From Sediminispirochaeta smaragdinae DSM 11293 (GTDB lineage: Bacteria; Spirochaetota; Spirochaetia; DSM-16054; Sediminispirochaetaceae), in the NCBI RefSeq assembly GCF_000143985.1, contig NC_014364.1, positions 496,001 through 560,000 of the forward strand: a DNA stretch of 64,000 bases, in the 5' to 3' direction. Below the pieces are notes generated by a model. It searched no databases. It saw only the letters and a program-made list of their open reading frames with translations, and had not been told where the DNA came from. Positions 1-64,000 of the stretch are shown piece after piece. The translations under genes were made by a program, and so were the position numbers. Positions within the stretch are counted from its first letter, which is position 1, and each line of letters begins with the position of its first letter.

Positions 1-62
1 ACGTCGAAGTCGAAGAGATTGACGACGGCGAGTGGGAAGTGGTCATTGAGAAGGTAAAATAA
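1..62 (+). CDS. C-terminal end of an upstream gene, possibly a TusA/SirA-type sulfur carrier
   Basis: The left edge cuts a gene whose last 19 codons read in frame from base 3 and end with TAA at 60-62. The tail is acidic then basic (VEVEEIDDGEWEVVIEKVK). It sits 19 bases upstream of a YeeE-like permease. TusA-like sulfur carriers and YeeE halves commonly precede such genes, and this tail resembles a TusA C-terminus, but too little is visible to name the family. Confidence 0.45.
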   Translation, partial: VEVEEIDDGEWEVVIEKVK

Positions 63-81
63 ACACCCGGAGGGTAGTCCT

Positions 82-615
82 TTGGCAATTAAGGATAATG
101 AGTATTACAAGAAATTTTTGAAAGAGGCGTGGCCCTATGTTACCGGCGCCGTGCTCCTTTCTCTTTTCCAGATTGTCACCCTCGCGGTAACCGGAAACCC
201 CTGGGGGGTTTCCGGCATCCTTGCAAACTGGGGCGCATGGCTCTATCAGGCCGTCGGTGGCAGTGTGGATAAATGGTACTATTTTGCAAGCGAAGGGGCC
301 CAGCGGACCCTTGAGAACGGAATCTTGAACCACGGCGGAAGCATGCGTAATTTCGGCATCATTTTCGGAGCACTTCTTGCCACCTTGCTTGCATCCGGTT
401 TCAAGATCAAGAAGATTAAGTCATGGAAGCAGGTTGTTGCCGCAATTCTTGGTGGCCTTTTGATGGGCTACGGTGCCCGAATCGGCTTTGGTTGTAATAT
501 TGGTGCACTTTTTAGTGGTATTGCATCTTTCAGCCTTTCCGGTTGGGTCTATGCCGTGTTCCTTTTTATTGGGGCGATGGTTGGCAGTAAGCTTCTTGTG
601 AAATTTTTCATGTGA
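82..615 (+). CDS. YeeE/YedE (TsuA-type) sulfur-compound permease, half-size
   Basis: Integral membrane protein of 177 residues, shorter than full-length YeeE (about 350), so probably one half of a split permease. It has hydrophobic segments near residues 18-37, 90-106, 117-150 and 153-174. The conserved GYGARIGFGCNIGALFSG block (129-146) contains Cys138, matching the cysteine-bearing pore motif of thiosulfate-type transporters of this family. The start is TTG, chosen because GGAGG lies 8 bases upstream. The following gene encodes a disulfide/flavin redox protein, so import of thiosulfate or another sulfane-sulfur compound followed by reduction is a reasonable inference. The substrate is not shown by the sequence. 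Confidence 0.82.
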   Translation: MAIKDNEYYKKFLKEAWPYVTGAVLLSLFQIVTLAVTGNPWGVSGILANWGAWLYQAVGGSVDKWYYFASEGAQRTLENGILNHGGSMRNFGIIFGALLATLLASGFKIKKIKSWKQVVAAILGGLLMGYGARIGFGCNIGALFSGIASFSLSGWVYAVFLFIGAMVGSKLLVKFFM

Positions 616-640
616 TAGTAAAACGAAAGGACAACAGCAT

Positions 641-1879
641 ATGCGAGAAAAAAAGCGTGAACAATACGATGTTGTGATCATTGGTGGTGGAGCTGCAGGC
701 CTTACCGCCGGAATCTACTGCGGGAGGGCACGCCTTAAAACCCTGATTATTGAGAAAGCTCTCGTCGGTGGTTTGGCTACCTATACCAACGAGATTGCGA
801 ACTTTCCCGGTTTTCCCGAACCTCTACCGGGCCTTGATCTGATGAATCTTTTTAAAAAGCAGGCCGAAGGTTTCGGGGTCAAATTCAAGGGAACAGATGT
901 TAAGAGTGTGAATTTCGAGGGTGACGTGAAAATCGTCGAGACCTTCAGAAACATCTTTGAAGCAAAGGCTGTTATTGTAGCGGCCGGGGGACGTCCCCGG
1001 GTTACTACTGCCAAAAATGAGGAAAAGTATCTTTTCGATAAGGGCATTAGTTTTTGTGCAACCTGTGATGCCGCCGCCAATACCGATAAAACCGTTATGG
1101 TGATCGGAAGCGGTGATGCCGCTATCGAAGAGGGCATGTTTCTTACCAAATTTGCAAAGAAAGTTATTGTTTCCGTCATTCATGACGAAGGCAAGATGGA
1201 CTGTAACGAGATTGCCAGGGAGCAGGCGCTTTCGAATCCGAAGATGGAGTTTAAATGGAACACCCTTGCCGATTCCTTCGAAGGGGAGGAGCAGCTTGAG
1301 CGTGTCGTTCTGAAAAACCTCAAAACCGGAGAGCTTGATCCGGTGGCCGTTGATACCTGCTTCGAATTTATCGGCTATCTACCCAATACCGAGATCTTTG
1401 AAAACATCCTGAAACTGAGCAAGCAGAAATATGTCATCACCAACGAAAGGATGGAGACGGGAATTCCCGGTGTCTTTGCGGCCGGTGATGTGCGGGAAAA
1501 AGAGCTCAAACAGGTTTCTACTGCCGTGGGCGATGGAGCCATCGCCGGTGTCGGATCGGAAAAATATATAGCCGAAACCGAAATGTTTGAAAAGCAGATC
1601 ATGCAGAAGGAAAAGGTCGGCTTGATCTATGTTTACTCCGCCATCAATGCGCCAAGTCGGGAATTGCTTCCTGTTCTCCAGGAGACCGCCGAGAGCTATG
1701 ACGGTAAGATCAAGATGAATGTGATCGATCTCTATAAGGGAAAGACCCTCTGCGATAGGCTTAGTTGCGATATTGAGCCCATGACCATTTTTTATACGAA
1801 AAACGGAGAGGTCTCGGCTGTTAGTACCGATTGCTCGACGCCGGCCGTAAAAAAACAGTTGGATGCACTCTTGGCATAG
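641..1879 (+). CDS. Thioredoxin-reductase-like FAD oxidoreductase with a degenerate C-terminal thioredoxin fold
   Basis: A 412-residue flavoprotein. The FAD motif is GGGAAG at 15-20. The redox-active pair is Cys139-Ala-Thr-Cys142, the second dinucleotide fold is GSGDAAIEEG near 156-165, and the FAD-binding GVFAAGD lies at 277-283. The HRRxxxR signature that gives NADPH preference in classical TrxB is missing (VIHDEGKMDC near 179-188), so the electron donor may not be NADPH. Residues from about 322 form an extra thioredoxin-like domain. Its CxxC position reads SAINAPSR and is cysteine-free, the cis-proline is Pro380, and Cys371 and Cys376 lie elsewhere. ATG is preceded by AAAGGA. It is co-transcribed with the YeeE-like permease, 25 bases away. 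A role in reducing imported sulfur or in thiol redox is inferred. Confidence 0.85.
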   Translation: MREKKREQYDVVIIGGGAAGLTAGIYCGRARLKTLIIEKALVGGLATYTNEIANFPGFPEPLPGLDLMNLFKKQAEGFGVKFKGTDVKSVNFEGDVKIVETFRNIFEAKAVIVAAGGRPRVTTAKNEEKYLFDKGISFCATCDAAANTDKTVMVIGSGDAAIEEGMFLTKFAKKVIVSVIHDEGKMDCNEIAREQALSNPKMEFKWNTLADSFEGEEQLERVVLKNLKTGELDPVAVDTCFEFIGYLPNTEIFENILKLSKQKYVITNERMETGIPGVFAAGDVREKELKQVSTAVGDGAIAGVGSEKYIAETEMFEKQIMQKEKVGLIYVYSAINAPSRELLPVLQETAESYDGKIKMNVIDLYKGKTLCDRLSCDIEPMTIFYTKNGEVSAVSTDCSTPAVKKQLDALLA

Positions 1880-1911
1880 AAGCCGACTGCTTTAACTGTT
1901 TCCCGAACCCA

Positions 1912-1948
1912 AAAAAACAGCCCGTGCATGTTTGCCGGGCTGTTTTTT
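1912..1948. terminator. Bidirectional rho-independent terminator
   Basis: Perfect stem between AAAAAACAGCCCG (1912-1924) and its complement (1936-1948) around an 11-base loop. It has an A run on the left and a T run on the right, so it can end both the plus-strand flavoprotein transcript and the minus-strand hsp20 transcript. Confidence 0.85.
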
Positions 1949-1962
1949 CGTTTCTTTTATGA

Positions 1963-2397
1963 TTATGCCGCCTGTACCTTTATCTTCCGGGGTTTTACCT
2001 CCGGAAGTTTTTCAAGGATGATGGTAAGAATTCCGTTGTTGAAGGACCCGCTTATCTTTTCGCTATCTACATCCTTGGGAAGCACGAAACTTCGAGAAAA
2101 GGAGCGTTCCCTTCGCTCTCTGATAAGATAGTTTGGGGCCTTGTTCTCCTCTTTCTCCCGATTCGTTTCATCCTCTTCTGATCTCTGTGAACCGATGGTC
2201 AGAACCCTGTCGTCGATTTTTACCTCAACCTCGTTTTCACTCAGCCCGGGAAGTTCCGCTTCGAGCCGGTACTGATCGGGCTCCTCAATGATATTAACAG
2301 CAGGACCATTCTGCAGCCACCGATCGTTCGGGGTGAAAATGGAATTAAGCATCGTGTCGAAATCAAAGGCCGGTTTGTAATTGATCATGTATCTCAT
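1963..2397 (-). CDS. Small heat-shock protein, Hsp20/alpha-crystallin family
   Basis: A 144-residue cytosolic chaperone that binds unfolding proteins without ATP. The alpha-crystallin domain covers about residues 33-138 and ends in the diagnostic block FNNGILTIILEKLP. A charged insertion (EDETNREKEENK) lies in the middle of the domain. ATG is preceded by GGAGGAG at good spacing. The gene is alone, closed by the shared terminator. Its promoter is not a CIRCE/HrcA type but a near-consensus sigma-54 element at 2441-2460, which is unusual for hsp20 genes and suggests control by an enhancer-binding activator. Confidence 0.93.
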   Translation of the reverse strand: MRYMINYKPAFDFDTMLNSIFTPNDRWLQNGPAVNIIEEPDQYRLEAELPGLSENEVEVKIDDRVLTIGSQRSEEDETNREKEENKAPNYLIRERRERSFSRSFVLPKDVDSEKISGSFNNGILTIILEKLPEVKPRKIKVQAA

Positions 2398-2440
2398 TGT
2401 AACTCCTCCGTTTACAAGAATGTTCTTTACACAGTATATT

Positions 2441-2460
2441 AAGCATGAACCGTGCCAAAA
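2441..2460 (-). promoter_or_regulatory. Sigma-54 (-24/-12) promoter of hsp20
   Basis: On the minus strand the sequence reads TTTTGGCACGGTTCATGCTT. The invariant GG (2456-2455) and GC (2444-2443) are separated by exactly 10 bases, and TGGCACG is a perfect -24 element. Predicted start is near 2431, giving a leader of about 34 bases. It is nearly identical to the promoter at 18497-18514. Confidence 0.82.
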
Positions 2461-2476
2461 ATAATATGAAAATAGA

Positions 2477-2573
2477 AATTATTTATTTACTTGTAATATA
2501 AATAATTACGTAGTATTTCTTGTTCTTTGACATGTTTGCGTATGATGAATTGTATCATAATTACACAATGTGT
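2477..2573. promoter_or_regulatory. Palindromes upstream of the hsp20 sigma-54 promoter (candidate activator sites)
   Basis: Three inverted repeats lie in the AT-rich 240-base gap. AATTATTTA (2477-2485) pairs with TAAATAATT (2499-2507). TATGAT-N7-ATCATA spans 2541-2559, centred about 119 bases before the predicted start. ACACA-A-TGTGT spans 2563-2573. Sigma-54 promoters need an enhancer-binding protein bound roughly 80-150 bases upstream, so the second palindrome is the best placed. Binding is inferred. Confidence 0.4.
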
Positions 2574-2637
2574 CGTTATTTCCTATTTGTTGGGTCAAAA
2601 TGGCTTTACTGCTATTTCAAGGGTCGGGGTGATGGGC

Positions 2638-3564
2638 CTATTTGCCTGCCACCCCTTCGATAGATAGAATGGTTTTGAGGATAAAGCTATTGATCGGAAG
2701 ATCAAGTCCAACTTCTTTGCCGAGTTTCAGGAGAATTCCGGCAAACATCTCAACTTCCGTTTTTCGCCCCGCTTCAACATCCTGGAGCATCGATGTCTTA
2801 TTATCGGGCCCCAGGCTATCCAGAACCGTATACCAAGCAGCGATATCCGTCTCATCGAGTCCTATTCCCTTCTTTTGCGCAACAAGAACGACCTCTTTCA
2901 TGGTATCATTCATTAAGGCGTGTGCCGGACTTTTGCGGTCCTGGAAAAAACGGTACGATGCTCCGGTGATCGCCGATATCTGGTTCACTCCGATATTGAT
3001 CATGAACTTCCACCAAAGCGATTTTAGGATATCATCCGAGACCTCAAGACCGATGCCCGATCCACGACAAACGGTTTCGATCTTTCCGATATCCCGATCT
3101 TCTTGAACATCCGTTCGCCCTTTTTCTGGCCTTCCAATGACAAGCCTTCCACATGTTGTATAATGCACCTTCCCATTTTCTCGCAGGGCATCCATACCGA
3201 GCGCGACACAGTGAACAACATGGTCCTGGCCAAAACGGGCGGCAATAATTTCTTCACTATCGACTCCGTTCATAACCGATATAATGGTGGTTTGTTCCCC
3301 CACAAAGGGAAGGGCCGAAGCAAGAGCCTCTTGCAGATGATGATATTTAAGAGACACAATGAGGAGGTCGGCAGGAGACCCCTCATTCGGTTCCCTGACT
3401 TCGGCTCGGAGCCTTGCCCCATTTACTGTAGGTAAGGCCTTTTTGAGTCGTTTCGCTCGATCCCCATCGGCAATAAAGAAACAACTGTTCGACGGCACCT
3501 TCGACAGCTCGTAAGCATAAAGCGATCCGAGCGCACCTGCTCCCAAAATGGCTATCCGTGTCAC
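2638..3564 (-). CDS. panE: 2-dehydropantoate 2-reductase
   Basis: Ketopantoate reductase family (NADPH-dependent reduction of 2-dehydropantoate to pantoate in CoA synthesis), 308 residues. The N-terminal dinucleotide motif is GAGALGS (residues 8-14). The family blocks SLKYHH and LWWKFMINIGVNQISAITG are present; the latter carries the catalytic Lys and substrate-binding Asn. The start is GTG at 3564, with GGAGG 6 bases upstream; a longer reading has no ribosome site. The gene stands alone with no other pantothenate genes nearby, so it could be a paralogous ketoacid reductase of this broad family. Confidence 0.85.
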   Translation of the reverse strand: MTRIAILGAGALGSLYAYELSKVPSNSCFFIADGDRAKRLKKALPTVNGARLRAEVREPNEGSPADLLIVSLKYHHLQEALASALPFVGEQTTIISVMNGVDSEEIIAARFGQDHVVHCVALGMDALRENGKVHYTTCGRLVIGRPEKGRTDVQEDRDIGKIETVCRGSGIGLEVSDDILKSLWWKFMINIGVNQISAITGASYRFFQDRKSPAHALMNDTMKEVVLVAQKKGIGLDETDIAAWYTVLDSLGPDNKTSMLQDVEAGRKTEVEMFAGILLKLGKEVGLDLPINSFILKTILSIEGVAGK

Positions 3565-3637
3565 ATGAATCCTCCGTATCAATAAACTCCCCTGCAGTAT
3601 ACACAATGACGTGTGGTCGGAAAACCTTAGTGTGCGG

Positions 3638-3660
3638 TAGTGTTTCGAATCCTGGTGATA
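3638..3660 (+). repeat. Copy 1 of a 22-bp dispersed intergenic repeat
   Basis: TAGTGTTTCGAATCCTGGTG plus ATA. It matches the left arm of the element at 5569-5590 apart from a few changes. It lies between divergent panE and the chemoreceptor gene. A separate small palindrome, TTGGTA-N6-TACCAA (3666-3683), follows it. Confidence 0.6.
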
Positions 3661-3737
3661 ACTCATTGGTAGATTCTTACCAATTATTAACATCCTCTTC
3701 ATGGAATTATGATTCTAACCCCTTATCAAAGATCACA

Positions 3738-5561
3738 ATGAGTATTGCCAAGAAGATTGTCCTCGGTTCTTTGCTCATCGTTATGATTATGGGGACGGCG
3801 TTGATCGCTACCACCATCAGGTTGCAAAAGGCTGCAATTTCAATTCGCGAGGTTGCAGAGCTTGGTGACTGGCGATTACTCGGAGAACAGTACCGGGCTC
3901 AGGTCTATCGCCTTCTAAGTTCCGCCCAGTCACTGCTTCTTCGCGAGGACGAAAGGATTCCTGCGGATGATGTGATGGCGTTACGTCTTTCCGTAAGCGA
4001 AATACGAAAACTCCATACCACCCTTGCAGAGGTTTCTTCTGAAATACCGCAGCTGCGGCCTGAAGTATCGGCCCTTTCAGATGAAGCAATCTCCTATATC
4101 GATCGCATCGATAAAGAGGTCATTCTCAGGCTTTTCGCCCGGGAACGTGTCGACCCCAAGATCGTAGAGTCGATTGCTCATGATAATATTGATACCCTTG
4201 AAGTCAAATTGAGGGATCTTGAAGGTGCAATTAGGACGATCATTGTTGACCGAACCACGGACGAGGAGCGTCAGGCTGCAGCCGGTATACATTGGACAGT
4301 GGGGGGGCTTCTGCTCACGCTTTTATGTGTGATGCTTATTACGTTTGTCTTGACGAAATCGATAGCAGGTCCGGTTAAGAAGATGGGAATGCTACTCTCA
4401 TCGCTTGCCGATGGTGGTGCCGATCTTGCTTTACGTCTTCCCGATCGTGGAAACGATGAGATAGCCCGTATGGGAGGAAGCTTTAATCAATTTATGGAAT
4501 CCCTGACGGAGATGGTGTCTCAGCTTTCCGGTACCGTTTCCGAGGGTGTTTTTATTGGTGAAACCCTTCAAAAGATTACCCAACAGGAACAAGAAGCGGC
4601 TTTTGTGCTACGCAACGGACTCAATCGGGTAGAACGCAATCACGAAACACTTGGTGAGAGTATACAAAACACACTTGGCGGCGCACGATCTATTCGTGAT
4701 CTTTCCGGCGATATAGCCGGTCAGCTCGGCTTGCAACATGAGCATATCAACACAACAACGGAACAAACAGCCATCCTTGTTTCCGATATTACCATGCTGT
4801 CGGAAAAGAGTCTTGCCGGTATCGAACTGCTTAGTCTTTTTTCCCAAAACCTCGAACAAGGTATGAATTCTCTTTCTCTATTTGAAGAGGTGGCGGGAAA
4901 GACAATGGATGCTCTGGACAGGATGGGATCGTCTCTTTCCGCCATCGAAGATATAGCGGGCCAAACAGATGTTCTTGCTATTAATGCCGCCATTGAGGCC
5001 GCTAATGCAGGAGAGGCCGGTAAGGGATTCGGTGTTGTTTCGACCCATATCCGTTCTCTCTCCGAAGAGGTTGGAAAGGGGGTCGGCAGGATATTGGAGA
5101 GGCTTTCGGAGGCGAAAGAGAGCCTTACGACGATGAGGGCATTAATTGTCACCAACAGCGGTATCTTTTCCCAACTCGAGGCATCGGCGGGTAAGGTGGT
5201 TGCCACATTCCAAGAGATGCATCAGAGACTTGGCGTTGTGGCGGAATCCGGGGAAAGTGTCGGTGTCCAAACCCATCAACTGACGGAACGAGCGCGATCA
5301 ATTGAAAAGATGGCCATGTCTGCCGATGCAAATGCAGCAAAAATTGTTCAAGAATTTGAATTGATGAAAGAGAGGGATTCGGGGATTGAAAATGATCTTG
5401 CCGAAATGGTCGCTCAAGCTGCCGGCCTTGAGCATCACACAGCAATGTTGTTGGAAAGTTCCAGTCGAAACGCTTCCGTTGCCGACACCCTTTCGGGGCT
5501 CATCGACAAATTCATCTTTCCTGAACTCGATGGCCAGGGAGCGAAAGATCAGGCGGGATAG
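3738..5561 (+). CDS. Methyl-accepting chemotaxis protein with a divergent signalling tip
   Basis: A 607-residue transmembrane chemoreceptor. TM1 lies near residues 8-28 and a short extracytoplasmic helical sensor near 30-180. TM2 (near 187-210) is followed by HAMP (to about 265) and a coiled-coil signalling domain. The hairpin tip reads AGQTDVLAINAAIEAANAGE, departing from the usual [18 protein letters not shown], and the following strand is also unusual (GFGVVSTHIRSL). It should couple to CheW/CheA, though perhaps in a separate array or weakly. The ATG at 3738 was chosen because it begins a typical membrane leader; its ribosome site is weak. It has a single-gene context, flanked on both sides by the 22-bp repeat. 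Confidence 0.85.
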   Translation: MSIAKKIVLGSLLIVMIMGTALIATTIRLQKAAISIREVAELGDWRLLGEQYRAQVYRLLSSAQSLLLREDERIPADDVMALRLSVSEIRKLHTTLAEVSSEIPQLRPEVSALSDEAISYIDRIDKEVILRLFARERVDPKIVESIAHDNIDTLEVKLRDLEGAIRTIIVDRTTDEERQAAAGIHWTVGGLLLTLLCVMLITFVLTKSIAGPVKKMGMLLSSLADGGADLALRLPDRGNDEIARMGGSFNQFMESLTEMVSQLSGTVSEGVFIGETLQKITQQEQEAAFVLRNGLNRVERNHETLGESIQNTLGGARSIRDLSGDIAGQLGLQHEHINTTTEQTAILVSDITMLSEKSLAGIELLSLFSQNLEQGMNSLSLFEEVAGKTMDALDRMGSSLSAIEDIAGQTDVLAINAAIEAANAGEAGKGFGVVSTHIRSLSEEVGKGVGRILERLSEAKESLTTMRALIVTNSGIFSQLEASAGKVVATFQEMHQRLGVVAESGESVGVQTHQLTERARSIEKMAMSADANAAKIVQEFELMKERDSGIENDLAEMVAQAAGLEHHTAMLLESSSRNASVADTLSGLIDKFIFPELDGQGAKDQAG

Positions 5562-5568
5562 GCTCCGG

Positions 5569-5630
5569 TAGTGTTCGGAATATTGGTGATGGTGCAAAGC
5601 AATCTGTTATCACCAGGATTCGGAACACTA
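5569..5630. repeat. Inverted pair of the 22-bp repeat forming a hairpin (possible terminator)
   Basis: Left arm TAGTGTTCGGAATATTGGTG (5569-5588, extending to 5590) and right arm ATCACCAGGATTCGGAACAC (5609-5628, extending to 5630) are imperfect complements around an 18-base loop. It fills the gap between the convergent chemoreceptor and acyltransferase genes, where a terminator is expected. There is no strong T run. Confidence 0.6.
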
Positions 5631-5631
5631 T

Positions 5632-6744
5632 CTATCCAGTAATAAGCCGCTTACGCCGTTCCCCTGTTTTCGGGTCATACGCAACAGAACGAACCTGTAC
5701 CCTTTTCCATCCTGCTTTTGTGAGCTCGCCGCAATAGGCAATACATTGGTCGAGCTCCTGCAGAATTTCCTTGTAAGCATCGTCGCCCAGACGATAGGGA
5801 ATGTAATGATCGAAGGCGCCGGTGAGGTTTTCCCTCATTGCCTCGGCGGATTTTTGGGTTCGCTTGATCGGGTAGCTTTTTCTTTTCCGAAAGGGATCCA
5901 TATCCTTTCGTGCATGTTTCCACATGGGACGAAAAAGATTTGGTTTGTGGACAAATTGGGCGAGGGTCGGCATTGCAGGTGGGGAGGGTACTGATTTTTC
6001 CGGTTCGTTGGCTTGCTCCGGCATGATGAATTCAAAGGAGTATAGTTCCCGCGCCCATCGGCGGTATCGTTCCTGCTCTTCCGGTTCGAGGAGGGCAAAG
6101 ATCTTATCGGCAAGTTCCCTGGACACCTTTTCCAGGCGTTCTGCCCGCTCTCGCTTATTTCCTTCATGGCTGATCGGCGGTATCACTTCACCGAATCTAA
6201 GGACCAATTTGGGCTTACCGAAAAAGAATGCCGCGCGCCCCTTTAAATAGGCGCCGCTTATTCCGACAGGCAGCATCGGCGCACCGGTGAGTTGGGAAAA
6301 GTAGAGGGCCCCTACCTTGTTTTCAAGATTTCTTTTTTCCCACATTCCACCCGATGGAAACATGAGTACGGCGCGTTTTGCCTTGAGATGATGCATGATG
6401 GTATTCATCCCCGTTCTGTCGGTATACCCACGTTTGATGAGTGTCATTCCATAAAGCTTCATCATTGCCAGCTTCATGAATTCGACACGAAAATCACCTG
6501 GGCCGACCATCTCAATATTACGCGGAAACAATCCGAGGATCATCGGACCGTCGAGATTTGAAAGATGATTCGGCAATACCAGGAGGGGGCCGGTATCCGG
6601 TATATGCTCTATGCCTTCAATGGTCAGCTCTACATGATGGTGAAAGAACCAATGTAGTATTCGCTTTGCGAAGCGGCGTCTGAGGCGTAAAAGCTTTCCC
6701 TGGAAGGTTTGGCGGTGCGCAACATCGATGTTGTCTGGAATCAT
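5632..6744 (-). CDS. 1-acyl-glycerol-3-phosphate acyltransferase-like protein (PlsC family)
   Basis: A 370-residue acyltransferase with catalytic block I NHLSNLDGP (HX4D, near residues 57-65). Block III is present as FPSGG (the usual FPEG with Ser replacing Glu), and block IV as PMLPVGISG. The acyltransferase core takes roughly residues 25-240. A C-terminal extension of about 130 basic residues is not typical of PlsC. It probably acts at the inner membrane on lysophospholipid or a related acceptor. The start at 6744 (MIPDNID) has GAGG upstream and replaces a longer reading without a ribosome site. Confidence 0.8.
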   Translation of the reverse strand: MIPDNIDVAHRQTFQGKLLRLRRRFAKRILHWFFHHHVELTIEGIEHIPDTGPLLVLPNHLSNLDGPMILGLFPRNIEMVGPGDFRVEFMKLAMMKLYGMTLIKRGYTDRTGMNTIMHHLKAKRAVLMFPSGGMWEKRNLENKVGALYFSQLTGAPMLPVGISGAYLKGRAAFFFGKPKLVLRFGEVIPPISHEGNKRERAERLEKVSRELADKIFALLEPEEQERYRRWARELYSFEFIMPEQANEPEKSVPSPPAMPTLAQFVHKPNLFRPMWKHARKDMDPFRKRKSYPIKRTQKSAEAMRENLTGAFDHYIPYRLGDDAYKEILQELDQCIAYCGELTKAGWKRVQVRSVAYDPKTGERRKRLITG

Positions 6745-6890
6745 AGAGTTCCTCAATGGAAGTAATATACAAGGTATTGTGACTATCGGCGGATGGGTTG
6801 TCAACTCAAAGGTCCTGTTAGAATTTCGTTAAGACATAGTACTGACTGATAATCGCTTCCTTGAGAAAAGCAAGAAAGAGCCGTACAATC

Positions 6891-8315
6891 GTGGACATGA
6901 AAAAGCGCAATTACATCGCTTACGGTTTAGGCGATCTATACGGCGGTGGTTCCTTTTTTATCATCAGTACCTTTTCCATGTACTTTTTGATCAATGTGGC
7001 GGGACTTAATCCATTGCTTGCCGGCCTGGTCCCTGGTTTTGGAAAGATTTGGGACTCTGTTTCAGACCCTCTTATGGGGTATATAAGTGATCACACAAAG
7101 AGTCGTTTGGGGCGTAGGCGAGTTTTCTTCCTCATTGCCATACTTCCCATTGCCGTTACATTTACCCTTCTGTGGCTGCCGGTCTCATGTCCCGGTCAGC
7201 TGAGCACGTTCCTCTATTATGTCGTTGCGTATCTCTTTTTCTACAGCTGTTCGACCATGGTTTTGGTCCCCTATTCGGCCTTGAGTGCGGAAATGACCTT
7301 GGATTTTACCGAACGTAATCGTCTGACCGGCACCAGAATGATTTTCTCCATGATTGCAACGCTGATCGGCGGGCTTGTGGTTCAACCTCTGATTAATGCC
7401 TTTCCTAGTCAGGAACAGGGACATCTTGTGATGGGGCTTGTTTTCGGTACCCTTTTTGCGGTTCCCTATCTTTTTGTATTTCTTGGAACCTGGGAGCTTC
7501 CCGTTGTCCAAAAGCCTCTTGGCAAAGAAAAATCTGTCTTTCGAAATTTTGGATCGATCTATCAAAATCGCTCCTTTCGCATTCATATCATCATGTATAT
7601 TTGTTCGTATGCCGCCATGGATATTCTCATGGCTTGGCTGAAATTCTATCTGATAGACTATCTGCGTAGACCCGGCTTTATAACCGTTGGGCTTGGGACG
7701 ATTCTTGTGAGTCAGATGGCAGCGCTCCCTCTATACGTTGCATTGGCCGATAAACGGGGTCACGCAGTTTCTTATCGGATGGGATTAATGCTTTGGGGCC
7801 TCGCTATTGCTATGATGGCGTTTCAAACGCCTGATAGCTCCGTTGTCGCCTTGTTTATAAATTGTCTGCTGATCGGTGGCGGGATGTCCGCCGGGGTTGT
7901 CATTCCCTTCCAACTGCTTCCCTTTGTTACCGATGTGGACACCCTGATGACCGGTGAACATCGTGCCGGTACCTATGCAGGTGCCATGACCCTTATTAGA
8001 AAGCTCATACAGGGAGCCTTTGTCCTGCCTATGCTTGGTCTCCTGCTCAATATGATTGGTTACACCCCTCATCCCGCCGATGTTGATCTCGTGCAGTCTG
8101 CCTCGACGATTTTCTGGCTCAGAGGCCTTTTTATTGTACTCCCTCTGTTGCTCATTCTTGTGGGTATCAAAGCGAGTACCCGTTTTCCAATTACACCCGA
8201 GAGTCATGCAATCCTTCGTTCGGAATTGGAGAGAGTAGAGGCAGGCGGCAGACGGGAGGATGCCCCAGAACGGACAAAGACCGTATGTCAGCGGCTTACC
8301 GGAAAACCCTATTAG
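6891..8315 (+). CDS. Sugar:cation symporter, GPH family (MFS)
   Basis: About 474 residues with 12 predicted membrane segments. Diagnostic GPH features are the N-terminal AYGLGDLYGGG, SDHTKSRLGRRR (loop 2-3) and VPYSALSAEMT. These carriers import galactosides, xylosides or glucuronides with Na+ or H+. The start is GTG 6891, about 9 bases after AAGAAAGAG; the ATG at 6897 is the alternative. No glycosidase gene is adjacent, so the sugar cannot be inferred. It is transcribed divergently from the acyltransferase. Confidence 0.85.
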   Translation: MDMKKRNYIAYGLGDLYGGGSFFIISTFSMYFLINVAGLNPLLAGLVPGFGKIWDSVSDPLMGYISDHTKSRLGRRRVFFLIAILPIAVTFTLLWLPVSCPGQLSTFLYYVVAYLFFYSCSTMVLVPYSALSAEMTLDFTERNRLTGTRMIFSMIATLIGGLVVQPLINAFPSQEQGHLVMGLVFGTLFAVPYLFVFLGTWELPVVQKPLGKEKSVFRNFGSIYQNRSFRIHIIMYICSYAAMDILMAWLKFYLIDYLRRPGFITVGLGTILVSQMAALPLYVALADKRGHAVSYRMGLMLWGLAIAMMAFQTPDSSVVALFINCLLIGGGMSAGVVIPFQLLPFVTDVDTLMTGEHRAGTYAGAMTLIRKLIQGAFVLPMLGLLLNMIGYTPHPADVDLVQSASTIFWLRGLFIVLPLLLILVGIKASTRFPITPESHAILRSELERVEAGGRREDAPERTKTVCQRLTGKPY

Positions 8316-8322
8316 GCGGGAA

Positions 8323-8907
8323 TTACAGTTTTTTTAGTTGCTTAAGCATAAAGAGCTTATTTGTCTCTACATATTGCTTCAGTTCCTCAAAATCATCTTT
8401 CATTTCCGTATCAGAGCCCGAAAGGACCAATACATTTGCCCGCCACCGGTACCAGAGATAGTGGCGTTGACGAATATTGATCACCCGCATGCGCCGAAGC
8501 TGGTTATCGAGGTAATCCATTAATTGAACATGATTTTCCTGCCCGGCAATATAATAGAGAGCAGTATCCGTTATGACCATTACCATCCGGGTAAAGCCTT
8601 CTCGTACGGCGGCATCATTTCGATATCCTTCTATCTTTATATCTTTGCTTCCGAGGGTAAGATCATATCCTGCTCTCCTGAGTTCTTTCCGTAGGGTGAT
8701 GACGCCGTCTCGTACTTCCTGAAGAACCTCCGGATTACTTTTGCTGGATTCGAGTCTATGTCGCCACTGCCTGAGCATGTTTTCATAGCGGGGAAACAGC
8801 TTGGTTCTGCTGAGAAATACGGTTGTTTCCGATAGGAGTCTCCATGTTGATGAGAATTTTTCCGCAAGTTCATTTGTAAGGCGCCGAAGCACTCCTTTAT
8901 CTTTCAT
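8323..8907 (-). CDS. Conserved-looking protein of unknown function, 194 aa
   Basis: Soluble, strongly charged, mostly helical protein without signal peptide or membrane segment. I do not recognise a family. Visible features are a long basic N-terminal helical region (residues 1-85) and a mixed central stretch with MVMVITDTALYYIAG (near 107-121). The C-terminus is rich in Arg, Trp and Lys. ATG has GGAG upstream. It converges closely on the sugar symporter gene (7-base gap) and is divergent from the phosphoesterase gene. Confidence 0.6.
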   Translation of the reverse strand: MKDKGVLRRLTNELAEKFSSTWRLLSETTVFLSRTKLFPRYENMLRQWRHRLESSKSNPEVLQEVRDGVITLRKELRRAGYDLTLGSKDIKIEGYRNDAAVREGFTRMVMVITDTALYYIAGQENHVQLMDYLDNQLRRMRVINIRQRHYLWYRWRANVLVLSGSDTEMKDDFEELKQYVETNKLFMLKQLKKL

Positions 8908-8979
8908 AACTCCAATATCCGCATCCTTATCCCTTTTTGCAAGAGGAATTAGCGTATAGAATGATGATGAGGAGAAAAA

Positions 8980-9705
8980 ATGAAGATACTTGTTCTTTCA
9001 GACATTCATGGAAATCGGGAGGCTCTTGAAACCGTTCTTTCCGAATGCGAGGGGGAGTATCAGCAAATCTGGTGTCTCGGTGATATTGTCGGCTATGGCC
9101 CTGATCCCAATGATTGTATTGAGATACTTGCCGGAAAGGAAGTTGTAGCGGTAATGGGAAACCATGATCTCGGTGCCGGAAGGGGAGAGAAATGGGATCT
9201 TTTTTCTCCGGTGGCGCGAACCATGATTGAATGGACGGCCGAGCGGTTGAGCGGACAAAGCAGGCACTATCTCTCTAAACTACCGGAGATCGCTTATCGG
9301 GATGGATATACTCTTGTCCATGGCAGTCCTGCAGGGCCTGTGTGGCGCTATATTCTGGATGGTCACTCGGCAGCCGAGGCTTTTTCTCTCATGGATACGC
9401 CTGCTTGTCTGTACGGGCATACCCATGTTCCGGCACTTTTTAGTCTGAGCAAACGAGCCCTCCGTTATCATCAGCCCCGTTACGGAAAAAGGATGAGGCC
9501 GCCGGGACAAATGTGGCTTGCCAATCCAGGAAGTTGCGGAATCCCTCGGGACGGCGACGGTCGTGCTGCATTTATCTTGCTCGACACAGAATCGGGTTTT
9601 TTTACTTTTCGGCGCATCGTCTATCCCAAGAATCGAACCGTGGAAAAGCTGAAGCGGCTGGGAGCGCCGTACCAATTGATTCAGCTTTTACAGTCCGATA
9701 TTTGA
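8980..9705 (+). CDS. Calcineurin-like metallophosphoesterase (YfcE/MJ0936-type)
   Basis: A 241-residue phosphoesterase with all metal-binding motifs: DIHGN (DxH, residues 8-12), GDIVGYGPDP (34-43), GNHD (near 61-64), a histidine in LVHGSP, and GHTH (near 146-149). Members of this branch hydrolyse phosphodiesters and some are bis(5'-nucleosyl) tetraphosphatase-like. The exact substrate is not determined by the motifs. ATG is preceded by GAGGAGAAAAA. A separate promoter follows it, so the downstream chemoreceptor need not be co-transcribed. Confidence 0.85.
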   Translation: MKILVLSDIHGNREALETVLSECEGEYQQIWCLGDIVGYGPDPNDCIEILAGKEVVAVMGNHDLGAGRGEKWDLFSPVARTMIEWTAERLSGQSRHYLSKLPEIAYRDGYTLVHGSPAGPVWRYILDGHSAAEAFSLMDTPACLYGHTHVPALFSLSKRALRYHQPRYGKRMRPPGQMWLANPGSCGIPRDGDGRAAFILLDTESGFFTFRRIVYPKNRTVEKLKRLGAPYQLIQLLQSDI

Positions 9706-9750
9706 TGCACTGTTTTATGTTGTTGTATTTTAGATACCAACAAAAACGCC

Positions 9751-9780
9751 TTGAGAATTTTCTCAAGAAACGGTATAATC
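9751..9780 (+). promoter_or_regulatory. Sigma-70-type promoter overlapped by a perfect palindrome
   Basis: TTGAGA (9752-9757), 17-base spacer, TATAAT (9775-9780). The palindrome CTTGAGAATTTTCTCAAG (9751-9768) covers the -35 element and part of the spacer, a classic place for a repressor or activator. The predicted start is near 9787, and the chemoreceptor GTG is at 9825. Confidence 0.65.
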
Positions 9781-9824
9781 ATTAAAAATTGTCCATTTTC
9801 TTATATCATTAAAAGGGGAAAGCT

Positions 9825-11822
9825 GTGTCGATACGGGGAAAGCTTATATTATTAGTTAGTGGCATCATCGTTGTCTTCCTGTTGGCAATCGGAGCCTATA
9901 CCATTTCAAGGATGCCTTTGAAACAGATCCAGCAGGAACGTTATGTTTTTGATGACCTGAGGACTCGATTGATGACGTTACGTGCTGAGATGAACCGTCT
10001 CGACGCAACCAGCATAGAGCAGCAATGGAAGCAGGTTCAGGAAGCAAAAGCGGCAGTTGATGAGACCTTCATAATAGTGAAAAATCTCAAGACGCTGCCT
10101 TCCTTAAACGCCAAAATCGAAAAGTCGGTTTCCATTATCCTTAGGCTCGACGAGCTGTTCCGGGAAAAATATAGTGAAACAGAAAAGCTTGTGGGGCAGA
10201 TGATGGATGCTGCGAAAGATGTCTTTGTCTTCTCCGGTTCCATCGAGATGCTAGATTTTTATACCAATGCCAGGGCAAAGTCCCATCCGAAGATCCAACA
10301 ATACCAACTTCTGATCTCCAATTTTATTTCTGCGATCTATGTTGCCGATATGAACCTCAATTCTGCAGTTGAGGTTATCGGTGAACAGTACAGTATGATT
10401 GAAGATGAAGTGGCGAAGATTGAAAAGAAGAGTACCTATACGGTTCTCGGTATCATGGCGCTTCTCTTTTTGGTTATGGTTTTTGTTGCCGTGCGGATTG
10501 CAAATACCATTGGAAAGGGCGTTATAAAAATTGAGCGTGCCATTTCCGATTTGACCGATGGTGATTTGACCGTTCGTGCCGAGGTTATTTCAAAGGACGA
10601 TCTCGGTCGCCTTAGTGCCGACCTGAATCGTTTTATCGAGGCTCTTTCAACCACCGTAGAGAATATCAAGATAACCAGCGGAGAGAATATCACCGTTAAA
10701 GAGGATCTTGTGGTCACTATCAACGAGACATCGGCATCGGTTCAGCAGATGAGTGCCGGAGCCTCTTCTATCAAAGATCAGATGTCCAAACTGGATGTTC
10801 AGATTCGGGAGTCCACGAAAGAGGTCGATGTCGTTACCGAGGGAATTGGTGGTCTGAGCGATGCTCTGAACGATCAGGTAGCCATGGTGGAAGAGTCCAC
10901 CAGTTCGGTAACGGAAATGATCGCTTCAATCGGTAATGTTGCGGATATTACCCAGAAGAAACGGGCGGCCACCGAAAAATTGGTGCAGACCGCTCAGACC
11001 GGCGGAAATCAGCTTGATGCGACCACTGCTATTATCGAAGAGATAAACGGCCGGATAGGGGAGATTCGGGGAACCACCGATATCATTCAGAATGTGGCTG
11101 CCCAGACCAACCTCTTGGCCATGAATGCCGCCATTGAGGCTGCTCATGCCGGTGAATACGGTAGAGGCTTTGCCGTTGTAGCTGAAGAAATCCGAAAGCT
11201 TGCAGAGGCCTCTTCCCTTAATTCCAAGCAGATTGCCAAGGTCATCAAAGAGATGATTGCCCGTATTCAGGAGGCAAGCGATGCCGGTTCCGCTACAAAG
11301 CGCGCCTTTGCCGATATCGATACCGAGGTCAGGGGCGTGGCGAGCAGCCTTGATGAGATCAACTCCAGTATGATGGAGTTGCAGGCTGGAGGGCAGCAGA
11401 TTCTTGAAGCAATGACAAGTCTTCAGGATGTTTCTTCGAAGGTCCGTGAAGGCGGTGATCAGATGGGTGATGCCGCCGGTACCGTCAAGGACGCCATGGC
11501 GCAGGTCGATCGTATCTCCGCCGAGGTCTTGGGCAGTATCAGCGAAATTACTGCCGGTCTTTCCGAGGTCGGTAATGCAATGATGACTGTCAGTGACCTC
11601 ACTGAAAAGGTGAGCGGTATCTCAGAGGCTATGGATGAAGCGGTTCGCTTTTTCCGGACCGAAGAAAATGAGAGAGTGGAAGATGCGGAAGAGCTTGAGA
11701 GTTTCGACGAAGAGCATGATACTCAATCTGCACTTGAAACACTTGAAGTGCCGGACTTAGCCTCTGAAGAGGTCGAAGAGGATGAAAAAAGTAATGGAAC
11801 CGAAGAGAGGGATACGGAGTAA
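9825..11822 (+). CDS. Methyl-accepting chemotaxis protein
   Basis: A 665-residue receptor. TM1 lies near residues 8-28 and the extracytoplasmic helical sensor near 30-205. TM2 (near 207-227) is followed by HAMP (230-285) and a long signalling coiled coil. The tip [20 protein letters not shown] is canonical apart from L-to-M and R-to-H changes. The C-terminal 50 residues are very acidic (Glu/Asp rich) and probably disordered. The start is GTG with AAGGGGAAA upstream; no ATG fits before TM1. It is followed 28 bases later by an MFS gene, probably in the same transcript. Confidence 0.9.
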
Positions 11823-11850
11823 GGATTCCGATATTCAATAAAGGAACAAA

Positions 11851-13059
11851 GTGGATAATACTATACCCACCCTTAAGCTCCGGCTTTCGGCTATGATGTT
11901 TTTACATTATTTTGCCACCGGGGCTTCGCTTCCTCTTATGAGTCTTTATCTCAACCAGGAGCTTGGTTTTGGGGGATCCGGAGCGGGGCTGATTCTTTCT
12001 TTTGCCTCCCTGGCTGCTTTTATTTCGCCTCTTCTGGGTGCCTTTGTAACCGATCGAATCATGTCGGCCGAACGCCTTTTTGCCTTGGTTGAATTCTTAG
12101 CCGCCGTTGCAATCTTTCTTTTGTATCTTCAGCGCTCCTTTCTGCCCGTCTTGTTGTGTTATCTCTTCTATATGAGTCTGATGGTCCCCGCAACTGCGAT
12201 TTCGAATACCATTGTATTCCACCATTCACCGGATAGGGGAAATTCTTTCGGAGGAATCAGGCTATGGGGAACGATCGGGTGGGTCTGCTCCGGATGGCTC
12301 TTTAGCTTTTTCTGGCTTCGCCTCGGCAAGGGATCCGTTTCCGATGCGTTGGTAGCTACCGCCGTGGTCGATGTACTGCTGGGGATGTATGCGTTGACCC
12401 TGCCTTCTTCCCGTTCCTCTGCACCGAGGAGAAAAGAGTTGTTCCCTCGTGCGGCCTTCAAGGTCTTCACGAATCCCGGGGTCATTCTTGTCGGGATAAC
12501 TGCTTTTTTGATGCAAATAACCCAGCGTTATTACTATTTTGGTATACCTCCCTATCTCCGTTCCCTTGGCTTCAGTGATGCCGTTATGCTACCCGCCATG
12601 AGCCTTGGACAGGTTATGGAGGCGGTTAGCATGCTCTTTCTGGTGATCCTCTTTCGCTTTTTTTCCTATCGAACGGTTATGATGCTTGGGGTGACGATGG
12701 AGATTTGCCGTTTCCTCGCATTTTATCTTGGAACAAGTCCCGCAAGTGCACTCCTTGGCATCGCATTCCACGGCCCTTCGTTTGCCTTTTTTTTCACCGT
12801 CTCCTTTATATATATAAATACCTTTGCAGATAAAGAGTCGAGAGCGGGGGTTCAGCAGCTTTTTTTCTTGATTATAGAGGGCTTTGGCACTTTGGCAGGT
12901 AGCCTGCTTTCCGGCTTTGTCTATGATCGAGCTACCGGAGTGGATGGCATCGTCGATTACCACCACTTTTGGGGAGTGCCGCTTGTGTTGGCTTTTTCCG
13001 TTTTTAGCCTGACTGTACTTTTGAGGCTCATTCCGGGATTGAAATCCCGTACTCGTTGA
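11851..13059 (+). CDS. MFS transporter, nucleoside/oligosaccharide-permease-like
   Basis: A 402-residue membrane protein with 12 predicted helices. The opening (LRLSAMMFLHYFATGASLP) and the pattern of helices resemble the MFS_1-like/NHS group, which includes nucleoside:H+ symporters. The substrate is not clear. The start is GTG with AAGGAAC 5-6 bases upstream. Its last 32 bases overlap the end of the convergent response-regulator gene, so there is no room for a terminator between them and antisense interaction at the 3' ends is likely. Confidence 0.78.
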   Translation: MDNTIPTLKLRLSAMMFLHYFATGASLPLMSLYLNQELGFGGSGAGLILSFASLAAFISPLLGAFVTDRIMSAERLFALVEFLAAVAIFLLYLQRSFLPVLLCYLFYMSLMVPATAISNTIVFHHSPDRGNSFGGIRLWGTIGWVCSGWLFSFFWLRLGKGSVSDALVATAVVDVLLGMYALTLPSSRSSAPRRKELFPRAAFKVFTNPGVILVGITAFLMQITQRYYYFGIPPYLRSLGFSDAVMLPAMSLGQVMEAVSMLFLVILFRFFSYRTVMMLGVTMEICRFLAFYLGTSPASALLGIAFHGPSFAFFFTVSFIYINTFADKESRAGVQQLFFLIIEGFGTLAGSLLSGFVYDRATGVDGIVDYHHFWGVPLVLAFSVFSLTVLLRLIPGLKSRTR

Positions 13060-14341
13060 TTTTGTTCAGAAGCGTTCTGCGGGTGATGCCCAGTTCTGCG
13101 GCACTTTTTTCCCTGTGTCCGTTATTTCTCAGAAGGGCTTCCAGAATCGCTTCTCGCTCCAGTTCTCGAAGACTGCCTTTGGGAGTTTGGGGCCCTTCTT
13201 CCTGATGAAGGGGGAAATCCTTACGTTCCAGCAGCGGTGGCTCTGCAAGGATCATCGCTCGTTCGACCATATTTTCCAACTCTCGAATATTCCCGGGAAA
13301 AGAATAGTGTTGCAGCGCTTTCATTGCATCGTCGGAGAAACCCGTGATTGTTTTTCCCATGGATGAGGCAAATTTGCTGCGAAAGGTCTCGGCCAGAAAT
13401 GGAATATCTTCACGTCGTTCCCTCAGGGCAGGAAGCTGGAGATGGATGACGTTCAGCCGATAGTAGAGGTCATCTCTGAAGTCGCGCGCCTTTACCATTG
13501 CATCAAGATCCTTGTTTGTGGCGGCGATGATTCTGATATCAAGAGGGATTGTACCGGTACCGCCCACCCGCGTGACGGCTTTTTCCTGAAGTACCCTCAA
13601 TAGCTTTACTTGAAGGGCGAGAGGCGCTTCACCTACCTCGTCGAGAAAGATGGTCCCCCCATTTGAAGCTTCAAAATAACCAATTTTTCTGTGATCCGCT
13701 CCGGTAAAGGACCCTTTTTCATAGCCGAACAACTCACTTTCCATGAGGCTCTCGGGTATTCCTCCAAGATTGACCGCCTGAAAATTGTTCTTGCTGCGAT
13801 CGGAATGATTATGGAGGAAACGGGCCATTACCTCTTTTCCTGTGCCGCTTTCACCGGTAATGAGAACATTTGAGGCCGTCGGTGCCACCTTTCTCGCCAG
13901 AGAAAAAAGCTGTCGCATGGCAGGACTCTCCCCGGTGTAATCATCGTCGGTGGGTATCGTGTTGGTAAGCTTCTGAAGCTTTCGCCGCTCCAGCTCTCTT
14001 CTCAACCGAAGGATAAGTTCTTCGGGATCGAAGGGCTTTACTACATAGTCGACGGCCCCCTTCTTCATTGCCTGGACGGCATCTTCCACCTCTCCAAAGG
14101 CGGAGATCATAAAAACCGGGATATCGGGGCCGCTTTCACCGATCCACTCCAAGAGTTCGAGTCCGTTCATCCCTGGCATCTTCAGATCGGTGATGACCGC
14201 GTCAAAGTGGTGTTTCATGAGAAGCTGCTGAGCGGCAAGACCGTTGCTTGCCTCTTCGGTTTCTATGCCTTCAAGGGAAAAAAAGTGCGCTATTGATGTC
14301 CGCAGGTTTTTTTCATCATCAACAAGAAGTATGGTATACAT
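13028..14341 (-). CDS. NtrC-family sigma-54-dependent response regulator
   Basis: A 437-residue enhancer-binding protein. The receiver domain (1-120) has acidic pocket Asp8-Asp9, phosphoacceptor Asp52 and the VKPF lysine. The AAA+ domain has Walker A GESGTGKE, Walker B GGTIFLDEVGE, and a sigma-54-contact loop reading GSFTGA instead of GAFTGA. A C-terminal Fis-type helix-turn-helix ends the protein (AAELGITRRTLLNKINEYGI). It is the last gene of the six-gene operon, 6 bases after the kinase gene. The operon has its own sigma-54 promoter and twin palindromes, so autoregulation is the simplest reading. The Ala-to-Ser change in the loop is conservative. Confidence 0.93.
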   Translation of the reverse strand: MYTILLVDDEKNLRTSIAHFFSLEGIETEEASNGLAAQQLLMKHHFDAVITDLKMPGMNGLELLEWIGESGPDIPVFMISAFGEVEDAVQAMKKGAVDYVVKPFDPEELILRLRRELERRKLQKLTNTIPTDDDYTGESPAMRQLFSLARKVAPTASNVLITGESGTGKEVMARFLHNHSDRSKNNFQAVNLGGIPESLMESELFGYEKGSFTGADHRKIGYFEASNGGTIFLDEVGEAPLALQVKLLRVLQEKAVTRVGGTGTIPLDIRIIAATNKDLDAMVKARDFRDDLYYRLNVIHLQLPALRERREDIPFLAETFRSKFASSMGKTITGFSDDAMKALQHYSFPGNIRELENMVERAMILAEPPLLERKDFPLHQEEGPQTPKGSLRELEREAILEALLRNNGHREKSAAELGITRRTLLNKINEYGISIPE

Positions 14342-14347
14342 AGCTCG

Positions 14348-15619
14348 TTATCCTTTCTGGTACAGGGGAAATGTGAGACGAAAGATGGTCCCGCCCGCCT
14401 CTTTATTCCGGCATTCTATCGATCCCCCTGCGTTTTCCGCGAAGCTCTTTACCAACGATAATCCCACTCCGAAGCCGTTTTGCTTGGTGGTGAAAAAGGG
14501 ATGGAAAATTTTCTCTTTATCGTCGTAGGGAATCCCTTTCCCAGCGTCTGCAAAGGAGATCACGACACTGTTGCGAAGAAGCGATATGTCGACGCTAAGA
14601 GGGGGCGTGTCACTGCCTTGAGCCTCCCTGCCGTTTCTGAGGATATTCTCTACGGCAGAAACAAAAAGGGTTTTGTCGCAAAATATCCTGGGTGACCTGG
14701 CTTGTGTATTGTCATGGATTGTAACGGGAAAGGGCAGCCTTTGTGAACGTTCCTCAAGTAGGGGAACGAGCTCTATCGGTTCCGGCCTGCCTTTCGGCTG
14801 CTTGAGAAGCAGACGCACTCGATCGATCATATCGGAAATTCGTTCGGTCTCCTCTCCGATGATATCGAGGGAGGCGGTGAGGTCCTTATCCTTGCCGAAC
14901 TGACGGCGAAGGATCTTTTCCTGCATGCTGATGACCGCAAGGGGGTTTTTCAGTTCGTGAGTCAAGGTCCTTGCCGCAGACCCTAGTTCGGTGAGGATCT
15001 TTTTCTCTTCGAGTTCCCGTTCATAGGAACGTACTCTTCGATAGAAAATCCAGCTGCTTGCAGATGCGCCGATAAAAAGCAGGGCCCCGAAGAGAAGCAA
15101 AAACACACGCGCCCTGGATTGGAAGAGAAAGGCTCCGGTGTCGTAATCCAAATAAAGGAACAGACGCCCCTGCGATTGCATGCCGACTCTTGCCCCCCGC
15201 CCCTGGAGATTGCCTGCCCCGTTCATACCTGCTCCCCCCAGGGCCCGGAGGAGCAGAAGGGATCCCTGTTTTTCTCGTATCCACCTCTCCTGCGGTATTC
15301 CGCTCGTCCTTCCGTGGGGGGAAGAGATGAAGCGTGTTGTATCCAATTTGGATGGATATGTCCCCCTGCCGATCACTGCATGGCCGTTGCTCCCGTATAG
15401 GGCGAACCCCCTCACATGATCAGGAAGGGGCGGTGGGTCGGATACCGATGAGGTGAGCATCTGTTCCGTCAGAAAAGAAGCGATTTTTCCGACCTCTGAT
15501 TCTACCAAAAGCCTGTCGTGGCGTATGCTTTGTCTAATGAGAGAGCCAAAGCTTCCAAGTGCCAAGATCAGGGCGACAGCGGTGGTTAGTATCGGTATGA
15601 TAAATCGTTGCTGTTTCAT
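14348..15619 (-). CDS. Membrane sensor histidine kinase paired with the NtrC-type regulator
   Basis: A 423-residue kinase. TM1 lies near 6-28 and the extracytoplasmic sensor near 30-175. TM2 lies near 176-198. The H-box is LTHELKNPLAVI and the HATPase domain is in the C-terminal third (N-box ENILRNGREAQG, G-box DAGKGIPYDD, FTTKQNGFGVGLSL). The sensor carries a Gly-rich stretch (ALGGAGMNGAGNLQGRGARV). There is no HAMP or PAS domain, so sensing is likely direct in the periplasm. The layout resembles ZraS-like kinases. The start overlaps the DUF2202 stop by 4 bases (ATGA), implying translational coupling. Confidence 0.9.
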   Translation of the reverse strand: MKQQRFIIPILTTAVALILALGSFGSLIRQSIRHDRLLVESEVGKIASFLTEQMLTSSVSDPPPLPDHVRGFALYGSNGHAVIGRGTYPSKLDTTRFISSPHGRTSGIPQERWIREKQGSLLLLRALGGAGMNGAGNLQGRGARVGMQSQGRLFLYLDYDTGAFLFQSRARVFLLLFGALLFIGASASSWIFYRRVRSYERELEEKKILTELGSAARTLTHELKNPLAVISMQEKILRRQFGKDKDLTASLDIIGEETERISDMIDRVRLLLKQPKGRPEPIELVPLLEERSQRLPFPVTIHDNTQARSPRIFCDKTLFVSAVENILRNGREAQGSDTPPLSVDISLLRNSVVISFADAGKGIPYDDKEKIFHPFFTTKQNGFGVGLSLVKSFAENAGGSIECRNKEAGGTIFRLTFPLYQKG

Positions 15620-16317
15620 CGTGGGAACATAAAGTTGGGTTCGCTCACTACTCCTCGTTCGTTTTCGCTTTCTATAATAGCACGGAAAAGCTGCTGGTCG
15701 ATGTGTTTAGGAATATACCGTTTGCCTATTTGATGAAGTTGGGCGTTGAAGCTTCTTAGGTGGTTACGGCTTCCCTTGTTGAGATTCTGATAGACTATCT
15801 TGATGTCTTTGTTATCACTCTCCTGAAGCAGTCGTTCAAGATCAAAGATATCAAGATCCTCGACGGTGGCACCGACCTCAAATGCAGAGGCGAGAGAGAG
15901 CGTTCCTTCATCGAGCAATTCCTCATAAAGCTGTTTGAGATGCTTGTTGTCGAATTCTCCCGGTGCCTCAGAGCCGGGCTCCTCAAGAGCGTAGCGTGTG
16001 ATAAGCAGTTTCACCCATTCCATATGGCTTGCCTCGCTTTTGGCGATATTTGCAAAGATGGGGATATTCCATGCTTCATACAGGGCCTCGTAAAGATCAT
16101 GTGCCAGCTTCTCCTCCTCGTGCATCAGCAGAATCCCCTCTCTCTCCGACTGACTCAAAGATGCAGGTTCAATCGTTTCGAGAATTTGCGAAAGCGGGAG
16201 CGCCTCTTGGGGGGGGCCTCCTCGTTGTGCGTGGAGAATCGGTGGGAATAGCATGATGGTGATGCACAGTAGAATTCCTGCAAAGTTTGATGATAGCTGT
16301 TTCATTGGTTGCCTCAT
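15616..16317 (-). CDS. Exported DUF2202 (ferritin-like) protein
   Basis: A 233-residue protein with a signal peptide (hydrophobic to about residue 27, then AHAQ-like cleavage). The DUF2202 core has the two-helix pattern HEEEKLAHDLYEAL followed by KSEASHMEWVKLLI. It supplies the Glu and His ligands expected of a ferritin-like di-metal site. The second half contains NKGSRNHLRSFNAQL, also typical. The function of DUF2202 is not established; periplasmic metal or oxidative chemistry is inferred. It overlaps both neighbours by 4 bases. Its position between membrane ferredoxin genes and a two-component system suggests it is either an effector or a sensor accessory. Confidence 0.85.
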   Translation of the reverse strand: MRQPMKQLSSNFAGILLCITIMLFPPILHAQRGGPPQEALPLSQILETIEPASLSQSEREGILLMHEEEKLAHDLYEALYEAWNIPIFANIAKSEASHMEWVKLLITRYALEEPGSEAPGEFDNKHLKQLYEELLDEGTLSLASAFEVGATVEDLDIFDLERLLQESDNKDIKIVYQNLNKGSRNHLRSFNAQLHQIGKRYIPKHIDQQLFRAIIESENERGVVSEPNFMFPR

Positions 16318-17048
16318 TTCTGAACGTTGTCTACTTTTTTCTGGAGTAGGGCCTTGTACTGAGAGAATTCAAGGCCTGCAGCCCCAAGATGGTCTCTGAT
16401 CACCTGGTCACGGTTGCCGGCCTTAATGCCAATAACTTCCTCAATAGTTAGGGTCGTCAGTCCGGCATCGAACAGCTGACCATACGTGGTGTTCCCTTTT
16501 ATTTCCAGTGTACTCCCGGTCTCACTGGTGGGGGCTTTGGGCACCTCATTCGGGCTCTCCATTTCGACCCCGTAACGATCTTTCAGTTCGGCCCACCGTG
16601 CCTCATCAAGCTTACCTTCACGCCTAAGAAGAGCAAGGGCGGTATAGGGAAGTCTGGTATCCTCTTCAGCCTCATAGGGGATGGATGTGTAGAGACTTAC
16701 AAAGAGTCGCATGCTGTCTGTCCCCACTTCTCCTTCAGCCGGTTGCGGGTAGGCTTCGAAGCTTTTCGGCTGGGTCGTTTCGGGTTCTCCACTCACTGCA
16801 AAGACGAAGGCCTCCGCCAATTGTGCCACGGGTATTTTGAAGGCCGATTCAATATTCTCGAAGGTATATGATCCTTTTATTGCCGCCGGATCATAGGCTC
16901 CCGCAAAGGGACCGCTTTCTATTCTTGTTGGGATTTTGCTGCTTTCGGTTCGCCAGTAACCGATGATCATGGAACCGCCGATACTGAGACCGAATAAGAG
17001 GACAATCGATAGGGCAAGGATTTTCCCCGATATGTTGAACTGCCTCAT
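16314..17048 (-). CDS. Membrane-anchored partner protein of the NapH-type ferredoxin
   Basis: A 244-residue protein with one N-terminal membrane anchor (near 10-31) and a large extracytoplasmic part. Two short related motifs stand out: YTFENIESAFKIPVAQLAEAF-type (near residues 60-82, hydrophobic heptads) and TTYGQLFDAGLTTLTIEEVI (near 190-209). I know such motifs from proteins linked to NapH/4Fe-4S membrane ferredoxins, but no function is assigned. No cysteines suited to Fe-S binding are visible. The start at 17048 overlaps the ferredoxin stop by ATGA and has GGAGGGAAAGAGG upstream, so a longer reading was rejected. Confidence 0.7.
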   Translation of the reverse strand: MRQFNISGKILALSIVLLFGLSIGGSMIIGYWRTESSKIPTRIESGPFAGAYDPAAIKGSYTFENIESAFKIPVAQLAEAFVFAVSGEPETTQPKSFEAYPQPAEGEVGTDSMRLFVSLYTSIPYEAEEDTRLPYTALALLRREGKLDEARWAELKDRYGVEMESPNEVPKAPTSETGSTLEIKGNTTYGQLFDAGLTTLTIEEVIGIKAGNRDQVIRDHLGAAGLEFSQYKALLQKKVDNVQK

Positions 17049-17881
17049 GCCTCTTTCCCTCCTCCTGCAAATTCTACCGTCCGGGGAACCGGGCAGGCTG
17101 CCTCGCTTGTGCATTTCAGACAGCTGATGCACTGATGGTTGCGTACCTTTTCTGCCGTTGAGACGGTGATGTTCATGGGGCAGGCCTTATCGCAGGCCTT
17201 ACAGTTGATGCAGCTTGAATCGCGCCGCCGTATCCCGAAGATCCTTACAAGGTTGAAGAGGCCCAGGAGTGCTCCATAGGGGCAGGCGTACTTGCAGAAG
17301 GGGCGTTCTACCAAAAGCGAAAGCAGCAAAATAATGAATAGAATGACTATTCCGCTTATGGCGACTTCTCCGCTCCAGAAATTAAAAAGTGCATAGTAGG
17401 GATCATAATCGGCAAATATCAGTTTACCTGTCACTGTTGTACTATAGAGAACCCAGAGAAGAACAACATAGCGAAGGAAACGAAGGGGCCGATCGATTTT
17501 TGGAGAAAGGATCCTGTTGTACCTATTCCCAAAGATCTTCTTTCCTATCTTTCCCACGAACTCTTGAACGGTTCCGAAGGGACAGACCCATCCGCAAAAA
17601 GCGGGTCCGAAAAGAATGGCGATGAGAAAGGCTGCGATCATCAGTACGATCGACGACTCATGGATCTTTGAGATAAAGGTTCCGCTTGTGAAAAGCTGGC
17701 CCAGGGTAACTACCCCGCCAAACGGACAAACCGCATGGGTGGATGCCGAGGCAAACAGCGGGATGGTGGCCATCCCTTTCTCTTCAAGAGCATGATTAAC
17801 AGTAATAAGTGCAATCACAATAAAGAAAAAGATTTGGACGAATGTCCGAAGAGTCTTTTTTCTCCTTTTTACCTGCTTCAT
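17045..17881 (-). CDS. NapH/MauN-type membrane 4Fe-4S ferredoxin
   Basis: A 278-residue integral membrane electron carrier. Visible cysteine motifs are CPFGG (near 50), FCGWVCPFGT (near 97-106), CKYACPYG (near 197), and two C-terminal 4Fe-4S clusters (CINCKACDKACP and CISCLKCTSEAACP). Helices lie near 12-30, 75-95, 130-150 and 165-190. Family members pass electrons from the quinone pool or cytoplasm to periplasmic proteins. Here likely recipients are the anchored partner and DUF2202 proteins encoded next in the operon. The GC-rich hairpin 45 bases upstream may lower its expression relative to the first gene. Confidence 0.88.
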   Translation of the reverse strand: MKQVKRRKKTLRTFVQIFFFIVIALITVNHALEEKGMATIPLFASASTHAVCPFGGVVTLGQLFTSGTFISKIHESSIVLMIAAFLIAILFGPAFCGWVCPFGTVQEFVGKIGKKIFGNRYNRILSPKIDRPLRFLRYVVLLWVLYSTTVTGKLIFADYDPYYALFNFWSGEVAISGIVILFIILLLSLLVERPFCKYACPYGALLGLFNLVRIFGIRRRDSSCINCKACDKACPMNITVSTAEKVRNHQCISCLKCTSEAACPVPRTVEFAGGGKEA

Positions 17882-17925
17882 TCCTGTTTCTCCTTTTAAA
17901 GATGGTTATGACCTGGACAAGGAAA

Positions 17926-17951
17926 GGCGGCCCCCTCGTAGCCGGGCCGCC
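17926..17951 (-). terminator. Intercistronic hairpin, partial terminator or attenuator
   Basis: GGCGGCCC (17926-17933) pairs with GGGCCGCC (17944-17951), followed on the minus strand by TTTCC. It lies in the 93-base gap between the first gene and the rest of the operon, so read-through would set a higher dose of the first product. Confidence 0.55.
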
Positions 17952-17974
17952 CCTTGAGCTTCTGTTCCTTCGCT

Positions 17975-18448
17975 CTAGTTTGCCCGGTACATTCCGTAAC
18001 CCCTACCGCTTCGTCCATAGCCTCCGGATCGGCCTCTTCCCGATGGACCAAACCCGCGAGAGGCTGTCATAAGTTCATATTCCCTCCCTTCTACCGTTGC
18101 TCTCCGCACTACCAGGTGACCGTCATTGGCCACAGGGCAGATATCAAGGGGGGCATAAAGATCAGCCTCTACCTCCATTGTCGTTCCTTCTTTGGGTAAA
18201 AATCCACTACGGGGATAACCGGGAGCACTAATCGTGTAGAGTTTCCCTCCGGACCGAAATAAATATTGCCCATCCTCCATGACCAAGGTTCCTTCGGCGT
18301 TGAGCTGCTCGAGTGGGGCTGCAAAACGTGAGCCGCTGCCTGCGACGCCTCTCACGGGAACGGCCTCTCTGGTTCCGTTTGCGAACAGTGCCACCGACAT
18401 GAAAAGTAACCCGACGGTGATGATTGCCATTTTTCCGAATAGCTTCAT
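17975..18448 (-). CDS. Small exported protein with Gly/Arg-rich tail, first gene of the sigma-54 operon
   Basis: A 157-residue protein with a clear signal peptide (MKLFGKMAIITVGLLFMSVA, then LFANGTRE). It contains a small beta-rich middle part (LVMEDGQYLFRSGGKLYTIS, near 56-75) and a tail rich in Gly, Arg, Ser and Tyr (RGFGPSGRGRSGGYGRSGRG). A single Cys lies in LDICPVA. The family is not recognised. ATG at 18448 has AAGGAGG upstream. Being first behind the sigma-54 promoter and separated by a hairpin, it should be the most abundant product, a place analogous to ZraP in zinc/envelope-stress systems. That analogy is positional only. Confidence 0.7.
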   Translation of the reverse strand: MKLFGKMAIITVGLLFMSVALFANGTREAVPVRGVAGSGSRFAAPLEQLNAEGTLVMEDGQYLFRSGGKLYTISAPGYPRSGFLPKEGTTMEVEADLYAPLDICPVANDGHLVVRRATVEGREYELMTASRGFGPSGRGRSGGYGRSGRGYGMYRAN

Positions 18449-18496
18449 GATTCCTCCTTGCCGCATTGCGGCTTCGTATGATTTCTACAACTGTAT

Positions 18497-18514
18497 AAGC
18501 AGGAACCATGCCAA
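18497..18514 (-). promoter_or_regulatory. Sigma-54 (-24/-12) promoter of the redox/two-component operon
   Basis: Minus strand reads TTGGCATGGTTCCTGCTT, with GG (18512-18511) and GC (18500-18499) separated by exactly 10 bases. It matches the hsp20 promoter at 16 of 18 positions. The predicted start is near 18487, with a leader of about 39 bases to the ATG at 18448. Confidence 0.85.
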
Positions 18515-18563
18515 TATTGATGTTGTTTTCTGGTAAGATTTCGAGAAGATTGGGGGCTCACAG

Positions 18564-18606
18564 GGGAAAAAATTTCCCATAGCAAAAAAATGGGAAATTT
18601 TTTCCC
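18564..18606. promoter_or_regulatory. Twin palindromes GGGAAA-N3-TTTCCC, candidate activator-binding sites
   Basis: GGGAAAAAATTTCCC (18564-18578) and GGGAAATTTTTTCCC (18592-18606) are each palindromic. Together with flanking AT bases they form a perfect 17-bp inverted repeat with a 9-base spacer. Their centres lie about 84 and 112 bases before the predicted sigma-54 start, the usual enhancer distance. They also lie 11 bases after the stop of the upstream minus-strand aminotransferase gene, so a terminator role is possible, although there is no T run after the structure. Confidence 0.65.
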
Positions 18607-18616
18607 GGTGAGTTCG

Positions 18617-19876
18617 TCAACCGAGGATATGAGAGGCTGTTTGCCCCAAGGCGTCGGCCATTGCCGTTATTTCTGCTTTTTCAATAATCAATGGAGGCTG
18701 GAAGGCAAGCACGTTTCTGTTGACTCCGTTCTTGCCGATGAGGAACCCCTTTTCCTTCATTGCTTCAAGGATCTCGTCGGTTATATCAGGGGCGGCTTTG
18801 CCTTGATAAGCCCCTACCTCCATGCCTACCATCAGGCCCAATCCCCTTGGGGCGTTCAGAAAGGGGGCGGCCTTTGCCACCTGACGAAGTTCCGACATGA
18901 GCAGGTCTCCGTATTCCGCTGCCCGGGACACAAGCTTTTCCGATTTGATGAAATCGAGTACGGCAAGACCGGCTGTACATGATACGGGATTTCCTCCGAG
19001 GGTGGATGCCGAGGGCTTTGTAAAGGCGGCGGCAATGTCCGGCCTTGCAGCGAAGAAGCCAATGGGAAAGCCGTTACCGAGGGCCTTGGCTCCGGTAATC
19101 ATGTCCGGCTCCACCGGGTAGTGCTCTATGGCAAACATCTTGCCGCTCCTTCCAAAGCCGCTTTGAATCTCGTCGCTGATCAGAAGTACCTTCTGCCGTT
19201 TCAGTTCGGCAGCTATGCGATCGAAAAAGGATGGGGGAAGCGGTCTGATCCCTCCGTTGCCCTGAATGGGTTCGACGATTAGGGCGGCCGTTTCCGGTCC
19301 CTCATTGAGGAGCAGTTCCATCACCGCCGACTCATCTGAGGCGAAGCTGACAGGAACCTCGTCTACAAAGGGATCGGTTCTCCACATGGGGATTGCCGTT
19401 ACCCCTGTTGTGAGAAAGGTACGACCGTGAAGCGATCCCTCCATGGCGATGAATTTTCGTTTTTGGGTAAACAATCGCGCTGCCAGCAGGGCGCTTTCGT
19501 TGGCCTCGGATCCGGAATTGCAGAAAAAGCTTCGACATATGGTTCCCGGGAGTATTTCTGCGAGACGGCGGGCAAGCTCGACAACCGGCTGGGTAAGGTA
19601 GATGGAGGTGGTATGCTGAAGGGTGTTCAGCTGCTGTATAACACGATTGTTGATCTGCGGGTTGCAGTGTCCGCAGCTCATGACCGAAACCCCGGCAAAA
19701 AAATCGGTGTAAACCTTCCCGGTGCTGTCGTAGACCTTGGTCCCTGAGGCCCGCACGATTTGGGGCGGCCTTCGGTAGAAATGATAGGAACAGGGAATCA
19801 AGTATTTTTGCTTCAACTCGATAATCTTTTCCGGACCAAGGTACTCACTGTTTTTGTCAGTATTGATATGCGCCAT
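18617..19876 (-). CDS. Class III PLP-dependent aminotransferase (AGXT2/acetylornithine-type)
   Basis: A 419-residue class III (omega) aminotransferase. The cofactor-binding NSGSEANESALLAAR, the Asp block LLISDEIQSGFGRSG and the PLP lysine in TGAKALGNGFPIG are all present. The length and the ending are normal for the family. The reaction is amino transfer from an omega-amino or alanine-type donor to pyruvate, glyoxylate or 2-oxoglutarate. The exact donor cannot be read from sequence. Its start overlaps the end of the U32 gene by 20 bases, so the two are co-transcribed. Confidence 0.88.
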   Translation of the reverse strand: MAHINTDKNSEYLGPEKIIELKQKYLIPCSYHFYRRPPQIVRASGTKVYDSTGKVYTDFFAGVSVMSCGHCNPQINNRVIQQLNTLQHTTSIYLTQPVVELARRLAEILPGTICRSFFCNSGSEANESALLAARLFTQKRKFIAMEGSLHGRTFLTTGVTAIPMWRTDPFVDEVPVSFASDESAVMELLLNEGPETAALIVEPIQGNGGIRPLPPSFFDRIAAELKRQKVLLISDEIQSGFGRSGKMFAIEHYPVEPDMITGAKALGNGFPIGFFAARPDIAAAFTKPSASTLGGNPVSCTAGLAVLDFIKSEKLVSRAAEYGDLLMSELRQVAKAAPFLNAPRGLGLMVGMEVGAYQGKAAPDITDEILEAMKEKGFLIGKNGVNRNVLAFQPPLIIEKAEITAMADALGQTASHILG

Positions 19877-21767
19877 AGGTACATCCTTTCGATTGAGCTT
19901 GTAATGATTCGAGAACGAGATCTCCCTTTTCAGGATGATCCATACAGGTGAGGGCTGCTTTCATGATACTGCTTGTCTCTTCCGGCCCATAGGCCTGCAA
20001 CTCCAGCCTCAGCAGGTCGTATCCCGACTTCATGAAGATATCCGTAAGGGGCATCAGCGTGAGCTCCTTTACCGGTAACAGGTGATAATGGTTCCAGTAA
20101 TCTCTCTTGATCTGGAGTCTTCCGGCCTCTGTCTCCAAGAACCATGAGTCTGCTTTACGACCGCTAACGTCATGATCAAGATACATGACGTCGGGTAATC
20201 CATGATAGATAAGTTCGGCCTCACCTGTGCAACCCGCTGCGGCAGCCAGGGTCGGCAAGCGTATCAGGGAAGGGGCGGGAAGCTCTATCGAAGAGGTCCA
20301 GCCCTTCGCTCCCGCTTCCTCATAAAAGGCGGCAGCCTGTGGGTTGTATATATTCATCGAGCTGTCACAGGTTAATTGATACTCTTCTCCTTCAAAAAGG
20401 CGAAAAAGCCCAAGATTGCTCAAAAGAAAACCATCGACCGAAGGTTTTTGGGCAAGATAGGCTCTGAAAAGAGAGAACTGGCTATCTGTTACCATTCTGG
20501 GAAAGGCAAGAAAAAGCGTGATATCACTCTTTCTGCACTCCTTTTGAAAGCCGTCAAGTTCGGATAGGGTAAAGGGCATCACCGGTGCAAAGGGCTCGCT
20601 CGAGAGGTAGATCCTCCTTATCCCGCTCCCCGATTTGAGAACACGTCGTCCCTGTTCGATAGAATTGACCCGCACCGATAGACCCGGCTGCCCTGGGGAG
20701 GGCTTTAGAGTCCTCTGTATTTCGAGGAGCCGTGCACGGAGTTTTTCGGTTTGTACCGCATCTACCTCCCGCTCCTTTGTCGGGGTACTGAACATCTTTT
20801 TTGTAGAGTAGAAATCTCCTGTGCCTTCTCCCCTTGTATTGATATTCTCCAGGCCCGGAACCCCAAATGCATAGCCTGTGGAAAAATCCCGCTTTTTGAA
20901 GGGCTCGACAGCGGAGCTTTCCGGCCGCATCTGCCCAAGGGGATCGGCAAGAAATGCATCAAAGGCCCTGCCGTAGGTATCAACGAGCCCCGTAATGAAC
21001 TCCTTTGAACGCATCCTTCCTTCTATTTTAAAGGATACGACTCCGGCATCCAAAAGCTCCCACAGGTGGGCGTAGAGGTTCATATCCTTAACCGCAAGAG
21101 GGAAGGGATGGCCGGAGGCGCCTTGCGGCTGTGTAGGCTGTGTATAGGGCCATCGACAAGGCTTGAGACAACGGCCCCTGTTACTCGACATACCGAAGAG
21201 ATAGGAGCTGTAGTAGCACAGTGAGCCATGTGCAACACACATATCTCCGTGGGTAAAATATTCGAGTTCCACATTTGTCTGCTTGGCAATGGCCTTAACC
21301 TCGGAGAGCGGCATCTCACGGGAGAGAACAACCCGTTTGATGCCGTGTGCTTCAAGAACATTGATCATTTCGGTGTTGTGGACATTCATCATCACCGATG
21401 CATGGAGTGGTATGCTAAGCTTCAAGCGATTGATAAGCGAGAGAATCGCCGTGTCCTGAATGATAATGGCATCGGGGCCGATCTCTTCCAGAAAAATCAG
21501 ATATTCTTCTGCCTCGGCCAATTCGTTTTCATCAAGTAAGCTGTTTACCGTGATGTATATGTTTTTATCGGCTTCCCGTGCTAAAAAGACGGCCTCTCTT
21601 AATTCTTCCCTGGAAAGGTTGTAGCCCTTCCGTATCATTCTCATATTCAGTTGACTTCCTCCGCAATAGACGGCATCGCAGGAAGAGTGCATGAGTTCTT
21701 TGAAAATCTCGAAGGTTCCGGCCGGTGCAAGGAGCTCTATCTGTTTGTTGTTATACACTCTGCTCAT
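19857..21767 (-). CDS. U32 peptidase-family protein with C-terminal extension
   Basis: A 636-residue protein. The N-terminal U32 core has IELLAPAG (near 10), DAVYCGGSQLNMR and YFTHGDMCVAHGSLCYYSSY. The signature SSNRGRCLKPCRWPY with clustered cysteines, likely Fe-S ligands, follows. Related proteins include YhbU/RlhA and collagenase-like U32 enzymes, several of which act in tRNA or 23S rRNA hydroxylation rather than proteolysis. Residues beyond about 330 form a second large domain as in RlhA-type proteins. The start at 21767 (MSRVYNNK) is chosen because the family homology begins there; no strong ribosome site is visible. Confidence 0.85.
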   Translation of the reverse strand: MSRVYNNKQIELLAPAGTFEIFKELMHSSCDAVYCGGSQLNMRMIRKGYNLSREELREAVFLAREADKNIYITVNSLLDENELAEAEEYLIFLEEIGPDAIIIQDTAILSLINRLKLSIPLHASVMMNVHNTEMINVLEAHGIKRVVLSREMPLSEVKAIAKQTNVELEYFTHGDMCVAHGSLCYYSSYLFGMSSNRGRCLKPCRWPYTQPTQPQGASGHPFPLAVKDMNLYAHLWELLDAGVVSFKIEGRMRSKEFITGLVDTYGRAFDAFLADPLGQMRPESSAVEPFKKRDFSTGYAFGVPGLENINTRGEGTGDFYSTKKMFSTPTKEREVDAVQTEKLRARLLEIQRTLKPSPGQPGLSVRVNSIEQGRRVLKSGSGIRRIYLSSEPFAPVMPFTLSELDGFQKECRKSDITLFLAFPRMVTDSQFSLFRAYLAQKPSVDGFLLSNLGLFRLFEGEEYQLTCDSSMNIYNPQAAAFYEEAGAKGWTSSIELPAPSLIRLPTLAAAAGCTGEAELIYHGLPDVMYLDHDVSGRKADSWFLETEAGRLQIKRDYWNHYHLLPVKELTLMPLTDIFMKSGYDLLRLELQAYGPEETSSIMKAALTCMDHPEKGDLVLESLQAQSKGCTYGAYQY

Positions 21768-21879
21768 AGCGGTAGTATACCGAATCAAAACGGTTTCTTC
21801 TTCCCCTCCCTGTGGGAGAGGATCCCAGTCGACGATAACCGTCAATACACGGAGAAAGGGCCTGCTTTATCAATAATAG

Positions 21880-21906
21880 GGAGGTATCCGATCGGCGGAT
21901 ACCTCC
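21880..21906. terminator. Hairpin after the ABC-transporter operon
   Basis: GGAGGTATCCG (21880-21890) pairs with CGGATACCTCC (21896-21906) around a 5-base loop. It lies between the end of the minus-strand ABC operon (21928) and the U32 start (21767). The T run on the minus strand is weak (CTATTATTGAT). Confidence 0.55.
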
Positions 21907-21927
21907 TATCTGTTCAATGCAATATGA

Positions 21928-22329
21928 TTACTGTGGCGAGGGTGGAGTAAAGGGGATAACCCACCGTTCGGCGTCCTGAGCCAGAGCCGGGAAGGAGAGC
22001 AGAAACATCTCTCCTTTCCCCTTGATATGAAAACTGAGCTTTTTAGCGGCTATTTCATTGTACTGCTTATCGTAGATGGTAACCGTCGCCTTATGACCTT
22101 TCCCCGGAACAAGAACCATATCACGATCCCGGGGATAAAGCTCGACAGGCTCGTGATGGTCTATCTGGACCGTTACCATCTCCAGTGCCTGATAGCTGAT
22201 ACCGTCAATCTCCATATCTTTATTATCGAGCAGGAGGGTGTAGCCTTTGCCGTTTATATACAGCAAAACGGCAATAAGTACGACTATGATGAACCCCACC
22301 GAGCGGACGAGAAGTTTTCGTTTTATCAC
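21928..22329 (-). CDS. Small single-pass membrane protein of an ABC importer operon
   Basis: A 133-residue protein with a basic N-terminus (VIKRKLLVRSVG) and one membrane segment (near 8-27). A beta-rich extracytoplasmic part with HHEPVELYPRDRDM follows (near 60-73). The GTG start at 22329 overlaps the permease stop (GTGA) and has GAGGAGG upstream. It is the last gene after two permeases. I recognise it only as a recurring companion of this kind of importer; an accessory or stability role is inferred. Confidence 0.65.
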   Translation of the reverse strand: MIKRKLLVRSVGFIIVVLIAVLLYINGKGYTLLLDNKDMEIDGISYQALEMVTVQIDHHEPVELYPRDRDMVLVPGKGHKATVTIYDKQYNEIAAKKLSFHIKGKGEMFLLSFPALAQDAERWVIPFTPPSPQ

Positions 22330-23480
22330 GCTTCTGCCTCCTCTGTAGGACTGTCGCCTCCTTGTAGGCCTGCGCCTGCCCTTGCCCGTTCCTGCTCTTT
22401 TAGCCGTTTCCATGCGTGCAGTACCAGGGCTATGGAGATGACACCGTAAGAGATAAATACCCTGAAGTACTCACCGAGCATTGCGGAACCGATGAGGTTC
22501 TTGCCTGCCATGGGACTGACGATGAACATCAGGTGGAAGAGAATAACGCCGAGAAAGACGTTTCCGATCTTCGCTTTGCTCACCGTTGCCCCACCGATAA
22601 GAATGGCTGCGATAGAAAACATGCCGATCTGCTCATGGCTGTTATAGGTATTCATGGTCCCGATGTTTTGCAGATAAATGATCTGCCCGATCCCTGCCAA
22701 TACCGTTGAGATGATAATGGCGGTAATTCTCGTCTTTTCCACGGCGATTCCCGCGGCATCGGCCACGGCCATATCCTGGCCGATGGCCCTCATGTCCTGG
22801 CCAAGTTTTGTCTTCTTGAACCAGAGGATGAAAAGACAAAGCAGGGTTATAAACATGAAGGTTGCAAGCGGAATATTAATGCCGAATATCTTAAGGGGAA
22901 TGAGATTATCCATCACCTGCCGCACATTGATCAGGTTTACAGCATTTCTGATACCGTAGCCCCTGCTGAGTACTAAGGCATTACTTCCGATCCTAATAAC
23001 ACTTCCCATACCGTAGAGGACGATCAGCTGATAAATGCCGTTTGCAAAGAAAGCAAGAATGAAACTGGTGACCATCTCTCGCCCCTTTGCCTTGTTCAGT
23101 ATTTGTCCCGTGGCATAACCGAAGAGAAGGGACATGGGGATCGAGAGAATCATAGCCAGGAAAAGTCCGTTTAGGCCGATGATGTTCCAGTCCGTGACGA
23201 AGATCAGGGCGATCTGGCCTGCCATTGCCCCGAGGGTCATCCCAAAATTGAGCCCCATACCGGCCATAATGGGAATGATCAGGCTTAAAACGAGGAAGCT
23301 GTTACGAACCAGTCTGGTTATCAGTTCCTGGATAAGATATCCTGCGGAGAATCCTGAAGCCGGAATGGCCAGTATACTGATGATGATAAAGAGTGTGGGA
23401 ACCGGATATTCGGAAATGAGAAGCTTAACCCGTTTGAGGGGAGAGACCTTGGAGGCACTTGTTGCTTTTCTTTCTTTCAT
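22326..23480 (-). CDS. ABC transporter permease (BPD_transp_2/RbsC-like), second copy
   Basis: A 384-residue inner-membrane permease with about 8-10 helices. The family motif is in LGQDMRAIGQDMAVADAAGI, where the cytoplasmic coupling helix contacts the ATPase. Conserved glycines lie in IAAILIGGATVSKAKIGNVF. A charged C-terminal tail (RLKEQERARAGAG) follows the last helix. It pairs with the permease encoded 3 bases upstream, and both would dimerise with the double ATPase encoded before them. Confidence 0.85.
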   Translation of the reverse strand: MKERKATSASKVSPLKRVKLLISEYPVPTLFIIISILAIPASGFSAGYLIQELITRLVRNSFLVLSLIIPIMAGMGLNFGMTLGAMAGQIALIFVTDWNIIGLNGLFLAMILSIPMSLLFGYATGQILNKAKGREMVTSFILAFFANGIYQLIVLYGMGSVIRIGSNALVLSRGYGIRNAVNLINVRQVMDNLIPLKIFGINIPLATFMFITLLCLFILWFKKTKLGQDMRAIGQDMAVADAAGIAVEKTRITAIIISTVLAGIGQIIYLQNIGTMNTYNSHEQIGMFSIAAILIGGATVSKAKIGNVFLGVILFHLMFIVSPMAGKNLIGSAMLGEYFRVFISYGVISIALVLHAWKRLKEQERARAGAGLQGGDSPTEEAEA

Positions 23481-23483
23481 CGT

Positions 23484-24533
23484 CTACCCCCTGCTTCCGC
23501 TTCGAGTGACCCTGGTGAGAGCGTAGAGGATCATACCGTTTGATACGATGATCCTGATCACCTCGGACATATCGGTGTTGATGATACTGTTCATGACCGA
23601 CGGCGTCATGGTGAGTATCCCCTGAAAGAGAAAGGTTCCGATCAATACATTGTAGATGGATGCCTTATGGACGCTGGCTCCACCGATGAGGATGGCGGCC
23701 ACAGCCGGAAATGCCATATAGAAGGGGCCCATGTAGAGCTGAATGAATCCGAAGCTTTGCTGATAAACCAGGATGCCGACGCCTCCGAGCCAGGTGGACA
23801 TCATGACGCTTATGGTTCGCATTTTATCCACGCTGATGCCGGCCGCCCGTGCATAATCGGGATTGGAACCGACGGCTGTCATCGCGGTACCGGTCTTTGT
23901 ATGAAAAAAGGCCCAGACGAAAAGACATATTACGGCAAGGAAGAGGATCATGCCTGTGGGAAAAGAAAAGTCCTTTCCGATATGAACGGCAAGGAAGTCG
24001 TTGAGAACGTGAAGGTAGAATCCCTCAGTGCTGATGGTGGTTCGAAGGCCTTCTCCTCCGTAGCCCCACACCATGGTGGGACTTTTGAGCGGCAAAAGAA
24101 GCCACATTATGCACATAAATGCGACCGAGGAGAAGCCGACGTAGGTGGCGATAACCATTTCGTTCCCCTTAACGCGGTTGAGGAGTTTTCCATATCCAAA
24201 ACCGAAAAGCAAGGCAAAGGGGGTTGTAATGGCTATAGCCGTCAGAAAAGCGGGAAACCCTGTTATCCCGAGCTCGATGGTGAGGACCGCACCGAGTAGG
24301 CCGCTGATAATTCCTAAAGGAAGGCCGAAGTTGAGGCCGCAGCCCGACTGTACCATGGGAACCATGGCGAGAACCATAACCCCGTTCATGCCGAAACGGA
24401 TCAGCGTGTCGCTGATGGAGGTCGAAACCTTGACCTCTACAAAGGGAGCGGCAATAAAAAGGGTAAACAAAAAGATTGCAATAATGATGCGTGGCCATCC
24501 GACCCGCTCTATAAATGTTCGTATCGATTCCAT
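23484..24533 (-). CDS. ABC transporter permease (BPD_transp_2/RbsC-like), first copy
   Basis: A 349-residue permease with about 8-10 membrane segments. The coupling region is TGTAMTAVGSNPDYARAAGI and the conserved glycine block VAAILIGGASVHKASIYNVL. It is about as similar in layout to its downstream neighbour as expected for a heterodimeric pair. The start codon lies 4 bases after the ATPase stop. The upstream SBP is of the DUF3798 type, so the importer as a whole belongs to the BMP/RbsABC-like group with unknown ligand. Confidence 0.85.
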   Translation of the reverse strand: MESIRTFIERVGWPRIIIAIFLFTLFIAAPFVEVKVSTSISDTLIRFGMNGVMVLAMVPMVQSGCGLNFGLPLGIISGLLGAVLTIELGITGFPAFLTAIAITTPFALLFGFGYGKLLNRVKGNEMVIATYVGFSSVAFMCIMWLLLPLKSPTMVWGYGGEGLRTTISTEGFYLHVLNDFLAVHIGKDFSFPTGMILFLAVICLFVWAFFHTKTGTAMTAVGSNPDYARAAGISVDKMRTISVMMSTWLGGVGILVYQQSFGFIQLYMGPFYMAFPAVAAILIGGASVHKASIYNVLIGTFLFQGILTMTPSVMNSIINTDMSEVIRIIVSNGMILYALTRVTRSGSRG

Positions 24534-24537
24534 AGTG

Positions 24538-26139
24538 CTATACCTCGGCTTGTGCGCGTCGACTGCGGCCGACCATCATCAGCCCAAACTCTGTCGATTT
24601 CTCGGTAGCCGGCTTGATTCCTCCGATCCGTCCTTCATCGACAATGGCAATACGATCGCAGAGGCTCCGAAGCTCTTCGAGCTCCGAAGATACCATGATA
24701 ACGGTTATTCCGTTTTCCCTGTTGTAGCGGCGGATGGTATCGAGAACCAGTTTTTTTGCTCCGACATCGATGCCTCTGGTGGGTTCGGATACAAAAAGCA
24801 GCTTCGGTTTCACTGCAAAGGCCTTTGCAAGGCAGACTTTTTGTTGATTCCCGCCGGATAATTCCACCGCATGTTGCCATGGGCCTGTACAGCGAATCTG
24901 GAGTGAGTCTATGTATTCCTGGGCAAGCTCTTCGATTGCCTTGTCGTCGCGCCATTTTATGAGACCGCCCAGGATCGGTTTGATGAAGCGATCCTGGGTC
25001 TGCATTGCCGTAAAGGCAATATTCCAGTCCAGCGGCTCTTCGAGAAGTAAGCCTACTCCTCGTCTGTCTTCACTGACGAAGCTCATCCCCGCCATTAAAG
25101 CCGCATTGGGATCGTTGAGAAGGACCTGCTTCCCTTCGAATGTAACGATACCGCCGGCCTTGTAGAGGCCCATGATTCCGTTCGGAATACCGAGTTTCCC
25201 CTGACCTGCCAGGCCTCCTATTCCGAATATTTCACCGCTTCGTACCGAAAAGCTCACATCCCGGACCGTTTCTCCCGGCATGTCGACCCAGAGGTGCGCC
25301 ACCTCCAGGACCGCTTCTTCCTTGAGTTCCGACTCCCTCGGCACCGGTGCATAACCTTCGAGACTTCTGCCTACCATTGCCTCGGCAATCTGTTCAACAC
25401 TTGTTTCTGTTACATGTTTTTCTTCTACGATTTCTCCGTCCCGCAGAATCACGACTTTATCACAAAGGGCGATGATTTCATCCAGCCGGTGGCTGATGAA
25501 GATGACTGAAATCCCTCGCTTTGCAAGGTTGCGTACCGCCGAGATCAGAATTTCGGCCTCCGATTCGGTGAGGACAGCCGTAGGCTCGTCAAGTACCAGA
25601 AGTTTGATCTGTTTACGTGCGAGTTCTCTGGCGATTTCGGTAAATTGTTTGTGTCCGACAGGCATTTCGCTCACAGGCATATTTTCGTCGAGGTCTATTC
25701 CGAGAAGCCTAATAGCTTCCAGTGCCCGTTTTTGCATATCCTCTCTGTCCAGAGTTCTCATCCTGTCGTTGAAAATTTCAACAAGAAAGTTGTATCGAGT
25801 TGATTCTCGATTAAGCAGAATGTTTTCCGTTGCACTGAAGCCGGGAATGAGGCTGAACTCCTGGTGTACCATACCAATTCCCGCCTTGAGGGCGTCAAAA
25901 GGGCTCTGGAAGGAAACCTCTTCACCTTCAAGAAGTATTTTCCCACCGTAGCCACCGGTTTCACGGATGACACCCATTCCGAAGATAATCTTCATTAATG
26001 TGGTTTTTCCTGCCCCGTTTTCTCCGACCAGCCCGAGGATTTCTCCCCTTTCAAGATTGAAGCTGACATCGGTGAGCACTTGGTTACCGAAAAAGTCTTT
26101 CGTTATCGAGCGCAGCTCAAGAAGCGGCGTAGTGTTCAT
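24538..26139 (-). CDS. ABC transporter ATPase with two nucleotide-binding domains (RbsA/MglA-like)
   Basis: A 533-residue tandem ATPase. Domain 1 has Walker A GENGAGKTT, Walker B LLVLDEPTAVL and a degenerate signature in place of LSGGQ (MPVGHKQFTEIA). Domain 2 has a degenerate Walker A (GGLAGQGKLGIP), a good signature (LSGGNQQKVCLAKA) and Walker B LLFVSEPTRGID. This asymmetry is normal for RbsA-type proteins. The start at 26139 (MNTTPLLEL) has AGGAGC upstream; a longer reading starting inside the preceding hairpin region was rejected. Confidence 0.9.
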   Translation of the reverse strand: MNTTPLLELRSITKDFFGNQVLTDVSFNLERGEILGLVGENGAGKTTLMKIIFGMGVIRETGGYGGKILLEGEEVSFQSPFDALKAGIGMVHQEFSLIPGFSATENILLNRESTRYNFLVEIFNDRMRTLDREDMQKRALEAIRLLGIDLDENMPVSEMPVGHKQFTEIARELARKQIKLLVLDEPTAVLTESEAEILISAVRNLAKRGISVIFISHRLDEIIALCDKVVILRDGEIVEEKHVTETSVEQIAEAMVGRSLEGYAPVPRESELKEEAVLEVAHLWVDMPGETVRDVSFSVRSGEIFGIGGLAGQGKLGIPNGIMGLYKAGGIVTFEGKQVLLNDPNAALMAGMSFVSEDRRGVGLLLEEPLDWNIAFTAMQTQDRFIKPILGGLIKWRDDKAIEELAQEYIDSLQIRCTGPWQHAVELSGGNQQKVCLAKAFAVKPKLLFVSEPTRGIDVGAKKLVLDTIRRYNRENGITVIMVSSELEELRSLCDRIAIVDEGRIGGIKPATEKSTEFGLMMVGRSRRAQAEV

Positions 26140-26161
26140 TGGATTGCTCCTATAGGAAGAA

Positions 26162-26193
26162 GCGATATCCCGCCGAAGCCGACGAGATATCGC
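26162..26193 (-). promoter_or_regulatory. Strong intercistronic stem-loop in the ABC operon
   Basis: On the minus strand the 32-base segment folds as a 14-bp stem with two G-U pairs and a 4-base loop (GCGATATC ... GATATCGC at the base). It lies between the binding-protein gene and the ATPase gene. Such elements commonly protect the upstream message end and let the binding protein be made in excess; that role is inferred. Confidence 0.6.
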
Positions 26194-26224
26194 ATTGCAT
26201 TGTTCCACATGCAAGAAAGAGAAC

Positions 26225-27445
26225 TTACTTTACTGTAAAGTATTTTTCCGGAACCTTGATATCGGTCGTATGCATGTAACCCCTTCCCATGACGTAGGTG
26301 TCCTGGTAGATGAGAACATGGTTTTTGGCCCGAACCCCGGTGTTTGCGTCGGTGTAAAAGGAACCGTTCCACTGTGCATCGGGCGTATACTTATTATAAG
26401 CACTCATCAGATCGGGAAGACTGGTGAGCTTGGCGTTGCCTTCTATGACACGCTTTGCCAGTTCGCCGAGGCCTGCGGTCGTCGTATAGCCGTAGGAGTA
26501 AGCCCACGTTCCAAAGCGGCCGGTTCCTCCCTTCTCGACGATGGTCTGTTCAACCTTTTTGAGAATGGCGGGGAAATCACCCTGTTCGGCGGAAAGGTCG
26601 ATTCCCAGGGCTCCGGGATAGCCCATCAGGGGGCTCGGGAGGTCTGCCTCGACGAAGGAGCCGCCGTATTCGATCAACTGCTTAAGCAAAGGTTCGGTAT
26701 GGGCATCGTTTGTACAGAAAAAAGCGGTGTCCTCTCCGTATTTATCAACCCAGGCCGGAACTTTTTCAAGAATAAACTGCTGCGCACCCGCAACACCGAC
26801 GTCGCTGGTCGGATCGGGAGCGGTCTCAAAGACGAATTTCAGACCGAGATCGTTACAGGCCACTTCCATGATGGCCCGGCGGCGTGCCAGGGTCTCATAG
26901 CTCATGTGGCGAGGAAAAGAAATGTGGACGAAGGTTTTCGCACCCATCTCCTTGGCAGTATGGATAATGAGGTATCCACGGGCGACAAAGTCGTTGTTTA
27001 CCGCAAGGTCTGCAGCACTCTCGATAACAAGAGGATCTTCGTGGGCTTCACCTGCGATCAAAAGGATATCTGATCGTTTTTCCTTTACCCGGCGGAAAGC
27101 CTCGGTGGTTCCCGGGATGGCCTGGTTGACCACGATTGCTTTCATGAGTGGATCATCCGCCAATCCCACGATCTGGGTGATGGTGGTTTCCATTTCCTGC
27201 ATGAAATTATCAGGATAGGTGATGTGCTGAATCATTCCTCCATCGGCGACGGCACCGTACTCCTCGATGAGCCGTTCGGCCCCACGCAGGTCGTCCTCTG
27301 ACTGGGAAACCGTTCCCGTTACGACGCCGATATGAAATGCGGCGCCTTCGCTGCCTGTTGCGGCAGCCTGCTCCTGGTTCCCGCCGGCAAATAGCATACC
27401 GGTCGCCAGAAGTAAGCAGGCAAGGATAATAAGACTTTTCTTCAT
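26225..27445 (-). CDS. Periplasmic substrate-binding protein, DUF3798 family
   Basis: A 406-residue exported protein. The signal peptide ends LFAGGNQEQ, with no lipobox cysteine. Domain blocks such as HIGVVTGTVSQSEDD, MKAIVVNQAIPGTTEAFRRV and AFFCTNDAHTEPLLKQLIE place it in the DUF3798 group of type I periplasmic-binding folds. The ligand is unknown. ATG 27445 has GGAGAGGAGAGG upstream. It is the first gene of the operon. The leader carries two hairpins and a sigma-70 promoter, and a stem-loop follows the stop. Confidence 0.85.
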   Translation of the reverse strand: MKKSLIILACLLLATGMLFAGGNQEQAAATGSEGAAFHIGVVTGTVSQSEDDLRGAERLIEEYGAVADGGMIQHITYPDNFMQEMETTITQIVGLADDPLMKAIVVNQAIPGTTEAFRRVKEKRSDILLIAGEAHEDPLVIESAADLAVNNDFVARGYLIIHTAKEMGAKTFVHISFPRHMSYETLARRRAIMEVACNDLGLKFVFETAPDPTSDVGVAGAQQFILEKVPAWVDKYGEDTAFFCTNDAHTEPLLKQLIEYGGSFVEADLPSPLMGYPGALGIDLSAEQGDFPAILKKVEQTIVEKGGTGRFGTWAYSYGYTTTAGLGELAKRVIEGNAKLTSLPDLMSAYNKYTPDAQWNGSFYTDANTGVRAKNHVLIYQDTYVMGRGYMHTTDIKVPEKYFTVK

Positions 27446-27479
27446 CCTCTCCTCTCTCCTTTTTCTATTCTTTGATATC

Positions 27480-27512
27480 TGCGTCGAACCGACGCACCTT
27501 CGTAAAACGAAG
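27480..27512 (-). promoter_or_regulatory. Two tandem palindromes in the leader of the ABC operon
   Basis: TGCGTCG-AAC-CGACGCA (27480-27496) and CTTCGT-AAA-ACGAAG (27498-27512) sit side by side just downstream of the predicted transcription start. They could be an operator pair or RNA hairpins in the 5' leader. Confidence 0.55.
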
Positions 27513-27533
27513 TAATACGCAGACTTAAGAACC

Positions 27534-27561
27534 ATTTTACCACGGGAGTAGTGTCCGTCAA
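27534..27561 (-). promoter_or_regulatory. Sigma-70-type promoter of the DUF3798 ABC operon
   Basis: Minus strand TTGACG (27561-27556), 16-base spacer, TAAAAT (27539-27534). The predicted start is near 27527, upstream of the two palindromes. Confidence 0.6.
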
Positions 27562-27674
27562 GAGAAAGGAGAATATTGTGTGGAGAGAGAAAAGAGAAAA
27601 TCTCCCCCCGCTACCCTGAATCAACGATTCCGGGTAGCATTGGGAAACACAAGCAACACCCAAGGGTGGACCCA

Positions 27675-28481
27675 ATGTATTCATACTACGATCTCTATCG
27701 TAACAGTAATAATCCAGTTCCATGCAGGATGGATATTGTCCAATATGCCAAGGAACACGGGATCAAGCCAACAGTCAGAGAGTTCAAAGCCACACCAACA
27801 ACAAAAAGCCGGGACTGAAGGATGTAAGCAAGCGGCCAGTACACTCTCCGAATAAAATGCTTCCCTACTGGTCTTTCAAAATCCAGGATGTCTGCAAAAC
27901 AGCGAAAAGAATAACAACCGTATCTCTGTTGTTTGGATCAAACAGAGATTGGCTGCCTTTGAGAAGATTCAGGTCGAATCGAGTATATGGATGATATTCC
28001 TGAGTTCTACGGGGCTTTGTACTACACCAATACCACGCTGTTTCTCCTGCGTCTGGGAGGGCATCTCAAGCGTTATGGCGTGGATCTCTCAAAGACGGTA
28101 TTCCAAATTGACAATGGGACAGAGTTTACAACGCCCTGGAACTCGATAGAGAAATCAGCCTTTACCAACGCCATCGCGAAGGGGTTTCAATCTGTTCACA
28201 GAACGATTTCACCGGGAGCGAAAACGTGGCAAAGCGATGTTGAGACTTCCCATAGACTTATTGAAGATAAATTGTGTGCCTGTGAATAGTTCTCCACCCG
28301 TCTGGACTTTTTAAAGAAAGCTGATGCCTATCAACGGTGGTTCAATTATGGAAGAGACAATGCTTATAAGAAGGGATCGCCAGTAGAGATGTTTCGTTTC
28401 GTTGCTGAAGATATTGATCCTTCGGTTTTTTCTTTAAAACCAATGATTGTTGACAACCATCTACAGGAGTTACAAAAATAA
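27675..28481 (+). pseudogene. Decayed rve-type (IS481-like) transposase
   Basis: Fragments of one transposase lie in different frames. The N-terminal helix-turn-helix part starts MYSYYDLYRNSNNPVPCRMD (from 27675). A middle part reads GLKDVSKRPVHSPNK and KNNN-type sequence after frame changes near 27815-27990. The integrase core is seen from 27987 (FQIDNGTEFTTPW, then VETSHRLIEDK with the late catalytic Glu). A TAG stop at 28287-28289 interrupts the frame, which then continues FSTRLDFLKKADAYQRWFNY to TAA at 28481. At least two frameshifts and one stop make it inactive. A GCTACCC...GGGTAGC hairpin lies before it (27610-27638). Confidence 0.8.
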
Positions 28482-28920
28482 GATCAGAAGTTTTGTCGCT
28501 TAATCTCGGGGGCATTCTCTCTTCAGATTCCAGGCGATAGCCATATTTCATTTCCCATATGGTAATGTTATACCATGAAGGTAAGGTTCTCGAGTATATA
28601 GCCGTGGTAAAAACGCCGTTATCCGACGGTCCCCATACAGATCCTGGCGAGTGGAACTACCGCATTGGGATCCTCGAAAATACTCGCTTCCGTATTAGTA
28701 TAGTAGCAAATTACTTTCTTCACCAATCGCTGTAAAAGCTTGTCGCGAGCCGTCGGAATCCCCAACGATTTGACCTGTCTTTGTTCGTATGAAATATTCT
28801 TCTAATGGGCAGGTCGGGCTTTGTTTAAAAAAGACAACCAGTAAGGGGTTCCAGAGTCAATACAAAGGAAGGAACAAGGAGAGCGTTACTGTAATCTCCC
28901 CTTAGTTTCTCCCGAACTAT
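28482..28920. other. Intergenic stretch with no supported gene
   Basis: Between the decayed transposase and the IclR gene. A stretch of about 52 codons is open on the minus strand near 28690-28860 (contains VVFFKQSPTCPLEEYFIRT), but it has no start codon or ribosome site. It may be a leftover of a broken gene. Nothing else is seen. Confidence 0.5.
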
Positions 28921-29706
28921 TTAAATGATATCGTCATAGCCCATGACTGCAGATATGCGATGTGCAGTCTCCTGCAGTTTTGGGAACATCTGGTCGATTT
29001 CCTCGGCACTCATGTAGCTTTCAAGAGCTGATGCGCTTAGACCGGCGATGATACGCCTGTTTTTGTCGAAAATGGGGACGGCGGTGCAGTTGTCGCCGGA
29101 GATAAATTCGTTGCGGTCACGCCCCACCATCTCCTTTCTAACTTTTATCAACTCCTGTTTGAGTGCTTCGGGAGAGGTGATGGTATGCACTGTATATTGC
29201 TTGAGTCCCTTCTCCGTTATCAGCTGGTTAATTTCCTCCTCGGGAAGTGTACAGGTAAGGATTTTGCCCAATCCCGAGCAATGGAACGGTAATACCCTAC
29301 CGGGGGTGAAGTATGTGCGGGGAAGGTTCTGGCTGTCGATCCGGTCGATGACCAAAACTTCGCCTTGGTAGTATACGGCTATGTTGATGTTTGCATTCGG
29401 ATATTGGCTCCAAAGCATTTCCATGTATGGAAAGGCGATTTTCCTCAGTTCGATGGATCGAAGGGCATTGCGGGAAAGTTTAAGTGATTTGAGGGAAATG
29501 AAATAACAATTCGATCCTTCGTCTTTCTGCAGATATCCGGAATTCTGCAAAGATGCCAGGAGTCTGAACGCCATATTGTTGTTTAGATTGAGGGCTCCGG
29601 TGATTTCCTGAAACGAAACAGGATGGTTGCGTTCACTTATATAATCCAAAATTTCAAAACTGCGTTCAACAGCTTTGATTGTATATTTGTCAGCGTCAGA
29701 TGACAT
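28921..29706 (-). CDS. IclR-family transcriptional regulator
   Basis: A 261-residue regulator. The winged helix-turn-helix covers about 10-75 (AVERSFEILDYISERNHPVS, then ITGALNLNNNMAFRLLASL). The IclR effector-binding GAF-like domain covers about 80-255 (LPFHCSGLGKILTCTLPEEE; GDNCTAVPIFDKN). The start at 29706 has AAAGGGAG upstream. It is divergent from the tripartite-transporter operon across a 660-base gap and is its likely regulator. IclR proteins usually sense an intermediate of the pathway they control; the ligand here is unknown. Confidence 0.88.
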   Translation of the reverse strand: MSSDADKYTIKAVERSFEILDYISERNHPVSFQEITGALNLNNNMAFRLLASLQNSGYLQKDEGSNCYFISLKSLKLSRNALRSIELRKIAFPYMEMLWSQYPNANINIAVYYQGEVLVIDRIDSQNLPRTYFTPGRVLPFHCSGLGKILTCTLPEEEINQLITEKGLKQYTVHTITSPEALKQELIKVRKEMVGRDRNEFISGDNCTAVPIFDKNRRIIAGLSASALESYMSAEEIDQMFPKLQETAHRISAVMGYDDII

Positions 29707-29972
29707 CGTACAGCTCCCTTTCAATAATTTATAATACACTATAAAAAAAAGTTTGGATAGGAATAAGAAATATAAAAATTTTATATGGGTACCTCTAAAA
29801 ACCGCCCGAAATAAGTTTTCGAGGTATAAATCGAATTCATAACAAAGTTACCCATATCAATAGCCGGGGTCACTACAGTTTTCCAAATACCATTTTCCCT
29901 CATGGCTATGCTTTTTGTTGCTATATGGAACGGTTCATATATATGCTCCCTCGAACTCAAAGCTTTGACTTT

Positions 29973-30224
29973 TTATTGTTTTTTCTTTTTGTGTTTCCGT
30001 AAGCGGATTATTCTTCTGCACTCTTCCTCTAATAGTTCTTTCAGGAATTTGCAGTACTGATCCTGTAGTTGCAGCACAAGGATCTTGAACAGCATAACGT
30101 AATCAAATGGATGCTGTCCCCTGGTCTTTTTGATTCTTTTCTGAAGTTTTTCAAGAATTGGCGAAAATATCCTATTCGACATATTAGCCAAGTTCTGAAT
30201 CGGCTCTCCTTTATAGTTTCAAGA
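29973..30224 (-). pseudogene. N-terminal fragment of an IS5/IS1182-type transposase
   Basis: The frame contains GEPIQNLANMSNRIFSPILE followed by GQHPFDYVMLFKILVLQLQD. It matches the conserved opening of IS5-group transposases (a phrase like PFDYVLMFKILVLQ). It then degenerates into a Lys/Arg-rich tail and stops. The rest of the transposase is missing. A possible element end, GGGTACCTCTAAAAACC, lies at about 29788-29804. The remaining gap (29707-29972 and 30225-30269) is AT-rich with no further gene. Confidence 0.65.
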
Positions 30225-30269
30225 TATGTTCTAAAAAATCAAAAATACTTATAAAAATTAAGAAATTAT

Positions 30270-30299
30270 TTGACAAATTTTAAAAAACTGCTTTATAAT
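30270..30299 (+). promoter_or_regulatory. Sigma-70-type promoter of the tct catabolic operon
   Basis: Perfect TTGACA (30270-30275) and TATAAT (30294-30299) with an 18-base spacer in an A/T-rich background. The predicted start is near 30306, about 60 bases before the first gene. An IclR binding site is likely in this gap but was not identified. Confidence 0.75.
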
Positions 30300-30368
30300 C
30301 ATTTTAAATTCAAATAGCTGATCTGTTTTTTCAAAATAACAGTATCTTGACTTGAAGTGAGGACAAAT

Positions 30369-31253
30369 ATGAAGATTGGATTTATTGGTTTGGGGATTAT
30401 GGGCAAGCCTATGGTCAGGAATTTGTTGAAAGCGGGCTACGAAGTAACTGTATATGATATTGTGGCTGTAAATATGGACGATGCTGTACAGGCTGGCGCT
30501 TATCGGGGAACGAGTCCTGCAAACATTGCTGCAGGCAGCGACCTGGTCATCACCATGCTCCCAAACTCACCCCATGTGAAGAGTGTCGTTTTGGGTGAGA
30601 ACGGCGTCTTGACTGGAGCGAAAAGCGGTCTTAAGTACGTCGATATGTCCTCGATCGCCCCGCTTGCAAGCAAGGAGATCGGAAAAGCATGTGCTGAGAA
30701 AGGGGTACGAATGCTGGATGCTCCCGTTTCCGGTGGAGAACCCAAAGCCGTGGATGGTACCCTGTCCATTATGGCAGGTGGTGAGCAGGCACTGTTTGAC
30801 GAAGTGAAACCGGTGCTTGAATGTATGGGCGCTTCGGTTGTCCTGTGTGGCGACATCGGTGCGGGAAATACCACAAAACTGGCAAACCAGATGATCGTTG
30901 CCGGAAATATTGCCATCCTTGCTGAAGCCTTGACCCTTGCAAAGAAAGCCGGGGTGAATCCTCAGACAGTGTTTGAAGCCATTCAAGGAGGACTTGCCGG
31001 CTCGACGGTTATGCAGGCGAAGGCTCCTATGATGATTGCTTCAGATTTCAAACCTGGGTTCAAGATTGATCTACACATCAAGGACTTGAATAATGCCATT
31101 GCAACCGGACACGACATCGGTTCCCCGTTGTTCCTGACCACTTCTGTCCAGGAAATGTTTGAAATGCTCCATGCCGACGGATGCGGACAGGATGATCACA
31201 GCGGTTTGGCAAAGTATTATGCTAAGATTTCGGGCACGACCATAGGAGCATAA
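30369..31253 (+). CDS. Beta-hydroxyacid dehydrogenase (tartronate semialdehyde reductase/3-hydroxyisobutyrate dehydrogenase family)
   Basis: A 294-residue NAD(P)-dependent oxidoreductase. The dinucleotide motif is GFIGLGIMGKPM (residues 4-15). The substrate block DAPVSGGEPKAVDGTLSIM and the catalytic-lysine block GAGNTTKLANQMIVAGNI are also present. Its pattern is closest to GarR/GlxR-type 2-hydroxy-3-oxopropionate reductases, though isobutyrate-type activity is possible. ATG 30369 was chosen over an upstream GTG because GAGGA lies 5-6 bases before it. It is the first gene of the operon and is followed after 1 base by the DapA-family gene. Confidence 0.85.
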   Translation: MKIGFIGLGIMGKPMVRNLLKAGYEVTVYDIVAVNMDDAVQAGAYRGTSPANIAAGSDLVITMLPNSPHVKSVVLGENGVLTGAKSGLKYVDMSSIAPLASKEIGKACAEKGVRMLDAPVSGGEPKAVDGTLSIMAGGEQALFDEVKPVLECMGASVVLCGDIGAGNTTKLANQMIVAGNIAILAEALTLAKKAGVNPQTVFEAIQGGLAGSTVMQAKAPMMIASDFKPGFKIDLHIKDLNNAIATGHDIGSPLFLTTSVQEMFEMLHADGCGQDDHSGLAKYYAKISGTTIGA

Positions 31254-31254
31254 T

Positions 31255-32175
31255 GTGAATTCGGAGTTTATCAAAGGGATCATCCCTCCCATCGTGACTC
31301 CTGTCACCGTAGACGAGCAGATTGATGAGCAGGCTTTGCGGAATCAAATTGATTTCATGATTGACGGAGGTATCGATGGAATTCTTGCCTTTGGCTCGAA
31401 CGGTGAATTCTACATGTTCGGTCAGGAGGAGATGCGGTTTGTCTTGTCAGTCCTCATAGACCAGGTACGCGGGCGTATTCCCGTATATATGGGCATCGGG
31501 GCCATCCGGACCAGTACATGCATCAATCTTGCCAAAATGGGGTTGGACTTGGGAGTTGATGGGATATCGGTTTTGCAACCGATGTTCCTCAAACCGACGG
31601 AGGATGAGTTGGAGACTCACCTGTCTTCAATTGCGGAGAGTATTTCTGGTACACCCATGTTGCTGTACAACAATCCCGGACGTACCGGTTATGGAATGAG
31701 TCAGGATATGGTATGGCGTCTTGCCCATACCTACGAGAATATTGTCGGTATGAAAGACAGTAGCGGGGATATGACGCAGACCATTGAATTCATCAGAAGA
31801 AACCGGGATGTGGGATTCAGAGTGATGAGCGGAAAAGATACTCTGATCTATTCGGGAATGTGTGCAGGAGCTGTAGGTGCTGTGTGTTCAACTGCAAATT
31901 TTCTTCCCGATTTGGTCTGTTCCATCTACCGGAAATTTATTGCCGGAGATTGTCAGGGATCCTTGGAAGCACAATGGAGACTCAATCCAATTCGTTTGCA
32001 GATGGACAAGTCGAGTTTTCCGGTTGCTACAAAGGATTATGCCAATCTTTTGGGGCATGAAGTGGGAAGACCAGTGTTGCCCAGTAAATGTTCTCCTGAA
32101 CCGATTATGGCCCAGTTGGGCAAATGTCTTAAAGACAACGGGTTTCTGCTGGCTGAGCACGGAACTTCTTCATAG
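31255..32175 (+). CDS. DapA/N-acetylneuraminate lyase-family aldolase or dehydratase
   Basis: A 306-residue Schiff-base (class I) enzyme. Active-site Tyr138 lies in LLYNNPGRTG and the Schiff-base Lys167 in GMKDSSGD. The residue triad environment GSNGEF replaces the GTTGE of lysine-pathway DapA, which together with the catabolic neighbours argues for a sugar-acid or 2-oxo-acid lyase rather than lysine synthesis. The start is GTG with AGGAG 6 bases upstream. It is part of the IclR-controlled TctABC operon; the substrate is likely the carboxylate taken up or its first product. Confidence 0.85.
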   Translation: MNSEFIKGIIPPIVTPVTVDEQIDEQALRNQIDFMIDGGIDGILAFGSNGEFYMFGQEEMRFVLSVLIDQVRGRIPVYMGIGAIRTSTCINLAKMGLDLGVDGISVLQPMFLKPTEDELETHLSSIAESISGTPMLLYNNPGRTGYGMSQDMVWRLAHTYENIVGMKDSSGDMTQTIEFIRRNRDVGFRVMSGKDTLIYSGMCAGAVGAVCSTANFLPDLVCSIYRKFIAGDCQGSLEAQWRLNPIRLQMDKSSFPVATKDYANLLGHEVGRPVLPSKCSPEPIMAQLGKCLKDNGFLLAEHGTSS

Positions 32176-32202
32176 GGTGCCGAATGGCTGAAGGAAGAAC
32201 AG

Positions 32203-32679
32203 ATGTATAGAAAATATAAAGACGTGGTCAGTGCCGTAATCATTTTCATGGCAGGCCTGATCTATTTCATACTTTCATTTTCCATACGGCAATATGGAGA
32301 TGCCGCAGTCGATTCGAGTTTCCTTCCTCGGATTCTCGGTGGATTGCTGTTGTTGTTGAGCTCTGTCCAAATCGTTTCCGGTATTCGAAAAGCTAATGCT
32401 ATCTCCGTTTCCGACAAGGATTCCATGGTCGGACATGTCGGATATCTTCCCGTGGTGCTGACCCTTCTGCTGATGTTTGCCTATGCTGCCGGAATGAAAC
32501 CACTGGGATTCTTGTTATCCACGATTGCCTTTGTGTTTTTCCAGGCATTGGTTCTGATTCCGAAGAAGCAACGGAACTATATTGTGATATCCATCGTTTC
32601 CGTTGTGTTCTCGGTTGCCGTCTATTTGGTCTTTACCAGGGTTTTCTCGTTGGTGTTGCCTCATGGGATTCTTGGATAG
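32203..32679 (+). CDS. tctB: TctB small membrane subunit of a tripartite tricarboxylate transporter
   Basis: A 158-residue protein with four predicted membrane segments (near 10-28, 42-60, 84-115, 124-150). DSSFLPRILGGLLLLLSSVQ, the conserved N-terminal block, is present. Size and position before a 495-residue TctA gene are diagnostic. It forms the inner-membrane complex with TctA and works with the periplasmic TctC. The ribosome site is GAAGGAAGAA. Confidence 0.88.
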   Translation: MYRKYKDVVSAVIIFMAGLIYFILSFSIRQYGDAAVDSSFLPRILGGLLLLLSSVQIVSGIRKANAISVSDKDSMVGHVGYLPVVLTLLLMFAYAAGMKPLGFLLSTIAFVFFQALVLIPKKQRNYIVISIVSVVFSVAVYLVFTRVFSLVLPHGILG

Positions 32680-32691
32680 GGGGAAAGAATA

Positions 32692-34179
32692 ATGATTCTA
32701 CAAAGCTTTCTGGCGGTGGTATCTCCCGTCTGTTTCCTTTGGATTCTTCTTGGGACGGTCGTAGGAATCATCTTCGGGGCCATTCCCGGACTGACTGCCA
32801 CTATGGCCATCGTTATGTTTATTCCTGTGACCTACAGCCTTCCGCCTGTTGTCAGTATTGCCTTGTTGATGTCCCTTTATATCGGTGGAATCTCGGGTGG
32901 TTTGATTCCTGCGATCCTTTTGAACATCCCCGGTACCCCGGCTTCCATCGCAACCTGTTTCGATGGAAGACCTATGGCGGTCAATGGGGAAGGAGGTAAG
33001 GCGCTTGGATATGGGGTTGTGTTCAGTTTTTTCGGTACTGTATTGAGTGTCCTGGCATTGGTGTTGATATCTCCGTTACTTGCTGCATTAGCCATCAAAT
33101 TTGGACCATTCGAATACTCTGCGGTGACAATTTTCTCCCTTTCTCTGATCATCACCTTGTCTGCGGAAAACTTGGTGAAAGGGCTTATCACCGGTATCAT
33201 TGGACTGATCTTTGCAACGGTTGGGATGGCGCCCATCGATTCAGTAACACGGTATACGTTCGGTACGGTGAATCTCCGATCAGGATTTGACATCTTGACT
33301 GTATTGGTCGGCATCTATGCGATCCCTGAAATTCTTGCTGCAGCAGAAAACAGCAGGATGTTGAATAAGATTGATACCAGTGCGATCGGTAAGGTGAGTA
33401 TCCGCGGATTCGGCTTTTCCTTCAAAGACTTTGTTGGGCAGATCTGGAATGCCACCCGCAGTGCACTTATCGGCATAGGATTAGGGATTCTGCCGGGAAT
33501 CGGGAACGGAACATCCAATATTCTTGCATATTCGGTAGCGAAGAACCAGTCGAAGCATCCTGAAAAGTTCGGGACCGGTATTCCTGACGGTATTGTCGCT
33601 ACAGAATCGGCGAACAATGCGACCATCGGAGGGACAATCATTCCGTTGCTGACGTTGGGCATTCCCGGTGATTCCACAGCAGCACTGTTGTTGGGTGCCT
33701 TCATTATCAACGGCATCACCCCTGGTCCCCTGATTTTCCAACAGAATGGGAATATCGTTTATGCGGTCTATTTTGCCATGATTCTTGCAAGCATCGCCAT
33801 GTTGCTCTTTGAGTTGTTTGGAATCAACCTGTTTGTAAAGATCTTGCAGATCCCCAAACATCTGCTGTTCCCGATCGTATTTATCCTGTGCGCGATAGGT
33901 GCCTTCGGCTTGAACAACCGGCTTTTTGATGTCTATGTACTGATTTGTTTTGGCATCGTCGGATACTTTCTGAAAAAGTCAGATTATCCCTTGCCCCCGT
34001 TGATCCTTGGATTTGTGCTTGGCCCGATATTCGAATTGAATTTTAGAAGGGCTTTGTCGTACTCGCAGGGAAGTTTTCTGCCCTTCCTCACACAACCTAT
34101 TGCACTGGCCTTCCTGGTACTGACCATTGTTTCTGTGGGGTTCGGGATTTCAAAGAGACGGAGACGGGGCGCCTTTTAA
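32692..34179 (+). CDS. tctA: TctA large membrane subunit of a tripartite tricarboxylate transporter
   Basis: A 495-residue permease with about 12 helices. The duplicated family signatures are clear: GTVVGIIFGAIPGLTATMAI (near 21-40) and GLGILPGIGNGTSNILAYSV (near 265-284), plus GTIIPLLTLGIPGDSTAALL. It carries out secondary, ion-driven uptake of a carboxylate. It starts 12 bases after tctB and is followed by tctC. The Leu codons here are mostly TTG/CTG, unlike the CTT/CTC style of the flanking regions, hinting at different ancestry. Confidence 0.93.
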   Translation: MILQSFLAVVSPVCFLWILLGTVVGIIFGAIPGLTATMAIVMFIPVTYSLPPVVSIALLMSLYIGGISGGLIPAILLNIPGTPASIATCFDGRPMAVNGEGGKALGYGVVFSFFGTVLSVLALVLISPLLAALAIKFGPFEYSAVTIFSLSLIITLSAENLVKGLITGIIGLIFATVGMAPIDSVTRYTFGTVNLRSGFDILTVLVGIYAIPEILAAAENSRMLNKIDTSAIGKVSIRGFGFSFKDFVGQIWNATRSALIGIGLGILPGIGNGTSNILAYSVAKNQSKHPEKFGTGIPDGIVATESANNATIGGTIIPLLTLGIPGDSTAALLLGAFIINGITPGPLIFQQNGNIVYAVYFAMILASIAMLLFELFGINLFVKILQIPKHLLFPIVFILCAIGAFGLNNRLFDVYVLICFGIVGYFLKKSDYPLPPLILGFVLGPIFELNFRRALSYSQGSFLPFLTQPIALAFLVLTIVSVGFGISKRRRRGAF

Positions 34180-34218
34180 TTGCAACTTACCGGAAAAACC
34201 GGTTGAAAGGAGATGAAT

Positions 34219-35190
34219 ATGAAGAAAAGATTGATGATCGTCGCGGTGTTTGTACTTTGTCTGACTTCGGTATGGGCAAACGGCCAGAAAGAAAAAGGGA
34301 CAGATGACTGGCCTTCCAAACCGATCCAAATGATTGTTCCGTTCAGAGCTGGCGGCGACAGTGATTTTAATGCACGTGTGTATGCAAAATACCTGGAGGA
34401 TGTGCTTGGACAATCCATTGTTGTGGTGAATGTCGATGGTGGCGGCGGATCGATCGGTGCAACCGAAGCCAAGAATGCCACGCCCGACGGGTACACAGTC
34501 TTCCTCGGCGATGTCGCCCTCGCGTTGAATGAAGCTTCGTCTCTGACCGATTTCGGATATGAGGCGTTTGAGTGCGCTGGTATCGTCGGCAAGAATTCCG
34601 GCGAATATCTGACGGTCCGTTCCGATTTTCCTGCTGATTCCGCTCCGGAATTGATCGCTTTGACGCAGGAAGAACCCAACAAGTACAAGTTGGCGGCGAA
34701 TACCGGTGCGACTACATATTATGCAGCCTCAGTATTGAAAAAGCTCGGCGCCCAATTCAATATCGTTAATGCCGGCAGTTCCTCCGAACGGGTTGCATCC
34801 CTGAAGGGTGGCCATATCGATGCCATGTTCAACTCAATGGGAACTATCAAAGATTATGTCCAAAACGATGATTTCAAGATTTTGGGTTCCGCAGCTTCTG
34901 AACGTGCACAAGCCTATCCGGATTATCCTACCATGAAGGAGCAGGGGATTGACCTTGCCTATGATATCACCTACGTGATGTATTTTCCCAAGGGGACAGA
35001 CCCGGAAATTGCGCAGAAGTTCCATGCTGCCTGCAAGATTGTCTCTGAAAACCCTGAGTACGCCGAAGAGATCTTCAAAGCATACGGACAGTTTCCTTAT
35101 GTCGCCGACATCGACACTTCTCTAAAGCTTTTAAAGGAGGAACGCGACAAGTTTATGGCTTTCAAGGATGAATTCTCCACAGGAAAATAA
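34219..35190 (+). CDS. tctC: TctC periplasmic solute-binding protein
   Basis: A 323-residue exported binding protein. The signal peptide ends SVWANGQKEK without a lipobox. WPSKPIQMIVPFRAGGDSDF matches the ligand-binding opening of the Bug/TctC family, and GGSIGATEAKNATPDGYT carries the second ligand loop. The start at 34219 was chosen because AAGGAG lies 6 bases upstream; the ATG at 34213 is too close. A hairpin follows the stop, so TctC may be produced above its neighbours. The ligand cannot be read from sequence. Confidence 0.9.
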   Translation: MKKRLMIVAVFVLCLTSVWANGQKEKGTDDWPSKPIQMIVPFRAGGDSDFNARVYAKYLEDVLGQSIVVVNVDGGGGSIGATEAKNATPDGYTVFLGDVALALNEASSLTDFGYEAFECAGIVGKNSGEYLTVRSDFPADSAPELIALTQEEPNKYKLAANTGATTYYAASVLKKLGAQFNIVNAGSSSERVASLKGGHIDAMFNSMGTIKDYVQNDDFKILGSAASERAQAYPDYPTMKEQGIDLAYDITYVMYFPKGTDPEIAQKFHAACKIVSENPEYAEEIFKAYGQFPYVADIDTSLKLLKEERDKFMAFKDEFSTGK

Positions 35191-35214
35191 TGAACCTCTG
35201 ATTTGACGGAAACC

Positions 35215-35243
35215 ATTCCATAGGAGACCCTCTCCTATGGAAT
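35215..35243. terminator. Perfect 13-bp hairpin after tctC
   Basis: ATTCCATAGGAGA (35215-35227) pairs with TCTCCTATGGAAT (35231-35243) around CCC. There is no T run on the plus strand, so it is more likely a message-stabilising or partial-termination structure between tctC and the aminotransferase gene. Confidence 0.6.
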
Positions 35244-35274
35244 ATTACTTTGCATGAGGAGTGTAGGAAGACAT

Positions 35275-36474
35275 ATGGAAACGAATAAGCAGTTGTTCGC
35301 CGAGCCGGAACATCTCCATTCGGTTGGATTCTCCCCGGTACGTCAGGTAATGGAAAAAATGCGGACACTGGAACGGCAGGGCCATCAAGTCATTCCGTTT
35401 CAGATTGGAGAACCTGATTTCGATACCCCACGATGTATTGTGGAAGCGACAAAACAAGCTTTGGATGCTAAGTTCACCCACTACGCCCCTAATCGGGGTT
35501 CGGTGGAGTTTCGGAAGGCAATCGGGCAATTGCTATTTCAAAAGGGACTGCAGTATGATCCGGAAACGGAGATTTTGGTTACCGTAGGTGGTGCGGAGGC
35601 TATTTTTGACGGAGTTTTCGCCTTTTTGGATAAAGGGGATGAAGTCATTGTCCCGACCCCGTCATTCATGAATTACCGCAATGATATTGCCATGGCAGGT
35701 GGCAGGTTTGTGGAATTGCCTCTACGTGCGGAAGACTCTTTTCAGATAAACATTACAGCCTTGAAACAAGCCATTACACCAAAGACGAAAATGCTCATCA
35801 TCAATAATCCGAGCAATCCTACGGGAATCATCTTTACTCCTGATGTGCTTAAGCAAGTCGCCAAGATTGCGGTACGCTACAATCTGATCGTATTCTCGGA
35901 TGAGATCTATGATGAGATCGTCTATGACGGGACTCCTTGTGTTTCCATTGCAACCTTTCCCGGAATGCGGGAGCGAACCATCGTCATGAATGGATTTTCG
36001 AAATCCTTTGCCATGACCGGATGGAGGGTCGGGTATCTCGCCGCACCTCCATCTGTCATCACTACCATGTTGAAGGTCCATCAGTATGTATCCACCTGCA
36101 TTCCGACTTTCATCCAGGAAGGACTTGCAAGTTCTATGCTTTCAGCAGAATGCCAGGCCGACCGAAGAGCTATGGTTGCAGCATTCTCCAGGAAACGGAA
36201 ATTGTTGCTTGAAGGATTATCGACAATTCCTCAATTGCGTTTTTCCGTACCTCATGGGGCGTTTTATGTTTTTGTAGATGTGTCGTCTTCAGGGGTGGAC
36301 GGTAGCCAATTTGCCGACAGACTACTTGCCGAAAGGCATGTAGCAGTGGTTCCCGGCATCGGGTTTTCCCCCTCTGCCAGTCGGTTTGTCAGATTTTCCT
36401 TTGCAACTTCAGAGGAGAACATTAGGGAAGGGGTAGAACGTATCCGCAGGTTTGTCGGATCTCTTGCCAAATGA
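35275..36474 (+). CDS. Class I/II aminotransferase (aspartate-aminotransferase superfamily)
   Basis: A 399-residue PLP enzyme. QIGEPDFDTP (substrate/cofactor entry), NNPSNPTGIIF (cofactor Asn), FSDEIYDEIVYDG (Asp/Tyr) and the PLP lysine in NGFSKSFAMTGWRVGYL are all present. It is the last gene of the tct cluster. It may aminate the oxo acid produced by the DapA-like lyase or remove an amino group from the imported compound. ATG 35275 has AGGAAG upstream; an earlier ATG at 35254 lacks a ribosome site. Confidence 0.87.
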   Translation: METNKQLFAEPEHLHSVGFSPVRQVMEKMRTLERQGHQVIPFQIGEPDFDTPRCIVEATKQALDAKFTHYAPNRGSVEFRKAIGQLLFQKGLQYDPETEILVTVGGAEAIFDGVFAFLDKGDEVIVPTPSFMNYRNDIAMAGGRFVELPLRAEDSFQINITALKQAITPKTKMLIINNPSNPTGIIFTPDVLKQVAKIAVRYNLIVFSDEIYDEIVYDGTPCVSIATFPGMRERTIVMNGFSKSFAMTGWRVGYLAAPPSVITTMLKVHQYVSTCIPTFIQEGLASSMLSAECQADRRAMVAAFSRKRKLLLEGLSTIPQLRFSVPHGAFYVFVDVSSSGVDGSQFADRLLAERHVAVVPGIGFSPSASRFVRFSFATSEENIREGVERIRRFVGSLAK

Positions 36475-36600
36475 GGAACCATTAAAAGTTTGTATTCAAC
36501 GGAACTATTCATGGTGGGGCGGACCAGGGGGTCCTGTTTGTCATGAACGCAATCGTCTGATTAGGCCATCCTAAAGGTCTTGTTTCGTATCAAAGTAATG

Positions 36601-36632
36601 AACATCGGCCCTCTTATAGTGGGGCCGATGTT
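36601..36632. terminator. Bidirectional hairpin terminator
   Basis: AACATCGGCCC (36601-36611) pairs with GGGCCGATGTT (36622-36632) around a 10-base loop, between the convergent aminotransferase and chemoreceptor genes. T runs are weak on both sides. Confidence 0.6.
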
Positions 36633-36647
36633 CGTGTTCACACCCTC

Positions 36648-38744
36648 TTAGAACTCTTCGAAGTCATCATCGAGTTTATCTGGCCCTCCGGGGACGGGCT
36701 TGTCTCCCAATATTGCCGACATTGGAATACCTGTTACCGGTTTCGTCTCCTGCTTATCCTTCGCTTTTTCTTTTGCCTGGGAAGGCTGTGGTTTTGCCGG
36801 GACAATGCCTGTTTGCTCTTTTTTTCTGGCTGCAGGTTTCTTTATTTTCTTTGGTGCAGTGATGCTTTTGGGGGGAGAAGGCAAGGATTTCTTCTGCTCT
36901 ATTCTTGTTCCCGACCGGTCCTCGGTAAGTGAGAAAAAGGAGATCGTGTCTGAAAGGTTTGCAGCTTGTCCGGCGAGCTCTTCGCTCATGGATGCCAATT
37001 CTTCGCTGAAACTTGCATTTTGCTGAATGACCTGATCAAGCTGGATAATTGCCTGGTTGATCTGGCTTGCGCCCGAATCCTGTTCTCCCGAAGCGGCACT
37101 GATTTCCTGAACAAGATCCGCTGTTTTTCTAATTTCCGGCACGATCTGCTCGAGGAGTTTTCCCGCATCTTCTGCTACAGAAACGCTGTTCTTCGTTAGG
37201 GTGATAATTTCCGATGCCGCGCTCTGGCTTCTTTCCGCCAGCTTGCGGACCTCGGCGGCAACCACGGCAAAGCCTTTGCCCTGTTCTCCCGCCCTTGCTG
37301 CCTCAATCGCTGCGTTGAGGGCAAGAAGGTTTGTCTGGCGGCTGATCTCGTTGATAACCTGGATCTTCTCGCTGATTTGCCGCATCGCCGCTACCGTTTC
37401 GAATACCGCTTTTCCACCTGTTTCCGCGTCCTCGGCAACTTTTTTTGCAATCCGTTCGGTCTGGGTTGAGTTATCGGCATTCTGTTTAATACTGGAACTC
37501 ATCTCTTCCATTGATGAAGAGACCTGTTCGGCAGCTGATGCCTGCTCCGTTGCCCCCTGGCTCAGCTGCTGGGCCGCGCTACTGATTTCTTCACTCCCGG
37601 TCCGCACTCCCTCCGAAGCGGAGTTGACATCCTGAACAATATCCCTGAGTTTAGCCACCATTTCCCTCATGGCATCGGCAAGAGCACCAATTTCATCTTT
37701 GCTGTTATAAGATAGCCTCGCGCTAAGGTTTCCCTTTGCGATCTCCTTCGCAAATGCCACACCCTGGGTCATTGCTATGGTTATCGAGCGGGTGATGAGA
37801 ATGGCGAGGATAACACCGAAGAGCAGGACGATAATAAGAAAGGTTAGGGTAAGCGAACGGGCCTGGAGTCGTGCATTGGTTCTGTCGGCCTCGAGATTAT
37901 CCAATGCCTTTTGGATCAGATCCTGCCCTGATCGTGCAGACTCTACAAGGCTTTCTTCCAGCTTTCGTTGGGTTAATGACTCGTTTCTGAAATTTTGGGA
38001 AGCCTCCCGGTAATCGGCTAAAGCCTTTCTGATAACTGTAACGGCCGAGCCTATCTGCTCTTCGCCCGTGCTGATCTCTTCCCATCTGGTAAGATTTGCC
38101 TCGAATTCATCGATGACCGTATTGAATTGTTCCCACCTCTCGTCGCTCTTGTCTGTGTATGCGTAGGCCAGGGCGTGATAGCGTACCTGCCAGAATTTTG
38201 CAATAACGGAATTGGCGAGATAGGTTTCAATGCGTTGCCATTTCATGAGAGTGTCGAAGTCTCTGGATTGCATGGCTTCGGCGACCTTCGGGGCTATAAC
38301 CGAGTTCTGTATCCTGTCGGTGGTATCGGTGAAAATATTGCCTACATCGACCCACACACCTACTGCCTGGTTTTCCCTGTCGATACTGGCAGTCATCTCA
38401 TCAAACGCCTTTTTATAAGCCTCCCCGCCGGTGCCAACTTCACGCATGAGTGCTTTGTTTTCTTTATCCGCCAGTATGGCAGCGGTTTCCTCGGCGAGAG
38501 AGGTAATTCCCTGCATCTGTTTTTTCAGCAGATCAATATCCGAACTATTTTTTCTTAGGAGGTAGTTCTTTTCCGTTTTGCGTACTTCGAGAATCATTTC
38601 GTTGATCATATGCGCATTTGTAGCCGAATCCACGCTCCTACGGTAGCGTTCAAGCGAGAAGATCCCCACGCCCCCTACAAAGAGCGCTAATAAAATCATT
38701 ATGGCAAAACTACCGCCGATCTTGGTTGCTATGCTAAGTTTCAT
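36648..38744 (-). CDS. Methyl-accepting chemotaxis protein with long C-terminal tether
   Basis: A 698-residue receptor. TM1 lies near 8-28 and a large helical sensor near 30-300. TM2 (near 302-322) is followed by HAMP (to about 375). The signalling tip [20 protein letters not shown] is fully canonical. After the coiled coil comes a flexible linker of about 100 residues rich in Lys, Pro and Ala, ending in the acidic-aromatic tail DDDFEEF. This is arranged like the CheR/CheB-recruiting tails of enteric receptors, although it is not the NWETF sequence. ATG 38744 was chosen (GGAGG 5 bases upstream) over a GTG at 38750. Confidence 0.93.
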
Positions 38745-38839
38745 GGCCACCTCCTATCCTTAACACTATAATAGTAGATAAGGGTATGGTTCTTTTCAAT
38801 AAAAGACAATGAAAAAGTCTAATAGCTCTTATACTTTGC

Positions 38840-39529
38840 CTACTGCTGCTGTCTGAAATGTTCTTCCAAGGAATCGGCGCTCTTTACGCTCTTTCTGAGC
38901 CAGGTAAGCAGAATCTGGCTTTTTTCTTCTTCATTAAGCTTCCAGAGGGCTGGATCAAGCTCCCGGAGTTTCCAACTGAGATGGTGAAGCACAATGGCAC
39001 AAGAGACACTGATATTGAAGCTCTCTACAAAGCCGCGCATGGGGATCTTCATGAATTCGTCGGCAAGGGCCATTGCCTCTTGGCTTACTCCTTCAAGCTC
39101 ATTACCGAAAAGAAAGGCACTCTTTCCTGCCGATATGTCAAAATCTTCCAGATTGATATCTTGGGCGTGAGGACTTGTTGCCACAATCCGATATCCTTTT
39201 GCTTTTAGCTCATGAACGGCTTTAAGGGTATTCCCTGCTCCTTCTTCCCGATAGCGGTGGATGTCGAGCCAACCGCTTGTGCCGAGTGCCACCCCGCTGG
39301 AAATAGTAAACCGGTTTCGGTTTTCAATTACATGGACATCCTGAATTCCGAAGCCTTCACAACTGCGAAGGACCGCACTGGCGTTGTGCGGCTGATAGAT
39401 GTCTTCAAGCACGACGGTGATATATCGAGTACGCTCTTCAAGAATCGAGATTATACGTTCCCATCGCCTGGTGGTGACGAACTGTTTGAGATATGCAATA
39501 AGGGCTTCGTCGCTTTTTGCTTCGCTCAT
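38840..39529 (-). CDS. trmH: TrmH-family tRNA (guanosine-2'-O)-methyltransferase
   Basis: A 229-residue SPOUT methyltransferase, the same size as E. coli TrmH. The three motifs are present: QPHNASAVLRSCEGFG (motif 1, catalytic Arg), SAFLFGNELEGVS (motif 2), and IPMRGFVESFNISVSCAIVL (motif 3, the knot). The expected reaction is 2'-O-methylation of G18 in tRNA using SAM. The start at 39529 (MSEAKSDEAL) is where homology begins; the ribosome site is weak and a longer reading runs into the divergent gene. Confidence 0.85.
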   Translation of the reverse strand: MSEAKSDEALIAYLKQFVTTRRWERIISILEERTRYITVVLEDIYQPHNASAVLRSCEGFGIQDVHVIENRNRFTISSGVALGTSGWLDIHRYREEGAGNTLKAVHELKAKGYRIVATSPHAQDINLEDFDISAGKSAFLFGNELEGVSQEAMALADEFMKIPMRGFVESFNISVSCAIVLHHLSWKLRELDPALWKLNEEEKSQILLTWLRKSVKSADSLEEHFRQQQ

Positions 39530-39645
39530 GGCTGAACACGTTATCGTATCTTTCCCATATGATGCAAGACGGGAGGCGGTGGATTGACGCAGGGGCCTTT
39601 GAGAATTAGGCTTTTCCCATACCTGATTGGCAAAGGAGCGGGGCG

Positions 39646-40278
39646 GTGTATAAAGAAATCGGCCATGTAGCGGGGAAAGGACCGGATAAAAACGTGTCGA
39701 GGAATATCTCTCCTGCGGCTCGGAAGCGGAGGGACGGCTTTTATCTCTATCGATTGCGATCCTCACGTCGCCTCTTCTCCCGAATCTATTGTTCGTTCAT
39801 TCTCTGGTTTTTGGGGCGGGCCCTTGCCTCTGCCTCCCTCCGTGATAGGGAAATTCAACAAGAATTGGAATTTCTTCCGGAGAATTTTGGCTTTGCACTT
39901 CAGGTCGCAGAGAAAGGACCGGCCATGGTTGTGGTTAAAAACAGGGACAAAACAGCCTCCTATCTCGGGGGAGCTGCTGCAATGAGAGGGCGGAAGCTTG
40001 CCTTGATCATGCGGGTGAAAACCCTTGCCTCTGCTGTTTTGCTTTTCACCTTTAGGGAGGGGACCGCAGTCAGTATGGCAAGGGATCGCTTTGCAACGGA
40101 CGGACCGCTTCCCGAAACCTGTGCGATTGTGCGTGCCCTGAACCGTCTCGAGACGCTACTGCTTCCCGGCTGTCTGGCCAGGCGTGCGGTCAAGCGTTAC
40201 CGGAAACCCTCCGGGCTCTTTTGGTTGAGGGTATCGATCTATCTGGGAACTTTTTTCGGAAGAGGGGGCAATCGGTGA
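39646..40278 (+). CDS. SCP2-like protein of unknown function
   Basis: A 210-residue basic protein. The N-terminal 60 residues are Arg-rich with a short hydrophobic helix (near 47-60). Residues about 80-175 read like an SCP2/lipid-carrier fold (alternating strands VVVKNRDKTASYLG, ALIMRVKTLASAVLLFTFRE, then ETCAIVRALNRLETLLLPG). That match is my reading of the pattern and is uncertain. The start is GTG with AAAGGAG 7 bases upstream. Its stop overlaps the start of the iron-alcohol-dehydrogenase gene (GTGA), so the two are translationally coupled and probably act together on a hydrophobic substrate. Confidence 0.6.
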   Translation: MYKEIGHVAGKGPDKNVSRNISPAARKRRDGFYLYRLRSSRRLFSRIYCSFILWFLGRALASASLRDREIQQELEFLPENFGFALQVAEKGPAMVVVKNRDKTASYLGGAAAMRGRKLALIMRVKTLASAVLLFTFREGTAVSMARDRFATDGPLPETCAIVRALNRLETLLLPGCLARRAVKRYRKPSGLFWLRVSIYLGTFFGRGGNR

Positions 40279-42161
40279 AGGACTTTCGGAACCCGACAAA
40301 ACTCAATGCAGGCCTAAAAGCCCTGGACACTCTTGCTGGAGAGCTGGCCTCCAGAAGCTCTTTTCGCCCCCTGTTCCTGCTTTCCCCCGAGCTTGGAGCC
40401 TCTTTTCGACGTCTTCTTCGCCGAGGGACGGAGCTCCGTGAGCTTCTGCTGGTATGCGTGCCTGAAGCGGTGGGGGATGCTGAACTGGTACAATTGAAGG
40501 ATATGCTCCTGGAGAAGGAGTGCGACGGAGTAGTTGCCGTCGGCGGTTTCCCCGCACTCTCGGCCGCACGCCGTATTGCCCTTCAGGGAACGGATGCGCT
40601 TCCCGTTGTTGCGCTTCCTTGCGGAAGCTATTGCGGAAGTGGTGTTGGACATATGAGCGAGGAAGCCGTCGCCGATGTCGATGTGGCGATCCTTGATCCC
40701 CGTCTATTTCGGGATGGGTGCGGAAATAAATTCTCTGCGAAACAGAACCGATTGGCCGATACCTCTTCCTGTTCCTTACATGGACAGGTGTGGGCACATG
40801 TCGGAAACGATCTCTGGGCCGGTTCCCTGTCTGCCCATTCCTCTGTTATGAAGCGCTACCTGCAGGCCCTTTCCCTTGTTGTCTGGGAACTCTCCTCTTG
40901 TCCTATTGCTGCAAACGACTCCCCCTCTTCTATCCTCCCGGCTAAGCGGGTTCCTGCGTACTTCGAATTTACCGGCCGGGGCAGGGTCGTTTCGGGACAC
41001 GGGGCACTTTCCCAACTGCCTGAGCTTCTTGCGGACGCAGGAGGGGCCCGACCCATGCTGCTTTCGGATCCGGGAGTGGCAGCCGCCGGTTTGACTGCAC
41101 GGGTGGAGAGGCTTCTTTCCGGGGCCGGTATCCCTCCTGCTGTTGTCGATACCGCCATTCCGAGCGACTCCGACATAGAGACGGTACGCAGACTTGGCTA
41201 CCGCTACCGTGAGAGTCATTGTGATTCCATCGTTGCGGTTGGCGGTGGCTCTGTTATTGATACAGCAAAGGGGGTGAATATCCTTGCCGGCTATGGTGGG
41301 GAACGTCTCTCCGATTTTGCCGGAGCGGGTAAGATAAACCGCCGCCTGCCTCCCCTTATTGCTTTGCCTAGTACCAGTGGGACCGGGAGTGAGGCAACCC
41401 TGGTTGCGGTTATTGCCGATCATAGCGAAGGGAAAAAGTTACTGTATACCAGCCCGTTTCTCCAGCCTGATATAGCCCTCCTTGATCCTGAACTGACCTC
41501 ATCCTTACCGCCTTTTCTTACTGCGGCCACGGGGATGGATGCGTTGACCCACGCCGTAGAGGCGTGGTTTTGTCTGGGCCACAATCCTGTCAGCGATCGC
41601 CATGCCTTGACGGCAATCTCGCTTATAGGAAAACACCTTTTGCATGTGGTTGCCAATCCCGACGATGTTTCCGGCAGAACGGCATTGGCGCAGGCCAGTA
41701 ATCTGGCTGGGCTTGCCTTTTCCAATTCCATGGTTGGTATGATCCACTCCCTGGGGCATTCGGTAGGGGCTGCATGCGGAGTACATCACGGAATGGCTAT
41801 GGCCATACTCCTGCCCTTAGGAATCGAGTACAACCTCTCTCGTATCGGAGGTGATTTGGGTCCTGTCCTGGAAGCCCTGACCGGGACCTCTTCATCGCCG
41901 GCCGGGCCTGCCCTTATTGCCGAGGTCCGTCGCATGAACGAAGAGCTTCATCGCATAACGGAAGGCCGCCATCCCCGTTCCTTTTCAGAAATCCGAGACA
42001 GGGAGGGCACGCCTTTGGTAAGGGAGGAGGATCTTCCCCGCATAGCAATGCTCTCGCAGGGGGATGGATCTGTGCTCTACAACCCTGAGGAACTTGATTA
42101 CGATGATGCTCTTCGGGTTCTTAAGGCCGCCTATGAGGGGGGTTCGTTGCACGCTTCATAA
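40275..42161 (+). CDS. Duplicated iron-containing alcohol dehydrogenase with degenerate N-terminal half
   Basis: A 628-residue protein, against about 385 for ordinary family members. The C-terminal part (about 225-628) is a complete Fe-ADH. It has NAD motif VAVGGGSVIDTAKG (320-333), LPSTSGTGSEAT (364-375), and metal ligands Asp422, His426 (MDALTHAVEA), His491 and His505. The N-terminal part repeats the NAD-binding half in eroded form (VAVGGFPALSAAR at 87-99; LPCGSYCGSG at 114-123; AILDPRLF) but lacks the DxxxH and later His ligands. It therefore looks like an internal duplication with one non-catalytic copy. The GTG start overlaps the preceding stop. Substrate unknown. Confidence 0.88.
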   Translation: MKDFRNPTKLNAGLKALDTLAGELASRSSFRPLFLLSPELGASFRRLLRRGTELRELLLVCVPEAVGDAELVQLKDMLLEKECDGVVAVGGFPALSAARRIALQGTDALPVVALPCGSYCGSGVGHMSEEAVADVDVAILDPRLFRDGCGNKFSAKQNRLADTSSCSLHGQVWAHVGNDLWAGSLSAHSSVMKRYLQALSLVVWELSSCPIAANDSPSSILPAKRVPAYFEFTGRGRVVSGHGALSQLPELLADAGGARPMLLSDPGVAAAGLTARVERLLSGAGIPPAVVDTAIPSDSDIETVRRLGYRYRESHCDSIVAVGGGSVIDTAKGVNILAGYGGERLSDFAGAGKINRRLPPLIALPSTSGTGSEATLVAVIADHSEGKKLLYTSPFLQPDIALLDPELTSSLPPFLTAATGMDALTHAVEAWFCLGHNPVSDRHALTAISLIGKHLLHVVANPDDVSGRTALAQASNLAGLAFSNSMVGMIHSLGHSVGAACGVHHGMAMAILLPLGIEYNLSRIGGDLGPVLEALTGTSSSPAGPALIAEVRRMNEELHRITEGRHPRSFSEIRDREGTPLVREEDLPRIAMLSQGDGSVLYNPEELDYDDALRVLKAAYEGGSLHAS

Positions 42162-42181
42162 AAAAGGACGAAGATAGGGAT

Positions 42182-43159
42182 ATGAAGAAAACTTTTCCAC
42201 GGCCGAAATTGTTTGTTTCCCGGTGCCTTGGTTTTGATGCTTGCCGTTACAACGGTTTGAAGATTATCGACAGAAGCGTCGAATTGTTGAAATCCCACGC
42301 CGATATCGTGACGGCTTGTCCCGAGCTTGCCATCGGGCTGGGAGTTCCTCGTAAACCGATTCGAGTTGTCGAGGAGGAGGGGCGCCGGATGCTCTATCAA
42401 CCTGCAACGGAAAATGACTATGCCGCCGCCATGGAGGCATGGCTCGGAGACTATCTCGATGCTCTGGGTCCTGTGGATGGTTTTATCCTTAAGGCGAAGA
42501 GCCCGTCCTGCGGCCCCTGGGGTGTCAAACGCTTTACGAGCAGATATCAGCCTGGAACTTCGAAGATCGGCGCTGGGTTTTTCGGCGGTGAGGTTGTCCA
42601 TCGTTTTCTCGGCTGTCCCATAGAAGAGGAAGGGCGACTGAGGAACTTCACCATTCGTGAACACTTTTTGACATTTCTCTTTACTCTTGCATCCTTTCGA
42701 GACTCTGTGCTTCGTCCCGGAGCCGGAGCGAAAGATCTTGTGCGTTTTCATACAACAAATAAATTGCTTTTTCTTGCATATAATCAGCGCATCATGCGGG
42801 AGATGGGAAAACTCGTGGCACGGGCGGGATCGGAAAGCTTTGAGTACTTGACCGAAGAATACCGAGTTTCCCTTGGTCGACTTTTTTCCAAACCTCCGAA
42901 ACCGAATGCCATGATCAATGCCTTTGAACACGCGTTCGGCGGTCTTTCCGACAAACTTTCTCCGGCCGAGCGGTCATTTTTCATCGACACACTGGAAGAG
43001 TATCGTGACGAGCGAATACCGGTAAGCACGATCGTCCATCTTCTCGTTGGATGGGCTCTCCGGTTCGGCAACGACTATTTGTTGGAACAAAGTCTCATAG
43101 CGCCTTTTCCCTCAGATCTTGTAGAGATAACCGATAGTGGAAAAGGGAGGAACCGATAA
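42182..43159 (+). CDS. DUF523 (TudS-type) plus DUF1722 fusion protein
   Basis: A 325-residue two-domain protein, like E. coli YbgA fused to a YbbK-type domain. The N-terminal DUF523 part has three cysteine blocks: SRCLGFDACRYNG (near 13-25), TACPELAIGLG (near 44-54) and AKSPSCGPWG (near 104-113). These are the expected [4Fe-4S] ligands of the 2-thiouracil desulfidase family. The DUF1722 part follows (about 160-310, FHTTNKLLFLAYNQ). It is 20 bases after the alcohol dehydrogenase gene, the third gene of this operon. Desulfuration of a thiolated compound is the best-supported idea from family knowledge. Confidence 0.85.
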   Translation: MKKTFPRPKLFVSRCLGFDACRYNGLKIIDRSVELLKSHADIVTACPELAIGLGVPRKPIRVVEEEGRRMLYQPATENDYAAAMEAWLGDYLDALGPVDGFILKAKSPSCGPWGVKRFTSRYQPGTSKIGAGFFGGEVVHRFLGCPIEEEGRLRNFTIREHFLTFLFTLASFRDSVLRPGAGAKDLVRFHTTNKLLFLAYNQRIMREMGKLVARAGSESFEYLTEEYRVSLGRLFSKPPKPNAMINAFEHAFGGLSDKLSPAERSFFIDTLEEYRDERIPVSTIVHLLVGWALRFGNDYLLEQSLIAPFPSDLVEITDSGKGRNR

Positions 43160-43171
43160 TACTGCATCTGA

Positions 43172-43193
43172 CATCACCAATATTCGGAACACT
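43172..43193 (+). repeat. Copy 4 of the 22-bp dispersed intergenic repeat
   Basis: CATCACCAATATTCGGAACA plus CT, nearly the same as the right arm at 5609-5630 and the complement of the left arm. It lies 12 bases after the DUF523/DUF1722 gene. Confidence 0.6.
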
Positions 43194-43273
43194 CCCCTTC
43201 CTTTTCCCTGTATGCCAGTGTACAATGGCCCAATAACGAAAAACCATCAGCCGTTTCCCGGAAGGAAGGAGCC

Positions 43274-43981
43274 ATGGGCGATTGTATCCCTCGTAAAGCA
43301 AAAAGCCTAAAAGAGCAGTGCATCAATTACCTTGAAGAACGTATCATCTCAGGCGACTTCCCAAGTGGCCATCGCCTTCCTTCCGAGCGGGCGCTCGCCG
43401 GTATGCTCCGGGTCAGCAGGCCCGTTGTTCATGAAAGTGTGGTGGAGCTTTCCAACCGGGGATTCATCACGATTCTTCCGAGACGGGGCTGCATCGTGAA
43501 TGATTTTCGAACCACTGGCTCCTCAGAGCTTCTCTCTTCCCTTTTTCGGTACGCAAGCGGTTCTCTGCGGCCCGATATCCTCAGTGGCATGGCGGAGATG
43601 CGTCTTCTTTTTGAGACCGAAATGGCTCGTCTCGCGGCTCTGCGGCGAAGTAACGAAGGCATAGTCAGACTTAAGGCCGCCCTCAGGCAGGAAGTTAAGG
43701 TTGCCGAATCGGTTGATTGGAGGGGAAAAGTCATCGCTGAAGCAGATTATGCTTTTCACCACGCCATAGCCCTTGCCGGGGAAAATATCGTGTATCAAAT
43801 GCTGATGAACAGTTTCAGAACCCTTTATCTCAATGTTCTTTCCCGCTTTTATGGCAAGCGTTTTGATCTTCGTCCGATCCTCGACAAACATCGGGCTCTA
43901 TTGGCAAACATTGTCGAAGGAAAAGGGGAAGATGCCGCCTGGGAAATGAAGGGATTATTGACGATGAATAAGGCAGTATAG
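43274..43981 (+). CDS. GntR/FadR-subfamily transcriptional regulator
   Basis: A 235-residue regulator. The N-terminal winged helix (about 10-75) has the GntR pattern SGHRLPSERALAGMLRVSRP. The FCD effector domain occupies about 95-225 and carries the metal-binding Asp/His set (near EADYAFHHAIA and DKHRALL). AAGGAG lies 2-3 bases from the preferred spacing before ATG. It is followed by a membrane-protein gene 33 bases later, perhaps its target. FCD regulators usually respond to small carboxylates; the effector is unknown. Confidence 0.88.
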   Translation: MGDCIPRKAKSLKEQCINYLEERIISGDFPSGHRLPSERALAGMLRVSRPVVHESVVELSNRGFITILPRRGCIVNDFRTTGSSELLSSLFRYASGSLRPDILSGMAEMRLLFETEMARLAALRRSNEGIVRLKAALRQEVKVAESVDWRGKVIAEADYAFHHAIALAGENIVYQMLMNSFRTLYLNVLSRFYGKRFDLRPILDKHRALLANIVEGKGEDAAWEMKGLLTMNKAV

Positions 43982-44013
43982 GCGCCTTGATAGGTGGCCG
44001 TCGGGAAACCGGT

Positions 44014-44622
44014 ATGGATACCAGGAGAATCATTGAGCATCGGCTGTACAGGGTGAAGAAAATCGTATATTCCGGCATCGCCATGATCCTGGCTATTGCC
44101 TTGAACATCCTGCTTATCCGCCTCAATCTGCTTTTTGATTCCCCTCTCTATCTCAATACCATAGGGTCCTTTTCAGTCATTTTGTTATATGGATTGGTCC
44201 CCGCTCTTTTTACGGCTTTTTTCACCCATCTTATCGGAGCCCTCTTTTTTTCATGGCAGGTAGCTTTCTTTCCCTTCCTTTTTTCTCATCTTGTGGTACT
44301 TGTCCTTTTTTATATGCTGCTTCGGCGGAACAATTTTGTCACAATTGTCGATGTTGTCATTGCCGTGGCGATCATTGCCTTCGCAAATACCTTGACCTCT
44401 TCTACCATAGCAGCGCTACTGTATCATGGCATAAGCGGTCACTCCAGCGACTATTTGATAATAGGTTTCATGTCCGCCGGGGTAAGCCCTTTCTGGGCAG
44501 GTTTCTGGGGGCGGTTTCCGATCAATCTTGTTGATAAAGGGCTTACCCTTTTTCTTGTTTACGGTTTGAAACGGATGATTGAATCAGGACGGGGCCGGGA
44601 AAAAAAGGATATTCTGCCATAG
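44014..44622 (+). CDS. Integral membrane protein, ECF-S-component-like
   Basis: A 202-residue protein with five or six helices (near 18-40, 48-66, 70-90, 92-110, 122-145, 170-190) and a basic C-terminus. The YLNTIGSFSVILLYGLVPAL pattern resembles the membrane part of ECF transporter S-components and of some sensor proteins. No ATPase or T-component gene is near. The ATG at 44014 was preferred to a TTG at 43987, and the ribosome site is weak for both. It shares a transcript with the GntR gene. Confidence 0.6.
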   Translation: MDTRRIIEHRLYRVKKIVYSGIAMILAIALNILLIRLNLLFDSPLYLNTIGSFSVILLYGLVPALFTAFFTHLIGALFFSWQVAFFPFLFSHLVVLVLFYMLLRRNNFVTIVDVVIAVAIIAFANTLTSSTIAALLYHGISGHSSDYLIIGFMSAGVSPFWAGFWGRFPINLVDKGLTLFLVYGLKRMIESGRGREKKDILP

Positions 44623-44627
44623 AAGAT

Positions 44628-45689
44628 CTATTGCTCAAGTTGTTCAATCTCGCTGGCACAGGTTGTTCGATTTCTTCCGTTCCGTTTTGAGTAATAGAGA
44701 GCAACATCCGCTCTATGGATGCAGGCTTCGATGTTTTTATCCACGGATGGACGATAGTGGGCCACCCCTGCAGAGATTGTTACTTGTTCGCTACATGCCA
44801 TAAGCTCCTCGTGGCAGGTCCCCACCTTTTTTCTCAGCCTTTCGGCAATGTCGTAGGCTGTCGTTTCGGGAACCTCTTCCAGAAAAACAAGAAACTCTTC
44901 GCCCCCGTAGCGTACCCCCATATCCTGCTGGCGGAGATTGTCTCGTATGATTCTGCTCACGCTTTTGATTACCTCGTCTCCTGCCGTATGGCCGTAGGTG
45001 TCGTTAACCTTCTTAAAATGATCGATATCCAACATTATGATGGAGAATGAATAGAAATCACCCTTTTCCATGAGTTTATCAGAGACGACGGTGGTGAAGT
45101 AATGCCTGAATCTAAGGTGGGTCATCATATCGGTGGTAGACATTTCAAAAAGGATCGCATTGTAAAGGGCGGAAGAGGCTAACCTTGAAATGTCCAGGAG
45201 GTAACGTTCCTCTTTTGGGGTATAAAGCCCTCCCTGGATGCGTTCTCCAAGCAAAATGATACCGGTAAGGTGGCCTCTTGCGATGAGGGGGATCAAAAGA
45301 GTCGGGGAGAGAAGGCCGATTATCTGTAATGCTGGTGCAGAAGGGCAGAGGCTCCTGCTCTCTTCCAGGGTATAACAGCGCGGTTCGTGAAGAAATTGAA
45401 AGCTAAGAGGATCATCGATGCTAATCTGATAATCCCTGTTATGGTCGAGGAGGAAACCCTCCTGATTTCTTGTCAATCGTAAACTTTTCGAGTCAAGATC
45501 GTTTCTTGCAAAAAGAGCGGCCTGTGTGACCCTCATTTGGCCCATGCAGATATAAAGAATCGAATCAAGAAGGCTTGAGAGATCAAGCTGGCTGCTGAGG
45601 CTTTTACTAATTTCCAAAAGCTGTCGGATATCAAAGAGTTCTTTTTCTAGTTCTTCATTGCTTTTCGGCTGATTCTGTGCTTCGGTCAT
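44628..45689 (-). CDS. GAF-GGDEF diguanylate cyclase
   Basis: A 353-residue cytoplasmic protein. A GAF-like sensor covers about 20-180. The GGDEF domain covers about 190-345 with active site GGEEF, preceded exactly five residues earlier by RQQD, an RxxD inhibitory site for c-di-GMP product feedback. It is therefore expected to be an active, feedback-limited cyclase producing the messenger read by the PilZ protein at 60705-61469. The start has no strong ribosome site and its 5' end overlaps the antisense start region of the SET gene. Confidence 0.92.
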   Translation of the reverse strand: MTEAQNQPKSNEELEKELFDIRQLLEISKSLSSQLDLSSLLDSILYICMGQMRVTQAALFARNDLDSKSLRLTRNQEGFLLDHNRDYQISIDDPLSFQFLHEPRCYTLEESRSLCPSAPALQIIGLLSPTLLIPLIARGHLTGIILLGERIQGGLYTPKEERYLLDISRLASSALYNAILFEMSTTDMMTHLRFRHYFTTVVSDKLMEKGDFYSFSIIMLDIDHFKKVNDTYGHTAGDEVIKSVSRIIRDNLRQQDMGVRYGGEEFLVFLEEVPETTAYDIAERLRKKVGTCHEELMACSEQVTISAGVAHYRPSVDKNIEACIHRADVALYYSKRNGRNRTTCASEIEQLEQ

Positions 45690-45760
45690 CTATATTCCAT
45701 TGCCGTAATTGTAATCCGGAAAGGGGTGCTTCTTCAAGAAAAAATGTGATATCGTTTTTG

Positions 45761-46432
45761 ATGATGGAAATGAATCGGAATATACGGCAACATTTTTTTG
45801 ATACCGGCTTGATGTGGCTTACACGTCCTCGGCTTGAATCGGAACAGCTTCGAAAACTAACACCCGAGTTTATGCTGAGCCTCGATTACTTTTTGGAAAA
45901 CCGGGAGGAGTTTCTTGCTCTTGAGCGACTCTATGGGAATGCCGTTCGAAACGGTGTACTTGCTTCCTTCGGTATTGCTTCTGTTGATAAGGATATAGGC
46001 CTTGGCCTTTTTGCTGCAGAACCCCTGAAACGTGAAGATTTTGTTGGCGAGTATACTGGTATCGTTCGGGAGGCTAGAGAGATTGATGCCGACGAAATTG
46101 ATGCGGCTGGCCATTATCCCGATGACTGGGCATGGGATTACCCCGTTGATATTCCGGGCCTTCCTCCCCTGGAGATTGATGCTGCGACGGAGGGAAATCC
46201 CCTTCGCTATGTAAATCATTCTCTGTTTCCCAATCTTCGTCCCGACCATTTCCTCCTTGACGGCGTCTGGGTGATTATTTTTGTTGCCGACAGAGATATC
46301 GAAAGAGGAGAAGAGCTGACTATCGATTATGGAGATGCCTATTGGAGTGACGGTTTCCGGGAACTTGTGCTACGGGAAGGCGAACTTGAAAAACTTGGCC
46401 TCCGTGATCACATCGACCATATGGAATCGTGA
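45761..46432 (+). CDS. SET-domain protein (putative protein lysine methyltransferase)
   Basis: About 223 residues. The SET core occupies about 70-215. It has the SAM-binding GLGLFAAEPLKREDFVGEYT, the RYVNHSLFPNL block (the NHS/C motif) and GEELTIDYGDAYW, the catalytic Tyr block. There is no pre-SET or post-SET zinc cysteine cluster. The Asn-His-Ser and Tyr residues needed for methyl transfer are present. SET proteins are uncommon in bacteria; the substrate is unknown. The start is one of ATG 45761, 45764 or 45770, none with a strong ribosome site. It is divergent from the GGDEF gene. Confidence 0.82.
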   Translation: MMEMNRNIRQHFFDTGLMWLTRPRLESEQLRKLTPEFMLSLDYFLENREEFLALERLYGNAVRNGVLASFGIASVDKDIGLGLFAAEPLKREDFVGEYTGIVREAREIDADEIDAAGHYPDDWAWDYPVDIPGLPPLEIDAATEGNPLRYVNHSLFPNLRPDHFLLDGVWVIIFVADRDIERGEELTIDYGDAYWSDGFRELVLREGELEKLGLRDHIDHMES

Positions 46433-46434
46433 TC

Positions 46435-46456
46435 GTGGGGCCTGGTGCCACCCCAC
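46435..46456. terminator. Short hairpin between convergent genes
   Basis: GTGGGG (46435-46440) pairs with CCCCAC (46451-46456), with inner pairing TGG/CCA. It lies between the SET gene and the amino-acid ABC ATPase gene. No T run, so a weak terminator at best. Confidence 0.35.
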
Positions 46457-46488
46457 CCATGACTGTCACCGGTGCACAGGTGGCTCGC

Positions 46489-47244
46489 CTATGCATCCGG
46501 CGGCAGGATTTGCTTGAGGAAGGCTTGGGTTCTCTCTTCGACGGGGTTTGAAAAGATTTTTTCCGGAGTGCCCTCTTCGAGGATGGTTCCTTCATCCATA
46601 AACACGACCCGATGGGCCGCCTCTTTTGCAAACCACATCTCGTGGGTGACGACTACCATGGTCATTCCTTCCTTCCCTAACTCTTCCATAACGCCGAGTA
46701 CCTCGCCGACAAGTTCAGGATCAAGGGCGCTGGTCGGTTCATCGAATAACATCACCTTGGGCTGCATGGCCAAGGCCCTGGCAATTGCCACCCGCTGTTT
46801 CTGCCCCCCCGAGAGCATGGCAGGGTAGGTCTCCGGCTTATCTTCAAGACCGACCTTTTCCAAAAGATGCAATCCCAGTTCCCGAGCCTCTTTTTTCGGC
46901 ATGCCTTTTACATGGACCGGTCCCTCGATCACGTTTTGTAAGACCGACATATGGGGAAAGAGGTTGAAATGCTGAAACACCATTCCCATATCCTGCCGTA
47001 CCCTGTTGAGTACCTTGTTTATCGGCTTTATATGTTCTCCGTCGAGGTAAATTTTACCTTGCTGTGCGATCTCAAGAAAATTCATACAGCGGAGCAGCGT
47101 GCTTTTTCCGGAGCCACTGGCCCCGATGATGACGACAACCTCACCTTCAGCCACATCGAGGCTGAGGCCCTTCAACACATGCAGCTCTCCGTACCATTTT
47201 CCTATCGCTTCGACACGGATGAGTGGTTCTTTAAATCTGGTCAC
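46489..47244 (-). CDS. Polar amino-acid ABC transporter ATPase (GlnQ/HisP type)
   Basis: A 251-residue ATPase. Walker A is [14 protein letters not shown]-loop [15 protein letters not shown], signature [16 protein letters not shown] and Walker [15 protein letters not shown], followed by the switch His in VVTHEM. It energises uptake of a polar amino acid. The start is GTG at 47244, which overlaps the permease gene by 14 bases; no better start exists upstream within the coding frame. Confidence 0.95.
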
Positions 47245-47908
47245 GGTCGCTAACCCTCAATCGTTTTTCCAAGCGGTGAACACCGATGGTGAGTACGCTT
47301 GTCATAATCAAATACCAAATGGCGACAATGATCAGCATTTCCATGTACATGAATGTGGAACTGCCGAGTTGCCGCCCCTTAAGAAGCAGCTCAGGAACCG
47401 CAATGGTGCTGGCCAGGGAACTGTCCTTTAGAGCGATGATAAACTGGTTGCCCAGCGACGGAACGGCCCGTTTAAAGGCTTGAGGAAGGATGATCCTTCG
47501 CATCGCCTTTCGCCTGGGCATTCCAAGACTTCTTGCCGCTTCCATTTGGCCATAGTGGATCGACTGAATGGAGCCCCGAAAGATTTCGGCTATATAGGCA
47601 CCGTTATGAACACCGAGGGCAATGATAGCCGACGGGAAAGGGGGGATGGTCACCACCGTGGTGAGGCCGTAGTAGATGATGAAAAGCTGAAGCAGCAGTG
47701 GTGTTCCCCGAATAAGAAAGATGTAGGCCGAGGATACACCATGGGCCACCTTGTTTCTCGATATTGTCCCAAGCGCGGCTATCAGCCCGAGAACCAGGCC
47801 TGTGAGAATACCAAGAGTCGTAATTTCCAACGTGAGGAGGGCGGCATCCCGGAAAAGTAAAAACTTTGCCGGGATGACCGAAAAATCCCAAGGGAAGATA
47901 TGTTCCAC
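47231..47908 (-). CDS. Polar amino-acid ABC transporter permease
   Basis: A 225-residue permease of the His/Glu/Gln/Arg family with about 5 helices. The coupling motif is [20 protein letters not shown] (EAA region), and the front part has the conserved [15 protein letters not shown]. It is one copy only, so it would act as a homodimer. It starts 12 bases after the binding-protein gene. Confidence 0.94.
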
Positions 47909-47920
47909 GATCGTTTCCGC

Positions 47921-48694
47921 TTATTCTACGGTGATATCTTCGCCGTTAAACCATTTTCCACTAATACGTTTCAATGTTCCGTCGGAACGCATCTCTGCGA
48001 GAATCGTATTTACCGTTTCGCGTAGCTCGTCATCATCGGCTTGGAAGGCAATACCCATTTTTTCGGTTCGGAGAACAGAGCCGACCAGGGTCAGCTTATC
48101 TCCTCCCTTGAGTTTACCGATGGCGTTTAGTCCGACGATACGATCGGTGAGGACTCCGTCTACACGGCCGTTGAGCAGTTCCATAAGGGTCTGATTGTCG
48201 TCTTCGTACAACTTAACCTTTACACCGAGGGCATTGGCATCTCCCTCAAAGGTTGTTCCCGTCACAAGGCCGATGGTGTTGTCGGCACTTAGTTCGGATG
48301 GGCCGTCGATACCACTGTCTTTTCTTACGATCAGCTGCGGGCCCGAATAGTAATAGGGATCGGAGAAGTCTACAACCTTTTCCCGCTCTTCGGTTATGCC
48401 CATGCTGCCGAGAATCCCGTCATAGCGGCCTGCCCGCAGTCCCTCAATGATACCATCCCAGGCTGTTGTTTTGTATTCTAGGGTTTTTCCCATCCTCTTT
48501 GCAATTTCTGCTGCAACGTCGACGTCGAATCCCTCTACATCACCATTTTCAGTGATGAAATTGAAGGGAGGATACCCTCCCGATCCTGCAAAGCTTATCG
48601 TGTTGTCCGATGATTCCTGTTTTCCCCCGGCAAAAAGGGTGGCTGCCGGAAGCAGCAATGCAATCATAAGCAGCACACTAGTAATTCGTTTCAT
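47921..48694 (-). CDS. Periplasmic amino-acid-binding protein (SBP family 3)
   Basis: A 257-residue exported protein. The signal peptide ends ATLFAGGKQES without lipobox. The ligand-binding phrases GYPPFNFITENGDVEGFDVD (alpha-amino acid carboxylate/ammonium contact region) and GRYDGILGSMGITEEREKVV with the family Arg and Asp residues are present. GAGG spaced well before ATG. It is the first gene of the operon, transcribed from the promoter at 48741-48769. Confidence 0.93.
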   Translation of the reverse strand: MKRITSVLLMIALLLPAATLFAGGKQESSDNTISFAGSGGYPPFNFITENGDVEGFDVDVAAEIAKRMGKTLEYKTTAWDGIIEGLRAGRYDGILGSMGITEEREKVVDFSDPYYYSGPQLIVRKDSGIDGPSELSADNTIGLVTGTTFEGDANALGVKVKLYEDDNQTLMELLNGRVDGVLTDRIVGLNAIGKLKGGDKLTLVGSVLRTEKMGIAFQADDDELRETVNTILAEMRSDGTLKRISGKWFNGEDITVE

Positions 48695-48740
48695 GTTACC
48701 TCCTGATATTTATAGTACTTATATTTAGTATACTATGAAT

Positions 48741-48769
48741 ATAATAACCACATTTTATGTGATCATCAA
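48741..48769 (-). promoter_or_regulatory. Sigma-70-type promoter of the amino-acid ABC operon with spacer palindrome
   Basis: Minus strand TTGATG (48769-48764), 17-base spacer, TATTAT (48746-48741). The palindrome CACAT-TTT-ATGTG (48749-48761) lies inside the spacer and could be a regulator site. Confidence 0.55.
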
Positions 48770-48919
48770 GATGTGAAACGTAGTTTCGTCTTAATTTATT
48801 GTTTATAAATGATATATGAATCGATATGGAGTTATTTGTTTTGATATTTTTATTATAGCAGTAATTATATCGCTTGAGGTTATGATGAATTTATTTACTA
48901 TTTATTTGATCAGTAAACC

Positions 48920-49060
48920 ATGAGTCATCTCTGTACTGTGGATAGAAAAACGCTTTCGATGAAACTTGAAAAAGATCACCGAAAGCGCGAGGAGGAAGTG
49001 AAGAGCCAGCAGGCTATGTTGCTCCGGATGCTGAGCAAGCTACATGACTCTCTTCTTTGA
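48920..49060 (+). CDS. Possible small coiled-coil protein, 46 aa
   Basis: A short frame from ATG 48920 to TGA 49058-49060. It is highly charged with a helical pattern (KDHRKREEEVKSQQAMLLRM). No ribosome site is seen. An 8-bp inverted repeat CGCTTTCG (48951-48958/48980-48987) lies inside it. Apart from this frame, the 460-base gap 48695-49157 is AT-rich and holds only the promoter for the minus-strand operon. It could be a chance frame. Confidence 0.3.
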   Translation: MSHLCTVDRKTLSMKLEKDHRKREEEVKSQQAMLLRMLSKLHDSLL

Positions 49061-49157
49061 TACTACAGTATTTATGCGGGAAATGCCAGCGAGAGAAGGG
49101 ATTATAAGGAACTATTTGCCAGATCCTCTTCCTTCGGATAGAGTAAGGGGAGATATC

Positions 49158-50896
49158 ATGGAGCAAATTCGTTGCAGCATCAAGACAAAACTTAATCTTA
49201 GCATCGGTAGTGCCGTGCTTTTTTTTCTGGCGCTTCTTCTTGTCATTAGTTATGGTCTTTTCAAGGATAGTGCACTGAAAAGTACCGAAGCGTTGAGCCT
49301 TGCCCTTCTTGACGGTACGGATAAGCAGATTGATGCCTTTTTCGGGGAGCTTGAGAGAATCACCCGCTCGGTGGCCGAATTCCCATCGGTCAGAGGGGTC
49401 GAGACGGAGCGCATGCAATTAGAATTTCTCGCTACGGTTCGTGCACGGAAGAGGATGTTGAGGGCCGTCTATCTCGGAACGGCGGAGGGGCAGATGTACG
49501 AATGGGGCTACGGTCCCGGTTTTGTCGATAATGCCCCGGTTTTTCCCTCCGATTACGATCCAAGAGAGCGACCGTGGTACAAGGCGGCATTGACTGCCGG
49601 AGATTACACCATAACCCGTCCCTATCTGTATGCCAGTGTTCCGGCAATTGGTATAACCGCGGTCATCCCCGTACGTACGGAAGGGGGGCGTTTTGTCGGG
49701 GTCCTCGGCGTAGACGTCATGCTTTCCGACCTCCAGCAAATCGTCGATGAGATGGATATGCATCACATCGGCAAGGTTGTGTTACTCAACAAAGAACAGG
49801 TTCCCATCGTCAATCAATTTGCGGAAGGGGTCTTTGATCCTTCGGTGGTGCCGAGTGAAGGGGACGGAAGTTTTATCCATACCTTCGGTGGTCAACTTTT
49901 CTATGTGGCGAGCAAGCAGAATAGAAGTAGCGGCTGGACCTTGCTTTTGGCGCTTCCTTATCGAAACATCATGGAACGACCAATGGCGACGATTCGCTTG
50001 ATGATTATGCTTGATGTCATGCTTATGCTTTTCCTCTTTGTTGCCCTGGGGGCATTGTCAACGGCTTTATCATTCATCCGTTACTCGCCATCGTAAAGGT
50101 GATACGAACCGTTGAGTCGGGGAAGCAGGATATTTCAATGGCCGTTGATACGGGGGATGAGATTGCCCTTCTCGCAGATGAGCTCAATGCCCTGGTAGTT
50201 CGTGTGAATGATTATTCTCGAAAAATGGAGGAGGAGGTCAGACGCCGGACAAAACAATTGACGGCATTGCAACAGGAAAATCTTCGACTCAGAGTCATTG
50301 AAGAAAAAGAACGAATTTACGGTTACCTCCACGACTCCCTTGGTGCACGACTGACAAATATTTTTCTTTCCAACAGTGTCGCCCAAAATTCTCACGACCC
50401 GGAACTCTTGAAAAACATGCATGAACGGATAGAAGATAATACCCAGCTTGCCATAGGAGATCTGAAGGAAATCCTTGCCGGGGCAGATACGGACACCAGG
50501 CGGATCATCGACTTTCGGCGTTTGGTTACCCACACCCTCGGCGATCGCCTGAAACTGCGGTATATTACTTTTCAGTGCAACATCGAAGATTCCGATCCAC
50601 TGAACGAGCTTCCCTATGCCTTACGTTTCGAGCTTGAAAATATCCTGCAGGAGCTGGTCAGCAATGTGTTAAAGCACTCGGGAGCCAAGTCCGTTACCCT
50701 CGATATCTCGGTTCATGATGGAGTGGTTAGAATCGCTTTTGAAGACGATGGAAAGGGCTTCGATCCTTCGGAGGCCTCCATTGGTTTCGGGATCAGAAAT
50801 ATGATGAACAGGGTCCGGGGAATGGGCGGCCGTTTTTCCCTCGACAGCAAACCGGGTGGTGGCACCAGGGTGTCTATTGAGGTAGAGGCAAGATGA
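49158..50896 (+). pseudogene. dCache sensor histidine kinase split by a frameshift at a G5 run
   Basis: The front part (49158-50096) encodes an N-terminal membrane segment (near 12-34) and a dCache extracytoplasmic sensor with YDPRERPWYKAALTAG, then a second helix. The back part, in the other frame, continues from about 50051 as HPLLAIVKVIRTVESGKQDI (HAMP) to a NarL-type kinase. Its H-box is YLHDSLGARLTN and its ATPase boxes are LVSNVLKHSG and FEDDGKGFDP. The two frames join at GGGGG (50048-50052); one extra G would give a single 579-residue kinase. It may be an inactivated gene, a phase-variable switch or a sequencing error. The response-regulator gene overlaps its stop (ATGA). Confidence 0.82.
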
Positions 50897-51543
50897 TCAG
50901 GATCATGATATGCGAAGATGAACGGGAGGCGAGGGAAGGTTTTCGCTATCTCTTGGGGCTTGATGAGGAGATACGTGTTGTCGGGGCTTTTGCTTCCGCC
51001 GAGCAGTTAATCGATTCGATCCGTGAAGTGGGGACTCCCGACGTGGTAATGATGGATATTGGCTTGCCTGAGATGAGCGGCATCGAGGCAACCAGAATCA
51101 TCCATGAAAAATGGCCTCAGATTAATATTTTGATTCTTACCATCTTCGAGGAGGAGGAGAAAATCCTTTCCGCCATTCAGGCCGGAGCATCGGGCTATGT
51201 ACTGAAAAATACCAGGCCGGGCGAGCTTACCAGTCAGATAAAAGCGCTCTACCGGGGCGGCAGTCCGATCAGTCCGCAGATTGCACGAACCCTTCTCGGA
51301 GAGCTTAGAAAAGAAAAATCTCCTGCCGACCATGTCGATTATAATTTAACTCCTCGGGAGCTTGATGTGGTAAAGGGGATTATCGCCGGTTACACCTACA
51401 GGGAGATTGCCGATCGCTACAATATTTCCGGTTCTACGGTGAAAAAGCATATCCTGCATATCTATAAAAAACTCAATGTAAGTAGTAGGGTCGAGTTCAT
51501 GAAAAAGATGTATGGGCCAAATGGCCCATTGTCCGCTTTATAA
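50893..51543 (+). CDS. NarL/FixJ-family response regulator
   Basis: A 216-residue regulator. The receiver has Glu8-Asp9, phosphoacceptor Asp55 (VVMMDIGLPEMSG) and Lys in YVLKNT. The C-terminal LuxR-type helix-turn-helix is LTPRELDVVKGIIAGYTYRE, then GSTVKKHILHIYKKL. It overlaps the kinase stop by 4 bases. It is followed after about 120 bases by a dicarboxylate/glutamate symporter gene, its likely target. A hairpin ATGGGCC-AAAT-GGCCCAT (51512-51529) lies in the last codons. Confidence 0.93.
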   Translation: MIRIMICEDEREAREGFRYLLGLDEEIRVVGAFASAEQLIDSIREVGTPDVVMMDIGLPEMSGIEATRIIHEKWPQINILILTIFEEEEKILSAIQAGASGYVLKNTRPGELTSQIKALYRGGSPISPQIARTLLGELRKEKSPADHVDYNLTPRELDVVKGIIAGYTYREIADRYNISGSTVKKHILHIYKKLNVSSRVEFMKKMYGPNGPLSAL

Positions 51544-51661
51544 GCTCTCCACCCATCGATTCTTTAAAAGAAAAATTCTCCTCCTGGCCCCTGGTCCCGT
51601 TCGATTTTCCGTGATGAAATGATAACTAAGGAAAATACACAAATAAAGGAGGCTTGTGCCT

Positions 51662-52954
51662 ATGAGCGCACAGGAAAAAAAGGGCGTAATGGACTGGTAT
51701 TTTAAATCAAATCTTCTGGTGAGGATCTTGATTGGCCTAGTCCTTGGTGCCATTGCCGGGATCATTTTCGGCTCATCAATTCTCTGGATCGCTCCTTTCG
51801 GTGATCTGTTTGTCAGGCTTCTTAAGATGATCGTGATGCCGGTAATCTTTGCCACCCTGGTTGTGGGGGCGGCCAGTATCAGTCCTGCTCGGCTCGGGAA
51901 GGTCGGTATCAAGATTGTACTGTTTTATCTACTGACTTCAGCCTTTGCCGTGGCCATCGGTCTTATTTTCGGGAACCTTTTTCATCCTGGTACCGGACTT
52001 GATCTTGCTTCGGTAGCCAATGCCTCTGGACGTGAGCTTGTGAAGCCTTCACTGACTTCGACACTGCTTAATATTGTTCCCACCAATCCCTTCAGCGCCA
52101 TTGCCGGAGGCGATGTGCTTCCTACGATCTTCTTTGCCATTATCTTCGGTATCGGGATCAGCTATCTGAAAATCAGCGAGAACGACAGAATCAAGCAGGC
52201 TGGTGATGTTCTGTTCCGCGTCTTTGACGGAGCCGCCGAGGTTATGTACATGGTTGTTCGCTGGGTGTTGCAGTATGCCCCCGTCGGAGTCTTTGCCTTG
52301 ATAGCCGTAGTTTTCGCCAAACAGGGAGCCGCTGCGGTCGGCCCTCTTGGAAAGGTCACCCTTGCCGTCTATATCGCCTTGATTGTGCATGTCTTCTTGG
52401 TGTATGGCGGCCTGCTCACGGCAAACAAACTTAACCTTTTTCATTTCCTCTCCGGGGCCAAAGAGGCGATGTTGACCGCCTTTGTCACCCGTTCTTCCAG
52501 CGGCACCCTGCCGGTAACCATGAAGTGCAGTGAGGAAAACCATGGGGTTGACCGAAATATTTACTCCTTTACCCTCCCGCTTGGTGCTACCATCAACATG
52601 GACGGTACTGCCATCTATCAGGGGGTCTGTGCGCTTTTTATCGGTTTTGCCATCGGCTTACCGCTGAATTTTACCCAGCAGATTACCATTATCATTACCG
52701 CTGTACTTGCATCGATCGGTACGGCAGGTGTTCCCGGAGCCGGTGCCATCATGCTTTTGATGGTCATGGATTCGGTCGGTCTTCCCATTACCGAGGGAAG
52801 TCCCGTTGCCGCCGCATATGCCATGATCCTTGGAATCGATGCCATTCTTGATATGGGCAGGACCTGTATCAACGTCACCGGCGATATGACCGGAACCTTA
52901 CTAATCGCCAAAAGCGAGAAACAAGTTGATATGAGTAAATGGCAGAAAAAGTAG
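51662..52954 (+). CDS. Dicarboxylate/amino-acid:cation symporter (DAACS family, GltP/DctA-like)
   Basis: A 430-residue transporter with 8 helices and re-entrant loops. [20 protein letters not shown] (HP1 serine-rich loop), [16 protein letters not shown] (NMDGT motif) and [20 protein letters not shown] (HP2) are all present. Residues late in the protein ([14 protein letters not shown]) include the Arg/Asp region that sets glutamate versus C4-dicarboxylate preference. The Arg-Thr-Cys-x-Asn-Val-Thr-Gly-Asp order fits an acidic amino acid or dicarboxylate substrate. ATG 51662 sits 9 bases after AAGGAGG; the GTG at 51656 is too near. Confidence 0.92.
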
Positions 52955-52977
52955 TACGCTGACTCGACGTATTCAGA

Positions 52978-53013
52978 GGCCGCCCGAATCTAAGAATCTA
53001 AGGCGGCCTTTTT
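52978..53013 (+). terminator. Rho-independent terminator of the symporter gene
   Basis: GGCCGCC (52978-52984) pairs with GGCGGCC (53002-53008), followed by TTTTT. It ends the plus-strand transcript just before the convergent MFS gene. Confidence 0.85.
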
Positions 53014-53025
53014 CATCGGCTTTGC

Positions 53026-54228
53026 TCAGCGATGTTTTTTATAGTTTATGCGGGCAACGAAGGATGCAAGAAGAAGAAAACCGGACATTGCCACAAAGAC
53101 CGAGGGGATGGAGAAATGAATGGAAAGCACGGATCCGATCAGCGGGCTTATGGCCCATCCAAGGCTTCCCACCGTTGTTTGTATGCCGAAAAGGGTACCT
53201 CGATTTTCTGCGCTGGTTAAACTGGTAAGATGACTTTGCATCAGCGGCTCAAGACCTCCGGCAAAGAAAGAGCCTGCGACGAAAAATATGGTAAATCCCA
53301 TTATGCTGTTCATGACCGAAGCAGGCAGAACCAGGATTGATGCAGCCAGGGCAAAGATCGATATAAGTTTTAGCCGGGGATGACGATCACCCAGTTTACC
53401 GAGCAAAATTCCGGAGATGGCGGTTACCAGTCCTATGACTCCTGAGATGGCCCCCATGATGGCAGCCGCTCCCTCTACCTTGCCCCGAAGCAGTTGAACC
53501 TGGATCGGCAGAAATGGGGTAGGCATACTTCTTGCGGCCCTGAGGAGAAAAAGGATGATGAGGAGAGGGCCTATCTGTTTCCAGGGCAATGCCCTGACCG
53601 CTTCGCTGAATGCGGAAATACCCCGTTTCCCGTTTTCTTTATTCCTCTGTTTTCGCCCCTCTTTCGGTTCCCGCACCAAAAAAAGAACTAAAATAAAGCT
53701 GGTAAGCATGACACCGCTGCCGATCAGAAAGCTTACCCGATAGCCGAGATATTCGGCAGAAAGTCCTCCGATTGTCGGCCCGATGATATACCCGATAAAG
53801 GTACTGGAGGCGAGAAGACCAAGAGATGAGGATAGCTTATCCGAGGGCGTTCCTGCTGCAACTAAGGTTGCGGCTGCGGTTACTGTTCCCGTAAAAAAGC
53901 CTTGGCAAAGCCTGAGTAGGAGGACCGACATGGGGCTCTGAACGGTACTCATGATCGCGAGAATGATGGTTCCCGTTGCCATTGCGCGAAGCATCATCAG
54001 TTTTCTTCCGTAACGATCCGAAAGTGCTCCCCATATCGGCGCTGCGATTCCCATAGAAATACCGGGGACTGCGCTGATCCAGCCAACCCATTGTTTCAAC
54101 TCAACGGGATCGGTGACTCCCAGTTCCTGGAGAAAAAAGGGAATAAAAGGAAGTACGAAGCCAAATCCCGTGAGACTGAGGATCTGAGTAAACCAAACTG
54201 TATAGAGATTTCGTTGCCAGTGTTCCAT
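53026..54228 (-). CDS. MFS multidrug efflux-type transporter (TetA/Bmr-like)
   Basis: A 400-residue protein with 12 predicted helices. The loop 2-3 motif is GALSDRYGRKLMML, and the motif C-like stretch is GYIIGPTIGGLSAEYLGYRV in helix 5, diagnostic for drug:H+ antiporters. GILLGKLGDRHPRL repeats the loop motif in the second half. The substrate is unknown. The ribosome site is not obvious and the N-terminal reading is supported by MEHWQRNLYTVWFTQ, a normal start for this family. Confidence 0.85.
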   Translation of the reverse strand: MEHWQRNLYTVWFTQILSLTGFGFVLPFIPFFLQELGVTDPVELKQWVGWISAVPGISMGIAAPIWGALSDRYGRKLMMLRAMATGTIILAIMSTVQSPMSVLLLRLCQGFFTGTVTAAATLVAAGTPSDKLSSSLGLLASSTFIGYIIGPTIGGLSAEYLGYRVSFLIGSGVMLTSFILVLFLVREPKEGRKQRNKENGKRGISAFSEAVRALPWKQIGPLLIILFLLRAARSMPTPFLPIQVQLLRGKVEGAAAIMGAISGVIGLVTAISGILLGKLGDRHPRLKLISIFALAASILVLPASVMNSIMGFTIFFVAGSFFAGGLEPLMQSHLTSLTSAENRGTLFGIQTTVGSLGWAISPLIGSVLSIHFSIPSVFVAMSGFLLLASFVARINYKKHR

Positions 54229-54314
54229 TTATGTGAGATTATCATGAAGAATCAAAAGGGTGAATCTATCTGACTGCATCTTGCGACTTTTTTACAAGAA
54301 CAAGGAGAGGGGTG

Positions 54315-55556
54315 ATGTCGCCACAAAACGAACGGGAAACGTTCCGCGGTCTTGCGGTCAAACGGCGAGGCTCAAAGCCGTGGGAGCGGGATCTGAAACG
54401 ATATCTCAGAGGGCCGCGGCATCGCTGGATCGTAACCGCTCCTTTCGCATTTCGCCCTTCTCTTCGTCGAGAGTTGGAGGACTTGGCCCTGCAATCGATT
54501 GAGAAGCATGGAGCCGGTTTTTGCTTCGAGGCAAGGATTTCCGAGATATATCCCGTTTTGATGCGCCTTCAGTGCGCTTCAAGGCTCTTCCTCCTGGTCG
54601 ACAGCTTTCGTGCGGGGGCGGCGGAAGAGCTTTACCGAAGGATCGTTACCCTTCCCTGGGAATTACTGCTCCATGATGGAATCGCTCTTTCTGTACATGT
54701 CTCCCTGCGTCGATGCAGAATCGAGCACGAAGGAGCTGCTGAGCATACCCTTTATCAGGCTCTGGAACGGCGTGCTGAAGAGGCCGGACTCTCCCTTTCC
54801 GTATCCAATGATGCGCCTTCTCAGATGATTGAGCTCTTCGGAGAGGATAACCATTTTGAACTGCGTCTGGATGCCTGCGGGGAGCAGCTTTATCGTCGCG
54901 GTTATCGTCCGCTGGTCGGTCCTGCTCCGATTCGGGAGAATATTGCCGCCTCGCTTCTGCAATGGTACCGCATAGAATGTGGTCCTTTTTCCCTCTTTGT
55001 CGATCCTATGTGCGGCTCAGGAACCTTTCCTATTGAAGCTTGGGCAATGGCCTCCCACTTTCCTCTTGCCGGCCACCGCCGGTTTTCCATCTTTTTATGG
55101 CCGGTTTTTTCCAAGGCTGCATGGAACTGGGAAGCACATCGGCTTTATGGCGAGGCGGATATCACCGCGGCCGATGAACCGTTATTCTGGGGCAGTGATA
55201 AGGATCCGAAAATGGTACACATCAGCAGACTGAACGGAGAACGGGCAGGCGCAGCCGGGAACATTGGCTTTTTACATGAGGACTTTTTTCATCTTAGCCC
55301 TCAGGATCTTTTTTCTTCAGATCACGTGTCTCGAGTTGAAGGGAATAGAGGGGCCCTCTTGGCCATCAATCCTCCCTACGGAGTGAGATTGAAGGGAGAT
55401 GATAATCTGTTTGTGCGTATTATCGATAGAAAAAAGAGGATATGGCAGGGATGGGACCTTCTCCTCCTTGCTCCACGTTCTCTTGCTCTGCCTCCCGGAA
55501 AAAAGAGCATAGATTTCGAGAACGGCGGAATCCCGATGAAGTGTATACTTTTCTAA
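54315..55556 (+). CDS. RNA methyltransferase, THUMP/RlmL-type
   Basis: A 413-residue methyltransferase. The N-terminal part (about 35-190) is THUMP-like (VTAPFAFRPSLRRELEDLAL). The catalytic part has SAM motif DPMCGSGTFPIEA (near 233-245) and the N6-adenine/N2-guanine type catalytic motif LLAINPPYGVRL (near 353-364). The order matches RlmL/YcbY-type enzymes that methylate 23S rRNA guanine. ATG 54315 was chosen, with AAGGAG 8 bases upstream. It overlaps the end of the convergent VIT1-family gene by 4 bases. Confidence 0.85.
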   Translation: MSPQNERETFRGLAVKRRGSKPWERDLKRYLRGPRHRWIVTAPFAFRPSLRRELEDLALQSIEKHGAGFCFEARISEIYPVLMRLQCASRLFLLVDSFRAGAAEELYRRIVTLPWELLLHDGIALSVHVSLRRCRIEHEGAAEHTLYQALERRAEEAGLSLSVSNDAPSQMIELFGEDNHFELRLDACGEQLYRRGYRPLVGPAPIRENIAASLLQWYRIECGPFSLFVDPMCGSGTFPIEAWAMASHFPLAGHRRFSIFLWPVFSKAAWNWEAHRLYGEADITAADEPLFWGSDKDPKMVHISRLNGERAGAAGNIGFLHEDFFHLSPQDLFSSDHVSRVEGNRGALLAINPPYGVRLKGDDNLFVRIIDRKKRIWQGWDLLLLAPRSLALPPGKKSIDFENGGIPMKCILF

Positions 55557-56404
55557 GCATCTATGCCGAAGACCGTTCTTACCAGTGCGGCCAGGGCAAA
55601 ACTAATAGCGGCAACACCAAAACTTAAAGAGATCATCTCAAGAAAGCGGCGTCGGAATGGAAGCTCCTTTGCCACCGAGATGTAGAAGGTAAAGCCGAGA
55701 ATAATGAGTGCCGCAACCAGCAGGGTTACACCAAGACTTACATAGCTGTTCGAGAAGATGAAAAAGGGGAGAATCAGCAGGGTCACTGTCACAATATAGG
55801 CGATACCTGTATAAACGGCAGAGGTTAATGCCTTTTCATGATTACCTTCGGATTGATTGGAAAGATATTCGCTTGCCGCCATTGAAAAGGAAGCGGCAAT
55901 TCCGGTAATGAGCCCTGCAGCTGCAATCATGCTTCCGTTTCGAAAGGCGAAGGTAAGGCCGGCCAAAGCCCCGGTCAGTTCGACCAATGCATCATTCAGT
56001 CCCAACACGATAGAGCCGACATATTCCAGTCTCTGCTCGTTCAAGAGCCGTAACAGTTCTGCTTCGTGTCGCTCTTCATCGTCGACAATGCCCTTTGCCT
56101 CAGGAACCGTTTCTGCCAGCTTGGTGTACGCCTGGGCAGCGGAAGATTCGCCAAGTTCCATTAGTTTTACCGCAAAGGTAAGACCGAGCAGCCTCGCCAA
56201 GAAGGGAAAAAACCAGACCTTAAACCGTTTCGGCTTTGCATTGCCTCCTGTATATCGTGCCCAGATATCATGATGGCGCTTTTCTTCTTCGGCGATCCGC
56301 AGGAGCACCTTTTGGTTCTCCGGATCCTTCTCTCGCTTTGCAATTTTTCGGTAAACCTGATATTCGGTGATCTCATTTCGCTGCATCTCGGCTATCATGT
56401 CCAT
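55553..56404 (-). CDS. mbfA: Ferritin-like/VIT1 fusion (MbfA-type iron exporter)
   Basis: A 283-residue fusion. The N-terminal ferritin-like (rubrerythrin-type) domain (about 1-135) contains QRNEITEYQVYRKIAKRE and RIAEEEKRHHDIWARY, then DDEERHEAELLRLL, which together supply the Glu/His set of a di-iron site. The C-terminal VIT1/CCC1 domain (about 140-283) starts YVGSIVLGLNDALVELTGAL and has five helices. Members (MbfA) sense or collect cytosolic iron and export it. The start at 56404 has AAGGAG 6 bases upstream. It may complement the DUF2202/redox operon in iron or peroxide stress. Confidence 0.9.
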   Translation of the reverse strand: MDMIAEMQRNEITEYQVYRKIAKREKDPENQKVLLRIAEEEKRHHDIWARYTGGNAKPKRFKVWFFPFLARLLGLTFAVKLMELGESSAAQAYTKLAETVPEAKGIVDDEERHEAELLRLLNEQRLEYVGSIVLGLNDALVELTGALAGLTFAFRNGSMIAAAGLITGIAASFSMAASEYLSNQSEGNHEKALTSAVYTGIAYIVTVTLLILPFFIFSNSYVSLGVTLLVAALIILGFTFYISVAKELPFRRRFLEMISLSFGVAAISFALAALVRTVFGIDA

Positions 56405-56471
56405 GATCTTCTCCTTGGCATGATCGAAAGTATATACTGTTTCGAGCAAGAAGAGAAGCTGAGATCGGAAA

Positions 56472-59400
56472 CTATGGACCGGTCTTCTCCAGTAGGTATT
56501 CTATTTCCTCGATATCCAATTCATCACAGGCCCTTTCCAGTTGGTTCGCAAAATCTATCAGTTCGGGATGCTCCTCTTTTGACGCTTCACGCTTAAGGAG
56601 TTCGGCAAAGTCGGCTATTTCATCGATGGCCCTCACCAATCTGACTGCTTCCCATTGCTTTTGTAGCGAGGCCGGCAACACTATGCTGGATTGTCGCTTA
56701 GAATCGTGTTCCTTTCTATGTTTTTCATCCGGCTGTAGCGCCCCTTCTTCGTCATCTGCCGACCGCCATTCCACCGAATCGAAGGATAGGGTGAAGGTCG
56801 ATCCAGAACCCACATTGCTCTTTACATCGATACTTCCTTCCATCCCTTCTGCCAGATTTTTCGAAATTGCCAAACCAAGGCCGGTTCCCCCGTATTTTCT
56901 GGTGCTTTGGCCCTCCTGCTGACGAAAAGCCTCGAAAATAACATGCTGCTCTTTCTCCGGGATTCCAATACCGGTATCTATTACCGAAAAAGTGAGATTG
57001 CATCGTTGATCCTTCTGCTTTATATAGGCAGCATGAATTTCAAGGCAGACGCTGCCTTTTTCTGTGAATTTTAGGGCATTACTTACGAGGTTAATAAGAA
57101 TCTGACGCACTCGGTCCTCATCAAGCTTTATCTGCTTGGGAATGGGGGTTCTCTCTTTTGTTATAAGGTCAATCCCTCGTTTTTTTGCCTCCATCTCGAA
57201 AAGCGCGATAATTTCCCGAACAAGGTGATGCGGAGAGAAGAAATCGTAGTTGAATTGGACCCCTCCTGCTTCTACTTTTGAAAAATCAAGGATATCACCA
57301 ATAAGAGTAAGAAGATTTTTTCCCGAAAGATCGATCTGTGCGGCATACTCTTTTAGTTTAGGATCGCTCGTATTTCTTGCTATCAGATCATTGAAACCGA
57401 GAACCGCATTCAACGGCGTACGGATTTCGTGGCTCATATTGGCAAGGAACATACTTTTTGCTTTATTGGCTTCCTCAAGTCCCCGCTCCATGGCGATGCG
57501 TTCACTGATATCCCGACTGATGGCGATGATTTCCTGGCTGTCTGTTCTCCTGCTGTGGGTTTCAAACCAGGTATATGATCCGTCTTTCTTTTGGATGCGG
57601 TAGACAAGGGTCGTAATCCTTTCACTGGGACTACCTAGATGGTTCTTCCCGATCTCAATGACTCTTTCAATATCTTCCGGATGTATTATCTCCTCGACTT
57701 GTCTTCCTAGTAACTCTTCCTGCTCATAGCCCAGTAGCCGTATACAGGCGGGACTTACGTAGAGATAGATCCCTCCGGGAGCATGCTGACTGATCATATC
57801 GGAGGAGTTTTCAGCAAGCATACGGTATTTCCTCTCACTTTGCTGTATGGTCCGCTCGGCCTGTCGCCGCTCGGTTACATCGTGCATAATTGCCAGCAAG
57901 AGCTTTCGCTGGTCGAGATTCAGAAGCGTCATATGTACGTTGACTTCTCGTAGTTCTCCCGTTTTTGTTGTGTGCTGGGTATCAAAGGTTGCCTGATCGA
58001 ATTCGGAAATGCCTTGTACCAGTTCTTTTACCCGTTGCTGGTGATCGGGGGGCTGGATGTCGAGATAGCTTAACTGTTTTATCTCGTCTTTACCGTATCC
58101 GAGGGATTCGATAGTGGCCTGGTTACATTCGCTGATCCCTAATGTTTCCGGATTAATAAGGAGAATGGAATCGGCCGCAGTCTCAAAGAGATTTCGATAG
58201 AGGGTCTCCGATTCCCATAGCCGTCGTTCCGATTCACGTTGTTGGGTAACATCATTTTGGATTGCGACGAAACTTATCACCATGCCAAAATCGGAGAAAA
58301 TCGGTGCTATGGTTTGATGTGCATAATAAATCGTTCCATCTTGCTTTCGGTTGATGATCTCCTCTTCCCAAAGTTCTCCCGCAAGGATACTCTCCCAGAG
58401 TCTTGCAAAATAGCTCTCGGGCATCATACCGCTGTTCAGGATGTTTGGGGTCTTGCCCTCTGCCTCTTCCCAACTGTATCCGGTAATCCTCTCAAAGGCA
58501 GGGTTTGTGTAGGTTATGATCCCCTCCCTGTCGGTCATGTAGATTGCGTGTCCCGCCTCTCGAACCGCCCGCTTGAACTCAATTAATGACAGGGTCTTCT
58601 GCCGTATCGTTTTCGACAATCTATTGAATACCTTTCGCATGGTTTCAAGTTCGGAAAAGCTGTTTGCTATGACACCGATAGTCTGGGGCGTTTTCTCGAT
58701 AACCGACTGTTCGATGATATGCTGCATCTGGGTGAGGGGCCGTACAATGTTGTTTTCTAAGGTTCTTTTGAGAATGATCAGCACCGATCCAATGAAAAAA
58801 AGGAAAAGGAGGGTGGTAAGGACCAAGGAACCAATTATTTCAAGGGCGGTGGCTGATATCGGTACGGCATAGGTAAGTATCCAATGGGTTTCGGGAATGG
58901 AGCGGGCCACTGCTATGTAGAGTCTCTCGCCAATAGAGACGAAAGCACTTGTTTCGCCATCGTTCTGTCTGATGTCGTGGATAACCGGAAGATCACCCCA
59001 ATTGGCTTTTTGCTGGAGGAGACGAGGATCGGGGTGGAGCAAAAGGTTCCCTGACTGGTCGGTCACAAAAACAAGATTTTCGATATTTACCATTCCAATG
59101 GTCTGCATCATTTGATCGAAAAGATAATTGTTGTTAAGCTCGGCGATGATGTTTCCTTGTCCTTCAAGGGGATGTACCAGAAAAATACAAAGCTTTCCAG
59201 TATGGGGGCTGATGATCGGCCCCGTAGACAAGGAGGTCAGCCCCGGAGTTGGGACAGCCTCGTGCAGCAGATTGGAAACATCTTGATGTGCTTGTATTTT
59301 TGAATTTGCTGCTACTACGGTTCCGTCTGTGTCGGCAAAGGCGATTTTGCTGAAAATCTTGAACGATTCTTGAAACGAGGTAAGATGGTCATTCATACGT

Positions 59401-59630
59401 TCCGTTGGTTGTTTGGATAGAAACGTGAGAGAGGTATCGGCTACCGTCAGATACTTTTGAATCGTTGAGGCTATGGTTGCCGTTACTATTTTTTGCTGAT
59501 CCCGATGAAAACGATAGGCGGTAAGTGTTTGAAGCGGGATGATCGTTACAAGGAGCGCCAGAATAGAGCCGAAAATAAAGGGATATAGCGACTTTCTTAA
59601 TGTGATAATCAAGGGCTTTGGCATAGTCAT
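56472..59630 (-). CDS. Large multi-PAS sensor histidine kinase
   Basis: A 1052-residue kinase. TM1 lies near 12-35 and a dCache-like extracytoplasmic sensor near 40-260. TM2 (near 268-290) is followed by a HAMP-like linker and three PAS domains (about 350-470, 480-600, 605-725). HisKA is near 740-805 with MSHEIRTPLNAVLGFNDLI, and HATPase follows (SNALKFTE, DTGIGIPEK, GGTGLGLAI). The C-terminal 100 residues are helical and acidic; no receiver domain or HPt histidine is obvious. No response-regulator gene is next to it, so it is an orphan kinase. Two ATGs (59630, 59624) are possible starts. Confidence 0.9.
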   Translation of the reverse strand: MTMPKPLIITLRKSLYPFIFGSILALLVTIIPLQTLTAYRFHRDQQKIVTATIASTIQKYLTVADTSLTFLSKQPTERMNDHLTSFQESFKIFSKIAFADTDGTVVAANSKIQAHQDVSNLLHEAVPTPGLTSLSTGPIISPHTGKLCIFLVHPLEGQGNIIAELNNNYLFDQMMQTIGMVNIENLVFVTDQSGNLLLHPDPRLLQQKANWGDLPVIHDIRQNDGETSAFVSIGERLYIAVARSIPETHWILTYAVPISATALEIIGSLVLTTLLFLFFIGSVLIILKRTLENNIVRPLTQMQHIIEQSVIEKTPQTIGVIANSFSELETMRKVFNRLSKTIRQKTLSLIEFKRAVREAGHAIYMTDREGIITYTNPAFERITGYSWEEAEGKTPNILNSGMMPESYFARLWESILAGELWEEEIINRKQDGTIYYAHQTIAPIFSDFGMVISFVAIQNDVTQQRESERRLWESETLYRNLFETAADSILLINPETLGISECNQATIESLGYGKDEIKQLSYLDIQPPDHQQRVKELVQGISEFDQATFDTQHTTKTGELREVNVHMTLLNLDQRKLLLAIMHDVTERRQAERTIQQSERKYRMLAENSSDMISQHAPGGIYLYVSPACIRLLGYEQEELLGRQVEEIIHPEDIERVIEIGKNHLGSPSERITTLVYRIQKKDGSYTWFETHSRRTDSQEIIAISRDISERIAMERGLEEANKAKSMFLANMSHEIRTPLNAVLGFNDLIARNTSDPKLKEYAAQIDLSGKNLLTLIGDILDFSKVEAGGVQFNYDFFSPHHLVREIIALFEMEAKKRGIDLITKERTPIPKQIKLDEDRVRQILINLVSNALKFTEKGSVCLEIHAAYIKQKDQRCNLTFSVIDTGIGIPEKEQHVIFEAFRQQEGQSTRKYGGTGLGLAISKNLAEGMEGSIDVKSNVGSGSTFTLSFDSVEWRSADDEEGALQPDEKHRKEHDSKRQSSIVLPASLQKQWEAVRLVRAIDEIADFAELLKREASKEEHPELIDFANQLERACDELDIEEIEYLLEKTGP

Positions 59631-59665
59631 GTAACCATAAGTAACTATATGGTTTTTTTAGTCGA

Positions 59666-59694
59666 TTGCAAGGTGGCGAACGAATGGCTACAAT
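59666..59694 (+). promoter_or_regulatory. Sigma-70-type promoter placing the start at or near the srkA ATG
   Basis: TTGCAA (59666-59671), 17-base spacer, TACAAT (59689-59694). A start 6-7 bases after TACAAT would fall at 59700-59702, exactly at the ATG at 59701. That implies a leaderless or nearly leaderless transcript. Confidence 0.5.
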
Positions 59695-59700
59695 GGCGAG

Positions 59701-60717
59701 ATGGAGAATGAGAAACCCCCAGCTGGTATCTTTGACTATATTGAGCCTGACGGAATCATCTCTGCTGTTGAGATCTCTTACGGCATTAATCTGGACGGTA
59801 CGTGGAGTGCGTTTCCCAGCTATGTAAATCGCGTATACGGACTTCGGGATGAAGATGGTAATCGGTATGTGGTGAAACTGTATCGTCCGGGGCGCTGGTC
59901 CGTTTCGGCGATAGAGGAAGAACACGGCTTTTTGCTGGAGTGTGCCGCAGAAGAGGTCCCCGTCGTTGCACCTCTTTCGGGAGTAGATGGAAGGACGCTT
60001 CATTTTCTGGAGTGTCCCGCCATATCAGGTTCCTATCCCTTTGCTCTTTTCCCTCTTCGGTCGGGACGACTTTTCGAAACGGATCGTGATGAAGATTATC
60101 TGCGTATCGGCTCTCTGATCGGGCGTCTTCATCGAATTTCCCGCCAGGGGAAAGCTCACGTCAGGCAGGAATGGCTTCCCTCACTTAGCAAGAATCACCT
60201 TGAGATGCTGCTTGAGCAAAACCTGGTTTCTTCTTCTTTGCGTCGGCATTTCGAGGGATTATGTCTCCACTGCATTGAAACAATCGAACCGCTTTTCTCT
60301 CATCAGCCCCTTTTGCGTCTTCATGGCGACTGCCATAGAGGTAATATCCTGGAACGGCCGGGAGAAGGCTTGATGCTTATCGATTTTGACGATATGTCAA
60401 ACGGCCCGGCGGTACAGGACCTTTGGTTGTTGCTTCCCGATCGGATTGGGGCCTGTGAATATCAGTTTTCGCTTTTGCAGGAAGGCTACGGCCAATTTTC
60501 GGCCCTTTCCCCTGGTTCCGCGCTTCTCATAGAACCCCTGCGCTTTATGCGAATGCTTCACTATCTCGCATGGACCGCCCATCAGCAATGCGACCATGAT
60601 TTTTCCCTGCGTCACCCACAGTGGGGGAGCGAGGCGTTTTGGATTCGAGAGCTTGCGGATTTTGAAGAGCAATTCGACTATATCCGAAAGATTCTCGATT
60701 CTTCTTACACCGGATAG
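59701..60717 (+). CDS. srkA: Stress-response kinase A-like Ser/Thr protein kinase
   Basis: A 338-residue APH-fold kinase. ATP-binding Lys lies in YVVKLYRPGRWS (near 56-67), close to the YVVKFYRPxRWS block of SrkA. The catalytic LRLHGDCHRGNIL (near 201-213) carries Asp and Asn, and the metal-binding LMLIDFDDMSNGPAVQDLWL (near 219-238) completes the site. Its size is like that of E. coli SrkA (328). That enzyme helps survival after envelope or Cpx-type stress by phosphorylating proteins. It overlaps the PilZ gene at the 3' end by 13 bases (convergent). Confidence 0.88.
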   Translation: MENEKPPAGIFDYIEPDGIISAVEISYGINLDGTWSAFPSYVNRVYGLRDEDGNRYVVKLYRPGRWSVSAIEEEHGFLLECAAEEVPVVAPLSGVDGRTLHFLECPAISGSYPFALFPLRSGRLFETDRDEDYLRIGSLIGRLHRISRQGKAHVRQEWLPSLSKNHLEMLLEQNLVSSSLRRHFEGLCLHCIETIEPLFSHQPLLRLHGDCHRGNILERPGEGLMLIDFDDMSNGPAVQDLWLLLPDRIGACEYQFSLLQEGYGQFSALSPGSALLIEPLRFMRMLHYLAWTAHQQCDHDFSLRHPQWGSEAFWIRELADFEEQFDYIRKILDSSYTG

Positions 60718-61469
60718 CTTTCGATAAAGCGCTGAAGATTTCCTCTGATATAGCGGAAAACCCTACGCCGTTTCTCTCCATCGGTAGATTTAGGATCGAA
60801 GAGAATAACATGTACCCTGGCATCGTCCTGTCTGGTCCCCATGACGATGGCGTTGAGCATGATTCGTGCTCCCCGTAGTTGCAACTGGATATCACTCAGG
60901 TAGCTCTTCGGAGAAAAGAGCCCTTCCTGGGGAAAGGCGCAGGCCGCCCCGGCACTGCTGATGTCGAGTAGCTTCCCCTGAATGATGGAACCGTCTCTCG
61001 AAACATTGATCGTCGCCTGAGCATCCTTCGCACACAATGCCCTTACGAATTTTCTTCGCCCCTTCGCCTCATTAGCCTTGAGAACGTCCAGCAATATCTT
61101 TTTTGTTTCCGCGAAGCCCAATTTCAACCGTATAAAGCCTGCGGGAAGCGAATAATCAATCAGATATTTTTTTGCCAGTTCCTGATTCTCATCGTAGGTA
61201 AAGATACCGATTCGAGGGTCGTCATATTGGTCGGAGTTTTTCATTTCGAGTATGTAACGTTCCCATTCCGGTTCTTTCATGGTCGAATCGATGTTGATGA
61301 AGAGCACCGACCCCGGGAAGGCCTTCATAAGGCGTGCGGCTCTGTTATGATCTTTTAGAACATAGGCCTCGTATTCCTCCGAGACAATTTCTTCAATCAT
61401 TTCATCCTTGATGACACTGTGTGGATATAAGAAAAAGACTTTCCTTCCAAGCAGGGAGGGATTACTCAT
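60705..61469 (-). CDS. PilZ-domain c-di-GMP-binding protein with receiver-like N-terminus
   Basis: A 254-residue cytosolic protein. The N-terminal 125 residues look like an alpha/beta receiver-type fold (VFFLYPHSVIKDEM, VLFINIDSTM, IGIFTYDENQE) without the usual Asp phosphorylation pattern. The C-terminal PilZ domain starts RRKFVRALC (RxxxR) and has DISSAGAACAF (the D/NxSxxG box), the two c-di-GMP-binding motifs. It is likely a c-di-GMP effector, possibly for motility or envelope processes. No ribosome site is strong; the start codon is ATG at 61469. Confidence 0.85.
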   Translation of the reverse strand: MSNPSLLGRKVFFLYPHSVIKDEMIEEIVSEEYEAYVLKDHNRAARLMKAFPGSVLFINIDSTMKEPEWERYILEMKNSDQYDDPRIGIFTYDENQELAKKYLIDYSLPAGFIRLKLGFAETKKILLDVLKANEAKGRRKFVRALCAKDAQATINVSRDGSIIQGKLLDISSAGAACAFPQEGLFSPKSYLSDIQLQLRGARIMLNAIVMGTRQDDARVHVILFDPKSTDGEKRRRVFRYIRGNLQRFIESYPV

Positions 61470-61536
61470 GATTCTATGATAGTGACTTTACCTTTAAAAG
61501 AAAAGTTCCTACCTTATAAAATAAGGAGGAAATGCC

Positions 61537-62058
61537 ATGCTACATGTAGTATCGCTGATACATGACCAATTTGAGGATCTGGAACTCTGGTATCCTGTTT
61601 TGCGTCTTCGGGAGGCCGGCGCATCGGTTTTGCTTGCCGGGGAGAAGGCGGGAGTCGAGTATCATGGGAAATATGGAGTCCCCGCACACGCAGACATCTC
61701 CTTCGATGAGATCGATCCTGATAGCATTGATGCCTTACTGGTTCCTGGTGGTTGGGCTCCCGATAAGCTGCGGAGATTTCCCAAGGTACTCGACGCGGTC
61801 AGGGCGATGTTCAGGCAGGAAAAGGTCGTTGGCCAAATATGCCATGCCGGCTGGGTGCTGGTGTCCGCCGGAGTTCTCAATGGCTACCGTGTAACGTCAA
61901 CCCCTGGAATTCGGGACGATATGACAAATGCCGGAGCCATTTGGCTTGATGAACCGGTGGTTGTCGACCGGAATCTTGTTTCAAGCCGACGTCCTCCCGA
62001 CTTACCAGACTATTTGAAGGCCCTTGTAAAGCTTCTGCAAGAAAAGACGGTTCGGTAA
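61537..62058 (+). CDS. DJ-1/PfpI family protein
   Basis: A 173-residue class I glutamine-amidotransferase-like protein. The nucleophile elbow is VGQICHAGWVLVSAGVL (Cys near 102), the conserved Glu is in the front part (EDLELWY), and GGWAPDKLRRFP fits the oxyanion region. Family members include chaperone/deglycase-like stress proteins and PfpI protease-like proteins. AAGGAGG is 7 bases before ATG. It is convergent with the EamA gene (8-base gap). Confidence 0.85.
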   Translation: MLHVVSLIHDQFEDLELWYPVLRLREAGASVLLAGEKAGVEYHGKYGVPAHADISFDEIDPDSIDALLVPGGWAPDKLRRFPKVLDAVRAMFRQEKVVGQICHAGWVLVSAGVLNGYRVTSTPGIRDDMTNAGAIWLDEPVVVDRNLVSSRRPPDLPDYLKALVKLLQEKTVR

Positions 62059-62066
62059 GCGGTCCG

Positions 62067-62948
62067 TTATTCTTTAACCGATAAGCTTACCCCCGAAAGG
62101 ACCAATACGCTTCCAATCGCAAGGGGCATAGTTATCTCTTCGCCAAGGAGGACCATACCAAAAAAGAGGGCGGAGATCGGTTCGAGATTCATGAAGATGG
62201 CCGATTTGCTGGGGCCTATTTTGCTGATTCCGTAATAGTAGAAAACGTGGGCCACTCCGGCGGCTCCGATGCTCATGTAAAGGAGTCCGGCCCAGGCCGA
62301 GGGAGAAGCCGAAAAAACACGGGGAAGACCACCCTCGAGAAAAGCGGGAATCGCCAGAAGCAGGGCTCCGAAAAAGCTGCTGTACATGATGGCTGGCAAT
62401 GGCGGAAAACTCTTAAGAACATGCTTCCCCGCGAAAGAGTACGCCGCCCAGCTGAAGACGCAACCGATCATAAAGAGTTCTCCCTTGCCGGGAGGAGTAC
62501 GAAAGAGTGACGGGGGATCTCCTTCGGAAATTACGATCGCGGCTCCGAGGAAGGCGAGAATGAGCGCCAGAGGGAAGAGTTTCTGATGCTTTTCTTTATA
62601 GATAATCGCAGAAATCATTGCCACCACTGCCGGAGTCATTGCTATGATGACAGCACTCCTGCCGGCACTGACAGTAGCAAGAGCGGAAAATAGAAAGACA
62701 TTGAAGAGGGCCACTCCTGTCATCCCCGCGGCGATTAAGGCGGGAAGTATGTTTTTCTCAGGCTTCGGCAGCTTTCCCCCTCGAATTCTGAGAAAAAGAG
62801 CAAGCAGTGTCGTCGTAACCACAAATCTGACAAAGGCTGCCGATATCGGCGGCATCTCCGCCGATACCACGCGTCCCGCAACTAAGGCTCCTCCCCAAAG
62901 CATCGGGGCGGCGAAAAGCGCCAATACAGCAGTTTTCTTTGAATCCAT
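62067..62948 (-). CDS. EamA/DMT-superfamily transporter
   Basis: A 293-residue membrane protein with ten predicted helices arranged as two EamA repeats (about 5-135 and 150-285). Typical stretches are AAPMLWGGALVAGRVVSAEM and NLEPISALFFGMVLLGEEIT. It exports or imports a small metabolite (amino acids, sugars or related compounds in the family). The start at 62948 has GGAGAGG upstream; the longer reading upstream is not supported. The following 474 bases hold no complete gene. Confidence 0.85.
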   Translation of the reverse strand: MDSKKTAVLALFAAPMLWGGALVAGRVVSAEMPPISAAFVRFVVTTTLLALFLRIRGGKLPKPEKNILPALIAAGMTGVALFNVFLFSALATVSAGRSAVIIAMTPAVVAMISAIIYKEKHQKLFPLALILAFLGAAIVISEGDPPSLFRTPPGKGELFMIGCVFSWAAYSFAGKHVLKSFPPLPAIMYSSFFGALLLAIPAFLEGGLPRVFSASPSAWAGLLYMSIGAAGVAHVFYYYGISKIGPSKSAIFMNLEPISALFFGMVLLGEEITMPLAIGSVLVLSGVSLSVKE

Positions 62949-63422
62949 AGCCTCTCCACGCACAAAATTCGTTTTATGATCGCATTTCCGATAGCTGTTT
63001 TTGACACTTGTGAAACGAACAAGAAAAAAGTCACGGAAGCACTTAAAAAGTCTCGCACTTTTAGTTTTAGTCCTCAAGAGGGGCTTATGCAAGGGGTTCC
63101 TTGCTTATGAAATCATATGCCTTACGCAGGTCGGTATTCAAGTATCTTTTTGATCCCCATTTCGTACCTGCTCTATGCCTGAGCCTGGCAGCAACCGGCA
63201 TCAAAGCTGATTCCCCATCTGGGCCCTCGCCGTCTCCATCATCGTGAATATACTGCAGGCCGTGTTTTGATCGGGTTCAGGAGAATGTAAAAGAGTTGTG
63301 CCCTTTTCTTGGTCGGCTTATAATACTCCCAGGTCATTTTGTTGGTTATCTGCATGAATTTCGTGATGATAAAGTGAGTTATACACAATTTCTTTTTTGA
63401 GAATTTATTTGGAGTATTTTTC
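62949..63422. other. Intergenic stretch with short open fragments, no supported gene
   Basis: Contains a small hairpin GCAAGG-GGTT-CCTTGC (63089-63104). A 46-codon frame starts at ATG 63107, and there is a short plus-strand reading (FDRVQENVKELCPFLGRL). None has a convincing ribosome site or recognisable family. It may be the debris of an older gene. Composition becomes AT-richer towards the right. Confidence 0.4.
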
Positions 63423-64000
63423 ATGAAGCAACTGAGGCTCTTTTCCATAATAATTATGGTTCTATTTATACTATCATGTTCTACAATTCCTTATTCAGGA
63501 ATGGAGGTTATTTCAGAAACTGAAGGTTACAATTACTTTATTAGAAATAAAGAATCCAACTCTTTGATCATTTATATTAATGGAAGTGGATATAAATCAG
63601 TTTTAGGCTTACGAGATCATAATCATAAATGGACTGAAACAACCTTATCCAATCCTCTTTCTCAGCATTTCAGAGATAGTTATAATATCCTTATCCCTGA
63701 GAAATTAGATTTTTCTCCAGGAGAAATATATTTGGACAATCCTGAAGTATTGAGTAAGTCGACAGTCCAAGCTCTTGGGCTACGTTATTCTGGAAAAATT
63801 GACAGCTTCTTACGTAAGAACAATTTTGATGAGATTATTTTGATTGGAACCTCAGAAGGCGGAGCACTGTTACCATTCATTTATGAGAATCTGGAATATA
63901 AAAATGAAATTGACAAGATGGTGATTTGGAGTGGAGGAGGTCTTAGCCAACTGAAAGAGTTTCAAATCTTAAGAGATTCTTCTGTGGAAATGCCAGATCA
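63423..64000 (+). CDS. Lipoprotein with alpha/beta-hydrolase motif, cut by the right edge
   Basis: An open frame of 192 codons from ATG 63423 runs off the window without a stop. The N-terminus MKQLRLFSIIIMVLFILSCS is a lipoprotein signal with lipobox LSC at 17-19. Later LIGTSEGGALLPFIYEN contains GxSxGG, the nucleophile elbow of serine hydrolases. The protein is therefore likely an outer-surface or periplasmic lipid-anchored esterase or peptidase. GGAG lies upstream. Codons are much AT-richer than in the genes to the left, suggesting a different origin. Confidence 0.75.
   Translation, partial: MKQLRLFSIIIMVLFILSCSTIPYSGMEVISETEGYNYFIRNKESNSLIIYINGSGYKSVLGLRDHNHKWTETTLSNPLSQHFRDSYNILIPEKLDFSPGEIYLDNPEVLSKSTVQALGLRYSGKIDSFLRKNNFDEIILIGTSEGGALLPFIYENLEYKNEIDKMVIWSGGGLSQLKEFQILRDSSVEMPD

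Follow-up and report, generated by a model that had tools for sequence, protein, structure and literature searches.

A GGGAAA-N3-TTTCCC palindrome pair as the predicted enhancer of a sigma-54 two-component operon in Sediminispirochaeta smaragdinae

Two GGGAAA-N3-TTTCCC palindromes upstream of the operon F-E-D-C-B-A of the marine spirochaete S. smaragdinae very probably constitute a paired enhancer (upstream activating sequence) for the response regulator A and drive an autoregulated sigma-54 operon. The palindromes are regarded as predicted A sites because the same word recurs, often paired 28–30 bases apart, before the same regulator operon in distant spirochaetes. The sites, the promoter, the operon order, the domain content and the repeated association of the word with orthologous regulators can all be read from the DNA and its translations. 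In the proposed mechanism, the sensor kinase B would phosphorylate A, and A dimers would occupy each of the two palindromes, forming an AAA+ oligomer about 84–112 bp upstream of the start. The intervening DNA would loop, and A would remodel the sigma-54 holoenzyme waiting at 18513–18498, by which F-E-D-C-B-A would be switched on as one autoregulated transcription unit. The features concerned, in a window of 64 kb (the whole stretch of DNA that was analysed), are the following.

18592–18606, minus strand: distal palindrome, predicted response-regulator dimer site, GGGAAAAAATTTCCC on the minus strand, centre 18599 (-112)
18564–18578, minus strand: proximal palindrome, GGGAAATTTTTTCCC on the minus strand, centre 18571 (-84)
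18513–18498, minus strand: sigma-54 promoter TGGCATGGTTCCTGCT, -24 GG and -12 GC, full GG-N10-GC consensus
18487, minus strand: predicted transcription start, placed from the -12 element (C of GC at 18499)
17975–18448, minus strand: gene F, operon leader gene, small exported protein with a Gly/Arg-rich tail, the ATG after AGGAGG taken as corrected start
17045–17881, minus strand: gene E, membrane 4Fe-4S protein resembling NapH (Pfam Fer4_5; sub-threshold NCBIfam match, NapH/MauN-like)
16314–17132, minus strand: gene D, family not recognised, predicted membrane anchor
15616–16317, minus strand: gene C, exported DUF2202 protein (Pfam PF09968, E 1e-57)
14348–15619, minus strand: gene B, membrane sensor histidine kinase (Pfam HisKA, HATPase_c)
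13028–14341, minus strand: gene A, NtrC-type response regulator, predicted palindrome binder (Pfam Response_reg, Sigma54_activat, HTH_8)

On the minus strand, the stop codon of a class III aminotransferase gene (18617) is followed by GGGAAAAAATTTCCC (18606–18592), ATTTTTTTGCTAT, GGGAAATTTTTTCCC (18578–18564), the promoter TGGCATGGTTCCTGCT, the leader and AGGAGGAATC-ATG at 18448. Read on the plus strand, 18564–18578 is GGGAAAAAATTTCCC and 18592–18606 is GGGAAATTTTTTCCC, both fitting GGGAAA-N3-TTTCCC. The first-pass annotation had described two palindromes with identical ends, centred about 84 and 112 bases from the predicted start and forming a perfect 17-bp inverted repeat, and each of these points was recovered: the centres lie at 18571 and 18599 relative to a predicted +1 at 18487, and the arms span 18564–18580 and 18590–18606 with a loop of 9 nt. 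Since the two copies of any repeated palindrome are automatically inverted repeats of each other, it is the AAA/TTT spacers and the AT/AT flanks alone that raise the 17-bp repeat above a by-product. The exact word occurs twice in the window, both copies belonging to the pair, and three times in the genome, a single chromosome of 4,653,970 bp (4.65 Mb), where the pair accounts for two of the three. The remaining copy (1475010, L003) was set aside, there being no strong sigma-54 site nearby. With up to one mismatch, three sites are present in the window compared with 0.53 expected.

The promoter TGGCATGGTTCCTGCT is the sole site in the window that matches the degenerate full sigma-54 consensus (0.094 expected in 64 kb), and the genome contains one good match to rpoN (PF04552, 189 bits, G000:C1:4378188). 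Counted from the site centre to the start of the -24 element, the palindromes are located at -86 and -58. They show the conservation and the placement, roughly 80–200 bp upstream, that characterise the activator sites of a sigma-54 promoter with an enhancer. Gene A is the last gene of the operon, and its product combines a receiver, a sigma-54 AAA+ domain and a Fis-type HTH (Pfam), as is defining for a group I bEBP. The AAA+ loop reads GSFTGA in A and GAFTGA in most orthologues.

The leader gene product F gave no Pfam or NCBIfam match, and a sequence-profile search against solved structures yielded no convincing relative. Homologues or look-alikes of F, likewise small exported proteins, head the operon in relatives from several families. 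D adjoins E in nearly all related genomes with a close E homologue; at loci L006–L030, a DUF2202 gene is often near the E/D pair and other regulators stand alongside. A search of the genome contigs with kinase B as query returned remote kinases alone. Between F and E lies a G+C-rich hairpin (17922–17955, minus strand) that is unchanged in the congener and has an ordinary folding energy; it could serve as an attenuator of transcription after the first gene. The sensor kinases at L060, L061, L063, L066 and L076 possess extracytoplasmic parts with Met/Pro/Arg-rich stretches, such as MMDRRNMMMSGPRH, a possible hint of metal or oxidant sensing.

In the congener (G001), the regulator is 95% identical to A, and both 15-bp palindromes are kept letter for letter together with their spacing and the sigma-54 promoter. 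The changes lie outside the palindromes: CCCAT has become CCCAC at the inner pair and GTGAG has become ATGAA in the outer arm, so that hairpin pairs beyond the palindromes are lost. With two species compared, the retention of the palindromes alongside the loss of flanking hairpin pairs is suggestive. Further afield, regulator orthologues are about 46–57% identical to A (mostly above 50%), paralogues about 44%, and the orthologues form one clade apart from the paralogues with a support of 100/100 in the tree.

The orthologue loci were retrieved and the regions upstream of strong sigma-54 sites inspected, with distances again given from the site centre to the start of the -24 element. G021 carries the exact word twice, as GGGAAAACATTTCCC at -85 and, before a second, independent promoter, as GGGAAAATATTTCCC at -76. 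Pairs are present in G037 (GGGAAAAGATTACCC/GGGAAAAATGTTCCC at -118/-89), in G058 (GGGAATATTTTTCCC/CGGAAAACATTTCAC at -97/-67) and in G046 (two GGGGAAATTTTCC[CT]C at -117/-89), while G041 has GGGAAGGATTTTCCC at -120. A paired site upstream of an RND pump in G037, at -86/-58, reproduces the distances of the window pair. The orthologous promoters at L064 and L136 lack the word, those at L071, L075, L130, L132 and L137 have a GTGCAA-like variant at best, and at 13 orthologous loci the stretch examined contained no clear sigma-54 promoter. The proposal that the palindromes are NtrC-type enhancers and the natural target of the operon's own activator is well supported by finding the same word, often paired at 28–30 bp, before sigma-54 promoters at A orthologues in other families.

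Across 16 sigma-54 promoters from outside the genus, taken at orthologous loci of kinase and regulator, the word is enriched with a Fisher p of 2.3e-10; because promoters treated as independent share ancestry, this combined value is an inexact guide. The word was fixed from the window alone, dinucleotide shuffles served as the null, and the promoters were those beside orthologues, selected on the sigma-54 score. L076 joined the set following a ranking on promoter and site combined, which makes its own p somewhat optimistic. Distances of 15 to 60 bp from the best site were profiled for a second copy, and enrichment appeared at 28, 29 and 30 bp alone. When 20 anagrams of GGGAAA were tested, the true word gave 1.6e-8 and the next best 2e-3; half-site spacers of 3 or 2 performed best in this control, other spacers not being strongly enriched. 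A class-wide scan of 395 genomes for word plus promoter returned 14 matches compared with 2 for the reversed control, several of the matches resembling chance coding matches or preceding unrelated genes such as ftsH. At L125 (G235) and L128 (G271), an ftsH-like gene is preceded by a perfect sigma-54 promoter that has a GGGAAC-N3-CTTCCC-like palindrome at -58.

Alternatively, the palindromes could act solely as an intrinsic terminator for the aminotransferase gene upstream. The structure starts 10 bases past the aminotransferase stop, the minus-strand sequence GGGAAA-AAA-TTTCCC, with ATTTTTTT after it, counts among the listed terminator-like sites, and the long hairpin has a folding energy of -33.9 kcal/mol (z -6.8). 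Of the two stems, the weak 6-bp one carries a T-run on the minus strand, and the long hairpin has no T-run behind it. However, the single stem has just three G-C pairs and -6.4 kcal/mol, and terminator-like sites in the region are no commoner than in shuffles. Behind the word, the T-run is present in this genus and in G021 but missing from most other families, and one word copy of G021 precedes a divergent gene. Outside the genus, it is the palindromes that are general, not the T-run or the long hairpin. A terminator predicts neither a shared word nor 28–30 bp pairing before sigma-54 promoters. The terminator-only case, named in the first-pass annotation as the contrary outcome, therefore leaves the cross-family evidence unaccounted for and appears highly improbable. 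A combined role, in which the enhancer sites of this genus double as terminator of the aminotransferase transcript, is rather unlikely yet considerably more plausible. The T-run and a near-complete hairpin are kept in the congener, and the AAA/TTT spacers, being complementary, improve the hairpin beyond what two palindromes require, but the congener lacks the outer stem CTCAC/GTGAG and one inner A-T pair. An Rfam search found nothing meaningful.

Binding of the palindromes by a different activator or repressor instead of A is also improbable, if slightly less so than termination alone. The genome holds many candidate regulators that share domains with A, 113 at a first look. Against this, the word tracks the orthologues of A across families, the recognition helices of the paralogue clade differ (GIGRKTLHRK against GITRRTLLNK), and none of the five sampled paralogue loci has a strong sigma-54 promoter carrying the word.

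The word was also expected to reveal other members of the regulon, which held for relatives and not for S. smaragdinae itself: genome searches for word plus promoter recovered this operon and no other convincing site. A match at G000:2431077, whose word is kept in the congener, was judged a chance occurrence, its promoter match being weak. The regulon consequently looks autoregulatory in this genome, while the search patterns permit limited divergence and may miss weaker members. In G037 (L123), the arrangement precedes an AcrB-type (RND) pump and a TolC-type channel, and in G058 (L124) an exported 162-residue protein and a ferric-reductase-like FAD/NAD protein. A homologue of the G058 pair is situated in the F operon of G021 (L060), with FAD and NAD domains confirmed by Pfam. 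The occurrence of the pump, the ferric-reductase-like pair and F-like proteins under the same arrangement suggests a response to envelope or redox stress that may work in a ZraSR-like manner. As for the signal itself, envelope, metal or redox stress is a guess based on the genes that this regulon and its relatives contain.

The sister orthologue set at L071, L075, L130, L132 and L137 displays GTGCAA-N3-TTGCAC-like sites upstream of sigma-54 sites, for instance GTGCAATTCTTTCAC and GCGCAAAAGTTGCAC, some of which precede HlyD/MacB/TolC-type efflux operons. A test of GTGCAA is circular, as the group was picked by viewing its sites, and comparison of recognition helix and word revealed no clean one-residue rule among the regulators compared. 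A broader proposal, tentative and with belief and doubt nearly balanced, is that a two-component sigma-54 regulon of the class, not previously described, may control small exported proteins together with envelope efflux pumps and proteins of transmembrane electron transfer. Its paired operator word would be GGGAAA-N3-TTTCCC in one group of lineages and shift to a GTGCAA-N3-TTGCAC-like form in another as the recognition helix changes. No description of the regulon was present in the open-access literature searched. An uncharacterised two-component system, widespread among the spirochaete relatives of S. smaragdinae, is here given a DNA word, a promoter class and a target operon, in a group with few defined sigma-54 enhancers. 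Furthermore, the pair spacing and the apparent change of word between lineages make the binding specificity of the regulator family directly testable.

The NtrC/glnA enhancer consists of TGCACC-N5-GGTGCA pairs about three turns apart. As in the window, a sigma-54 promoter is preceded at about 100 bp by dimer sites in a pair, whereas the word, the half-site spacing (N3 in the window) and the pair spacing of 28–30 bp are different; A reaches 397 bits against the NtrC equivalog NCBIfam TIGR01818, for which 558.6 are needed. NtrC1 of Aquifex (4l4u, 1ny5) is the nearest solved full-length homologue of A and has the same domain order, with no sign of a common target or word. ZraR (1ojl) is likewise among the nearest solved structures, and A scores 376 bits against the ZraR equivalog NCBIfam PRK10365 compared with the 760 needed. 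ZraP/ZraSR of Escherichia coli is a sigma-54 two-component envelope-stress system (PMC7657598). It is without the genes E, D and DUF2202 of the operon described here, and F is not recognised as ZraP by the libraries used. What the ZraSR system has in common with this operon is an NtrC-family regulator with a sensor kinase, a gene for a small exported protein and, as predicted here, autoregulation, sigma-54 dependence and a small regulon.

Follow-up and report, generated by a model that had tools for sequence, protein, structure and literature searches.

A frame break in a dCache sensor kinase gene of Sediminispirochaeta smaragdinae, probably a recent loss-of-function mutation beside a G run

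The dCache sensor histidine kinase gene at positions 49158-50896 of the window (the whole stretch of 64,000 nucleotides analysed here, from the harmless, salt-loving bacterium Sediminispirochaeta smaragdinae DSM 11293) is interrupted by a single frame change. This is probably a recent and ordinary loss-of-function (pseudogene) allele affecting the sensor of a conserved kinase-regulator-symporter module. A one-base deletion at the TM2-HAMP junction would have divided a dCache-HAMP-HisKA_3-HATPase sensor kinase gene that was intact before; the upstream piece would now give a membrane sensor without a kinase, the kinase part would be unlinked from the sensor and, with the regulator and symporter genes left intact, sensor control would be lost. 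We infer that the cells really lack the base and that function has been lost. A literature search listed no title on this gene. The features discussed below are listed in Table 1.

Table 1. Features of the split kinase gene and of the two genes downstream (window positions)
Feature	Coordinates	Strand	Evidence
Upstream fragment: TM1, dCache_1 sensor, TM2	49158..50096	+	ORF; Pfam dCache_1 E 9.3e-20
Downstream frame: TM2 end, HAMP, HisKA_3-like region, HATPase_c	50015..50896	+	ORF, domain search
GGGGG run	50048..50052	+	Window sequence; also five Gs in congener G001 (same length)
One-base loss relative to G001 (window CA, G001 TAA)	50053..50054	+	MAFFT and blastn concordant
In-frame ATG, candidate internal start of a soluble kinase fragment (speculative)	50138..50140	+	AGGA ~7 bases 5' (spacing by eye)
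LuxR/NarL-type response regulator, intact	50893..51543	+	Response_reg E 1.1e-24, GerE E 1.7e-15; dN/dS 0.052
SDF-family (sodium:dicarboxylate) symporter, intact	51656..52954	+	SDF E 4.1e-125; dN/dS 0.053

The frame changes between 50015 and 50093. Starting at the ATG at 49158, the upstream frame extends to a TAA at 50094-50096 and codes for 312 amino acids, of which the final ~14, past the break, are out of frame. The downstream frame, one base back relative to the upstream one, is uninterrupted between 50015 and its stop codon (50894-50896) and includes a GTG-started ORF (from 50099; 265 amino acids) with HisKA_3/HATPase_c. The dCache, HisKA_3 and HATPase_c domains are all present in the window but are spread over two frames instead of lying in one chain, in agreement with a preliminary description of the sequence, which had recognized an interrupted dCache histidine kinase. 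According to the same description, one inserted G would restore the kinase. The frames do differ by one base, but an insertion anywhere in the stretch of ~80 bases that is open in both frames would rejoin them.

The congener G001 has an unbroken kinase of 579 amino acids, 96-98% identical to the two window pieces (97% for the upstream one), in which dCache, HAMP (residues 303-351), HisKA_3 and HATPase_c are found in one chain, the HAMP and HisKA_3 scores being a little below the curated cut-offs. When 394 genomes of the class were searched (cut-off E <= 1e-60), 33 had a match, the window genome included. The kinase is near full length and in one frame in 30 of the 32 others (without an inner stop in 29 of these 30), and matches in G003 and G087 were partial. 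Intact versions of the gene, whose existence in related genomes the preliminary description had left to be checked, are thus present. A two-piece match was obtained for the window genome only; none of the other 32 is split at this place. One orthologous kinase (L054, in G159) contains a single in-frame TGA in its sensor part and is possibly a second broken copy or a draft error. Genome searches, which may omit near copies, found no second assembly of the species.

Gene order around the intact kinase of G001 is the same as in the window. Outside the genus, 29 ortholog loci were retrieved from 31 genomes (two yielded no locus): the regulator adjoins the kinase in 28 of them and 22 of them showed the symporter, some loci stopping short of its position. 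Judged from these genomes, kinase, regulator and symporter form a conserved module in spirochaetes; the gene order suggests that the kinase and the regulator probably control the symporter. That the regulator and the symporter are intact, as previously described, is supported by their ORFs and domain matches. The window locus shares its domains and the adjacent regulator gene with known dCache-HAMP-HisKA_3-HATPase_c sensor kinases that have a NarL/LuxR-type regulator; it differs from them in that the kinase gene is split by a frameshift.

The preliminary description placed the break in the GGGGG run and suggested a change in run length as a means of phase variation. Neither proposal was supported by comparison with G001. 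In the alignment of the two genomes, five Gs are found in both, followed by CA in the window and by TAA in G001, a difference for which one transition and the loss of one A suffice. In the best alignment the lost base would sit just 3' of the G run, in an AA dinucleotide, beside the T/C difference. An ancestor with six Gs is disfavoured because two adjacent transversions relative to G001 would be needed besides the loss, against one transition with a deletion in AA. Among 29 more distant orthologs, none has a G or C run of at least five at the break site, the longest being four. Runs of at least five G or C are by no means rare: the 64 kb window contains 73, three of them in the kinase gene (GGGGG included). 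The proximity of this one to the break therefore carries little weight. On this evidence the G run appears to be a bystander. Two other clues to the event were tried and set aside. The adjacent substitution is uninformative as a sign of one complex mutation, since a mismatch adjoins 10 of 55 one-base indels against ~6 expected (from 5.5% divergence and two sides). The ortholog residue at the break left the identity of the lost base undecided, as A, G, V, I, L and F are among the residues found there.

A phase-variable switch operating by slippage in the G run is consequently highly improbable. A homopolymer does adjoin the break, and there is a precedent in the Bordetella sensor kinase gene bvgS, which is reported to switch between C6 and C7 (PMC1891110) and which shares with the window gene the interruption of a sensor kinase gene by a one-base length change. 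In the bvgS case as reported there, however, it is the run itself that changes, whereas the run in the window kinase is equal in length to that of the intact relative: a difference in tract length between the on and off copies was looked for between the broken and the intact gene and was not found. A run of five is also below the threshold of at least seven G or C given for Campylobacter tracts (PMC6321876).

Both halves had been described as well preserved, which was confirmed by comparison with G001: there are 7 nonsynonymous and 21 synonymous differences in the upstream half (dN/dS 0.094), 4 and 25 in the downstream half (dN/dS 0.045) and 0 and 7 in the 60 codons past the break. Both halves are at or below the regional median dN/dS (0.096; 149 ungapped ORFs). 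Should every change in the downstream half postdate the break, constraint would still have lapsed for at most ~21% of the branch. Since purifying selection was strong in both halves, the event is either recent or an error. As is characteristic of recent pseudogenes, the orthologs are intact and the gene was under purifying selection in the past. The earlier suggestion of a recent or reversible event thus holds for its first term, provided that the break is real; for the second, positive evidence of a phase switch is lacking. The window kinase resembles the recent frameshift pseudogenes and singleton frameshifts treated in PMC3711429 in that one genome is affected, homologues elsewhere are intact and a conserved slippery motif is lacking, and no notable difference from the cases described there was seen.

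Coding constraint well kept on both sides of the break is also the pattern expected if the cells carry an intact kinase and the database sequence is short of one base. We consider such an assembly or base-calling error possible but unlikely. It is made conceivable by the reported composition of the assembly, mainly 454 reads (58.8x) with 6.9x of Illumina (PMC3035371), and error is the favoured explanation for singleton frameshifts with protein support in the part of PMC3711429 that concerns them. The comparison with G001 covered 529 kb of alignment (202,529 + 326,672 bases). Indels in runs of at least five comprise 12 bases missing in the window genome versus 6 in G001 (p = 0.24), a slight and non-significant excess that gives a weak hint of some undercalled runs in the window genome; the aligned loss in the kinase, however, lies in AA rather than in a long run. 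Isolated one-base indels are evenly divided, with 27 bases absent from the window genome and 28 from G001, and open frames of at least 200 codons broken by non-triplet indels are similarly numerous (5 versus 4). Because of this balance and of the broken long ORFs in both species, the kinase break can be regarded as background gene loss. The published error rate of 0.2 per 100 kb (PMC3035371) predicts only ~1 error of any kind in 529 kb, and 87 pseudogenes are listed in the genome report (PMC3035371). The balanced indels, the similar broken ORFs in G001, the single predicted error and the listed pseudogenes together favour a real mutation, with the proviso that decay and assembly error are only partly separable by sequence comparison.

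The survey of broken ORFs gave 25 candidates over both regions under strict rules, and the counts above are restricted to open frames of at least 200 codons; an earlier frameshift survey with loose rules had given 11 candidates. A 1444-amino acid ORF at G000 575800, broken in G001, measures 167 codons by the strict rule and is outside the four quoted. Two candidates of the loose-rule survey were not counted: one at window position 43239, which falls 5' of a well-aligned regulator coding region, and one at G000 641056, which is at the alignment edge. Elsewhere (L012-L015, L082-L116, G000 3.54-3.94 Mb), further long ORFs are one base apart between the two species in homopolymers, for example at G000 3928246 (T9/T8) and 3731563 (C7/C6); these are candidates for an assembly-error check. 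About 9 kb of the window (27577-36531) is without a long G001 alignment, with ~18 kb in G001 instead, and would represent a species-specific region or a replacement. A 150-base stretch of L015 (near 9765-9920) matches ~40 places in the window genome, mostly at 72-84%; our guess is that it encodes the conserved signalling region of chemotaxis receptors.

It is improbable that the split gene still yields a kinase, either because the ribosome slips at the G run or by reinitiation at GTG 50099 or ATG 50138. Slipping back by one base at this run would bring the ribosome into the kinase frame without loss of a residue, an AGGA motif precedes ATG 50138, and both halves look constrained; the constraint is accounted for by recency, however, and at least one full-length ortholog (L009) lacks the methionine at that internal start. 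By eye, no standard X XXY YYZ slippery heptamer is present in frame. Programmed frameshifting was rejected on two grounds: the frameshift site is not conserved, no other matched genome being split at this place, and the RNA structure downstream is unremarkable (fold z -0.43 for 50054-50140). A working system in two pieces, with the dCache sensor in the membrane and a separately started soluble kinase, or a low level of full-length kinase made by G-run slippage, seems quite improbable; if either existed, control of the symporter would be uncoupled or damped.

A more general lesson is that, when a homopolymer lies next to a frame break, phase variation should be proposed only after the site has been compared with that of a close relative. 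The significance of the finding is mostly local: it concerns a kinase-regulator-symporter module that is conserved in spirochaetes and of which one sequenced strain carries a broken sensor.
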